Shown here: positions 1 through 64,000 of the stretch, piece after piece
Layout: each line of letters opens with the position of its first letter
How positions within the stretch are numbered: the stretch's first letter is position 1
From: Vitis vinifera
Taxonomy: Eukaryota > Streptophyta > Magnoliopsida > Vitales > Vitaceae
Direction of reading: 5' to 3'
Assembly (NCBI RefSeq): GCF_030704535.1
Contig: NC_081812.1
Location: forward strand, 16,279,001 to 16,343,000
DNA: 64,000 nt
Notes under the pieces: model-generated
The model's database searches: none
Told to the model about the DNA's origin: nothing
What the model saw: the letters and a program-made list of their open reading frames with translations, nothing else
Position numbers and translations under genes: made by a program

Positions 1-1723
1 GACTCCCACTGATAAAGCTACGCGTGTTAGCTTGAATCCCAAAAAATTGGATTTGGGAGTGCACAAATTTACATGTTTTCCTCCGTGCTGGGTGATGCAC
101 ATTGAGATTGTCAATTGGGGAACATCTTCTTGGAAGGCCAAAGAAAGTCTAATATTTCTACGACCCTCCAAGTCATCGTAGTGGACATAGAATTACTTGT
201 GTCATGCATTTTTGTTGCGAATCAACCCATCCAATCCTCCAAACGCTTTCACATTATACCTTCTAAGTCTTTTGGACGGTTGGGTAATTAATAATAATTT
301 TCTAACTTTAAAAAATATATTTGATCAATTACTTTAATTATTTTTACCAAAATCATTAACAAATGAACTCAAAAGGCTAGGCTTTTCTAAGCTATGAAAT
401 TGTTATATTCACCTTCATTAATATTAAGTCATGATATTTAGATTCAAGAAAAGGTTATATTTTTTTTACTTACTACTTTAATTATAATATTAACTTATTT
501 TTAGTATGCTTAATAAATCAAATTTAATCATTAAATCATATCAAATTAATAATCAACAACCTAATTTCTAATGGTTACTTTAATTGAAAATTGTTAAAAT
601 CTCACAAAAATAACTCCACTCTACTTGGTAAATTTTGTTTTGTTTTTTCACCTTTCACTTTGTTTTTTAATAAATTAAGGGTTTGTTTAGTAACTATTTT
701 AAAAAACAATTCTAAAAAATAGATTTAAAAAAAATTTCTCTCATTATTTTGTAAAATAAAAGTTTGTTTGAGAACTAAAAATATTTTTAATTTATTTTTA
801 ATATTTTTATGTGTATTATTTTATTTTTAATCATTTTACATATTTGTATAATTATTTTTTAAAATAACCCTTAAAAAACAAGTAAAAATGATATAAAATA
901 ATTAAAAGATGTTATATAAAAATAAAAAATGAAAACTATTTTTTGTTGTAAACGTATTTTTAAAACTTCTAATTTTAAAAAATAAAAAATTGTTTTTGGA
1001 AACACCTACCAAACAAACCCAAGGGATTAAAAGATGGGCAAATGGTAGTTTTTGAAACCCATGCCATATCCTTGTTGTTGGTACTTGAGAATTATTTCGT
1101 TCCTTGATGAACTAAAGCTCCTTTTTGGTCCCATCGATTATTTATTGTAGTTCCACTTAATATATTATTGTACTTGATAGTTCCTACTACTTGAAGGTCT
1201 TGGAAACATGAAAAGGATCCTTCTGCAGATGCATGAATGGGTGAACGGCTGATACATATTCACTAAATAATATGCATTTTGCCCTCCATCTATTAAATTA
1301 TATTTGTCACATTGGAAAAAGTGGCATACGAGCATATGCAAGGGCCATCTTGCAGGGACGATGTACTTGTAAAGCACTATGCTAACGATTCCTATTAATT
1401 AATTTCTGATTTCTAAACATGAGAATCTCCGGAAGACAACGTTGTCGATCAGCTATGTTCATGTCAACGATTTAGTTGACGAATGTCCACTCCATTCATT
1501 AGTCCTCCAAACTAGATATGGAGGGGGACCCTTTAATCTGAAAGGCATGACAAATGCTCCATTGCCCCTTTCCAATGCAATAATATTATTGTCCTTGCAG
1601 TATCAGTGTATTGAATGTATCGAAGGAGATAATAATAATAATAATAATAGATGGGCGTACTTAAAAGTTAAAACTTAGAACGGAAATCATTCTTACTGCG
1701 GGGCAAGCCCATTCTGTCTTTCA
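1..1723. other. Gene-free upstream region of the WAK-like gene
   Basis: AT-rich DNA with no convincing coding exon on either strand. The short open frames here lack recognisable domains. It contains one MITE-like element (679-1020) and a short AAT microsatellite near 1630-1648. The last few hundred bases should hold the promoter and 5' UTR of the receptor kinase starting at 1724, but I see no unambiguous TATA box. Confidence 0.6.
679..1020. mobile_element. MITE-like element with imperfect terminal inverted repeats
   Basis: The segment opens with GGGTTTGTTTAGTAAC and closes with TACCAAACAAACCC, so its ends are inverted complements for roughly 12-20 bases with mismatches. The interior is very AT-rich and non-coding. 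Length (342 bp) and end sequence fit a non-autonomous DNA transposon of the kind common in plant intergenic DNA, possibly hAT-derived. No clean 8 bp target duplication is visible (taaattaa against aagggatt), so the superfamily is uncertain. Confidence 0.5.
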
Positions 1724-4097
1724 ATGGAAAAGAATGTGCTTCCTTTGTTGTTGCATGCACTGGCTCTGCTGCTATGCACCAGGGCTGCAATGTGCGCACC
1801 ACGCTGCGGAGACTGTGGCCGCATTCCTGTGCCTTACCCCCTCAGCACTGGACCTGGGTGCGGTGACCAGTCCTACAAGGTCCGGTGCAATGCAGGCACG
1901 CTGTGGTTTGATGCCCTCAGCCAATCCTCCTATGTTATCACGTCAATCAACCCGGGAACTCGACGGATGATCGTCAAACCAGCAAGCCTCCTTGCAAACA
2001 CTTGCATCACAACCGATATCCAAGTTGGGGGTCTCCAGCTTGACCGCATCTCACCCTACAACATACCTAGCAGCAACACGATCATGCTGATGAACTGTTC
2101 AAATGCAGTGCTGAATTCATCTGTTAATTGCTCGCCAAACAGTATCTGTCATGCCTATATCAGAGAGAATGTGGTGGCGGCTGCGTGTAGGAGTACGGCA
2201 AAATGCTGTTGGTTCAAGGCTGGGGGCCCAGTGAACGCGTATAAGATCGGTGTTCGTGATGAGGGGTGCATGGCGTATCAGAGTTTTGTAAATTTGGCCA
2301 CTTCATTACCAGTGAAGAGGTGGCCAGAGCCCGGGCTGGAGATAGAGTGGGCGTTACCACAAGAGCCAATTTGCAAAATCCCAAAAGATTGCTCGACCTT
2401 GTTGAATTCTATGTGTTTGCCAGATGGGGCAATCCTTGGACAGAGGAGGTGCTTCTGCAAAGCCGGGTTCCATTGGGGCCCCATCAATGGATTGTGTCAA
2501 AGTGAGTAGTTAGATTATCGATCCTTCTTTCCAAACCATTCTTTAAGTTTGATCGAAACGAGCAGCAATATTTTTGTTTAAAAATTTCTTGAGTTTCCCT
2601 ACGCAAAGTCGTGGACCATATATCACGTCTCACCTACTCACTGCAAGCTATTAAATTAGAACAAGTTCCAGTGGATTAATTACTGTGTTTGCATGACAGT
2701 CTTTGATTACAATGCTTCTTCCTTGTAGATTTGAAGTGTGAAAAAGCAAAATCTTGCAAGCACAAAAAGAAGTCACGGACCCCACTCCTTGGAGGTACGC
2801 TTTAGCTTCCCCAAAGATCTTCGTTATTTGATTTTGTTTAATGGTCAAAACATTATTCTGTGTTTCCTTACTTGCTAATGATGGATGGTGTCATGAAAAT
2901 GGTGGACTAATGTTGAAGAGGCAACAACATGTCTGTGTGGAAATGAGCTAATGTTTTGGATAGGAATCCAATTTTGGGTTAAATAATCATAACATGCATG
3001 TGTTTCGTTATCCTGAATCTATCTCTTCAGGTGTGGCAGTGGTGGCTGCAATCCTAATCCTGGTCCCAGTTGGAATTCTAGTCTGCAGGCATCGTCAGAA
3101 CCTTAAGAGAGAAGCCCAGGGGAGCTTAATAAAAAAGCGAGAAGACATGTTAAATGCCAACAACAGTGGTAAAATGGCCAAGATCTTCAGTGGCAAGGAA
3201 ATAAAAAGGGCAACAAACAACTTCTCCAAAGACAATTTCATAGGCTCTGGTGGCTTCAGTGAGGTCTTCAAGGGCATCCTTGACGACGGGACAGTGACCG
3301 CCGTCAAGCGCGCCAAGCTCGGAAACACCAAAGGCACTGATCAAGTTCTGAACGAGGTTCGAATTCTTTGCCAAGTGAACCATCGGTGCCTGGTTCGTCT
3401 TCTTGGCTGTTGTGTGGAGCTTGAACAACCTATCATGATATACGAGTACATCCCCAACGGCACCCTCTTTGACCATCTCCATGGGCACCATTCCAGAAAG
3501 TGGCCTGCACTCACCTGGCGCCGCCGCCTCTCTATTGCCCTCCAGACTGCTGAAGGCCTTGCTTATCTCCACTCGTCTGCCGTGCCACCCATTTACCATC
3601 GGGACGTTAAATCAAGTAACATTTTATTAGATGAAAAGCTTGACGCCAAGGTTTCTGACTTTGGGCTGTCGAGGCTGGCAGTTGTTTCAGAGGCGAATGC
3701 GAGTCATATCACTACATGTGCGCAAGGAACCTTAGGTTATCTTGACCCTGAATATTATCGCAACTTTCAACTTACTGACAAGAGTGATGTTTATAGCTTT
3801 GGGGTTGTGTTGTTGGAGCTGTTAACCTCCAAGAAAGCTATTGATTTTAACAGAGAGGAGGAAGATGTGAACCTTGTGCTGTACATTAAAAAGATTATGA
3901 AAGAAGAGAAGTTGATGGATGTCATTGATCCGGTGCTTAAAGACGGAGCTAGCAAGGTGGACATGGAGAGTGTGAAGGCATTGGGGTTGCTGGCAGCAGC
4001 ATGTTTGGACGAGCGAAGGCAGAGTCGGCCTTCAATGAAAGAAGCTGCTGAGGAGATTGAGTACATCATTAGCATTATTGAGGTTCCAAAGGATTAA
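1724..4097 (+). CDS. Wall-associated receptor kinase-like protein (WAKL15/20-like)
   Basis: Predicted receptor-like Ser/Thr kinase of the plasma membrane, binding cell-wall material outside and signalling inside. Exons by splice consensus: 1724-2501, 2729-2794, 3031-4097, giving 636 aa. Residues 1-25 form a hydrophobic signal peptide. The ectodomain is a Cys-rich GUB_WAK galacturonan-binding type (CGDCGRIPVPYPLS near its start), followed by a short EGF-like Cys cluster before residue 259. A transmembrane helix lies at about 283-300. The kinase domain has the glycine loop IGSGGFSEVF (352 on), Lys374 in TAVKRAK, HRDVKSSN with catalytic Asp473, and DFG at Asp491, so it should be active. Length is close to Arabidopsis WAKL20. 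A frame read-through from 2994 is intronic before 3031. Ligand and pathway are unknown; the family takes part in wall sensing and defence. Confidence 0.9.
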
Positions 4098-5381
4098 TTG
4101 TCTGTAATGATGCTGCCATGAATAACTGGTGCCATGATTTTTGGTTAATTCAACCTAAAATTTCACCAAAGACTTCGAAATTAATTTGAAGACTTGCGAA
4201 TGAGGGTCAGAATCATGAAAGATAGGCTAATCATAAAGTTGGAGATGTGATGGCGTTCTTTCATGGTGCACTTCACTGCGACCTAAACTTTGGATGAAAC
4301 CAATAACAATAAGCAGCACATTCACGAGTGCTCCTTTCAATTTTAATCTCAGAAAAGAGGCAAATTCAGGGGAAGGACGCATAATATTATCATTGGACTC
4401 GACCAATGCCCTGTCCTCCCCATAATTCTAAAAATATTAGTTGACACCTCATCTCAGCATTACTGTATAAGCCTATAAGGTTGACGGCTTTAACTGAAGA
4501 AGAATCTTTTTGGCTTTTTTGGTTTCATTCGTACGGCATAGGATCCCAAAGGTGAGACACCATCCACTTGCTGGCAGGCAAAGAGAGAAAAAGGGTACTT
4601 GCATTTATGAACATGAGAAGTGTAACAACCTCCTCTCAATTCCGTAGATCTCATCCATTTTGAGTTTAGGCACCGCCAATACTGAGCGCCGTCGTGATGG
4701 CACCCATGCTTCACACTAATGGATGGTCATCAAAAGAGACTCTCAAGAGAAACATATAGCCTAGTGGAGAATGGAGATCATCCCTTCCTTCAACATCTGT
4801 AATATTTAAATTAACAACTGCAGCCTGTCTAAGCCATGTGATGACGATTTTCTAGAGACACCTGTAACACATTACCTAAACCAACCATGAACCTGTCAAA
4901 CAAAAGTGATTTTGTGAATGGACGGGTCGTGGAGATTCCGCAGCAAAATTGAGCTTCTTTTATGTGTAGGACTAGGAGAACCTTAAGCCTTGTAACAAAG
5001 GCTAAACTAGGCCTACTCGCTTGTTACCCACCTGCCTGATTTGAACCCATTACATTTCTAATTCATGCCCGTGGTCAAATTGCTTTACACCACATGAGCA
5101 TGCTGGACAACCAAGACAGTATTGACAAAAACTTCAAACAAAGAATTCCAATGGAAGGAAATATATATTTCCATAACAGAAATTACCTAAGCGTCGCATT
5201 ACTCTTGCACATTAGACAATTTAGTTACTGAAACCAGAACAAAACATCCTATCTAAACATGCTACTTCATCCAGGTCTCCTCCATCGTACATGAACAGAA
5301 AACCATTTTCTGCAAGATTTCCAACTGCCTCTGCTATAACAAAATTCTCTAGAGCTACCCTTCATGACAAGAAATATATAT
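4098..5381. other. Intergenic, convergent 3' ends
   Basis: Lies between the 3' ends of the + strand receptor kinase and the - strand eIF3G, so it should contain both 3' UTRs. No coding exon is supported. The only structured piece I see is the SINE-like stretch at about 4950-5110. Confidence 0.6.
4950..5110 (-). mobile_element. Possible tRNA-derived SINE
   Basis: On the minus strand a B-box-like GGGTTCAAATC (5038-5048) follows, at tRNA-like spacing of about 40 bases, an A-box-like GCTCATGTGG (about 5091-5100). Together these resemble the split RNA polymerase III promoter of plant SINEs. The B box deviates from consensus (GGTTCAAATC rather than GGTTCGANTCC). No clear poly(A)/T-rich tail or target duplication was found, so the call is tentative. 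Confidence 0.35.
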
Positions 5382-8300
5382 CTAGTTCGGTCTTGGTGTG
5401 GACCACTCAACTTGCAGGATGAGACTGTCATAACCATATCCATTGAGCTTACTAATAGCTCTCTCAGCATCTTCCCTGTTGACAAAATTGACATACCCAA
5501 AACCTCTGCTCAAACCAGTCTTGTGGTCAATGGCAACATAAACACGGGTTAGTTGCCCAAAACGGCTAAATAGCTCACGCAAGTCAGCCTCATGAGTATC
5601 CTCTGAGAGATTGCTGACCCGGACAGCATTCTCTTCATTCCTGCGCCTCATATCTGTACCACTGCTTCTATCAGCACCAGCTCTCATGCTTGGTGGAACA
5701 TATGCACCCTTTGTTACAGAAGCCGCAGCAGTGGGATCTGATGCAGTAGGTTTGTCAATGAAGGCTTCAGGTTGTGGTGCAAGATCCTTATAAGGACACC
5801 TGGATGTCCAGTGATCACCCTTCTTCCCACAAGTCCTGCACACCATGAGTACAGCACCTCCTTTTGTAAGCTGTGCCAGGGAATCTCCTCCCACAGTATT
5901 GGTTTCCTCTGCTTTGCTACCTATTTTCAGTTCCATCATTGAAATATGTTCAGTAAAAATGTAAAATACTGGCAAAAAGAAAGGGAATATTGAGCTAGTA
6001 CTGAGGAGGAACTACGACACTTGATAAGATCAGAAATAGTCCTACAAATTCAGTAGGAAACATATATTTTCCATCAATACCGAACTTTCATTCTCTCAAT
6101 ACAAAAAAAGAAATAGAGTGAAAAGTTACAACAGATACACAGAATGACTCAACCCCAAGTGAGGAATTAAAATGACATAGTTTCTATTCATCCTAGAATA
6201 GAATTAATGATAAACATAAATCTTCTACATGGGGGCTATTCTATGTGGCACATTTTCTGAAAACTAGCAAATTAAGGATTTTGTTCAATCTTAGCTGAAA
6301 CTGTTAGGAGTAAATCCCTATTTACCAGAGCAATAATACACTAGAAACAAAAAAAAATAGACAGAACACACAAGATTAATAGCTATTCACTCTCACATAC
6401 ATCCACTTTGTTGCTGCAAATATTCACTATAATAAAAAATACATATATATATATATATAGGGCAATCTCACGCCTTACAATAATCATCTCTCCTCTGTTT
6501 TCCCACTCTAAAAAATTGACCGCCCTAATAATCCCTTATATAATGTGAAAATAAGAGCAGACTAACACGTGTAGAATACTTAAAAAACACCCTTTAGAAA
6601 TTTGCCTAGCAGAGAAATGTGTACAATATAAATAGGCTTCACACAACTCAACTAGTTAGCTAGTCAGGAAACCCAAAACTACCTATATATTAGTATATGG
6701 CCCAAAACAAATATAGTGGCTCTACATCAGCTAAATACAAAATTGAGTTGTTAACAAGAAATGCTGAATCTTATTTTCTATCTATTCAAAATCAATTTCT
6801 AATATGAAGGGAGAAGAACTTCAACAATGGAAATCTTGACTTTCATAACCAGCATTTCCGATCCACTCTCGACCATTTTGGCCATTCCAATTCCCACATG
6901 ACACCATGGGTGCATTAGTTATCGCACAATTAGTTTACCCTAAAGAACCACTAGGGCAAAGAGACAAAAAAGGCAGGAGATACACCCCATAAGTTTACCC
7001 AAAAGAACGACTAGGACAAAGAGACAAAAAAATAAATAAATTTTGTTCAGTGATAACACCAGATAAAACATAAATTATTTAGCGATGAACTCCATAAAGT
7101 TTTCAAAGCATTTTACTTCACCTCCCAACAATGCCATCCTAGACGATATGAAAGAGTCTGGTTTGATCACAAGTAGTTTTCCATGGATAGTCTGGTAAGG
7201 TTCCACCATGAAAGAATAGCAGAGGAAGCAAAAAAATACTTTTCTTTTTTGTGTGTGGAGATCGTAATCATGCAAAGATCATGAATAACAATTGCTTACA
7301 ATTAGTTCCTAAGTGGCTTGTTATGAGAAGTTTTAGGGTCAGGTTTGATAAAATATTTCTCCTAATGATGGGTAATAATGTGATATCTTGTTTCTATCAT
7401 CAGATTGTGCTTGTATGCATATATTTCTCCTTTGACTCTGTAAAGGGGCATGCGTTAAAGACTTGCAGTAGCATAGACAAGCAAAAAAGTATGCCAGAGT
7501 ATTACTGATTGAAGATTTCTAATGAAAAATCAGAAATGAGAGAGGAGGAGTTTGGATGAGTGGGATGATCAGTGAAATAACATGTCCCTAACTTACTGCA
7601 CCCTTCTATGAGAATGACCCCAGTTTGAAGTGTGCCAGTCTATGAACCCAGCTACAAAATGGGTTCTGCATATTGCATATGGGTAAGCTCCTAGTGAAGA
7701 ACTCAACAATACTCTCAGTATTAGACTAATAAAGAAGCAAGGAGTTCACAACATAATATGATAAGAACATGGAGCACTTGATAATATACTCACTCCTCAA
7801 ACTGATATGTTAATGCATGTTATGAAAATGTGCAAGTGTGTGCATAAAATGGATTATGAACTCACCACATAGAAACAAAGATACAATAGTTAAGCATCAC
7901 CTTAGACCCAAATTATAAAGGAATTGAATAAAATTTATCATTACCAAAATCAATAAATTATCGACATGAATCTCACTAGCACCCTGTTTTATCCAATTAA
8001 CTTGAATTATTTATATCCATAGGTTTAAGTCCTATAATTACAATAAAGTGCTCTTGGAGCCATCTCAAATAAAAATTCTAAATTTACCTATAAACTGTAA
8101 AAATTAAGTCACCAACAAATTCTATTTTCAAATTTTCCATGAGATGAATGTACATTAGCAGGTGGAATGCGTGAAGAACTACAGATCTAAGCTTCCGGGT
8201 TCATCATTGGAAAGCCTTTATCAAGGACAAAATAAAATACATTTCAGAAAAACGATTTACTCTCTGGTTTTTTGGAATCTCCCTCAGCCATCTCCACTCC

Positions 8301-9407
8301 TCTCCAAAGTCTAATCAGAATATGGGAAGAAAATAGAAACCATTCCACCTATTCTCAAACACTTGGCATTTCCTAGGCATCTCCAGGTAAGAACTTGGCT
8401 ACCATGACCAGAGTGTGTCTAAGGTATATGTGAATCATTCTATGTGAGACAACAATTTCAGAAATACCTCTTATCACATTGAACAAAAGCAATAAATCCC
8501 TCCTCAGGCTTCAAAATCAAAATCCACATCACAGCCAAAATCATTAAACTTAATCAATTTCACCTTTTTTCTTTTACTCGTGTGTCAGTCTTACAGTATC
8601 AATTAAGGGGCTTAGACCTTTCATTTTCACGCAGGGAAAGTATAAACTCGGCTAAGAAACACCCTTTAATGCTAAAGTTCCCTTAAACTTTTAATAAATA
8701 TAATAGAAGTACACGCAAATGATATGAGGATCTACAAATCGGCCAGGTATTATGCTTCATGACAATTAAGGTTTTTCACAACATTAAATAACAAATAAAT
8801 TAGAACAAAACAATAATATTAAACCAAATACTGGAAAGTATATGAAAGCTTAACGGAATACGATCTAGGGTTAGGGTTTCTTCAATTATTAGGGGCCTAA
8901 GGTTGGAGTTTCTCAGGGACATGTTCAGCGTCTAGGGCTAGGTTTCTTCATCAGTCGCGTATTAGGGTTTAGGGCTTATATAATTAGCGGCATAAAAAAC
9001 AAACGTTACAACTAAAAAATACCAAAAATATTCAGCAGGACAAATAAAAGACGGAGAATCGAACCATGAGCCCTAGGCCTCTCGATCAAAATCTCTTCAG
9101 TGGAAACCATGGTGAGTCTGCTTCCCACATCTTCGTGGATGGCGTCACCGAATTTAGGCCATGAACGGCGCTCCACGGCTCGCTTACTGAGTCGAGCATT
9201 GGCGAGTTTGCGGACCCGAGTTGTGGTGGTGATCTTGACCTTGTCACCATCGTCGTTGAACTTGTACTCGATAACCTTTTTGATGCCGTTGTCGTCGGGA
9301 CCAATTACTTGGGGAGGAGGGAGGAGGAAATCGAGGTCCTCGGTGTCGTCCTCCTCCAGCTCTCCCCATCGGACCTTGTTGGGTTGCGGTGCTGCGTCGA
9401 TCACCAT
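5382..9407 (-). CDS. eIF3G: Eukaryotic translation initiation factor 3 subunit G
   Basis: RNA-binding subunit of the eIF3 complex, acting in 40S scanning and reinitiation in the cytosol. Two exons, 9407-9065 and 5920-5382, join in frame to 293 aa (Arabidopsis eIF3G is about 294). The N-terminal half is the conserved acidic eIF3G region (VRWGELEEDD near the start, LTMVSTEEI at about 98-106). Next come a CCHC-type zinc knuckle (CRTCGKKGDHWTSRC) and a C-terminal RRM with RNP2 VRVSNL and RNP1 RGFGYVNF. The stop follows the typical short tail after the RRM. The start at 9407 begins the family N-terminus. Upstream in-frame Met residues in the second-exon frame (to 5975) are intronic. The 3144 bp intron carries telo-boxes close to exon 1. 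Confidence 0.93.
5921..9064 (-). other. Large intron of eIF3G
   Basis: AT-rich intron with GT donor at 9064-9063 and AG acceptor at 5922-5921. Apart from two telo-boxes near the donor and a short TA microsatellite around 6442-6459, I see no coding or repeat structure that I can support. Confidence 0.8.
8871..8970 (-). promoter_or_regulatory. Paired telo-boxes (AAACCCTAA) near the 5' end of the eIF3G intron
   Basis: TTAGGGTTT occurs at 8871-8879 and 8962-8970, i.e. AAACCCTAA in the sense of the gene, 95-194 bp inside the intron from exon 1. Telo-boxes are known in 5' regions and leader introns of plant translation-machinery genes and are tied to expression in dividing cells. Position and gene class fit; function here is inferred. 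Confidence 0.5.
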
Positions 9408-10655
9408 CGATAGGCCTGCTGGTGTGGTCTCTAGTCTATATCGAGGAACTGGGCCACTGCCCTAAGAACTGGGGCTTTCTCTGTATTTTATATTGGCGTC
9501 TAACCGACTTTCTGCCTTCACGTGCGTCGGGAAGGAAAACAAAATTACAAATCGTGAAAAGTTTTACAGCCTGTACGCGCTAACTTTGTTCAAAATAGTT
9601 TCTCATTTTTAGGGAAACTTTTTTTAGCTTAGGAAATAAATTTGATAGAGTTTTAATTAATTTTATTATAAAAATAAATAATTTTTATAGGACTTTTTTA
9701 GTAATTTATTCTTAAAATAATTTTAAAAAAATTTAATAATGATTTTTAAAAATATTATCAAACATATCCTCAAATTTTAGTGCAATAATCTCCTATCCTC
9801 TTTCCTTATAGGTCATGTTAAATCATCTATCTATCTACCCAATTAATACAATATAGTTTTGAAAGTAAGAAGCATAGGTACGACACTTGTAATTAAGGTG
9901 GTTGCCGCTAGTAGGTCCTGGATCCCTTTTCTTGGGTCTCAATAGCTTGTTGATGGTTTTGGTGAGGCGGGCCTCTTGGCCGTTCAATAAACTAATGGCT
10001 ACGGCCAACCTCAGGAATATTCGTTCCAAGAGCGCCAAAATTTTTTCCCCTTCCCAAGGTTACTTACTTCCTTCCATATTTTTTAAATAGGAAAAAATAA
10101 TAGAAAGATATTAAGATCAAACGATTAAAAATATTCTTTGATTGATAAAAATAACTTAAATATACAAAAACAGTTTTCAAAAACAATTTTTATACCGCAC
10201 ATATCATATCACTCTTCTAGTTGTGAGAAAGGGAAAATATTTTTTCCAGACCAAATTTTAACCAAACATCCTAGGATAATATTCCTTACATTACTTTATA
10301 AAAATTAATTTGATGTTAAAACAATTTTTTAGTCTTCAGAACCAAAAAACGAAAAATTACATTTTACAACAAAAAAAACAGAAAACAGGCAATAATTTTT
10401 TATTCTTTCATAGGATTCTTTGAAAGAATAATTATAAAAACATGGATAGGAACAAGTTAAACAGAGTCCATAGGTTAGGCAATTTGGCAGGGGTTAGCTT
10501 TGCATAAACGCTGAGGAAGAAAGGATGACATGAACAAGAAACCCTATCATACACCAAGAAAACTCACTGCCATTGAAAATTGCTCAAGACAATAACATTT
10601 ACATATGAAATAGAACGCGATGTATGTTGTGTGTTTGGCCTCTGGGTTGAGTCAT
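9408..10655. other. eIF3G promoter and CASP-like 3' flank
   Basis: The part next to 9407 should be the eIF3G promoter and 5' UTR; the part next to 10655 the 3' UTR of the CASP-like gene. The middle (about 9590-9790 and 10080-10440) is AT-rich with MITE-like composition but no terminal repeats I could pair. No gene is supported. Confidence 0.55.
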
Positions 10656-13600
10656 CTAAACCGAGGCTAAGATCCAAAACATCACATGAGAAGATATGGC
10701 AATAAAAAACCAGGTGATGAATGCCAAAGCTATGGAGATCTGGAACCTGCTGCATGGAATATGCATTTCTGCCCTACAAAAATCCAGGTCCCTTGCATAC
10801 AGTACCATCACCCCAGCAGATGAGCATGCAGCTGCAAGCGATAAGGTGGCTGTCACCTGCACTTCAAACAATTATTTTCATACCATCTGTTACAAAAAAA
10901 TCGCATTACAAAGCAGGAATAGAGAGATGATTATTCCTGATAGAATGTGTTTGGTGTCCAAACTACATGATTCATCTAGGTAAAACCACAAATAACTGTG
11001 CAGGATAACAGATCCCAAATGCATCGTGCATGAACATAAAGCCGATTTAGAATCAATATTCTTGATGAGACCATAGAGGCAAAAAGGATAATGTACTAAA
11101 ACGATGTTAGGGGTTCAACTACCAGCTAATCAAACTGCCTAAATATGCAAATCTACAAAAATTGGATTAAAACTAGGAGCGTACCATGCAATCACCTGAG
11201 TGTTAGGTCGGCACTGTAGTGAATACAACGAACTATAGGCTAGCCATCTTGGGATACCAACACGAGTTAACCTAATAAAAACCGAGTTCTTTATTTTTTC
11301 AACTGATAGGCCGTGTTCTTTAGAACACGACCATTAGATCGTATTCATAAGAACATGGACATGAAACCGTATTCTTATGGATACGGCAATATAATTCCAA
11401 ATAATATTCTTCTGTTAGGAACAGTTACAGCTTTGGCCAATCAATAGATGACATGTAGACCTGAGGTGAAAGATAAAAACTAAGGAATGTTATAGAAGAA
11501 CCTAAGTGAAATTTCATTGTGACAACAGAGAAGAGAATTAAATACTCTGTTAAGACAATCAGCTCTTAGGCAACATCATCAACAATGAATAATATAAAAG
11601 ACAAGAACCATCAGCATCCCTACAACAACACTAGACCTACTCAAACGGTGATAGGAGTATTTTACTGGAACATGACCATCCCCAAACCCATGGAGGGCAT
11701 GACCCCAGCAAACAAAATTTTATTTTACTCCTTTCTTCAATAGTTGGTACTTGAAGTCAATCATAACAATCACACAGAAATAATCCCAACATTATGTTAT
11801 TTCGTTGGTTAACCAAACACAGCCTGGCTGTTTGAAAGGGAAAACCAGTCCACGAGGCAGTTGGTTGCCAAGACAATGAATGACACGATTACGAACTACG
11901 AAGAAATGTGGAAAGGTAAATAAACAATTGGGGTGAAATATAATCACTACAATTTAGAAAATGCATGCCTATGTGCATGCATGTCCACAATATGACAATG
12001 CTCATGCACCTTTCAAAGAAAATACGTGTAATGAAGAGTTCAGGAGCAAACTACATACCCAATCACCAACAACAAATAGGCTCACAAGAACTGGATTTTG
12101 AAGGTCTCTCTTTATCTTCAAAGCATAGACATCGAGACATGCAAGTCCAAAGCTCCACAGCACTTGAAGCCCCATCGATGCAATTAAATAACTGAATCCA
12201 AAAGAAAAATATCATTGCCAAAGGTGTGTAAACAAATAGACATTGTGGTGTCTGGTAGAAAGTTTTAAGCAAAAACAAAAATGCATCACCAGATGGTCTA
12301 CTTCAGAAATATCAAAACAGCTAAATGTGTTTCTTTAAGAAAAAAAGGACAACAAATTTTCTGTTTATAAATTCAAAGAACAAGGATATTACCAACAGAA
12401 ATTTCAAATATTATACTAGATACCTAGCATCAAATTTGTCAATAACATGACATAATTTGCTGAGAAGCACACAAATGAACATCGTTGACTGGGGAAACAC
12501 TTTCTGAACCAAATTTTTGTATGGCAATCACAGAAAATGAAAATCCCAAGTCATTAAGAAAAGGAAAAAAAAAAAACTCTTAAGAGTAGCTGCAAATGAG
12601 GATTGTCAGCAAAAGTTCTTTGCATTCTGTATCTTCACATGATTATTTAGTGCTAAAAAATTGCCTTAATTACGATACAAAGAGACATCTATTATCACTT
12701 TTCAATTCTCCAACATAACAAAAAGATTTTATGCACAAAATCCACTCTTCTTGATTCATACATGATACAATATAAACAGAACAGGCTGAAACTGAATTTC
12801 TCAGTAGGCCATTTTAGTAAGGCTAATATAGATCACAGCTTAAATGCTTTTGGCCTCAACAAAACCATCACAATTTCATTTTCAATTTCTCCATTTATGA
12901 TTCCTGAACTTCAACAAAGAGACATCTTATGAATTAAGAAGGTACAGCGAAAACATCAAAACTAGTTTCTTTATGTATTGGGAGGGTGTCTTATCCTACA
13001 TGGTTATCAATACATTTCAGTGAATTTTTTGCTTTTGATTTTAAAAATTTTCAAAATAAAAATAAAAAACATCAATACTAGTGAAACCCCCAAGCATTTC
13101 GATTTTAACTTTGCTCTCGCTCCCATTTCTGTAATCACTTTTCCAATTGCCTCAGCTATATCGATTATATTGATGGTTTTCCTTTCTCTTTTTTTTCCCT
13201 TTACACCCCTTCTGTCTACAGTCTCGATGCAGAAATTCTCTTAAAACAGAACTCCTTACACCACAACAACAACCCAAAAAAATCGAAGAAATCACTTGCC
13301 AGTTATTAAAAATGTGATCGGGAAAAACATTAAAACAATGCAGTTCTAACTTCTAAGTTCTTAACCCTCATCAAGTATGAGGAAAAAAGCCACATAACCT
13401 AAATCCAGAATATGAGTGGAGAAAAAAAAAAGACAAAAGATAAAATTTTTGAAATGACAAATGAATCTGCACAACACCGCCACGAAGGGAACAGTAAAAC
13501 CCACTAGGGCTTAAAAGAAATCAGCGAAATAGATAAAAAAAAAATGGAAAAGAAGAGAGAACAAAGGCGAACGCGGAGTGGGTTAAAAGAAAAAATACCA

Positions 13601-13729
13601 GAAAGCAGTGTAGTTAGAGAAGCCAATAGCAGAGACCATGACTCCAATTGAAGCCGCAGCGAACATACACTGCCCTATTCTCAACACAAGCCCACTGGCG
13701 GTACCTGGACTCCCTATCAACTCCTTCAT
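10656..13729 (-). CDS. CASP-like protein, 5B type, four-pass membrane protein
   Basis: Exons 13729-13599, 12191-12059 and 10856-10656 join in frame to 154 aa, the usual size for CASPL5B proteins. Exon 1 gives [20 protein letters not shown] and then a first membrane segment ([10 protein letters not shown]). Exon 2 carries [12 protein letters not shown] and the loop [10 protein letters not shown] before VVGDW. Exon 3 starts [15 protein letters not shown] and ends with a long hydrophobic segment ([16 protein letters not shown]). Four membrane helices with the family's conserved Arg near helix 1 and Asp in helix 3 are consistent with the MARVEL/CASP fold. Casparian-strip CASPs scaffold membrane domains; group 5 members have no firmly assigned role. 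Introns are about 1.4 and 1.2 kb. Assignment rests on motif recognition. Confidence 0.87.
11312..11386. repeat. Cluster of short hairpins in CASP-like intron 2
   Basis: CGTGTTCT-TT-AGAACACG (11312-11329) is a perfect 8 bp stem. CCGTAT and ATACGG (11367-11386) form a 6 bp stem with an 8-base loop. Between them GTATTCATAAGAAC is a weaker palindrome. All three share the CGTRTTC core, so they look like diverged copies of one motif. Origin unknown. Confidence 0.5.
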
Positions 13730-14970
13730 TGCCCTCCTCTATACAGGGCCCTCTCTATAACCAAAGGGCCCTTACTAGAAACCCTAGATTCTCCAAAGCT
13801 CCATTTCTTCTCAGTTTGATCGATTATCTCTGTTGTTTCTGGGGGCGAGATTTCAGAAAGACTCAACTACACCTCAAGATCTACGGTTTAGATTTCAGTC
13901 ACGTAATGCGTGAAAGGTGAGATTGGGTTTTCATCGCCATTATTTTTCGTCCAAAAACCTATTCATTTCTTCGCCGAATCGTTTGCTTAAAGAAATCTCA
14001 ATAATTGTATTGTATTTTATTCTATTAATTTCATTAATTAAAAATTAAACTATAATTATCACTGTCGGAGGATCGGGGCTGTTTTCTAGACTGACCATCC
14101 TACGTGGATTTCTTTTTATTTGCCTTTTCAGCCTTTTCCAACCCACTCTCGAGTACTGAGAGCTGCTTCAGTCGGGCGACCGTCCAGGTGAGAGGGCTGT
14201 GGTGTCGCAAAATTAGAATCCGAGTCTTAGAAAATTGAACAGTGTAGAAACGTGTACTGAAATGACAGGCAAAGTCCACTAATTGTCGATGGTCTGAGGA
14301 GTAGCCGATTATTAAAGCTTTTGGCCCACACCGTACGGCTCGGAGCCTCCTGTTTCCCACCCAGGCTTGGCCACATCGGGCGGGGCCCATTAGAAGGTAC
14401 CCATCTGACGTGGTGAGATACGACCAGATACGTGAGGCCTGTGACGTCTGTCGCCTATATCCTCAAATGGTAATTAAAAGGAACAGGAATTGATATGAAA
14501 TGACGTTCCACTGAATTAAGGGAAGTAATTCATGAATGAATTGATATTCTGATTTCTGAGTATTTGATGATAAAGCAATAAGCGCTTCAAATTGAGGGGT
14601 TATACGGGACTGAGGCCGGGTATCTGGAGAAAGCTTGATTCCTAGAAGTAGGAGATTTGGGTACCCGTGAAAGTAAGGTTGTGCCTGTGGTCCCACTTTC
14701 TTTTCTTTCTTTTTCTTTTTTTAATCATTCGTTTTGGTTGGTATTAAAATTGAAAAAGTGATCACGGGGTAGCACGAGAAATGATGACAATGAACGTTGT
14801 TGTTATCATTATTATTTTTTATTTTTCTTGGTAGAACGGGGGAATTAAAGAAAAAGCAAAATTAATAAAACTTATGCTTCAATCTTTGAATTAGAATTCA
14901 TTTCGAAGTAACTCTTATACCTAACACCCTTGATCATTGAATGCTTAAGAATTGCCTTCACAATACCCAA

Positions 14971-15440
14971 AAATCCTAATATGACGGTTTCATTAAGAAG
15001 TTTTTTGCTTTTAAGTTATGGATAAAATTATAAATATTAAAATCACTTTAAAAAATTCACTATACACATGACAATTGTAATATGATTGTTGCATTGAGAA
15101 GTTTTCTGCTTTAAGTTATAGATGAAATTATGAGTATTTAAATAGCTTAAAAAATTTTACTACACACGTGACAATCCCAATATGATTGTTTCGTTAAGAA
15201 GTTTCCTATTTTTAAGTTATGAATGAAATTATAAATATCAAAATCATTCAAAAAAAATTCACTATACACATGACAATCCTGATATGACTGTTTCATTGAG
15301 AAGTTTTCAGCTTTAAGTTATAGATGAAATCATGAATATTAAAAAATTTCACAACACACATGACAATCTCATATATGATTGTTTCATTGAGAAGTTTTTT
15401 GCTTTTTAAGTTATGGATGAAATTACGAATATCAAAATTG
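14971..15440. repeat. Tandem array, about 100 bp unit, five copies
   Basis: Five successive units begin near 14971, 15074, 15174, 15275 and 15365. Each carries a core like ATATGATTGTTTCATTGAG, then TTTAAGTTATGGATGAAAT, then a tail with CACTATACACATGACAAT. Units differ by substitutions and small indels, so the array is diverged. No reading frame runs through it. Confidence 0.85.
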
Positions 15441-16204
15441 TTAGTGCAGTGTCAACCAAATAGAGTTTGTCTACCTTTTCTAAAGTTATACGAGTTTCTT
15501 CTCTATATAAAAGGATGTTTGGATGGGTGATCCAAGCACACCCCTCTGAAGCTTAAGTCAAAAAAGAAACAAAACGGGTCTAATTCTTTTAAATGACTTT
15601 ATATGAGCGTACCTTTTTAATGCTTCTCATGGGGCTTTTATAGAATGGATGACACTGTTATCATAGCGTTGTTGGTGCCTTCATGTATTTTCTGTGATAG
15701 TGTTTGCCATCACGACAAAAATCAAGCCTTGGCAAGAAAGTCAACATCATTATCTCTATGTAGATTAGACAATCATACCAAACAAAATCCGCTGATTGGT
15801 GTCATTTATCGGTTGTCAAGCAAGAATCTCGGACCATGTAATTGACTATGCATTTACATTTGTCAATATCGCAAATTGCCCGTAACAATTAATAGACATT
15901 GACTTTTAAGTGTAAATGTTGTCTAGGTCGTTGTTCAGACACTGGATGTGATTATCTATCTACTTAATGCTTAGAATATCTGGATGTGCTGGTTAATCCA
16001 TCTGGAAATCTCAATTGACATGGTCTGTCCATTCCATCTGACTCTCAAAAAGAAGGAAATCTCATTTCTCTTACACCCACGGAGTTTGTTTTGGTTTAAA
16101 CGAATGACTCTAGATGGATGATTTGCTTACCTTGGATAGACCAAAGGTTTTTAATTTGGGGAAGGACACATGGAGGGAAACCCACCAAAAAACCACTCAA
16201 AAAA

Positions 16205-16435
16205 TTTCACCGCTAAAAAAATTTCACAACACACATAACAATCCCATAAATGATTGTTTCATTGAGAAGTTTTCTGCTTTTAAGTTATAGATGAAATTAT
16301 GAATATCAAAATCACTTAAAAATTTTTTAATACATATATGACAATCCCAATATGATTGTTTAATTGAGAAGTTTCTTACTTTTAAGTCATGAATGAAATT
16401 GTGAATATCAAAACCACTAAAAAAATCTCAGAGCT
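16205..16435. repeat. Two further copies of the same tandem unit, displaced
   Basis: Units near 16230 and 16343 repeat the same core (TGATTGTTTCATTGAGAAG; AAGTTATAGATGAAATTATG) as the array at 14971-15440, in the same orientation. They are separated from it by about 760 bp of unrelated sequence, so the array was split by an insertion or a local rearrangement. Confidence 0.8.
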
Positions 16436-17881
16436 TTAACTTCCGTATTCAAAAATAAATAAAAAAGAAACACCTCTTTTCTATTTATTAAAAAATGCAT
16501 ATTTTTATATTTAATTTATATTTTCTATAGTAATTTATTTAATTTTTATTTCCTGTATCAAGGTGGTTAGTGATTGGGTTGGGTTCAATGAAAGGTGGTT
16601 ATTGCTTGGGTTGGGTTAGTCCACCTGGACACCCAAACCATGCACAACAAAATAATTCTTTAAAAATTATTTTATATAGTTTTTTCAAAATATTAATTTT
16701 TTTAATATATATATATATATATATATATTTAAAAAAAACACTTATAAGCATTACATACATTTTGTCTCTTTTACTTTAAAAATTAACAACGATTTCTGAG
16801 TCTAAATCGAGCTTTCAGTGAAGTGACAAGTCCGATCAATATGTCTTACATACGATATAGAATGTTTGCTAGTCTGAAAGCTTTTACTCGTGAAAACTAA
16901 GAATCACATTTTCATTTAGATGCTAGAGAACCTAGGATAATGAAAATCAATTTTAACTTCTTTTCGTGTATGTATAAGTATTTTTTAAAACTTTTAATAA
17001 ATTTAACGCTATTTGTACTATTGTCTCTTTTCCATTCAATTCTACACCATCTTTTCCTTTTAGTTTAGATTTAAAAAGGTCCCCAATGGTAATTTACTGA
17101 TGCCAAAAATGTTTGCTATAACACTTTAAAGCCCAAATTTAAAGGTATTCATTTCAACCTGGAGGTGGCAATCGGGATCATGAGTAATTTTCTTGGGCCA
17201 TTTTTTAATTTAAACCAGAAAAGTACTCGAAGTTAATGTGCCAACTCTTGCTATTAAATGGTAAGATTACAAATTCGCTATATATGGAATTGATACCAAG
17301 CATCTCTATTTGATCACATGGACATGCCCTTTGAGGACTAAAGGTGGTTTGGGCCAGCAATAGATGCTTAGTTGGTGTGTCTTTTTTCATCTCATAAGAT
17401 ATTGTTCCAACTTCCAACAACTATCCGTCCCCTCACGTGGAAATTCATTGACTAGTGCTTGAACTAATTAGTTGATACAAAATTATCATTTATTATGAAA
17501 TATTTTGTTTATTAAATTCTTGGTGTTATTATATGTTTATTATTTTTAAAAATTGAAAATATAAATAATTTTTTATTATGGTTATAATTTTTTTCTTGAT
17601 TAAGCATGTGGGTTTGTTCTTATTTTCTTGTTTGGTAGTTACCTAACATGTGAAAACAATTACAATTTTTTTATTTTATGATTTTCTAATTGTTTTATTG
17701 TATATATTAAATTCTTTCTCAAAATTCACGCTGACTTGGCAAACTTTCTCCTTCTGTCGTGAGATTCCACCGGCACAACCCCACGTCAAAAAACAACTAA
17801 ACAAGACTAACACATCTTTATCTGTGCAGCTGACACGTGTCAGGTCTATGGGACAATTACGTCATTGCTTAGTTCATTGGT

Positions 17882-19905
17882 AGTTACAACAATGAGAAGG
17901 AGGTACTTACCACAAATATGCAGAACTGATTTTGGTAATCTGTGTCATCATCTTCACCGTTGTAATTGTTGTCTGTATATATCTTGTACAATATTGTAGC
18001 TTAAGAGTGTTTTAAGCAATTCATTTTCCTACATATTTCTTACATGTTTGAACTATGGACTTGTCTCAGTGTTTGAACGTCATTGACTTGTAACAAGGAT
18101 TTTATAGCCCTATGATATTGTTTTCTTTTCTTGTAGATTGGTATTGTTTTAAAGAAGCTGTTTGATGATGGCGTAGTGAAGCGTGAGGATTTGTGGGTTA
18201 CCTCCAAGCTCTGGTTTGTCTCACTTTGATTTTGGCTTTCATTGAAAATATTAATTACATTATAGTAACAATAGCTATCTGTTTCTCTTTTATCTTAAGA
18301 TGCTGCTGTTGCAGTGCTGTTTGTACTATCCACTAGCTAATTCATTTTCCTTTTCTAGAGTAAACTGGTCTCTTGGCTCTTGCAGTTCTTAGCTTCTACC
18401 ATTTACAACTTAAAATTATCTGCAGGTGTGCTGATCGTGCACCAGAAGATAAGATGTGCCAGAGGCACTAAACAGAACTTTGCAAGACTTGCAGCTCGAC
18501 TTCATTGATTTGTATCTTGTATGTATTGCCCTAGTTGTTTGTTAAAAGTTACTAGAAGAATGTGTTATCTAATAAACATTGCATGTCTTTGGACTCTTAA
18601 CAAATATAAACGCTATCAAAGTTTTGTGAAGTTTGCAGGAAAGAAAAGGTCAAAACTAATGAAAGGCATCACTCAGAAGATGGACTCTCGTTAATGCCAT
18701 CTTAGATCTTTGAGTGAAATTTGAAATATGGCCAAATCTTTGAGTCTCTTGATTCTGCAACCTTGTCTCTATCTTAGGAACTTAAAAGCGAATTGAACTT
18801 TGAATAATGGATAATCTGTATTTTAATTTAGATTGTCTTATTCAGGAGATTATCTGATTGTAACTAAATGTGGCTGATTCTTGTAGATCCATTGGCCGGT
18901 CCGTATGAAAAAGAGTTCTGTTGTCACCAAACCTGAAAACCTCATCCAACCAGATATACCAAGCACATGGAGAGCAATGGAAGCACTCTATGATTCTGGC
19001 AAGGTTCGGGCTATTGGTGTAAGCAACTTATCCACAAAGAAACTGGGGGACCTGTTGGAGATTGCACGTGTTCCTCCTCCTGTCGACCAAGTGGAGTGTC
19101 CTCCTTCATGGGACCAGAGAAAACTGCGTGCTTTCTGTAAATCCAGGGGGTTCACCTAACTGTGAGTAGTCAATCCTTAATTTACTTCGAAATTTGGGTT
19201 AGCTACTTATATTTTGCTGAAGAGCATATCTTATTGTACTCATTATTTTGATTCAGTTATGTGCATCTAGAACTACAATTATTTTGTTTCTTTAATTTTG
19301 ATTTGCATGTATCTTTCAGGGGTATTCACCTTTGGGTTCTCCAGGTACAGTAACGTTAAAAAGTGAAGTCCTTAAGCATCCAGTTCTGAATATAGTTGCA
19401 GAGAAATTGGGAAGATCTCCCGCACAGGTTGCTCTTCGCTGGGGCCTGCAAATGGGTCATAGCGTGCTTCCCAAGAGTACAAATGAATCAAGGATCAAGG
19501 AGAACTTTGATGTCTTTGGGTGGTCTATACCTGAAGACCTGTTTGCTGAGTTTTCTGAAATTGAGCAGGCAAGTAGTTCTTTTCCTCATTGCCTCGGTCG
19601 ATTCCCTTATCATCATGGCTCCTAGTAATTGTTGACTGGTGGGCCACTATATAAAGCTTTTTCCTTGATTCCTTTAGCGACCGGATGATTGGATGGTGTA
19701 TGTGGTGATATACAAGGAAGTATAAGTTCATTTGAGAGGCACAGGATCTTGTGCTAGATACTCTCTCCTTCTTATCCGTTCTCTCATAATAATAACAGTT
19801 TGGTTTTTAACTCTGCAGGCAAGACTTAACACAGAAAGCTGCTATACCCATGAGACCTTCGGCCCCTACAAGACAGTTGAGGAACTTTGGGATGGTGAGG
19901 TCTGA
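17882..19905 (+). pseudogene. Aldo-keto reductase copy A, 5'-truncated
   Basis: Homologous to AKR copies C and D over the tail of exon 2 (to about 17902), exon 3 18137-18213, exon 4 18426-18518, exon 5 18887-19161, exon 6 19320-19568 and exon 7 19819-19905. Exon 1 and most of exon 2, with the catalytic Asp and Tyr region, are absent. Exon 4 is 93 nt instead of 88 through a duplicated AAGAT. Exon 5 is 275 nt instead of 276 through loss of one G in a G-run. Both shift the frame. A conserved His in the ECHPSW motif reads Pro. Splice sites are still good and exons 6-7 remain open, so death looks fairly recent. Homology to copy C continues downstream to about 20660. It may be transcribed but cannot encode a full reductase. 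Confidence 0.88.
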
Positions 19906-20685
19906 TCGGACAATTTAGTGAATATTTGTAATGACGGGTTTTTTTGATTGGGAGAGGTTTGCTGGTCGATTTCTCTCTCATATCACTAACGCCTACTTGA
20001 TTGGTTCTCTTGACTGTGTAGTTTCACAGCTCTACTTTGTTTTGCTACCACATAATAAAACAATGCTTTTGATTTCCATGGATTGTGCAGTGGTGGTAGG
20101 AAGTTGGAAGTATAGAAAGCAATGGTACATGCTCCAAAATTGAGAAAAAGAAAATGTTTCAATGCTATGCAATTCAAATTTTTTAGGCTGAATAATTCAA
20201 GAAATTATGTCAATGTTAGTGAAGCTGAACTAAAAAGACAATAATAAGCTTATCAGCTAAAGTACATTCAGTCGTTAGGATTATCAACTCAGAGATCATA
20301 AAATATTCCCAGTAATGGCGATTTATTGTGAATTCAGTTTAGGTGAATTGCCCTGAAATATAACAGAAATGAAATTAATTCAGATTCAGCCTGAATTGGG
20401 CTTAAGGTGTCTTCCAGTTCAGCTTGCCACAGTTCCCTCCTGCCAATAAAAGAGGAAAGTTAAACTCAGAAGCCTTTAACAGCCATTGGACTTGAGCGTA
20501 CGTTTGAAGGCAGATGATGGCTTGAATGGTTGACCACTGCTTACTCAGTAACTCAGCCTCTTAAGTAATCAAATAAGGTGAATTCTCAAGGAATTTTGTG
20601 TGTATTTAGTTGTATGTAGCATTATATACAGAAGCAGGATGGATCAAGGGGCTATAAAGAAACAGGGGGAAAAGGATTTGATAAC

Positions 20686-20958
20686 GTTTGGAAGTTTAAG
20701 TGATATTTTATTATGGAAAATTATTAAGGAAAGAAAAGAAAAATGTTAAGAAAAATAATTTTTTATATATTTAAATTTACTATATATAATATGAAAGAAA
20801 ATCAAATATAATTAAAATTAATAGGAAATTTATATATTTTTAAATTATTTAATTTTTATATAAAATAAGTTTAAAATAACATATAAAAATAATTTATTGA
20901 TTTTAAATATTTTTTTATTTATTTGTTTCTTCCCTAATTTTTCGAACCAAGCATAACC
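20686..20958. mobile_element. Possible MITE relic
   Basis: AT-rich segment that begins with a run like TAACGTTTGGAAG and ends with TTCGAACCAAGCATAACC. The ends are weakly inverted-complementary. The duplicated flank shared with AKR C stops exactly where it begins. Low confidence because the repeats are imperfect. Confidence 0.3.
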
Positions 20959-21679
20959 TTAAATTACTAATGGGTGAAAATTAGATACAATGCACTTGAA
21001 GAACCTGTTGAAGATGGGGGTGCAATCTGTTGGTAATCCATGGAAGAGTTGGATAATCATTAGAATAAGATATTCCCCCCAATTTCTTTTTATTTTGAGC
21101 TTAAAGTGATCCAATTATTTGCAGGATGAATTCATCAAGATGCATATGCGCCAGTTTATGTTATATGCGTACTACTAGTTCTCCCTACATAATTTCTTTT
21201 CTTCTTTCCTTTTTTTTTTTTTGTAAGTACCATTTTTTTTATTTAACATCGTATTTAGCCTGGCAAATATGTGACCCCAAATTGTTGATGTTTATTGTGA
21301 AAAACATAATAAGAAGGTGAAAATAAAAACACACAAAATATAAAACAATTTACTTGATTTAGTTTAAAGACTATAACATTGGACAAAAAAAAAAAAAACA
21401 AAAAACTTCTTATTCTAGGAGATTATAATTCTAGAACTCTCAAATTCCAAAGTTCAATTACCAAAAAAAAAACTTTTTTTTTTTTTTTTTTATCAAAATG
21501 TTTTTCCATATTTTTTTCTAATTAGATATGAAGATTTTATATAAGAAACTAATTTTATGATTGTAATATATTTATAATAGGAAACTCTTTTATAAAAATA
21601 TTTTCTATTAGGAAACTATGAACGGTTTTTCAATTCACTCAAAAATGGAATTTAGACACTTTCCAGGAAGTGTTGTTTT

Positions 21680-21806
21680 CAGGCTATTGAGAAACTTTGG
21701 AATTGTGAGATCTAATCAAACTTATTAGTTTATGCGTCTTGATTACGCGCATGAGGCAAGTTGCATGTAGTAAACGTGCATGAAACTTTTGGTGTATATA
21801 GAAGCA
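21680..21806 (+). pseudogene. Two adjacent relics of the aldo-keto reductase last exon
   Basis: 21685-21722 resembles the end of exon 7 of copies A/C/D (GAAACTTTGGAATTGTGAG against GGAACTTTGGGATGGTGAG). Immediately after, 21726-21806 aligns at about 80% by eye with the end of intron 6 and the start of exon 7 of copy B (CTTTTGGTGTATATAGAAGC against CTTTTGGAGTATATAGAAGC). No other exon lies nearby. This is what remains of at least one more copy in the array. Confidence 0.65.
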
Positions 21807-22034
21807 GAAGTGGAGCCAGGCTATGCCCAAGGGGCAAATGACCCCCTCAAATTTTTGACAAAAGTACTACCAAGTAGCGGGTTTGATCCAAGCTCAAAAT
21901 TATGCAAAGTAAACATGGTTGGCTCTAGGCTATAATGTTATAAGAGCATTAACTAGTCAGTAATTTTGGTGAAAGAAAATTTTTTTATATGCTCTTGAGT
22001 TAACTAATTAAAAGGAATGAAATAATTTTCAATT

Positions 22035-22299
22035 TTAGGTTATGTTTGGTTCCTAAAAAGTATTAAATAAAAAAAAAATGGTAGGAAAAATGATTTTCTT
22101 TGATTATATTATAGAAAATTTCAAAAAAAAAAATATGTATTTTAAAATTATTTAATATTTATGTTGATGAATTAAAATAAATAAAATAAGTTTACAAATA
22201 AAAATAATTTATCAATTTTAATTTAATTTTTTATTTTTCTCTCTATTTTCTTTTTTTCATATTTTTCCTCAAATTTTCTGAAATCAAACATAATCTTAA
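22035..22299. mobile_element. MITE-like element with inverted ends
   Basis: Starts TTAGGTTATGTTTGGTTCC and ends GAAATCAAACATAATCTTAA; the reverse complement of the end matches the start with a few mismatches over about 18 bases. The interior is AT-rich and non-coding. Fits a short non-autonomous DNA transposon; superfamily not assigned. Confidence 0.5.
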
Positions 22300-22649
22300 C
22301 ATTTTCATATTTATTTTAAGAATAATTAATTTTTAATATAAATACCGTTAATTATTTGATAAAAAGGGCCTCTAATAACCCAAAAATTTGAAATTTAATC
22401 TTCCATTCTTTTTTTTTGCATCATTTAGATAAAAATACTTTTATTATTTTATTGTAAAAATAAATATTTCTTTTAAAACCTGTAGATACTTAAAATAGAA
22501 AATGAAATTTATGTTAAAATTGGTTTAAAAAAAAACATGGAAAGGCTTTTAATCAAATAACCCTACGCTCTTTTCTCTTAAGGGAGACGTTTCTGTTATT
22601 CGGAGCTTTGAAGGGTGGAGCAGCAGTTTCTGTTTTCTCGTATCTAGAA

Positions 22650-25600
22650 ATGTCTCCGTTCTTTGAATTGAACATAGGAGCAAAGATCCCTTCGGTAGGA
22701 TTGGGAACCTGGAGGGCTGATCATGGTCTCATTGGCGATGCCCTTGCCACCGCAATCAAGGTCTCTCTCCCCCATACGCGTCACTTCTTCTTTTCCTTCC
22801 TTTTCTATTTGTACGTTTTGCACCTGAATTTGTGTGTGGATCCTCTCCAATATATTGTATATATATTTGTTGATGGTACTTATCTAATTAGGGTTCATTG
22901 CTCCAGGAATTTGGTGTTTTGTGTATATTATATTCTTTCTGGGTGTCTCCTCTTTACTTTATATACGACTTTTCTTTACGTATCAAAAAAAATTATATTC
23001 TTTCTGGGTGTGAAGGTAAAGTTACGTTTTTTTGTGTCTTATGGTGCAAATTCTTTATAATTTTCCTAAGGACGTCAAGATCATGGCCTTGATGACCTTT
23101 TGAATAAACATTTGCACAGGTTTTTCACGGATGGGGTGTTTTTCTGCTTTGGCTTATTGTATAGAAGGTACCAGAAAAATTATTGCTTGAATGAAAATCA
23201 ATTCACAACCAGGAAACTAAATAAATATACGGGCCTAGAAGCTATTTACAGTAACTTACAAAAGAATAGCCTAAATTATGGTGACTACTGAAAAGAATGG
23301 CCAAAATCATAGAGAAACAGTCGTGGGATCAAGGATAACGGACAATTAACCACAATATGAAAGATCTCATACTCACAAGATGGTGCTTCCATTGGAGATA
23401 CAAATCTTGGAACAAAGAATGATGAAACTGTTGATGGGACAGGGGCTTAATAAGTGCATCAGCCAATTCCCAATTGATTCGTAGTTGAAATGTAAGAAAC
23501 AGTAAGGATCCTCCTGATAACTTGATAAGGAGCAAAGTGGATGTCCGGCAGATAGATGCATGGATCCAAAATTGTGGCTGTAAATAGTAGGTTGTCTGGA
23601 CAATGAAATGCCAAGCTCACTAAGAAGAGAGCAAACCTGAAGGATCTTGGTAGCAGTGGAGGAAGGGCCCAATACTTGGCCTTGATTGAGGTGTGGTTCA
23701 TAGTCTCCTGTTTGTGTGAGTGCTATGAAACAGCATTACTGCCTAAGCAGACAAGGTAGACCATCAGGGAAGTGTAGTCATCGCAGTTCCCAACCTTATC
23801 AGCATTAATGACATGGAAAGGTTAGTTGCAATTAAGGTAGAGACCATGTCAAGTGTATTTTTAAGGTATTGAAGTAATTTCACTGTGTATACTTTGTTGT
23901 GGCATTTGCTTTGGCGCCTTTAATATATATATGTTTTCTATTTACCTAGATATGTATATAGATAGATACAAAGAAGTAGGTGCTTGGCGGTGGAGCTATG
24001 AGTTTCAGTTGGCTTGTGCATGCATTGTGCAAGTTTATTGGTTGAGTAGGAGATGTTCTGTTGAGTTAATTCCAAGTTTTCCAGGCAACCAAATGAACCA
24101 GATGTGGACATGATTAATCCTTTTTGTTTGGAACACTTCCAGCCTCATGTTTGAGTCCCAAGGTCACCCTCATCTTAGCCAATAATTTAAACAAACATAG
24201 AAAGCACTGAAACTGTCATAAGTAATGAAAACAATCATCAAATCTAAAAATATTGAATCTTTAAAAATTTTGCTAAACTAGACATTTCAAAATCGAGTTC
24301 TTGCAGATTCTAGAAAGTGAAAGAAACTCTAAGAATCAAAACTAAAAGTTTTAAATCAAAGATAATCAAGTTCCTAACACCACTCGGTGAAAAAGGAAAA
24401 CAAAACTTCAAGGAGATCTTCATAGGCATGTTGAATGAGAAAATCTGTTTGCTGCCACTCTTCTTCTCTCCCTTTGTGTGCCTGTTCCTCTTCTCAAACT
24501 TATCTAAAAGATCCCTTCTCAGTATCAAAAGATGTTTAAATAGGTCATCTCCAAACCTTAGACCTGTGGAAAGAGGGTTTGGGCATTTTTAATGGTGTTT
24601 GGGCCTTCTTGGGTTAAGACTGAAATCCCTTGCTTTAGCTTTAGCAGATTTTTGAAAATTTTCCCCAATTTGTGTGATTTTTCCAGTAGGGAAAATGACC
24701 TTAGAATTTGGTGAAAATTGGCAGATCCATTCTTCTATGAGTCTAGGATTTTTCAAAATTTATTTCTCCCCTGAAATAGTTGCAAACTTTAAATTGGTCA
24801 AAATTAGACCTACAGCAGAGTTATGTGAGCTTCCTCTTATTTTGCTACTTTGTTCTTTTGCTTCTAAACCTTTGTGCAAAATTCTTGACCTCTCTAAGAT
24901 CATCCCAATACTCAAAATTATTTTTTTTAAGTAATTCGAGTTTGAGATCTTGAAGGGAAATACCTATAAAGTTTTACATACAACTTGAAAGCCATGATAA
25001 CTGCGCACATAGAGGGATAAGACAAACTTAGCTAATTAAGGGCTATGATGTCTACTAACTTGCTTCAAAATGTGAGGTAATATTAATAATACAGTGTCCA
25101 TATAATTTGAAAGATCACATAATACATGATATAAAAAGATTGGCATGGTATGGTAAGTTCCTCCAATAAATCAATCCAATTTCCATGTTGATCGCATTAT
25201 TTAATTTGGAGGCTTTGATTCTATTGAATTCCCTAATTTACGGTTGTTCATGTATGGAAAAGAGTCAAATGTTCAGTATGGGGTAATCCAGATGATGCTT
25301 CTTATTTTTCTTTTTCTTTGTTTTGTTTTTTTTTTTAATGGAGTTTTGCATCAAATAGGTAAAAAATGTTTTATCTAATAGAGCCACTGTTTTGATTGGA
25401 AAATGCCTCTAAAAAATGTCTAACTCACTTGTATTGGATTCTATAGTCTCTTCTCTTCTACCATAGCCCTAAATGGTGAGAGGATTAGCCTCCCCTTGAA
25501 ATAACCTCGTGAAGACAATCTTTTCAATATTAAGGGTTCCCCTATTTATATGTTCTTATTTCAATGTTGATGACAACTAATATTTCCTTCTACTGACTAT

Positions 25601-28600
25601 TATATTTTTCTTATTGAAATTAGCTTTAATGTTTGGAAGAGGTTTTTGTACTCTATCTTGTAGATGTTGTTGTCCTTTGTCTATACATGAGTTGGCTTAT
25701 GTCTAGACTTCATAGCTTTGGTTTCTTTCTTTTGCTAATTAATTTAATATTTATAGAACCAATTCCACATATCATAGATGCATAGAAACATATATATATA
25801 TATTTGATAGGTTGTAAATATAATATATGCACAAACACTACCCATGATCTTGACAAGTAGGTCATCACATAATAGATGTTTAGCAAGTATTCACTATTGC
25901 TAACTCGGGGAGGAATGCCTCTATAGGCATTTCAACTGCTATGTTAAACCAAGGTTTGGTTAATCTCAGTTTGATGATAACAAAATAAGGTTTAGAAGTA
26001 ATGTTTTATTTTAAGTGTGCTTAGGTTTGAGTAAATCATCATAGCTAAGGTTTGAGTTTATCTCATAAAAGCTCATTAATGACCATGAAGCACATGTTTG
26101 CCACTTCCTTCTTATTTTCTTCTTCTTCAAGAGTCATCTTCACTATTAGTCCAAGTGGCCATCATCGCCTTCTTCTTTCCTTTCTTTGCTCCACTCTTAT
26201 AGAGAGGGGAATCATATTTAATATGTCTCTGTTTCTTGTACTGTAGCATATTAAATCCTTCTCCCTGTCACCATTCGATGAAGCTTCCTTCTTTTGATTG
26301 TCTTTTCTAGGAGTGAATCTCCTTCCTTTGAGTTTCACCCTTCATAAATTTCTTGAATTTCTTTATGAGGGTCAAGTCTTCATATTCTTCACCATCATTT
26401 TCATCAACCTCTTTTCCAATAGTGGAGGCTTTTTTCAAATAAGTCATGTTTTAAGTGGTTTTCCCATGTTACTATTGTCGGTGATTGTGCTAACTTACTG
26501 TCGGTGACTTTTCAGGGCTATACTCTTCTTTTTGTCTTCCACATCTTGATGGCTCTTGATGGTGATCTCATTGGTCATCAATGACCCCATCAATTCTTCT
26601 AATGGTAGCTTGGTCAAGTCCTTGACCTCTTAGATTGCGGTGACCTTAGCTTCCCATTTCTTTGGAAGAGATCTTAGCATCTTCATCACTTTTTCAGATT
26701 CAATATACATCTTTCCCAAAGCTTGAAGACCATCGACAATGTTAGTGAACCTACTAAACATCTTAACAATGGTTTCATTATCATTCATAGAAATAATTTA
26801 TAACTACAAGCAGACAAATTAATTTTAAACTCTTTTACTTGATTAGTTCCTTCATGAGTTTACTTCAAGAAGTCTCTAAATTTCTTTAACCGATTTACAT
26901 TAATAAACACGATTGTATTCATTTCTATCAATAACATAATGTAAAAGGTAAATGATTTTGACATTCAATTAAACTTTTCTTTTATCAAGCTTATCCCATT
27001 CTTGACTAGGTTTTGGAATCCTCACTCCATTTTTCAATTTTGAAAAGATGGTGGGACTATTTTCAATGACATGCACCTTAAAGATCAAAATTGGTAGATT
27101 ATACAAACCAAGTCATTTTCGTTTTCCAATACGCATACTCGGTTCCCATAAATAATGGAGGTCGGGTGGTTGAAAAACCTTCCAAATGGGATGAGTTTGA
27201 TGAATTATCCATATCCTCTTAGATGGTTAAATCTTTCACAAGAGATCTAGCTCTAATACTAATTGTTAAACAAGGCTAATTAGATTAAACAAAACACCTA
27301 AAAGGGGGGAGAGAGGAGTTGAATTGGGTTTTAAAATTGTTTCAAAGAATATACTTAATTTTGATGGCTCAAAAAAAAGTAAAGAGAGAAAGATAGAGAG
27401 ATGCAAACTCGATTTTTATGATGGTTCGACAAATCCCACCTATATCCAATCTCCTCAAACTCCTTCCACGTGAGGCTTCCACCATTTCGAGGCTTTCAAC
27501 CGAAGCCTTCAAGCTCTACACTTGGATTCAATGGCTCCAATAGGCACGTACACAATCTCTTCAAGTTTAATCCTAACTTGAGGCTTCACCATGCAACCTT
27601 ACTCAAATTGATAAAGGTTTAACAACATTTAAACTAGCACAATAAATGCTTGAAAAGATTAAGAAAGATTTGCGAGTGAATGATTAATCCACAAAGGAAT
27701 AAGAGCTTTGAATGAGAGAAAATGGTGGTTTGATAATTTAATGGAAGTATTATCTTATCAATAAATGCATAAGAGCTTTCTATTCATAGGTTTTTAACCT
27801 TGGACATCTTTTTCTACAAAAATGAGTCTTGGCCAGTCGAGCTCCATTTCGACCAGCTGATTCGCCGTTGAGTATTAAATGCACTGTAGATGACCATTGG
27901 TCCTTTTTGAGCTTTGATCAGGCCTCAAGCAGGAAAGGTGAAGCCTAAACCAAGAAAGCAAGCTCTTTGGAAGAGGGAGAAAATTTTCTAGAACCTAGGA
28001 TGGATCTCAACTAGAAAAAGGTAGCTGATTGAACCAGTTTCCAACTAGTTGAGTTGGTTTAAGTGCACCCTAGATTGGTTGCACCTAAAAGGCCTAAAAA
28101 CTTTTTCTTTTTCTTCCCAAAAGCTTTCTAATGCTTAGGCAATGTGTTTAGGTAATTTATGACTCTATTTTGAAGAGTTTTGCCACCTAAGGTTTTTGAA
28201 GTTTAACTTAGTTTCAAGTAAAGTGAGAACTTTTAGGCATTTTTTCAGAAAACTAAGTATGAAGAAATGCATGAAAAAAGTTTAAATCCTAAGAGCATTT
28301 AAAGGATTCATCTAACATTAATTTCCTAGGCAAAATAAGTCTTCATGCATCATTGATTTCGCTTTCCTTGAATTCTTTTAAGTGAACTTGTCATTTTCTT
28401 TTGATTTTCTTGTTATAAAACCGAAACTTAACTTGATTTAAAACAATTAGCATACTTAACCATGTTTTGTTATTATCAAAATTTGATTAAGAGAACTCTT
28501 AGGCTAACAAGGTGCATTTGCACACACCCTCTCTTCCAATGTCATATATTCAACCAATTGAGGTTAAGCCTTAATTAGTTGAGGCTAAACCTTAATCGGT

Positions 28601-31600
28601 TGATGCCCAATCAAAGCCTTGAACCCTAGTGGTCACTTGCTAGAAGCATTAAATGCTAATGACTAGTGAACCGACCGAACTAGTGCTCAATCAAACGACG
28701 CCAAAACTGCGTCTAACGGCTAGTTTAAGCTTCCAAACTCTATTTAAAGGCTTTAAAGTTCTTTATTTAAAAGTGTAAGAGTTCTAAATCTTTTATGAAT
28801 ATCATTTGAGTCTTGAGGGAGTGTTTTTTTGTGCACTTTGTTTCAAAACTTACATATCATTGGTGCACCATTTAATTCTAATTTATCTTCTATCATTTGA
28901 ACCTAAATTTTGTACTAGGATTTTGTGAGAATATTTCCTATCATTTCTTGTAAACCTTTGAAAGGGAAAAATCTAAGTGTGAAGTATCATTTAGGGATTC
29001 TCAAGCGTGGGGTATCACTTGAGAGATTATTCAAGAGTAAGGTATCTCTTAAGGATTGTAAAAGGTGCTTGAAACCAGAAGTCCAAGAGGGTTGTTTGGA
29101 ACCATAATCCAATTGTAAAGTTTGGAGGTTTGGTTAAAAGCCTCGGAATGATGGAACCCTCACTTGATTAGGAACTTGAGAAGTATAGGTTGGGTTGCAT
29201 TGAACCATCATAAAAAAAAGAGTTAGCATTTTCTCTTCCCTAATCTCTTTAATTTATATATCATTATTTTTCATTGTGTTTATTATATATTTGCATATAA
29301 TTATCTCTTGCATTCATACAATTTAAATTTAAAAAACAAAAAGCCATCACCCTATCCACTCCCTGTATGGTGATAACCTTAGGTTGATCTAGCTAAAATG
29401 CTAACATAGTAGCTCATCATAGTTTGTCATTTTGTGGTGCACCTATATTAAGACACTGATTCAAACAGCTTATACTTGATTTTGGACCCAAAAAGATGCA
29501 GATTTCTTGGATTTAGAAGTGGTCATCTAATATTTTGATGATTCATAACTATTCCTTTTTCTTTTTTGTCCCTGCAGGTTGGATACCGCCATATTGATTG
29601 TGCTCAACTTTATGAAAATGAGGAAGAGGTAGTTACAACAATGATGCAGTCCTAATTTCTTTGTCATTCACCCTATCATTATGATTATTATCTGTGCGTA
29701 TTTATAGTAAATACTTAAATTGCATTGAAGTTTAGAAAGAAAAAAATCATGAGTAGTGTGCAAGAAAACCCTGATGTAAAACAGAGACAATCATCAGAAC
29801 AGAAATGAAAGACAGTATTCTACTAAAGCAATTTCTCAAGTCTATCCCCACTCATGAAAGAATTATCTATGTTGGTTTACATCAGAAATTGACATCCAAA
29901 TGAAAAGGGTCTGCAGGATCAGTTCTTTGATCTTCTTCTCCAAAATTCCTATACCTAGATTGCTGATAGCTTGATCAGGGAGAGGTGAATATTCTTTCTT
30001 ATGTACTTCGAATTCTGCTCATGATTATTGATCATGTTCATCTTCTTCTATTGTGCAAACCATGTCTCCCTTATTCTTGCCCCTCCCCTCCCCATAAACT
30101 AGCGATGCCAACTAGTCAATTGTTTTAGAAATTTCATGAAAACCTGCTGTATTGCAAGCATAATGAGAAACAGAGACCAAGAGTCCCAAGTCACCAGAGA
30201 ATGAATAAAAATCGGTCCAGTATTCCTCTTCCTCCTGCATATGCAACATTCATTGGGAGTTGTCCTTCCCAATTAAGGATTTTGCTCAAGCTTCTGTCTG
30301 GGCCTTTAGCCAATTTCTTTGAGAGGGAAACCGACTACTCCAACTCTAGCCTGCTTTCTGTAATAGTAGTTCAGAACTTCCTGTCTGATTGCCCTGAACT
30401 CAAAAACAGGGATGCCTGGGCACCAAAAAAGAGGGAGAAATCATTGAGATGTGACATGTAATCCCTATTTACCTTTCAGATCATCTCATTATATCCTTGC
30501 TGTCTCCCTGAAATGCACTGATTTGTAATTAATACTACATTAAGCATTCCATCTTCCAAATCACCTTCTTGAAATGCACTTATTTTCAGTCAATAATGCA
30601 TCAAGTTTTCTGTGCCTCACAATCACCTTCTTACACCTTCCCAAGCTAACAGATCCAAATAGTATTTCATAGATGCTACCCATCCAAACTAATAGGAATG
30701 AAATCTTTTAAGGTACTGCACCTCCCTTCGTTTCTTTTCTTTCTTTTTTATTTTTTAATATCAAGTATTTTTTTTTTTCTTATGGCAATTTAAGAACTGA
30801 TTCTCTTAGTTATTAGTGATAGAAATGTAGGTAAACTTGTGTGGATTTAACATATCCATTTTTTAAAAATTGGTTATTTGATTAGTCTTTTAACTGAAAA
30901 GTCATTTTGCTTTTGTACACCATCTTTTATTTTACTTTCTTACCTATACAAGGGAATGTTTGAAATTATTTTATTGATTTTTTCATTCTTTGTTTTTTTA
31001 GATTTAATTCTACTCCATTGATTATATCTAAACTAGTTGATGTTTTTCTTAATGCTTTCTAAAAGTTAGGAGAGAGTTTGATAATCACGAACACTCTGTA
31101 ACCTCTTCTCCATTTCATCCATCATTCGCATCCGCAATGTGTCTTCAACTTCCTATTTTATGGATAATTGATCCAACTTTTGGGTCTCTTCTAATCCTTA
31201 TTCTTCACTTCTTGATTTTGTCCTCATTGTCAATTCTGTTTGTTGTAAAATTCTTTTGATTATGAGGAATCTATCCCTGTGACAATGACAAGCAATGCTG
31301 CCCGATGAACCTTTTCATGCATTACATATGTGAGTTCACCCATAATTCATGCATGGAGTAGGGGGACAATCCCGATCTTGGACATGAAACACAATTTATT
31401 ATTTGCTGATTCATAAACAATTCTTATAATTTTTGTGTGAGGATTTTATTCAATTTTATAACATTCTTATCTAGTTTTATTTCTTTTAGATTGGCTTTGC
31501 CTTGAAGAAGATTTTTGAAGATGGTATAGTGAAACGAGAGGATTTATGGATCACTTCGAAACTCTGGTTTGTTTGAATCTTGTGCTGACCTAAAAATATA

Positions 31601-33170
31601 CTGGGTTTTCATAAAATTGAAATTATCAATTGAAAATTGTAATGAAAAGTTCGAAACATGGTTACCATGTGGCATGTTGCCTGTTTTCTACTGTTTAAGT
31701 GGAAGTGCAATAATTTGCAGGTGTTCTGATCATTCCCCAGAAGATGTACCAAAAGCATTAGAGAGGACTTTGAGGAATTTGCAGCTTGACTATCTAGACT
31801 TGTACTTGGTATGTAGATCATGATTAAGCTGCTTGTTCAAGTTAATCTACAGATATTGGTGGAAAACTAGGAATGCATTTATTGTAACATATATCAAGAG
31901 TCGATTCTAGCTTTGAGCTGGCATTCATTTCTTCTTTTTCTTTTGTGGATATCTTAATTCCCGTCATTTCCATGCTACTAAATGGCGCTGTTGAAATTGT
32001 GAAGATCCACTGGCCAGTCAGCCTGAAGAGGGGGTTGATTGGTTTTAAGCCCGAATATCTTACTCAACCTGACATACCCAGTACATGGAGAGCTATGGAG
32101 ACGCTTTATGACTCTGGCAAGGCTCGAGCAATAGGCGTGAGCAACTTCTCCACAAAGAAGCTGGGGGATCTATTAAAGGTGGCCCGTGTTCCTCCTGCTG
32201 TCAATCAAGTGGAGTGCCACCCTTCATGGCAACAGCCACAGTTACATTCATTCTGTAAATCTAATGGAGTTCACCTTTCTGTGAGTATGCTGATAAAAAG
32301 TACTTCAATCTCCCTTTTGGGCTGAACATGTATTAAGCAAAACAGAGAGGTCCACTTTAAATATTTCCGTTTAAGGAAATGGACTTGTTACAAGATGCTT
32401 CTAAAAAGAAATGGATTAAAATCATCTCCATGTATCTGCAGACAGCCCACAGATGATTATTTAATGATGACCATGAGTTTTCTTGATTTCAGGCGTATGC
32501 ACCAATGGGTTCCCCAGGTGGCACATCTGGCAAGAGCAGGCAGCTCCTTAAGGATCCTGTTCTCAATATGATTGCAGAGAAATTGGGCAAGTCTCCTGCA
32601 CAAGTTGCTCTTCGGTGGGGGCTGCAGATGGGTCACAGCGTGCTACCAAAGAGCACAAACGAGGGTAGACTCAAGGAAAATTTTGATGTTTTTGACTGGT
32701 CTATACCTGAAGACCTCTTTGCCAAGTTCTCAGAAATTGAGCAGGCCAGTAGTCTCTCTTAACTACTTCAATCTCTTTCTGCTAAGTATAAATGTATGCA
32801 TGTGAAGCTTAAGATCCTAGTCATTAATCTTGTGGATTTGATAGTATTACACATATTTTTATTTTCAGCCATTACCCTTTTCTGATTGAACAGGATAAAC
32901 CATACCCTACTTGATTCTATAAAAAATGGAAATGTCTGCCGGCCCATAGATACAACGACCATTCAGACGTTAACATGTCCAATTTACTAACGAATATTAT
33001 GGGCAATTCTGAGTTGAGTTTAGAATACAAAGTGACTTCAATGTCTGTATTGATGATTTAGTTTATGGGTTTTGATTGCGCAGGTGAGGCTAGTTACAGG
33101 TAGTAATTTTGTGCACGAGACTTTTGGAGTATATAGAAGCCTTGAAGAACTGTGGGATGGTGAGATTTGA
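22650..33170 (+). CDS. NADPH-dependent aldo-keto reductase, AKR4C type (copy B)
   Basis: Reduces aldehydes and ketones with NADPH; AKR4C enzymes act on sugar-derived and lipid-peroxidation carbonyls. Exons 22650-22760, 29578-29628, 31490-31566, 31721-31808, 32005-32280, 32493-32744 and 33084-33170 join in frame to 313 aa, normal for the family. The tetrad is intact: Asp44 (RHIDCA), Tyr49 (LYENE), Lys78 (ITSKLW) and His111 (IHWP). The NADP-binding VLPKST motif is in exon 6. I chose the ATG at 22650 because it aligns with the starts of copies C and D; an in-frame ATG at 22608 would add 14 residues. Intron 6 uses a GC donor (CAG|GCCAGT), weaker than in C and D. Intron 1 is 6.8 kb and filled with repeat debris. 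Whether it is efficiently spliced is unknown. Confidence 0.85.
23300..23860 (-). mobile_element. Ty1/copia pol fossil (RNase H end), antisense in AKR B intron 1
   Basis: On the minus strand, short open pieces carry text typical of the copia RNase H C-terminus (for example [17 protein letters not shown] and SYISTTNQL). It is a fragment without recognisable LTRs at its sides. It is clearly broken, with several breaks, and looks old. It lies in the first intron of AKR B, opposite to the gene. Confidence 0.75.
25930..28510 (-). mobile_element. Ty1/copia fossil: LTR, primer-binding region and gag, antisense
   Basis: Read on the minus strand: an LTR-like block of about 1.24 kb (28510 to about 27266, with TG...CA ends) is followed by a degenerate initiator-Met-tRNA primer-binding site (about 27245-27262). 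Then comes a gag region down to about 26050 with text typical of SIRE/Maximus-like copia gag ([21 protein letters not shown]). No pol and no second LTR adjoin it, so it is a broken partial copy with several breaks. It cannot be dated by LTR comparison. It interrupts sequence that AKR C intron 1 still shares on both sides (to about 25920 and from about 29440). Confidence 0.7.
28511..29395 (+). mobile_element. Copia-type LTR fragment, sense orientation
   Basis: Directly abuts the antisense fossil. Its text is characteristic of SIRE-like copia LTRs: a TTGTAAACCTTTGAAAGG stretch, repeated GGTATCACTTGAG / GGTATCTCTTAAGG motifs, and an end with CATCACCCTATCCACTCCC. No internal domain follows. Either a solo LTR or the edge of a nested insertion; broken and old. 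Confidence 0.55.
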
Positions 33171-33997
33171 GCATGCATGCAATCGATTATGTAAAATGTT
33201 TTCTTTATATGCTCAACTATCCTTAATTTGATTGGTTACTACTTAATTCTAATGTCAAACGCCTAGTTGCGGTGGTATTTCTAATGGACCAGGTAATCCC
33301 ACTGGTGGTTTTAATTAGGATATTTGGTTAGTTGTTTAGGATAAAATTAATATACATCTATGTTTTTTATACATAAGAATGGAATAGAAGCTGACATTGG
33401 TATTTACACTTTAAGTGAAAAATCTTACACAATTCTTGTAACATAGAATATGATAAAAATATGGTCAACCAAATGTTGAATGAGATAATTAACCTTTTAT
33501 ATATATATATATATATATATATCTATCTTTTTACATGAGCTACAAAATAAGATTATTTTTTCTTTAGATTTTTTTATATATCCCTTATTTGTAAAATAAA
33601 AAATTTTGACTAAAAAAAATAAATTTGTAGTTAAAAAAAAAAACTAAAAAAATATTTTTAAAATATAGTGTTAAATAACACTATTATATGTATTATTTAA
33701 TATATATAATATTTTTGCAATAATATAATATAAAATTTTAAATTATTAAATATTATTATTTATAAAAGAAAATTCATATTTTTTTAATAATAAATATTGG
33801 AATATAATATAATTTTTATTTCAAATAAATATTAAAAAATAATAGATTCTTCGTTTTACTTTTTAGTTCATTTTACAAATAAGATATAAGCATACTATTA
33901 GCTTGGGAACATATCCTAATAGGAGAAACATATCATATCTGATAAGACACATGCATATCATGTCTGATATGACTTTCCAAAAAAATATGATATCATA

Positions 33998-34002
<5 letters not shown>

Positions 34003-34064
<62 letters not shown>
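34003..34064. repeat. (AT)31 microsatellite
   Basis: Uninterrupted AT dinucleotide run of 62 bases. Likely length-polymorphic. A shorter TA run lies at about 33499-33522. Confidence 0.95.
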
Positions 34065-34066
<2 letters not shown>

Positions 34067-34339
34067 TTATTTATTAAATTTTAAATTCCTCAAATTATCA
34101 CCTGATATTTAAGAAAAGAAAAGAAAAATTGGTGATAAAAGGGAAAATATCATTTATGGTTTAGCATAAAAAATTTCTCATGCAATCTGAATATGCCCAA
34201 CATTATTGTTCAAGAAATGATATGATTTTGTCTAATTATATCAGATTTTATTTGTCCAGCTACTTCTAGATTTATATATGTATAGATTTATTTTATCCAT
34301 TAAAAATTATTTTAAAGAAATAATTGTGTAGATAAAAGT

Positions 34340-34877
34340 AGGGGTCTCCAAAAAGCCCGCGGCCCGCGACCCGCTTTAGGCCCGGCCCGGCCCGACGGGC
34401 TAAAGCCCAGCCCGAGCCCAGCCCGAGCCCGTTTATGGGCGGGCCGGGCCGTAGGCCCGCCCTTAGGCCCGGCCCGCAGGCCCGCCCTTAGGCCCGACCC
34501 GCAGGCCCGCCCTTAGGCCCGCCTTTAATTTTTTTTTTTAAAATAATATACTATATTTTTATATATATATAACTAATTCATTTAATAAGCACAAAAGAAA
34601 TGTAACTCAGTTGGTTAGAGCCTTGAAATTTATGCTTGAGGAGAGGGGTTCGAATCCCCCCTCTTCCTTTATTTAAAAGCCATTTTGGCTTATTTAAAAA
34701 AGCCCGTGGCCCGGCCCGTCCAGCCCGCTAGCCCGCGGGCTCATAGGCCGGGCCGCGGGCCTAGCATTTTAGCTCGGCCTGGCCCGGCCCGGCCCGTTGA
34801 CCAGTCAACGGGCCCATAGGCCCGGCCCGAGCTGGGCCGCGGGCCTCCTATTTACGGCCCGACCCGTTGGAGACCCT
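34340..34877. mobile_element. GC-rich inverted-repeat element with internal tRNA-like promoter
   Basis: Ends are AGGGGTCTCCAA and TTGGAGACCCT (inverted, one extra G on the left). The flanks carry a perfect 11 bp direct duplication TAGATAAAAGT (34329-34339 and 34878-34888). The outer parts are built from GGCCCG/CGGGCC words. The left arm has three copies of a 25 bp unit beginning AGGCCCGCCCTTAGGCCCG (about 34453-34523). The right arm has a perfect hairpin, GGCCCGTTGAC / GTCAACGGGCC with a CA loop (34791-34814). The centre (about 34527-34700) is AT-rich and contains the tRNA-like sequence. No coding potential. An 11 bp duplication fits a Mutator-like non-autonomous element best, but a Pol III unit inside is odd. 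I do not recognise a named family. Confidence 0.75.
34596..34668 (+). tRNA. tRNA-like sequence with intact Pol III boxes (probably not a working tRNA)
   Basis: TAACTCAGTTGG (34603-34614) matches the A box and D-arm. GGTTCGAATCC (34647-34657) is a perfect B box with a T-arm stem of at least four G:C pairs. The spacing is right for a tRNA. However, the putative acceptor strand AGAAATG does not pair with the 3' CTCTTCC, and no good anticodon stem forms. So this is a tRNA relic or SINE-type promoter rather than a functional tRNA. No strong T-run terminator follows. Confidence 0.6.
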
Positions 34878-35230
34878 TAGATAAAAGTGATAATGAGTTT
34901 AAGGTCCAAAAAAAAATGTAAAATCCAATTCAAAGATTAACAAATATTGATAATAGAGATAAAAGGATATGACTTTTTCGTCATATAAATTTTTTTTAAT
35001 GAATTTATTAAAAAAACCGTGGAAAGCTGCTAGGCAAGTGTTTTTTCATTTTTGTTTGTTGCAAAATAAATCGTATCCGTGACATCCGAAGCGGTTTAAA
35101 ACCGTCAAAGATTCCGAGCGAACAATGAATTTTTCAGCGAACGACAAGTGGACGGTGGATCTTTATGGCCACAAATGGTAAGGGCTAGACGGCAAAAGCA
35201 AGACGCCAGCATGATTCCCGTTTCCCACTT

Positions 35231-35239
35231 TTATATATG
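35231..35239 (+). promoter_or_regulatory. Candidate TATA box of AKR C
   Basis: TTTATATATGAGG lies about 110 bp before the ATG at 35347, a usual distance for a plant TATA box plus a short leader. The corresponding region before AKR D lacks such a clear TATA. Confidence 0.45.
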
Positions 35240-35346
35240 AGGAGAGGAGAAGAGCTTGTGGCACTCTGCGTTCTCTTTTTCAGATATTTGGAGTCTCTAG
35301 AGTAGTAGTCGTCCATATTTTGCGTTTTTTTTCCTATCGTCTGAAA

Positions 35347-38300
35347 ATGTCCGACGACATCCGATTCTTTGAACTCAACACTGGAGCTAAGATGCCTTAC
35401 GTCGGTTTGGGCACGTGGCAGTCCGATCCGGGTCTCGTGGGCGAGGCTGTGGCCATCGCTATCAAGGTCTCTCTCTTCTTCTTCATGACTTCCTGCTCTA
35501 TGTCTGCTTGCATTTTTTGGAATCCTTGTATCTGGATTTGTGATTGAATGTTTTTTTTTTTCGAGGCAAGAATCATCTTGAAATATAAAGAGAGCGTGCC
35601 GTGAGGATTTTCAGAAAAAATTAGGATCCATCAGAAGGTAGAAATAGGGCTTAAAAGGCGAGATGTTTTGATAATACAATGTAAATGTTCCAAGCTTCTG
35701 AATATTTGTTCAAAAACTACACTTATATAGTCTTTTCATTTGATTCCATTTTCTACAAGCGCAAATGACATTTCTGCTTTTGTTTAAAATTTCTCAGCAT
35801 GTTGGCAATATAGAAATAGAACTAGATTCCAAATATGGGATGAACCGAGACGAAGCTTCCTTCCTTTTAGGATAAAATCTCTTTCCAGTGCGGTTCTGCA
35901 TTCCACTCATAGATATTAATGTTCCTAAGAGTGGTGGATCTTCTGATTTTGATAGGAGATCCGCGCTTGAGAACAAAGCTAGGTGCCTTCTTTGTATTGG
36001 GATTTCATATTATTTGGTGAGGGGAATCACTTACTCTTGGAAATAATCTTTGTGAAGACGCTTCTTTCATGCATATTTCCCTGTTGATGAGCAATAATAT
36101 TTCCTCCTGCCAGATCTACATTTTCACGGCTATTATCTTTTCTTTTTGAAAAAGAACTCAGTTCTCTTTCTTCTAAATGTTATGGATGCTGCTATTCCAC
36201 ACCTGTACATGGGTTTGGCTTATGAGCTACTATGGCTAGGTTTTGATTGGACCTAACCGTCATAGCTTGGGTTCATTCTTTGGCTGATCAATTTATTATT
36301 CAATCATAAATATATATTGTCCATAATGCAGACAAGTACTCCATCATCCAATAGATGTTTAACATTAGTAGCTATTGCAATAGGAGAAAATCATTATGGT
36401 TAGTCTGACTGCTGACTACTCACAGGAGGGGAACATATGTTCTTTGACATATTGAATACTGCTCATGATTACTAATCACAGTATTTGCTTCTTTTAGGTT
36501 TTAACTAGCACATTTGTATTTAAAGAACCCTAAACTAAACATCTCATACTTAAAGGGGCATTGATAACCAACTTAATATGACTAACTTAATGACTTAATT
36601 TAAGTCATTAAGCATATTAAGTATATTTGATAAAATAACTTAATGTTGCTATTTAAAATCAAAATCAATTTAAAGTTAAAACTATTGTTTTCTAGTGAAT
36701 CTAAAATAGTGTCATGCTTTCATTGCCAAAACTGTTGACCTTCTCATCTCTCTACCACAGCCATCAATGCTTTCCTCCCTTGTGTCTCTCTCATCGGTCT
36801 TTTACAGTTTACTTAATATCAGTGACTGTAAATACATCAAATTTTATAGATCAAAAAACAGAAAGTAAGTTTTATTCAGTAATAAGTTACAAGTTGAAAA
36901 AAAAATTTAACAAAATTCATACTAAAGTCTTTTGAAATCATTGAGCATTTATTGTTCAGTTTTACCCACAGCCAACTTATTCTAAACTAAAAGGGCAGAC
37001 TTCTCTTAGATATGAAAGATGATTATCTAGTGTTTTAATGATGCATACTCAAGCATATTTATTCCTTGTCTCTACAGGTTGGATACCGCCATATCGATTG
37101 TGCTCAAGTTTACGGCAATGAGAAGGAGGTAGTTACTGCAAATATGCAGACCTGATTTTGACAATCTGTGTTGTCATCTTCATCATTGTAGTTGTTGTCT
37201 ATGTATATCTTGCACAATATTGTCGCTTAGAGTGTTTTAAGCAATCGATTTTCCTATATATTCCTTATATGTTCAAAGTTGATTGGTTCTTAAACTAAAA
37301 TCATTCAACTATTGTTCCCTATTTTCTCTTTAATTCTCTTGTTTATTAGAGCATGTCTCAATTTCTATTTGCTCAACCTACTAACTTTGTGTATCTTTCT
37401 ATCAAAATATATACCCTTTGATTTATATCTAACACTTTAAATGATAATTAAAAAATTAAGAAGGATCATTATTTTGTTGAATTCTATTCTCCTGATTATC
37501 TTGTTATATATATTCTCCAAAAGCAATCATTCTAGTTATATCCTTGGTTGTCTAATATTTATTATAATAGCATCCTCTTTTAAGCTTTGCATATTTAGTG
37601 GAAATGTCATTTTGACATGGCTAGCTGCAATGTAAAGAATGGCTGCAATATTTGTTTAAATTTAATGTGAACTTGATGATCACCAACGCCCTATAAGGCT
37701 ATAACCACTTTATGATTTCATCTGGCATCTGCTACTTTCTATGTCCCTTTTTATATGGGTGATGGATCCAACATATATAATGAATTCATCATTTTGGTTC
37801 TCTGCTATCCATCATTCTTCACTGTTTTTTGTTTCTGCTCTTAATTTTAGTCAATTGCATTTTACATATTTATTGTTACTCCTCATTTTGATTCTGAGGA
37901 ATCTCTCCCTAGTTTTTATTATTGATCAATACTCTTAACATAGGAGAAACCATGATGTGAACAAGTAACATAAACCATGGCACCTGTTTGTGCTTATGCC
38001 TAGTCAATTCAATCATAGCCCATACATAGGCTATGGCCATAGGGACAATCCCAACCCTTGAAATGAATTGAACTTGCTAATTCTCAAATGATCAGTAGTA
38101 TCTCCAGTGTTCATTATTCTCATATCTCAATGTTTGAACGTTATTGACTTGTAACAAGGATTTTATAGCCCTATGATATTGTTTTCTTTGCTTGTAGATT
38201 GGTATTGTTTTAAAGAAGATGTTTGAAGATGGCATAGTGAAGCGTGAGGATCTGTGGATTACCTCCAAGCTCTGGTTTGTCTCAGTTTGATTTTGGCTTG

Positions 38301-40031
38301 ATTGAAAATATTAACATTATAGCAACAATAGCTATCTGTTACTCTTTATCTTAAGATGCTGCTGTTGCAGTGCTGCTTGTACTATCTACTAATTCATTTT
38401 CCTTTTCTAGAGTAAACTGGTCTCTTGCAGTTCTTAGCTTCTACCATTTACAACTTAAATTATTTGCAGGTGTACTGATCATGGACCAGAAGATGTGCCA
38501 GAGGCACTAAACAGAACATTGCGAGACTTGCAGCTCGACTACATTGATTTATATCTTGTATGTGTTGCCTTAGTTATTTGTTAAAAGTAACTAGAAGAAT
38601 GTGTCATCCAATAAATATTGCAGGTCTTTGGACCCTATCAAAGTTCTGTGAAGTTTGCAGAAAGAAAAGGTCAAAACTGATGAAAGGCATTCCTCAGAAG
38701 ATGGACTCTTGTTAATGCCATATTTAGATCTTTGAGTGAAATTTGCAATATGGCCAAATCTTTGAGTCCCTTGATTCTGCAACCTTGTCTGTATCTTAGG
38801 AACTTAGAAATTGAACCGTACTTTGAATAATTGATAATCTGCATTTTAATTTAGATTGCATTATTCAGGAGATTATTTGATTGTAACTAAATGCGGCTGA
38901 TTCTTGTAGATCCATTGGCCGGTCCGTATGAAAAAGGGTTCTGTTGGCTTCAAACCTGAAAACCTCACCCAACCAGATATACCAAGCACATGGAGAGCAA
39001 TGGAAGCACTCTGTGATTCTGGCAAGGCTCGAGCTATTGGTGTAAGCAATTTCTCCACAAAGAAACTGGGGGACCTGTTGGAGATTGCACGTGTTCCTCC
39101 AGCTGTCGACCAAGTGGAGTGTCATCCTTCATGGGACCAGAGAAAACTGCGTGCCTTTTGCAAATCCAGGGGGGTTCACCTAAGTGTAAGTAGTCAATCC
39201 TTAATTTACTTTGAAATTTGGGTTAGCTCCTTATATTGTTGAAGAGCATATCTTAATTTACTCATTATTTTGATTCAGCTATGCGCGCGCATCTAGAACT
39301 ATAATAATTTTTTTCTTTAATTTTGATTTGCATGTATCTTTCAGGGGTATTCACCATTGGGTTCTCCAGGTACAACATGGCTCAAAAGTGACGTCCTTAA
39401 GCATCCAGTTCTGAAAACGGTTGCAGAGAAATTGGGCAAATCTCCTGCACAGGTTGCTCTTCGCTGGGGCCTGCAAATGGGTCAGAGCGTGCTTCCCAAG
39501 AGTACACATGAATCAAGGATCAAGGAGAATTTTGATGTGTTTGGGTGGTCTATACCTGAAGACCTGTTTGCTAAGTTTTCTGACATTGAGCAGGCAAGTA
39601 GTTCTTTTCCTCATTGCCTCTGTCGATTCCCCCTATGATCATGGCTCCTAGTAATTGTTTAATAGTGGGCCGCTATATTGCCATTGTAACTGCCAGTAGC
39701 ATTATGCACCTAGCACCAATAAATTAGAGTTAAAACAGCAGAAAGATTGCGAATGTCAGTTATACTCTATTATTTCCTGTTGCATATGAAGCTTTTTACT
39801 GATTCCTTTAGCGACTGGATGATTGGATGGTGTATGTGATGATATACAAGTGTAGGATCATTTGAGAGGCACAGGATCTTGTGCCAGATACTCTTCTCCT
39901 GACCTTTTCTAATAATAAAAATATTTTGGTTTTTAACTGTGCAGGCAAGACTTCTCAGAGGAAGCTCATTTGCCCATGAGACCTTGGGCCACTACAAGAC
40001 TGTTGAGGAACTTTGGGATGGTGAGCTCTGA
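35347..40031 (+). CDS. NADPH-dependent aldo-keto reductase, AKR4C type (copy C)
   Basis: Same enzyme family as copy B. Exons 35347-35466, 37078-37128, 38198-38274, 38470-38557, 38910-39185, 39345-39593 and 39945-40031 join in frame to 315 aa. It begins [20 protein letters not shown]. Tetrad: Asp47, Tyr52, Lys81, His114. ECHPSW and VLPKST motifs are intact. The C-terminus is LEELWDGE-like (VEELWDGEL). Intron 6 has a GC donor in near-ideal context (CAG|GCAAGT). Exons 3-7 and their introns are strikingly similar to copies A and D, which marks a recent duplication. An in-frame upstream ATG at 35320 would add nine residues, but MSDD is shared with copy D. Cytosolic by absence of a clear transit peptide. 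Substrate is not deducible. Confidence 0.92.
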
Positions 40032-43000
40032 TCAGACAATTTAGTGAATATTTGCAGTGACGGGTTGCGCTTTTTGATAGGGAGAGGTGTGTGGGTTAGT
40101 GTCCCTCTCATATCAGCAACGTTTACTTGATTGGTACTCTGGACTGTTTAGTTTCAGTGAGACGTGATAATAAAACAATGCTTTTGATTTCCATAGAAAG
40201 TTGGAAGTATAGAAAGCAATGGTACATGCTCCAAAATTGAGAAAAAGAAAATGTTTCAATGCTATGCAATCCAAAATTTTTAGGCTGAATAATTCAAGAA
40301 ATTATGTAGATGTTAGTGAAACTGAACTAAAAAGACAATAAGTAGATTCAGTCGTTAGGATTATCAACTCAGAGAGCATAAAATATTCCAAATAATGGCT
40401 AGTTATTGTGAATTCAGTTTAGGTGAATTGCTAATTAAATCAGGTTCAGCTTGAATTGGGCGTAAGGTGTCGTCCAGTTCAGCTTGCCACCATTCCCTCC
40501 TAATAAAAGAGGAAAATTAACTTGAGCGTAATTTTGATAGCAGTTGCATTTTTCGACTCGGTAAACCAAAATGCATTATATTTTTATATTTCAAATTTTA
40601 TATATATCATCATCTGTGGCACTCCTGTGGATTTGGAAAACACCACATCCCCATCCCCAACCCCACCTCTTTCTTTTTTCCTTTTTGGGCTCCATCTTAA
40701 TCGCTTGAATGGTTGACCACTGCCTATTCAGTAACAAGGACTCGGATAAGGTGAGTTCTCAAGGAATTTTGTGTGTATTTATTTAGGTGTATGTAACAAG
40801 ATACACAAAAGCAGCATGATCAAGGGGCAATAAATAAATAGGGGAAAAAGGATTTGACATGGGTTATGTTTGGTTCAATCAGTGAAATTGTGCTTGAAGC
40901 TGCTTTTGGATGAACCTTTTGCAAATCAAGTTTCCAAATTAGTATTTTCCTTAGTAATGTTATATGGCTGACATTATATTTAAATAAATGAGAGAATGTT
41001 ATGAGTAGTATTTAGATTCTAATTTGGAAATATTTATACTAAAAGAAGTGTTTCTCGATTTATTGTCTCCTAAAGTGTTCTTATCATCACATTTATATGC
41101 ATTTTACATCCTATCATTATTTTATTTTTTATTTTGTTTAATTAATCTCTTTATTATTTTATGTTTTATTTAATTAATCTTTTTTTAAGAACCTAAAAAT
41201 CGATTTAAATAGTATTTCTCTTTTAAAAAACTAATTAAAATAATTTTAACATGAAAATTTAAATATAATTACCAAAAGTTTTAGAAAAAAAACATAGATG
41301 ATTAAATACATATATTAGTATGATACATTTTTTCCTCTCTAATAATATTTTAGTTCTAATTATTTAATTATTCTATTCAACAATAAATTATTTAGATAAA
41401 TATTAGTTTATTTAACTTCTTAAAAACATAAAAATAAATACAAATATTAATTTTTTTAATTAAATTGTTTTTGAATCCAAATTTAAAACAAAAAGCCTCT
41501 TTAATATATACTCAATTCTCCAATAATAATAATAATAATAATAATAATAGTTTTCATTCTTCATTTATTCAATAAAAAATAAGTGTAAATTATGTTTCTC
41601 CTTTCAATATGAATAGTTAAATGTTATTATCAAATTTCATAATAAAAATTTAGGTAATGCTTTAAAAAAAAAAATCATAATTTAATAATATTTTTATTAT
41701 ATTACTTATATCTACCTTAATTTATTCTAATTATATAAGAAATTCATGCATATATCTATTTTCTCATTGACAATAACTTTTTCATTTATAACCTATAATG
41801 ACCTTTCAATTCATATTGGTTCCTTCATGTCAAGCTTTATCATTTTTTGGACTATTATTTTTATTAAAACATGATTGTTAAAACTATTTATTCGATTCAA
41901 ACAAAATTTATGAGTTATTAAATGTTTAATTCTATATACACTCAATAAATATAAATAAAAGAATATTTTATAAGAACAATAGAAATGGAAGCAAACTTAC
42001 AAAAAGTCCAATGCCTCCCCATTATACAAATTCATCCATACTTAACCAACAAAATATCAAGTGGAATGAGCTTATACAAAATAAAAATATACAAAGTCCA
42101 AAACAAATATTCAAATCTAAATTAAATAAACTCAAAAATAAACTTCAAATTAATCTAATTAAATTTAGTTCAAATTAACAAATATAACTCACCTAAAATA
42201 TCTCACATTTTACCAATTTGATATCAAGTAAAAAAAAAAAAAAATACAAGCCTAAAATCCGATAACAATAATAATACAAAAAAAAAAAAAAACCAACCTA
42301 CACCCAATCAAACGTTCCAATAGTTCAATAGTTTGGTCCTAAATTAATAAATAAATCCAAATTGAATTCCACACAAACAAAATCAATTACTTTACGAACC
42401 AAAATAAAAAATAAAAATAAAACGAAAATAAAATAAAGTAAAAGGGAAATAGCCGGAGTTGCTAGTCGGCGGTGGCCGGCGGTGTGGAGTTGAGGGAGGA
42501 AGAAAGAAGAAAAAAAATAATAAAATGAATAATAAAAAGGGAAAATGAGTGAGGTGAGAAAGCGAAGGCAGGGAAGAATGAGAGAGGGGAAGGGGGGTCG
42601 CCGGCCGGCAGTGGTTCGCCAGCGGCAACTGGCCAGCCGTGTTGGAGATGTCGGTGGAGTGGGCTAGGTTGGGGAGGAAGGAGCGAATAAAAATAAAAAT
42701 AAAAAAAGTGGGGGAAGAAGGAAGAAAAAAAAAAAAAAGAGAGAAAAATGGGAAAGAAAGAGAGAGGAGAGGGGGGGGGAAGAAAAAAAAGAAGGGGAGA
42801 AAATGGGGAGGAAAGAGGGTAGTATTATATCAAAAATTAAGGGTAGTATTAAAAAAAATAAAAATACTTTTTAATAAGTTTTTAATTCATATCTCTTATC
42901 AAACACTAGTTGCCCAAGTGCTACCCTTACGTATATTAACTATTAAGGGTAGTATTATAACTTCCATAAATTGAGTAATGGATTTTTTTCTACAAAATAT

Positions 43001-43624
43001 TATAATGATACCGAGAATGTTAAATTGTAAAATATATATTACTAAATTACCAAAATAGGTTCAACTTGCTTTCTAAAATTAAAACTGCTTTAAATTTGAT
43101 AAAAATTTGAGTACCTTTAATAAAATTAGTGTAGCAATTTAAAAATGAAATTTTCCTACCAATGATAAATATATATATATTTAAAATTTTAAAATTAGAT
43201 TTTTAATTACCTTTTTAATTCATGCTGCCGTACATATTATCTTTAAAACCTCTTTTACATAAATAAAAAATAAAAAATAAATTAAATAATTATAATATAT
43301 GAGTTGGTGCAAGATAATTATTTTTAGTGAAAAAGGAAAAAAAAGGGAGTTTACGCTTAAAAGGCAAAAGGATTGAGGTGCGGTTTCGTTATCTTTTGAA
43401 ACAGAAAAAGATAGATGTCCACGTAAGATTCGATATTATCTTCAAATCCAATGTGGATTTTTTTAAAATAAAAATATTTTGGTTCGATTTTTGTGGCCAC
43501 AAAATGTAACGTTAAGACAGCAAGAGCAAGATGCGACAGGAGAGGAGCTTCTGACACTCTTACCTTCTTTTTTTTTTCACATCTTTGGAGTCTGTAGAGT
43601 AGTCCATCTTCAGATCATCTGGAA
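40032..43624. other. Intergenic, AKR C to AKR D
   Basis: The first about 800 bp match the 3' flank of pseudogene A. From about 40880 to 43380 the DNA is very AT-rich with homopolymer runs, an AAT microsatellite (about 41526-41551) and a purine-rich, locally GC-rich island at 42440-42840. The last about 200 bp are the AKR D promoter. Short open frames in the purine-rich island (Lys/Arg/Glu-only text) are low-complexity artefacts. No gene is supported. Confidence 0.6.
42440..42840. repeat. Strand-asymmetric purine-rich island with CGGCGG/GCCGGC blocks
   Basis: About 400 bp with nearly all purines on the + strand (long GA/GGA/AAG runs). It is interrupted by GC-rich words such as GGCGGTGGCCGGCGG and GTCGCCGGCCGGCAG. 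It stands out from flanks that are over 70% AT by eye. It may be the internal region of a non-coding retroelement derivative, but I found no paired ends. Confidence 0.45.
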
Positions 43625-46600
43625 ATGTCGGACGACATCCGGTTCTTTCAACTCAACACTGGAGCTAAGATGCCTTCGGTAGGGTTGGGTACGTGGCAGT
43701 CAGATCCAGGTCTTGTCGGCCAGGCTGTAGCCATCGCCATCAAGGTCTCTCTTCTTCTTCTTTATGACTTCTTGCTCTATGGTTACAAGAACTTTTGGAA
43801 TTCTTGGGATCTGGATTTGTGATTGAGTTTTGCTGAGGCTAAAATCATCTTGAAACGTAAAAAGAGCGCGTCAGTATTTTTTTTAGAACAATTGGGATCC
43901 ATCAGCGCGTGAGTAGTTTGAGAGGCAAGATGCATATGTTTTGATAATACCATGCACCTATTCCAATCTTTTGAATGTTTGTTAAAAGTGTGTTTTGGTA
44001 GTATGGAAATGCTCTTCAAGGAACTGCTGGTATCTAGTGTTTGCGGTAGAAGAATAGCGTTTGTGTTGATACCACAGTCTGTTCTTTTACCAGATTGGAG
44101 ATGAAGTTGTTGGTTCGATGCCTTTTTGAACCTTTTTGAACTAAATTTTCTGCAAGCACAAATGTCATGTCTGCTTTTAGAACTAGATACAGTCTACTTT
44201 TGGTTGGATGCTTCTTTTCCTTCCAGGATAAAATCTCTTTCCAATGCGCTTCTGCATTCAACTCATGGACGATCATGTACCCAAAAGTGGTGGAGCTTCT
44301 CTGATTAATTGATAGGAGATCAACACTTGAGAACAAAACTAGGGGTCTTCTTTGTATTGTGATTTCATCTTCTTTAATGAGGGGAATCACCCTCTTGAAA
44401 GTAATCTTTGTGAAGCTACTTCTCCCATGCATATTTAAAATTAATCAGAGAAGCCACTTCTCATCAACTCTTTCCTCCACTGTGTCTCTCTCATCAGTCT
44501 TTTACAGTTTACCTAATTTCAACGAGTGTAAATACATTAACTTTTGTAGTTCAGAGAAGTACGTTTTGTTGAATAATCTTAATATTCAAAATACAGATTC
44601 TGTAATAACTTTGGAGTCCAAAAATTCAGGAAAAATCATTTAAAGCGCTTCAAATTATTGTGCATTAAGTCTTCAATTTTACCCACCGCCAACTTATTCT
44701 AAACAAAAAGGAGAGACTTCTCTTAGATATGAAAATGATTATCTAGTGTTTTAATGATGCATACTCAAGCATATTTATTCCTGGTCTCTACAGGTTGGAT
44801 ACCGCCATATCGATTGTGCTCAAGTCTACGGCAATGAGGAGGAGGTAATTACTGCAAATATGCTGAACTGATTTTGATATTCTGTGTTATCATCTTCATC
44901 ATTGTAACTGTTGTCTGTATATATCTTGTACAATATTGTAGGTTAAATCATTTTAAGCAATTGATTTTTCCTTCTGATACTAATCTGGGTATATTTCTTC
45001 GATGTTCAAAGTTGATTGGTTCTATTAACTAAAATCATTCAACTGCTGTTCCCCATTGTCTTTGATGATCACCGACACCCCTATAACCACTTTACCACTT
45101 CATATGGCTTCTGCTACTTTCTATGTCCCTTTCTATTTGGGTGGTGGATCCAACATAATGAAAATCACTATTTTGGATCTCTGCTGGCCATCATTCTTCA
45201 CTGTTTTTTGTTTCTATTCTTGAGTTTACTCAATTGCACTTTACATATTCATTGATTCTCCTGGTTTTGATTCTGAAGTTTATACCTGACATAGGAAAAT
45301 TATGAGGTAAACAAGTAACATAAACCATGGGACCTTTTTTTGCTTATGCCTAGTCAATTCAATCATAGCCCAAACATAGGCTATGGCCATAGGGACACGA
45401 TCCCAACCCTCGACATAAATTGAACTTGCTAATTCACAAATGATCAGTGGTCTCTGCACTGTTCATTATTCTGATGTCTCAGTGTTTGAAAGTTAATGAC
45501 TTGTAACAAGGATTTTATAGCACTATGATATTGTTTTCTTTTCTTCTAGATCGGTATTGTTTTAAAGAAGCTGTTTGATGATGGCGTAGTGAAGCGTGAG
45601 GATTTGTGGATTACCTCCAAGCTCTGGTTTGTCTCAGTTTGATTTTGGCTTTCATTGAAAATATTAACATTATAGCAACAATATAGCTATCTGTTTCTCT
45701 TTATCTTAAGATGCTGCTGTTGCAGTGCTGTTTGTACTATCCACTAGCTGATTCATTTTCCTTTTCTAGAGTAAACTGGTCTCTTGCAGTTCTTAGCTTC
45801 TACCATTCACAACTTAAATTATCTGCAGGTGTACTGATCATGCACCAGAAGATGTACCGGAGGCACTAAACAGAACTTTGAAGGACCTGCAGCTCGACTA
45901 CGTTGATTTGTATCTTGTATGTATTGCACTAGTTGTTTGTTAAAAGTTACTAGAAGAATGTGTCATCGAATAAACAATGCAGGTCTTTGGACCCTATCAA
46001 AGTTTGTGAAGTTTGCAGAAAGAAAAGTTCATAACTGAAGAACGGCATTCCTCAGAAGATGGAATCTCGATAATCATGTCATCTTTAGATCTTTGAGCGA
46101 AGTTTGAAATATGGCCAAATCTTTGAGTCCCTTTATTCTGCAACCTTGTCTCTATCTTAGGCACTTAGAAAGCAATCAAACTTTGAATAATGGTTGATCA
46201 GCATTTTAATTTAATTGCATTATTCAGGAGATTATTTGGTTGTAACTAAATGTGGCTGATTCTTGTAGATCCATTGGCCAATGAGTATGAAAAAGGGTTC
46301 TGTTGGCTTCAAACCTGAAAACCTCGCCCAACCAGATATACCAAGCACATGGAGAGCAATGGAAGCACTCTATGATTCTGGCAAGGCTCGAGCTATTGGT
46401 GTAAGCAATTTCTCCACAAAGAAACTGGGGGACCTGTTGGAGGTTGCACGTGTTCCTCCTGCTGTCATCCAAGTGGAGTGTCATCCTTCATGGCAGCAGA
46501 GCAAATTGCATGCTTTCTGTAAATCCAAGGGGGTTCACCTAACTGTGTGTAGCCAATCTTTTATTCACTTTGAAATTTGCATTAGCTAATTATATTATTG

Positions 46601-47291
46601 AAGAGCAAACCTTAATTTACTCATTTTTTTTACTCAACTATGTTCATCTAGAAACTACAATAACTTTTTTCTTTAATTTTTATTTTCATGTATCTTTCAG
46701 GGGTTTTCACCACTGGGTTCTCCAGGTACAACATGGTTCAAAGGTGATATCCTTAAGCATCCAGTTCTGACTATGGCTGCAGAGAAATTGGGCAAGTCTC
46801 CAGCACAGGTTGCTCTCCGCTGGGGCCTGCAAATGGGTCATAGCGTGCTTCCCAAGAGTACAAGTGAATCAAGGATCAAGGAGAATTTTGATGTGTTTGG
46901 GTGGTCTACACCTGAAGACCTGTTTGCTAAGTTTTCTGAAATTGAGCAGGCAAGTAGTTCTTTTCCTCATTGCCTCTGTCGATTCCCTTATCATCATGGC
47001 TCCTAGTAATTGTTGACTAGTGGGCCACTATATAAATCTTTTTACTTGATTCCTTTAACGACTGATCGATTGGATGGTGTATGTGGCGATATACAAGGAA
47101 GTATAAGATCATTTGAGAGGCACAGGATCTTGTGCTAGATACTCTTCTTCTTACCCGTTCTTTCATAATAATAAGTAATAACAGTTTGGTTTTTAACTCT
47201 GCAGGCAAGACTTATGACAGCAAGCTTCTTTGTCCATGACACCTTGAGCCCCTACAAGACTGTTGAGGAATTTTGGGATGGTGAGATCTGA
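43625..47291 (+). CDS. NADPH-dependent aldo-keto reductase, AKR4C type (copy D)
   Basis: Exons 43625-43744, 44794-44844, 45550-45626, 45829-45916, 46269-46544, 46701-46949 and 47205-47291 join in frame to 315 aa. Starts [20 protein letters not shown]. Tetrad Asp47, Tyr52, Lys81, His114 is present. Differences from copy C cluster in the substrate-loop side and C-terminal loop: MSMKKGS after [16 protein letters not shown], and [16 protein letters not shown] near the C-terminus, where AKR substrate specificity is set. It also has FWDG where the others read LWDG. Intron 5 has a GTGTGT donor and intron 6 the shared GC donor (CAG|GCAAGT). The 5' flank resembles that of copy C but lacks its TATA. 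Likely functional. Confidence 0.91.
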
Positions 47292-48267
47292 TACAGACAT
47301 ATTAGTGAATATTCGCAGTGACGGTTATATTTATGCTGAATAATTCAAGAAATTATGTACATGTTTAGTAAAGCTGAACTAAAAAGACAAGAATCTTATC
47401 ATCTAAAGAAAATAATTGATGAGAGTCTCATTAAGTCATTTGGGTATTGTTTAGCCTTGCGAATCTGTCGGCCCAAATTGTCCCGTGGAGATTAGATAAG
47501 GAACATATTTTCTCTGCTCTATTAGCAGAGTTGCTTTCAAATACTATGAATTTTAATGCTAACACGACATATAGAGACATGTTTGTCAATTGCTAAATTC
47601 CTTCTTTCTGCTTCCACACTTTTCCTTTTTTTAAGAAAGGCCACAATACAATAAGTGTTGACATACCTCACGTACGTCATGAGAGTTGGTGATTATGACA
47701 ATAATTATCGGTCAGTCTAGCATTCCACTGGCTGTGGGTGTTTCTAAAGAAGTATGAAATGGAGTCACTGCTTTCCCTGGTGAGATTTCCCCCTTTTCCT
47801 CCAGTCAAACCCAGCACAACCAACTTCTTGCGTTACAAGATCAGGATTCCAAACCTTTTAAAGTTTCTTCACCCGTGGACTATATTGACCAATCCCCCCA
47901 GACGTTACATCACAATCGATTTTGAGTTCAAAAATAGAAAATTCTATGTAATACGCAATTATGTAAAATAATTTTAAGCTATGAGATAGCCAAAAAAACC
48001 GACATAGGTAAAGAGGCACACTTGATCGTTTTTATGGAAAGACGACGACCACAGATCCGACTTTCTCGGCATAAACTCGGAGGGAACAAAACATTTGGGC
48101 ATGAGTAGGTTGGTGGTTGCCGGCTATCCTGATTGTTGATTTCGCTCCTAAACAATCTCACGTTCCTCAGGTATTAACCTATTCTATTACCATCTCCCAT
48201 TCGTCAAACCCGTCCTATCCTCTCTAATCCATTGTGGCTCAGTTACATTTCTTTGGCAGAAGAAGAA
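47292..48267. other. Intergenic, AKR D to AKR E
   Basis: The 3' flank of D matches the A/C flank with deletions to about 47390. The rest should hold the AKR E promoter. No coding exon or repeat with clear ends is seen. Confidence 0.6.
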
Positions 48268-50995
48268 ATGGATGAAGAGAGTGAATTGTATTTTGAGTTG
48301 AATACCGGAGCTAAGATGCCGTCCATCGGTCTCGGAACCTGGAAAGCCCCTCCCGGCGTGGTCGGTGAAGCTGTCATCGCTGCCGTTAAGGTTCTCTTCC
48401 TTAAATTGAATTCTGGAGAAAGAAAAATGCTGTCATCTATTCTCTGTTGTTAAATTTGTGTGATATCTGGATTACAATTGCAGATCATATTTAAATAATT
48501 AAGTAGGACTGAAATTATGAACAAATGATACAAAAAGAATTCTGAAATTGCAAGTTTGTTTCGTCTGGTAAGTTAGGGATTCTAACTTCAAAACTCCACC
48601 ACTTTTTTGGATGTCGGTGTCGAGGAAAACTGGGAAAAGGAAAAACAAAGAGAGAATAGATTTCTGTTTGGTTGTAAATTGTAATAGAAAGTAAGAAATA
48701 CAATAATAATACATGAAAATTGGGAAGAAATTTTTACGTTCTTGAGCTCTTCATTTTCTATTTAAAAAATTTATTTTCCTTCATTTATTGATTTATTGTT
48801 TTTTCTTCCAATTTCCTGGCAAATTTTTAAAATTAAACATAGTATTAAGAAACTCGAGTAATGTTTGATAAGTTCTCAAGAAATAATTTTAAAAATTGGC
48901 TTTCAAAAAACACTTTTTCAAAATAGTTCTCAATTATTTTCTCGAACAAAATTTTGTTGCACTTGAGTAAAATATAAAATTTCCAAAATATATTCGCCTT
49001 ATATTCAATTGTTTTCAAAACATTTTACAAAAATACTTAAAACCCCTCAAATCTACTCTTAAGATACCTTTCAGAACAAAATTTGCAAATGCTGATATTA
49101 GTAAAATCTTTATAGAAAAAAAAAAAAAAACTGTTTTCTATCCTAATGAACAAAATTGTTGTCAAAAACAATTTCCTAGCATGCCTTCCCTCATAAAAAT
49201 CATGTCTCTTCTTTCTGTTACAGTTATAAAAACCTGATCTTAAGGTATGGTTGTTCTGGTTCCTAAATGGATGCAGGCTGGTTACAGACATATCGACTGT
49301 GCTCGAGTATATGATAATGAAAAAGAGGTAAACTTCTTTTGAGTTTTTGTTAGTTTCTTTTTAGTCAAGATCTTTTAATTGATTCTTGTGGCGAAGGGGA
49401 AGATTAATTACAATGCACAAGGGTCATTTGGTGAACAACCACTTTAACACAGTTTATGCAGTTTTGTTCTATTTCCAGGAGTAAATGCATCTTCATTGTG
49501 TTCATCATGCTCAATATTTTATACATATAGGGTAACTTTTTGTGATATATTGATCTGGTGCAGATAGGGGCAGCACTGAAGGAAGTATTTTCCAATGGAG
49601 TGGTGAAGCGCAATGAAATTTGGATCACATCTAAGCTATGGTAAGTTCCTAATAGTTCTTTCTCTTGTCTTCTGTTTGATTTAGAATTTCTTATCTCTGT
49701 TTGTTCAATTAGTTTTCATATTTATTCTCTAAGGTTGAATATTGTTTATCATTTTGGTTCTAGTGAGATTCTGGCTCCCAACCCCAGACATATCATTTTG
49801 TTCTCTGTGGAAACTTTTGAACTTATATTATATCATTTACAGGTGCAGTGACCATGCACCAGAAGATGTCTCCAGGGCATTGAGCAAGAGTTTAGAAGAC
49901 CTGCAACTTGACTATATTGACCTATATCTTGTATGTCTCTTTGAAGTGCTACCACCATTGAGTTTATTTTTAGTTACAAACTTTATCTTATCTCAGTCAA
50001 AACCTAGGCAGTACACCCAGTTTAAAAGTCCTTATTAGTCTCAACTCTTGGGCGTATCTTGCCTAGGCAAGTGCCATCTGGATTATGTAATAGTTCATAT
50101 TGTTGTCGGTCTGTCTAATCATGTACTATGCTGGAAATGCAGAGATGATATATTTGAAATGGTTTTGGAATATGACTGTGTGTTACAGATACACTGGCCA
50201 TTTCGGACACAGCCTGGCTCTCGTGGGTGGGACCCTGATGTCATGGCTCCATTATGCCTCTCAGAAACATGGACTGCAATGGAGGGCTTGTATGCATCAG
50301 GCCAGGCACGTGCAATTGGGGTAAGCAACTTCTCAACAAAGAAGCTGCAGGACCTGCTCATATATTCAAAAGTCCCACCTGCTGTCGTTCAGGTGGAATG
50401 CCACCCCGTTTGGCAGCAAACTGCACTTCACAACTTGTGCAAATCAACCGGTGTTCACCTCTCGGTATTCACTGTACAATCTTCCAGTTTGATGATTGGC
50501 ATAATTTGTGGTATCAAATGAAACTTGAATGAAGCATATGGATGAACATTCTCTTTGCAGGCGTACTCTCCTCTTGGATCCCCAGGGTCTTGGGTAAAAG
50601 GGGAAATCTTGAAGGAACCAAAATTGCTGGAGGTTGCTGAGAAGCTGAACAAGTCACCTGCACAAGTAGCTCTCAGATGGGGTATTCAGAGCGGTCACAG
50701 TGTCCTTCCCAAGAGTGTACATGAGTCTAGGATTAAGGAGAACTTCAGTTTATTTGACTGGTCCATCCCTCCAGAACTCTTCTCAAAATTTTCTGCTATC
50801 CACCAGGTAAATGTGCCTCAGGACATACATTTGCACCTAGATACATGCATGTCCTAGACAGTGAATTGCCTACTTAGGATTCTAAAATGCTGATGATATC
50901 TGATGCAGCAAAGGCTTCTTCGTGGGGATTCTGCAGTCCATGAAAGCTGTAGCCCTTACAAAAGCCTGGAAGAACTGTGGGATGGAGAAATATGA
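48268..50995 (+). CDS. NADPH-dependent aldo-keto reductase, AKR4C type (copy E, divergent)
   Basis: Exons 48268-48390, 49277-49327, 49564-49640, 49843-49930, 50189-50464, 50561-50806 and 50909-50995 join in frame to 315 aa. The intron positions and phases are the same as in B-D, so it descends from the same ancestor, but the introns share no recognisable text. Tetrad: Asp48, Tyr53 (RVYDNE), Lys82, His115. The exon 5 loop differs ([18 protein letters not shown] instead of the [12 protein letters not shown] type), which predicts different substrates. Intron 6 has an ordinary GT donor, unlike A-D. The ATG at 48268 fits the family start; an in-frame ATG at 48232 would add 12 residues. It is the last array member and converges with P5CS. 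Confidence 0.92.
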
Positions 50996-52093
50996 GATGA
51001 TAGAAGATTCTCAAATCTTATTTTGATCTAACAGAAAACTCAGGATTTTTTGTTTATGAAAGTCTCGTTTAAGAAGCAATTGGACATCATATAAACTAGT
51101 ACCCAGATCTCTCTCAAACAAAACATGGAAGTTAAGCTTTTGGAGCTACAGTTGCAAGTTATTGGTATAAAAACGTTTTGCAGAAACTTGATTATGGCAG
51201 CCCAGCCTGGCCATACAATAAAAAAACCACTTGAGCATGATCCTACACGCGTCCCTGCCAGCGTACTTTGGAACACCAAGGCAGACTTAAGCTGAAGCAT
51301 CAAACATGGAGCCGACCTGCGACTTTCCATATTTTTCATCTACCTTTCAGTCTACATCGCTCATTCTTGAGGAGCGATTGGAGTGTGATCCCTCCAACCC
51401 TTTGGTCCATGGTTCAGCCAAATTACCTTGAATTCCAGATGTGTAAGCGGCAATTTGGGTTGTTTTTGGTTCGTGTTGAATTGGAGAATGTTTTGGTAAT
51501 TCAACCAATTGGTGGACATTACATTAACCTTTTGCAGACTAGATCTGCGAAGTGGAACGGTTTAGATTAGATTTCACCAATAAATTCCCAGAAGCTCTGG
51601 ATTCTAAATTCTCAGATCCATTTTCCTGGTTATGGATTTCTGATATTGCAGTGTGCCTATTTTGAGTCCTAAAAAACAATTTGAAACTCAAAGCATTGAG
51701 AGATTCCTGGGGCATTTGGATTCTTGGTTGTGGACTACAGAGGTATTCAAGGAGGGTTTACCTTCATTTCTTGGAAAGAATTCGTTCAGGTAGATATGCA
51801 AAGATACGGGTGCCATAAATAAACAAGCACGATTCTCAACAATGCCAATTCTGTTTTAGATTCTCAACGATTCTCCAAATTGATTCTCAACAAAATGTAC
51901 TGTCAAGAAGCTGCGTATGAAACTGAAAAACTTAAGCAAATAAATACAAAAAGCTTGCGGCCCCAGGCAATTTCCATAGGACATGAAATGAAGGTGTGTT
52001 GACGTATTTTAAGAACAGTAGCTAATATAAAAATTAAGCAGTCATTTGGAGCCATTTGGAGCGGGGGCCCATGACAGATATCTTGCAGCACAA
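50996..52093. other. Convergent 3' region of AKR E and P5CS
   Basis: Tail-to-tail interval that should hold both 3' UTRs. Open frames here (for example around 51268-51570) have no recognisable domain and no splice partners. Nothing else is supported. Confidence 0.6.
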
Positions 52094-55000
52094 TCAAGAT
52101 TGTAGAGCGAGACTCTTGTGGGTGTAAATGACCCCTTCATCGCCATCCACAATGTGTCCATTTCCTTTCAGAATCCTGCATTTACAGAACAATGGAAGCA
52201 ATTAATAGATAAGATCAATCATGAACCAAAATTCTCACTTTCATGGAGAGAAAACAAGGAAAAAAAAAGGCCCCCATCTATGAATTGGAAGGAAGAATGT
52301 AGAGCCATGGTTGTTGAAGGAAAGAAGACTATTGTACAGAATTTGAGCTACTACAGTGCCTAGGAAGCCCAATCAACAGCTCTCCACCACTCACAAAAAG
52401 AGGCTACGCAGAAACATTTGTTATCTATTCTCATTTCCAATTTCTTGCATTTGCTTCCAACCCATCAATCTCAGAATCCACATTAGCTATACACTCCCTC
52501 AAAATGTTAGTTCTTAATAGCCTGACATTTTTCTTACTGCACCATAACCCATCTAATTGCTAGATTACACAAAAACCAAAAACACTTAATTGCACAATAA
52601 AGAAACTCAGACTTTACATACCATCGGCTCGTCAACAATCCTTCGACTCCTACTGGACCTCGAGCATGAATCCTACTCGTACTTATGCCAACCTATTCAA
52701 ACATCAAACAAGACCAACAAATGAAACCAAGATTCTTTCATGTTGATTTCTAACAGCTGGATAGTTGGAAGATTCCATACCTCTGCACCAAGTCCAAAAC
52801 GTGCTCCATCACAAAATCGGGTACTTGCATTATGGAAAACTGCAGCACTGTTGAGATAGATAATGAGCCACATTTCAAGGTTAACACAAATATGTGCAAC
52901 AATTTAGCATAAATTACTCAAACAATTTACAGACCATTGCATTTGTAAGACAACAAAACCAGAAAGACTCAGGAAGCACGGCCGAAGGTATACACTACTG
53001 TTATATCTTTATACTGTAAGATAGAGCTGCATTATCAAATCATCCATACCTGTCCACTTGAAGTAGGAAAATTTCAGCAATTTTGGAGTCTTCTGTGATG
53101 ATACAATCAGTATGAGAACTGAAAGAAAAGTTAAAGAGAAACCAGAATATCACAAACGGCCATAAAATATTTATATGCTAAACAAAAGAAGAAAAATGGG
53201 AGTATTCAACATGCCTTCCATGTCGATGTATATGGTCAATGGCAGAATGCACATCATCTACAATTTCAACTGTGCAAGCCATGGAATTGTACTCATGATG
53301 GAATGAGTTAACCTGAGAAATATTTAACAGTGCACTTGCTCTTGGTCCACCGTGTAGAGTAACACCTGCAGCAGATGAACTTACAACAGTTTAATTAGAT
53401 GTCAATGTCTCCCTTAAATGGTCTGCTTTTGCCTAAATAATTTCTTTCATGGTCACCATATATTCCCTGAGCATATGAATAATTTCAAATTTCTTCAAGG
53501 CCATGAAGTACAAGCCAAGATTTTAATTTTTATTTTGTGATCAACATCACTGCTAGTAGCTAGCTCTTAAGTTGATGGTTTTCTAAACCTCAGGATTAAT
53601 ACGTTCTTCCATGCCTAAACTAACGAGTCTGGGCTTCCCAGTCTTGATCGAGGAGTGCACTCTTAGGGTATCATAATGGATGAAACCCATATTAACCATG
53701 TGAAAAGTAAACATTTAACTTCAGGCTTCTCTTTTTGACTGAAAATGATTCTCTTAGAATACTTACTTTCAAAGAAACTGTCAAATCTATCTGCTATCGA
53801 GTGGCTACAATACATTTTCTCCACTGATTAGTTAATTTCTACTGTAAGGCTAAGTTTGTTTAGAAAACCTATTCCACGTTTGGATATGTATATCCATTGG
53901 ATTGGGATATCCCATCTCAACCTAAGGTTTCATGAGTGGAACATCTTTAACTATGGATATTATATCCTTGGAAAATAATATCGTATCACATCCTATCCGG
54001 ACCTCTTGTCTGACATGCCAAATGTAGCAGATTATGTGTCCTCACAATTATAAGTAGCAGAACAATCATAACTGTTCTATGGAAAATCTTTGAAACTTGG
54101 CTACAGTATTAACAGACAAGGTGAAGATGTAGAACATATTTTTGCAGAGAGGATACTAATTCCTGGAGAAATTCATACCTTTACGTTGGAGCTCTGTAAC
54201 AAGCTTATTGAACCCACCATTACTCAAAAAATCCTTGTGAACAAGAAGGGTTTCCTGAGAATACCGGGTGAGAAACAATAAGAAACTAGATTAATAAATG
54301 ATTGGTAAAGATGTTCTTTAATAGGATGCATCTGCTATAAATCTAGGCTAGATAAAACAAAAACTAGATGGTTAGTCACAGAAAATGTGGAGTGGAGTAC
54401 CATTGCATTACAGGCTGCAGGATAATCGGTCTTCGCATCCAAAACAATGTGCTTTGCCATTTTCATATTAGCTGACTTGTCGATGTAAACATGGCAAATA
54501 CCATCTGAAAGCAAACACTATAATAAAACCTCTAGTTTGCAGATTATAAATTTAAAGAGTCACAATTTATCTTACCAGCATGACCAAGAACAGGGATTTT
54601 AGTTGAATCCTTGATTTGAGAAACGAGTTTGTTGCTGCCTCTAGGGATCACAAGATCTATGACATCATCAAGCTGGGGCAGAACTAAAACAAGTTAATAA
54701 CCAACCTATTATGAAAAACCATCAAACATATCCAATCTCAATCCCCACCTTTAGCAAATCGGGAATCTGCTCTCTTGTAGTGACAAGTCCAATAAGTTTT
54801 TCACCAACAGTATCTGGGATAGCTTCAGTGATAACCTATAAAAGTGAAGAAATCCTTGTAAAAAAACGTAGCTCAAATGAAAATGTAGACCAGGAAAATC
54901 AATTAATATCATGCTTCAAAATAGTTGAGAAAGAATTTCATGGGTAATGATATCAAACCTTGTGCAAGATTGCATTTGATCTATTAGCTTCTTTCCCTCC

Positions 55001-58000
55001 TTTCAACAGTAAACCGTTCCCACTCCGAATTGCTAATGAAGCTATCTATTGAATCATTAAAAAAATTAATGGTCAATAAATCAAGAAAATACTACAGAGT
55101 AGATTAGCTGACTGACAACAGCACAAAACCACTGTCTATTCAATGACTAGGAGAAAAAGGATGGGAGAGCCAAAGATTGGCTCAGAAGTATGAATTATCT
55201 TCCATAGTCACTGCTAATAGAAAAATCCTTATGCATCCAAGCAGCATTGCTTTACTGCTTAATGATATCAGATGCCACCACTGAGCATAACAGAACCAAA
55301 TCAACTTGTTCAGTGGGACCTTAAATAGTCTTTCTTTCTTTCTTGGTAAACCTTAAACATACTAATCAATAAAAATATGCTGGGATTGATGAGAAGAGAA
55401 ATTTCTTGTCTACCTGAACTAGCGCATCAGGTCGTGCCTCAAAAACAACCAGGAGGACACCCATAGGACAAGATGTCTTCTCTAAGATAAGTCCATCTGC
55501 AAGCTGGATGCAAGAGCAGTCATCAGATGTCGAGACAACTAATAACCAAAGCATATGGACAAAATCATATTAAGCCTAGTGCATATTTCATGAGTCCAAA
55601 GAGTAATCATGTTTGATGATTGAATCTATTGTTGTTTTGTAGAATTTGAAAACTAGACTTCTAAACAAATAATACAACTTTTATAGGAAGCAGAAGTCAG
55701 ATACCATCAGTATGTTACAGATACCTAAAAGGGAGACGTGTAACATTGATGTCTCCACGTTAAATAACCATCCAAACCTCATTTCATAGTTTGGTTATTG
55801 ATGATCAAGATTACATAACTCTGCAGATCGTTTTCTTACCTCCATTCTACTTAAAACATGACCAATGGGTTCTTTCATGTCTGCTAGCATCCGAATTGAT
55901 TTTGCTAGACCAGAGATCTGCATAACACAATGAATTTTATGAAGAACATGGACATGCTTCTATTAAACATTGAAATAAGACAGGCAAGCTTTGAGAAACA
56001 AACAGAAGAGCACCAACTAAGACAGTTATAACAACAGGATGAAGTCTTCTTTTTATTAAGGAAAAAAAAAAGAAAAAAAGAAAAACTCATTAGCAACCAA
56101 AAACCAAAGAATAGAAGAAGAAACAAAGTAGGTATGAATATGCAAGCTCTTAGTCATGATAGTACTCCACTAATCAATAGTTCCCCACCTTCCCAGGCTT
56201 TAAGGTCAAACGAGATAGTAATGACTTGTCATACCCAGCCTCCTGTGCAGCAGCAACATCAACTTCATTCTCAACTTTAATCAAGCTTTCATTTGCTTCT
56301 AGGGCATCGGCTATGTCCAACAAAATTTTCCTCCTATCTTTTGAAGGCAGGGCCTGAAAAAGCATCCATATGGATTATTCAAAATTCCAGTGTAACCACT
56401 TTCCAAATAAACTATAAATTAAAGAATACAGAAAGCTAAGAAGTTGTAGTGAGGAAATATTGGATGCCAAAGAAAGTTATGTTACTTACAAGAACCTCTA
56501 GTCGTGCAATTATAAAGAATGTAGTTACCTGAAGCCGCCTGGAACATTCTCGTGCAGCCACTGCCATTTCACGGGCACCAATTTCTTTCACTAGGGTCCA
56601 TGAATGTGCATCTTTATGGAAAAGTGTACCGACACGCTGCCCTTGAAGTACTTTTATAATGTTGTCAGTGGCGTACCCACTTCAAGAAAGAAAGAAATTT
56701 AGAATTCAAACATGGAACAACCATCCTATTGAGAAAACCAGCATGCCTCTCACAATACTTGGTGATATATTGGCTCCCAAAGACAATAATAAATCAAGTC
56801 TTGGGATATATAATACATATTAAGCATTAAAAAAAAACGGAATATCTAAGAATGAAATGGAGGGAGGATTAGATTTTTGGTGAATTGACTTCTGACGGAG
56901 CAGGTTAAATTCAATAATTGAAACTGGGTCAAATGATGGATCAGGTTATGTTTTCAATCACAGTTAGATATTATTGAGACACTAAGAGAACTTGCCATTA
57001 ACTACAGCCACATGTTCAAACACAAACGCCAGTGTTCTCAACCAGACTGGATGTTTGAACCAGCTAGATGATCAATCAAGCACCTTTCTAGTTTCCCAAA
57101 AACAATCCTTATAAAAGAACCCTCCCCTCATTTGGGTTTATCCGAGTTTCTTTCATTCATATTTGTACTCAATTACCATGTTTAACCATCACACATTTAA
57201 CCACATGGTTAAACCTGGCCATTCAGACTGAACAGCTAACACATAAACCAATCCCTTCCACTAGTTGGCCAATATCCAAGGTCTGCAAACATTGGATGCT
57301 GTGGAAATAGAAAGCATCCCTGACTCCAAATTCGGATTGTTCTGTATGATGAAACAAGAATTGGATACAACTGTACCTTGTAATCACTGTAGGGGTGCCA
57401 GCATCGGCTGCCTGGTTAGCAGCTTTTACTTTAGCAGTCATACCCCCTCTTCCAACCTTAGACTTGTCTCCAAATGTAATTTCTCCTTCATGTTTTTCCT
57501 TAACATATGTATGGATTAATTCCGCATGTGGCTTATTTGGAGGGGCATTGTACAGACCCTCTACATCACTCAACAAGACAAGAAGGTCAGCTTTTAGTTC
57601 CAGAGCCAGTAGAGTTGCCAGACTGTCATTATCACAAAATATACCAGAAGAATCCTGAAAACAGTTTTCATAATCAGACAACATATACATCTGGCAAATG
57701 ACATAAGTAAGCAACTGAAGTGCAAAAATAATAAAATAAATAAATAAATAATAGAAAAAGGGAGCATAGAAGTAACAGACACATGAATTTAAGATGAGTT
57801 AAAACAGGGGAAGCATGAACTAAGGGTTTTAACAAAATTAGTGCTAGGCAGTGGCTTCGTAATGACAAGCTGCTACCAAAAAAAAACCTAGCGCTTATAT
57901 TTTCCATGTCCTCATGGTAAATCTGCAATTACCAATCAAAAAGTAGTGTTGTATGTTCGATGCACATAATGAGAAATCTTATAAAAGCACCATATGTTTG

Positions 58001-60720
58001 TCATATGTGCATGCATGAAAGTAATTGATCATTTTTCATTTGTAGCAAGCCTCCAAATTACCCAGTTCTGAAAATTACAAAATGAACCATGAATGTGTCA
58101 GCGCCAGATAGCAGTGACCTTCCAAAGGGTAAAACTGCATAAAACTACCAAAACAGATATGAATACAACAAACATACATCTAGCCCATTGTGGCAGTCTA
58201 GTTTAGACCATGAACCCTGAGCCCAGTTGGACCCTGGTGGGAGACAGTGATGAGTTTCAGCCTGACTAAATTTCATACCAGAAGTAGGGATAATCCAATC
58301 TTCTAGGCCCACCAGTTTAGTAACACATGTAATATGTGTATTTGTGTACTTATACAGGAACATATGCACATAGGCTTCATATAACATTACTATATAGGTA
58401 AATTGGTCTAGAGCCGTTATAAATTTGTTGATTGATTAGAAATATCATCAATTCTTATTAACTGAAAATGAAGCCAAATGTAGAAGTAGCTGCAAACTTA
58501 AAGCAGTAACATACCTCATTTGGATGATCCCTGGTACTGATTGCATCATTTTCATTAAAAATAGGAATGACCCTTAGATCTAACAAGGATCCAACTGTTT
58601 CAGAAAGTTGCATTCTGAAATCTGGATTTCTAAAATCACTATTCGTGACAAGAAGTTGAGAAGCCGTAACATCCAGCTGCATAAAGACGACTGCTTCATT
58701 AGGACCTCAAAGAAATTAACCACAACAGCCACCAGCTGGGGCTAATGCATTAGAAATGGTAACTAGCTTAGTCTACCCATAAATAGGTAAGTACTGAAGC
58801 CATAATAAATGTTCTAATGCAATTCCATATTCCAGAATGCGATAGTAAATAGATTATTTTTCACCTGGCTGAATAAAGTATCATACAGAGCCATGAGACT
58901 ACTCTGTCCGACAGCTGCACAAGCTTTTGAATCAAGCTCAATTTGCGGTTTCTGGAGATCATCCAAGCTGCAAAACAAATGTGGAATTCCTTCAGGCAAT
59001 CCATTCTCTCCCTTTCAAAGGAAAGAAACGATTAAATTTCCTTCTTTCTTTAGAACCAAAACATGAGTGTCTTTCTAATAATACAAATAATTATCACGCC
59101 AACAAAATGATCATTGATTTAACAACTTATTACACCATGATTTCATTTTTCCTTTTTCCGTCTTAACAACTAGAAGAATCAAATCAACCTAGCATTTTGG
59201 TGTAAATGCTAAGAATTTACCAGCTCGGCACAGGTTGAATTTAACATCTGAATGGACAAAATATTTTATCTCAGAACTATTTTGCCATCTACATGCATAA
59301 TTTTCCATCCAGACTGCTTCAAGCACTAAAGTTTCCAGGTGTAAAATAACACAGAAAAACACCATGCTCATAATTTTGGAGTTAAGCCAAAACCATTTAT
59401 ATACTATAGATAATAACGAAACTAAAACACTAATCAATCTCAAGAAACAAGGCGATAAAAGAAACCAGCAAGCATAACCAGTGATGACAAAACCTGCTGT
59501 TGACCAATCTCCTGTATCGAAGCCTTTGGATGCCAACACCAACAGCACCTGAAGCCACCAATATGACCTCATAGCCTTGGGAGTTCAATTCTTTAAGCTG
59601 TAGGGTTTTCATTCATTTGAAACATAATATTGTCAGAAAGAAGAAACGGTAAGGAAAGCAAAAGGCAAAACAAGTGGAAGGCATTGTTGCAGGATGTGCT
59701 AGATTTGCAATCTTTTCGGAAAACCTCCAAACAAATGGTCATTGCAAGCCAAATGTACCTGCTCACAAAGAGCTCCAACTCTACCCACTGCTAATCTTCC
59801 ATCGGCTCGAGTAACCACAGCTGTTCCAACCTTCACCATCCAAAAACCAACCAGTCAACAAAACAAATGGTGAATGCTAATAATGCCGGATCATCGGAAG
59901 CATGATAAATCATCAAATTTTTACATAATATAAATGATCACTTGTCTGTTTAATTTCTAAGCCAAAATCCCATTACTGAGATCAATTAAAAAAATAATTA
60001 ATTAAAATAAATCGAGAAACAAATCAATAGAATTGAATGGCACAGAATTAATGGTATCCAATTGCGCCAAGATTGCCAGAAAAACAAAAAATTAAAATAA
60101 ATAAATCTGACTAAAGCCACAATAAATGATCAAAGGATTAGAATGCTTAATGCCATGAAGCATTCACTTGACTTATCACTTTTCTTCTTTTATTTTCAAT
60201 AACAAATGCCAAAACAAATGGAAAGCGACGATCTTCAAAAGGAAACGATCTGAATATGCAATTAAAAATTAAAATCACATTAAGTAATTTAACTATATTT
60301 TCAAAACCAAATCAAAATATTGCGTCTAATAATGACGCTGGTCTATATCAGTCTTTTAATTTAAAGGGAAAATAATAATAGAAAAGGACATGGGTTGTCA
60401 CTTTTCTCAATCAACAGCATTTTTTATTTTTGTTTTCGTTTCCCAATCAGAATAGCATTACTTTTTTCTTTATTTGTTTAAAAATCAAAATCTCCCTGCA
60501 AAGAGCCGTGAACAAGAAAGAAAAGGATACACAGGAAAAAGGATAAAACAATCATACGTGAATGTATATATATATATCCTGATGACTCTGAGACTAGGGC
60601 TTACGAAATCGAAGGTGAAAGATGATGAAACGGTAAAAAGGTGCGCAGAAAATGAGAGTATGAAACAACCTTAACAATGACACGCTTGACGTCCTTGACG
60701 AACTCGCGAGAGGAATCCAT
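52094..60720 (-). CDS. P5CS: Delta-1-pyrroline-5-carboxylate synthase
   Basis: Bifunctional glutamate 5-kinase and glutamyl-phosphate reductase, making P5C for proline synthesis. Twenty exons: 60720-60670, 59830-59759, 59597-59494, 58967-58865, 58676-58515, 57654-57377, 56679-56529, 56353-56189, 55917-55840, 55503-55414, 55045-54959, 54835-54749, 54672-54576, 54504-54401, 54254-54179, 53365-53215, 53118-53050, 52847-52781, 52692-52622, 52175-52094. They total 714 aa (family about 717). The kinase domain includes [32 protein letters not shown] and GRGGMTAKV. The reductase domain includes [16 protein letters not shown], the catalytic Cys540 in DYPAACNAM, and [13 protein letters not shown]. The DFR segment near Phe125 is where the moth bean feedback-relieving Phe change lies. 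Intron 16 has a GC donor (GGAAG|GCATGT). Oddities: [10 protein letters not shown] where GVGRQ is usual, and SSLDDLQKP for SSFADLQKP. Confidence 0.95.
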
Positions 60721-62377
60721 GGAGTCCGGAACGGAGTCGACTCACCCACACTGAGAGATGATGATGAAGAATGCGGTTGGCAGAACTGGGCAAGCGAAAC
60801 GAGCGGAGAGAGGCGTTTGAGTGAACAGTTACGACTAATGATCCCTCAACTCTTGTTCTCCATCAAATACCAGCTTGCCATCTTTTGCCAGCTTCCCTAC
60901 TCATTTGAATCGCTGATAATTACCAATATCTCCACGCCCGATCCAAGTAAACTGGCCCTAGTTACCCCTTACTACCATTTCATGTCACTTCTCCGCCCCT
61001 TACATACACCACCTTCTAACCCTTCCCATATGGTGTCGTCCATTTTAAAAGGCAAAATAATATAAATATAAATATATATATCCTCTTATGCATGGCTACT
61101 TTTTGTACATTTGATTGAGAACAGAATAAAATACCAAGTCAAATAACATATTCATTCTCCTCCTCGTTTGTTTATGCGAATTTAGTAGTCCCCAAATTGG
61201 AATGCAACGTATTTTCTATTTGAAAAATATATTTTAATTTTTATTTCATTAACAGATAAAGATTATCTGTTAACTAAACCTACCAATAACCCCTCTTTAT
61301 CTCATAATTGGTTGCAACATAGCAGTTCATTTCTCGTACTTCTTATACATCTTCTTTGATGTCCAAATGATGGAATTGATATATCCTATTATTATAAATT
61401 TCTTTTTCCATTTTTCAACTGTATTTTCCTTTATTTCTTTAATTATGTCTTTCTTTTATATTTATGATTACTTTACCAAAAACTCTTATTCTAAAATATA
61501 ATACTTTTACTATTATTAGTACATAAATAAAAATGCAAAAATTAGAATAAGATGTGACAAGACAAAAATGTATAAAAAATTATGACTTACCCTTTTGTTT
61601 TTTCAATCCAAAAAGATTAAAACAGATTCTATTTAAAAATAATATTCCAATTCTCAAGTGATATATTAAACAAAAGTATCTTATAAATAAATATATTATA
61701 AATTTTTATTATATAATATGAGTTACAAATTATTATTGAAAATTTATATCGAATTCTCAAGTGGTAAATAAAATATTTTTTAATTCTCTAATTAACAATG
61801 ATTTTATATTTTATATTATATAAATCTCCTCATCTTCTTATCTTTTTTTAATAAAATTTTTATTGATTAACATCAACAATAAAATAAGAAATTTAAAAAA
61901 AATTAAAAGTAAAAAATATAACAATAAAATATTGATTTTCACTTAATATGCTAGTTAAAAATATAGATATCAAGAAAAAAGAAATACATTAGAAATCAAT
62001 ATTTAAAAAAAAAAAAAAAAGTATTTGAGTTTTAATGGTATTTTAAATTTTTTTAAATTTCTTATTTTATTGTTGTTCAATATTGGTAAGGACTAAATTT
62101 CCTTTTTTTTTTTTTCGAATCAAATCTCACAATTAAAAAAACATAATTAAAAGATAATTAAGCATATATGTGTTTACTTGTTAATCGGTGTTATTGATAT
62201 ATCAAGCGAAATGAAATTTCAAGAAATAGCACAACAAGTAAAATGGTTGTTTCTAGAAATAACAAACCAAGTAAAATGATCATTTCAAGAAATAATTACT
62301 TGATTTATGAAAAAATATATATATATATTTCAAAATATTTTTAAATAGATAAAAATTAAAACTAATTTATAATATTG

Positions 62378-62383
<6 letters not shown>

Positions 62384-62436
<53 letters not shown>
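62384..62436. repeat. (TA)n microsatellite
   Basis: Uninterrupted TA run of about 53 bases. Confidence 0.95.
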
Positions 62437-62440
<4 letters not shown>

Positions 62441-63756
62441 ATTAGTGATTCATAATCCACTTTTCCTAGTCTTTCTCATAATGAAATATGATAAAATTAG
62501 TCATTTTCCATTTTACTATTTTTTATAAATATTTATAATTTATAGTTATGTCAAAATTTTATTGCACATTACATACTTTTAGATTTTGTGAACATGACCC
62601 ATCCATGCATGTGAATTGTTTTTTATGGTGCCAATGTTATCGATGGTTCCTACAATATGAAAATTGGTAGACCTAATAATTATTCATAAAATCTATATTC
62701 ACATCTATATTTATTTATTTTTATTAGTTCATATAAAAGGTATTCTCAATAATTTCAGTATCTTGCTCCATATCCAATCACTAACTGCATGTAATAAAAA
62801 TATAAAATTTCATATCTAAATCAAAATCATATGTATACAGACCCATACAAGAAAAAAAAATTTATAAAGGATTCATATCCAAATCCCAAAACATGCACTA
62901 AAATTTGATATAGAAAATCAACATTAAATATGACCAACTTCATTCTTCTGTTTAAACTTGTCTTCATGTTGTAAGTTTTTCACACACACAGAGATGAAGC
63001 ACGAGTTTGGGTTTAATTCTACCGGGTCTTCTACCTTAGTGTTTATAGAATTAGGAGTCTTCTTTCCTCATTGTTAACAATAAACATATAAAAAAAATTG
63101 ACATATGGAGGTGAATAGTTACCCTATATGAACTTCTGTTTTTCTTGACTTTTTAAATCATAGATGCAAAGTATTCGGTGAAACTTAATCGACTTAAATT
63201 AATTTTAAATTAAATTATTTTTAAATTATTAATTTAAAAATTGTTACTTAATTTTGAGTTAAGTATTAAGGTTATTTGGTAAATTAAACTTAAATTTTTT
63301 TTCTAAATCATCACATTATATATATTTATCATTATTAATTTTAATAGATATCTATTCTTTCATTATTTTTAAATAATAAATTTATTTGTGATACATATAA
63401 ATTTGAAGTATTATAAATGCATTTGATAATTATAAAAATATTTATTACAAAAGATGAGTTGTGAATGTAAAGTCATGACTATAAAATATATTCTCATTGA
63501 ATATGAGTAAATGAGTTAAAAAATATTTAACATTAAAAATAAATTAATAATTTTAACTTAATATTTAAAGTTCCTTTTACTTTAGATAGTGATATTAATT
63601 TATTTTCTCAAATATTTATTTTATTTAATGATCTAAATTAAGTTATTAAGTCAATAAATTGGTATTTGCTTTTATAGCATTCATCACGTAAGATCCTTTT
63701 TCACTAAATCAAGAGGCATCATTAAAAAATTAAAATTAAAGAATGTCTAAATCTAA

Positions 63757-63977
63757 GGTGGTGTTTGTTTTTTGATTGAATAGAAAAAGTCAAAATATTT
63801 GACTTTTTCTATTCAGCTAAAAGTAACTTGTTGACATCATCCAACATAATTAAAATGAACTTGTTATCAATAGGTCCAGTTTAGTTATGTTGGATGATAT
63901 CAACATGTTACTTATAGCTGAATAGAAAAAACCAAATATTTTGACTTTTTCTATTCAGCCAAAAAGTAAACACCACC
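63757..63977. mobile_element. Fold-back MITE, PIF/Harbinger (Tourist)-like
   Basis: A 221 bp near-palindrome. Its ends GGTGGTGTTTG and AAACACCACC are inverted, flanked on both sides by TAA (63754-63756, 63978-63980), the 3 bp target duplication of PIF/Harbinger elements. The arms pair over about 100 bases with a few mismatches. Each arm contains its own smaller palindrome around GACTTTTTCTATTC. Non-coding; the arms' similarity suggests a fairly young insertion. Confidence 0.75.
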
Positions 63978-64000
63978 TAAGTCTTCCATTGTTTATTAAT

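Follow-up and report, generated by a model that had tools for sequence, protein, structure and literature searches.

A grapevine hAT deletion derivative with a parental tRNA-like module that probably serves as a Pol III promoter in its source elements

The locus and its GC-rich element

The window, the whole stretch of 64,000 nucleotides of Vitis vinifera DNA analysed here, contains a tandem cluster of aldo/keto reductase genes, represented by exons at 31888-32322, 38910-39239 and 50048-50518 (PF00248), along with exons for a protein kinase domain (PF00069; 2994-4094), an eIF3 subunit G/RRM protein (5385-5975) and an amino-acid kinase, perhaps P5CS (57226-57714). At 34339-34879 lies an element of 541 bp, which we read as a MITE-like, non-autonomous hAT element; it is delimited by its ends and target-site duplication (TSD) and assigned to the plus strand from the orientation of a tRNA-like piece at its centre. 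The element ends 468 bp upstream of the likely first ATG (35347) of a reductase gene, whose first exon was placed by eye and has no Pfam match.

Terminal inverted repeats (TIRs) TAGGGGTCTCCAA on the left (34339-34351) and TTGGAGACCCTTA on the right (34867-34879), both given on the plus strand and set by comparison of ends, bound the element, and the 8-bp TSD GATAAAAG flanks it at 34331-34338 and 34880-34887 in a register taken from 26 copies. The original prediction had limited the element to 34340-34877; its existence is confirmed with the limits corrected as above, and its interpretation found partial support. The inverted ends it described are present over 13 nt and are 92% complementary. 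The flanking repeat of 11 bp, TAGATAAAAGT, is also perfect and occurs twice in the 621 bases searched, but the true TSD is 8 bp: the longer repeat of this copy consists of the TSD with TA and T at its borders, these extra bases being part of the element on one side and of the flanking DNA on the other.

GC content is ~28% in the centre of the element and ~77% and ~70% in its left (34361-34521) and right (34708-34861) subterminal arms. As predicted, the arms are rich in GGCCCG, with 19 of the window's 20 GGCCCG words falling inside the element; the GGCCCG/CGGGCC words of the left arm are putative transposase-binding repeats. The 25-bp repeat described before is present, with starts at 34441, 34466 and 34491, but is not a general feature of the family, and among the copies listed both arm length and arm repeats vary from one copy to another. 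The predicted hairpin of an 11-bp stem and 2-base loop is found at 34791-34814 as the palindrome GGCCCGTTGACCAGTCAACGGGCC. The TTGACCAGTCAA palindrome is shared by the window copy and three of the five full-length copies described below (L045, L050 and L051) and was not found in L047 and L048 with up to three changes allowed; at the palindrome's centre, TTGACCAGTCAA resembles what we take to be a double W-box (WRKY site). In the diverged copy L092 the TTGACCAGTCAA palindrome was seen twice by eye.

The right flank (34880-34980) is part of a dispersed repeat of ~100 bp, of which six pieces, 78-82% alike, were found at five further places. A locus lacking the insert had been expected to show a single copy of the flanking repeat, and in three of five fetched flank paralogues (L086-L088) a single TAGATAAAA does run straight into the right flank, which is 81-83% identical. 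These three have hardly any match to the left flank and thus argue weakly for an empty site.

A hAT family with full-length members

The genome searched comprises 495.6 Mb in 21 contigs, with the window on contig C8. With the element as query, at least 58 matching pieces were recovered genome-wide among the best 40 of 398 candidates scored, and exact matches to the 16-base left end TARGGGTCTCCAAAAA number 204, whereas the reversed control has 0. Both ends are present at 26 of 30 element loci, the fetched stretch not holding both in L017, L018, L025 and L029, and the element is therefore not single-copy, in line with the prediction that many copies would share its ends. Left and right flanks of these 26 copies agree in 24-26 of them at exactly eight positions, a T follows the left duplication in 25 (C in L027) and an A precedes the right duplication in 24. 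The end bases and this line-up of flanks place the ends at 5'-TARGGGTCTCCAA and TTGGAGACCCTTA-3' and fix the duplication at 8 bp; 24 of the 26 copies have it without a mismatch, L021 has one mismatch in it and L019 lacks it. Hence the expectation that each copy would have its own duplication of 9-11 bp was right as to the duplication (25/26) and wrong as to its length. Duplicated sequences are biased, with T at position 2 in 14 of 26 and A at position 7 in 18 of 26, which fits the nTnnnnAn target preference of hAT elements.

The first 20 of the 100 TARGGGTCTCCAAAAA places listed were also taken at 6 kb each, regardless of what lay at their centre. At fifteen of them a right end and an 8-bp TSD (up to one mismatch) complete the element, giving lengths of 268 to 3246 bp, and of these fifteen elements 12 have both a match to the upstream-plus-A-box pattern (up to four changes) and a B box (up to two), two have the former with no B box (L049 and L052), and one, the 268-bp L053, has neither. 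Retention of at least the upstream-plus-A-box part by 14 of 15 elements picked by their left end bears out the claim that other copies keep the tRNA-like part. Among the five unpaired places, the upstream-plus-A-box match is present in two and absent from three.

Five elements of 3038-3246 bp (L045, L047, L048, L050 and L051) have the common ends and an 8-bp TSD, with one mismatch in L047, and contain long frames on the strand opposite the tRNA-like piece. The frame of L051 (P0001), the one copy scanned against Pfam, matches PF05699 (3.8e-28), PF14372 (6.4e-12) and, below threshold, DUF659. A search with the transposase protein gave identities of 77-100% in the best 70 of 582 candidates; 19 of these 70 have no internal stop, 15 of the 19 with frames of 672-677 aa, which suggests that the family has probably been active recently. 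A full-length relative with a transposase and the same ends, as sought by the original prediction, thus exists, and its transposase is of the hAT type. Because the window element can be aligned with both ends of each of the five long copies and is missing the transposase gene, it is almost certainly an internally deleted, non-autonomous hAT derivative. The broader description of a cut-and-paste, non-autonomous, multi-copy TIR element with a tRNA-like A/B-box piece therefore holds.

The TIRs of hAT elements are short and start with TA/CA-R-G type sequences. The family has the 8-bp TSD, short TIRs (TARGGGTCTCCAA / TTGGAGACCCTTA) and, in L051, the hAT dimerisation and RNase-H domains of this superfamily. 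Assignment to Mutator-like elements (MULEs), which the original prediction had preferred on the strength of the 11-bp repeat, is contradicted by the 8-bp TSDs of 24 of 26 copies and by the hAT transposase of the full-length relatives: the register in the 26 copies is 8 bp and not 9-11 bp, three of the window's 11 bp are element ends, and the Pfam matches of L051 are two hAT domains and the sub-threshold DUF659 rather than a MULE transposase. SINEs, for their part, have TSDs of variable length, an A-rich or simple-repeat 3' tail and no TIRs; the copies described here have TIRs and a TSD of fixed length. Capture of a SINE by a DNA transposon, as suggested for the window copy, is likewise contradicted, since the full-length hAT parent already carries the tRNA-like piece, upstream of its transposase gene, and the window copy inherited it from there. 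In the available text on HaSE2 of Helicoverpa, tRNA-derived SINEs similarly have a tRNA-like head with A and B boxes, and HaSE2 mixes SINE and DNA-transposon sequence; it differs in being a SINE with a mariner-derived tail, whereas the present family combines hAT ends with TSDs fixed at 8 bp and a partner transposase of the cut-and-paste type (PMC3272025).

In the five full-length copies, every GGCCCG/CGGGCC lies no further than ~165 bp from the left end or ~250 bp from the right. Maize Ac/Ds, too, has a TSD of 8 bp. According to the portion of the Ac work available, subterminal AAACGG hexamers cluster within 200 bp of the Ac ends and bind transposase, so that Ac/Ds resembles the present family as a hAT system with internally deleted non-autonomous members and clustered terminal hexamers, the hexamer being GGCCCG here and AAACGG in Ac (PMC3260210). 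By this likeness in placement, we infer that the GGCCCG words are candidate binding repeats for the hAT transposase. DAYSLEEPER/Kubox1 was considered as evidence that hAT proteins read GGGCC-type words and was dropped because the motif letters are absent from the part of the review at hand.

Among grapevine hAT families, Hatvine-9 is described in the accessible text of the survey as 2.9 kb long, with 76 copies retaining >90% of the transposase gene, 113 deleted copies, and a TIR and a TSD of 8 bp each (PMC2528002). The Hatvine families in general (Benjak et al. 2008) share 8-bp TSDs, short TIRs and many deleted copies with the window family, the comparison with Hatvine-9 and the others being by description and not by sequence (PMC2528002). 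The word 'tRNA' is absent from the main text of that survey (PMC2528002) and from the available text of a paper on Brassica hAT MITEs (PMC7385995). A PIF-derived protein acting on 7SL genes has been reported, in a source whose available part has nothing on transposons with an internal Pol III promoter (PMC11893794). Among the papers listed from the open-licence literature, judged by titles and the openings of abstracts, we recognised none that reports a Pol III promoter in a hAT element.

The tRNA-like module

The AT-rich centre of the element carries, on the plus strand, a TATA-like stretch TATATATATAACTAA (34562-34576) and the sequence CACAAAAG (34590-34597), whose CAA triplet is at the position expected for the transcription start of a plant tRNA gene; both are conserved between the groups of copies compared below. 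They are followed by an A box, TAACTCAGTTGG (34603-34614), a B box, GGTTCGAATCC (34647-34657), 44 bp from the A box, and a T4 run (34683-34686) 25 nt past the B box, a candidate Pol III terminator; T4 is a short terminator. The prediction of an A box and a perfect B box in an AT-rich centre stands for the B box, but the A box of the window copy is one base off the family form TRGCTCAGTTGG. In L050 the transposase frame has its first ATG ~0.47 kb from the module, which lies upstream of it (introns not considered) and points the other way. By eye, the C-run just past the B box is much longer in L047 and L048 than in the other full-length copies.

Plant tDNAs, in the available text of a survey of their flanks, have AT-rich sequence upstream; 36-45% of them have CAA within 10 nt, 22-32% a TATA motif and 67-72% a T-run downstream (PMC11700998). 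The module presents the same order of AT-rich upstream sequence, CAA near the start, A box, B box at tRNA spacing and T-run, yet its TATA motif is conserved in the family while being found in only the above minority of plant tDNAs (PMC11700998), and it differs from tRNA genes in encoding no recognisable tRNA and in the variability of the stretch between its boxes. An intact tRNA gene was rejected: ARAGORN with the bacterial-code setting found 0 tRNA genes in the window, and the Rfam matches listed include no tRNA, either for the window at the gathering score or for L050 with E values of up to 5. Weak Rfam matches over the window's piece were to tmRNA, covering the B box, and to a tymovirus tRNA-like structure, one weak overlapping match of the same clan, possibly tRNA, having been omitted. 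A permissive ARAGORN run on L045 gave four weak matches, one overlapping the B box on the opposite strand, which were not used as evidence. The element and host tRNA genes nevertheless have in common a 19-base A-arm, TAGCTCAGTTGGTTAGAGC; followed by G, this arm is found at 25 places, and the three checked are two tRNA-Ile(AAT) genes and one tRNA-Asn(GTT) gene, with 45 bp from A to B box by count. Predicted RNA folds of the module have z scores of -0.55, -2.80 and -3.85 and are not consistently stable. Since the folds vary from group to group and no more than two of the three clearly beat shuffled sequences, RNA structure was set aside as the conserved trait and the DNA boxes are favoured.

The occurrence of the module was followed in 59 copies, made up of the 30 element loci, the five full-length copies, 12 diverged leaders (L059-L070; 77-81% protein identity to L051) and 12 close leaders (L071-L082; 92-99% protein identity, 11 of them free of internal stops). 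The TATA/CACAAAAG anchor, whose TATA-to-CAA spacing was part of the search pattern, is present in 56 (missing in L060, L067 and L082), and 53 of these 56 have a B box with up to two changes (missing in L062, L065 and L068). Spacing from A to B box in the 53 is 44 bp in 45 copies, 45 bp in four, 46 bp and 39 bp in one each and 54 bp in two, so that 50 of 53 keep the tRNA distance of 44-46 bp, and TTTT follows the B box in 51. At the level of exact letters, the element copies have a perfect A box TRGCTCAGTTGG in 19 of 26 cases and two perfect boxes in 16 of 26. The 12 close leaders have a perfect A box in eight, a perfect B box in ten and both in seven, and all 12 have a B box at up to two changes, L082 having lost its A box. 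Perfect boxes are scarcer in the 12 diverged leaders (A box in three, B box in one, both in none), and a further diverged copy, L092, has both.

In the genome as a whole, the upstream-plus-A-box pattern CAYAAAAGNNNNNTRGYTCARTTGG is found at 226 places with up to one mismatch, against 0 for the reversed pattern. Of the 100 places listed, 60 are on contigs C1-C9, and 42 of these are preceded, at 134-2917 bp, by an exact left end of like orientation; two pairs of opposite orientation were also seen. Of the other 18, three lie in known loci (L027 and L030, with both ends, and L062, with the right end), three adjoin transposase matches, and five fall in four fetched stretches (L091-L094), all with hAT traces. 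L094 is an element of 369 bp with decayed ends and a perfect 8-bp TSD, L092 and L093 have an intact right end, the latter with no B box, and L091 (C1:8678200-8679400) holds two diverged cassettes, inverted, ~0.58 kb apart and with GC-rich arms between them, which resembles a fold-back form. These four stretches around cassettes with no exact left end nearby hold decayed, partial or inverted-pair elements, a further ground on which a SINE or composite origin was rejected. A second inverted cassette pair was noticed on C13 near 166.5 kb.

Conservation was compared between consensuses of three groups: G1, the MITEs (23 of the 30 element loci), G2 (eight of the 12 close leaders) and G3 (eight of the 12 diverged leaders, 77-81% identical to L051). 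The rows dropped from the consensuses, seven element loci, four close leaders and four diverged leaders (L060, L065, L067 and L068), are variants or copies in which the module is broken or absent. Between G1 and G3, the TATA-like stretch, CACAAAAG, A box and B box are identical at 42 of 42 positions, as against 34 of 80 between the boxes; the corresponding values are 41/42 and 36/80 for G2-G3 and 41/42 and 54/80 for G1-G2, a contrast that is optimistic because the TATA and CACAAAAG boxes were selected once the alignment had been seen. The A and B boxes alone, which were defined beforehand, compare with all other columns as 23/23 against 53/99 for G1-G3 (p 5.6e-6), 22/23 against 55/99 for G2-G3 (p 1.9e-4) and 22/23 against 73/99 for G1-G2 (p only 0.024), positions not being fully independent in any of these p values. 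This conservation is a property of the group consensuses, and individual copies, that of the window included, often have damaged boxes. Such decay is expected if only source elements are under selection, and it also means that the claim of a maintained promoter rests on reconstructed group states.

A candidate Pol III promoter within a DNA transposon

DNA transposons are normally thought to need only their ends and a Pol II transposase gene, Pol III promoters being a mark of SINEs, and we know of no Pol III promoter in Ac. The A and B boxes described above stand at tRNA spacing, as in a type 2 Pol III promoter, and transcription by Pol III and occupancy by TFIIIC are predicted. Judged by these sequence features, the parental tRNA-like module kept by the window element, a hAT deletion derivative, probably acts as a working tRNA-type Pol III promoter in source elements, and such a promoter is likely an inherited and maintained part of this hAT family. 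The window copy itself, with one change in its A box, is probably a weakened passenger.

We propose a model whereby full-length copies would make transposase, which would bind the clustered GGCCCG words and the TIRs and then cut and paste the MITE. In the source elements, the series of TATA-like stretch, CACAAAAG, A box, B box and T-run would work as a Pol III promoter. It would most likely benefit the transposon in cis, a TFIIIC/Pol III complex keeping the leader open and boundary-like beside the transposase promoter; the RNA itself may also have a function.

Other explanations of the boxes were weighed. They might be a TFIIIC-binding or chromatin-boundary site, or part of the Pol II promoter of the transposase gene, and yield no Pol III RNA; the divergent position ~0.47 kb from the transposase ATG in L050 suits this account, as does a terminator that is a short T-run in most copies. 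TFIIIC binding alone does not need a TATA-like stretch or a CAA, yet both are also conserved between consensuses at the spacing of a tRNA gene, and we regard this explanation as unlikely. The tRNA-like piece might also be a passive relic of a host tRNA gene or SINE head that entered an ancestral hAT, conserved by chance or through youth. The identity of its A-arm over 19 bases to tRNA-Ile and tRNA-Asn genes of the host (three of 25 places checked) is in keeping with such an origin, and so are the decayed boxes, both being perfect in only 16 of 26 element copies and in none of the 12 diverged leaders. A relic would not be expected to keep its A and B boxes at 23 of 23 positions between G1 and G3 against 53 of 99 for the rest of the stretch, together with the flanking CACAAAAG and TATA-like stretch, nor a B box at up to two changes in all 12 close leaders, exact in ten, and we give this account rather little credence. 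A Mutator-like element, or a DNA transposon that captured a SINE and founded a new composite family, would explain the perfect 11-bp flanking repeat of the window copy and the presence of A and B boxes in a TIR element but is highly improbable given 8-bp duplications in 24 of 26 copies, the hAT transposase of full-length relatives, the tRNA-like piece already present in the full-length parent and hAT traces in all four fetched stretches, which cover five of the 18 cassette places with no exact left end nearby.

Returning to the maintained Pol III promoter, a bolder form of it may be entertained, though only tentatively. The hAT family would then possess a second gene-like unit, divergent from the transposase gene and yielding a predicted Pol III RNA of ~95-100 nt, with boxes selected in the source elements and MITEs spreading hundreds of Pol III/TFIIIC sites, intact or decayed. 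Such a unit may aid the transposon directly, through opening of the leader, pausing of replication forks near the element, or the RNA itself.

If true, retention of a complete tRNA-type promoter by diverged subfamilies of one hAT family breaks the division between DNA transposons and SINEs. The MITEs of such a family could then scatter TFIIIC/Pol III sites near genes, as the window copy may illustrate, lying as it does 468 bp upstream of the likely start, placed by eye, of a reductase gene.
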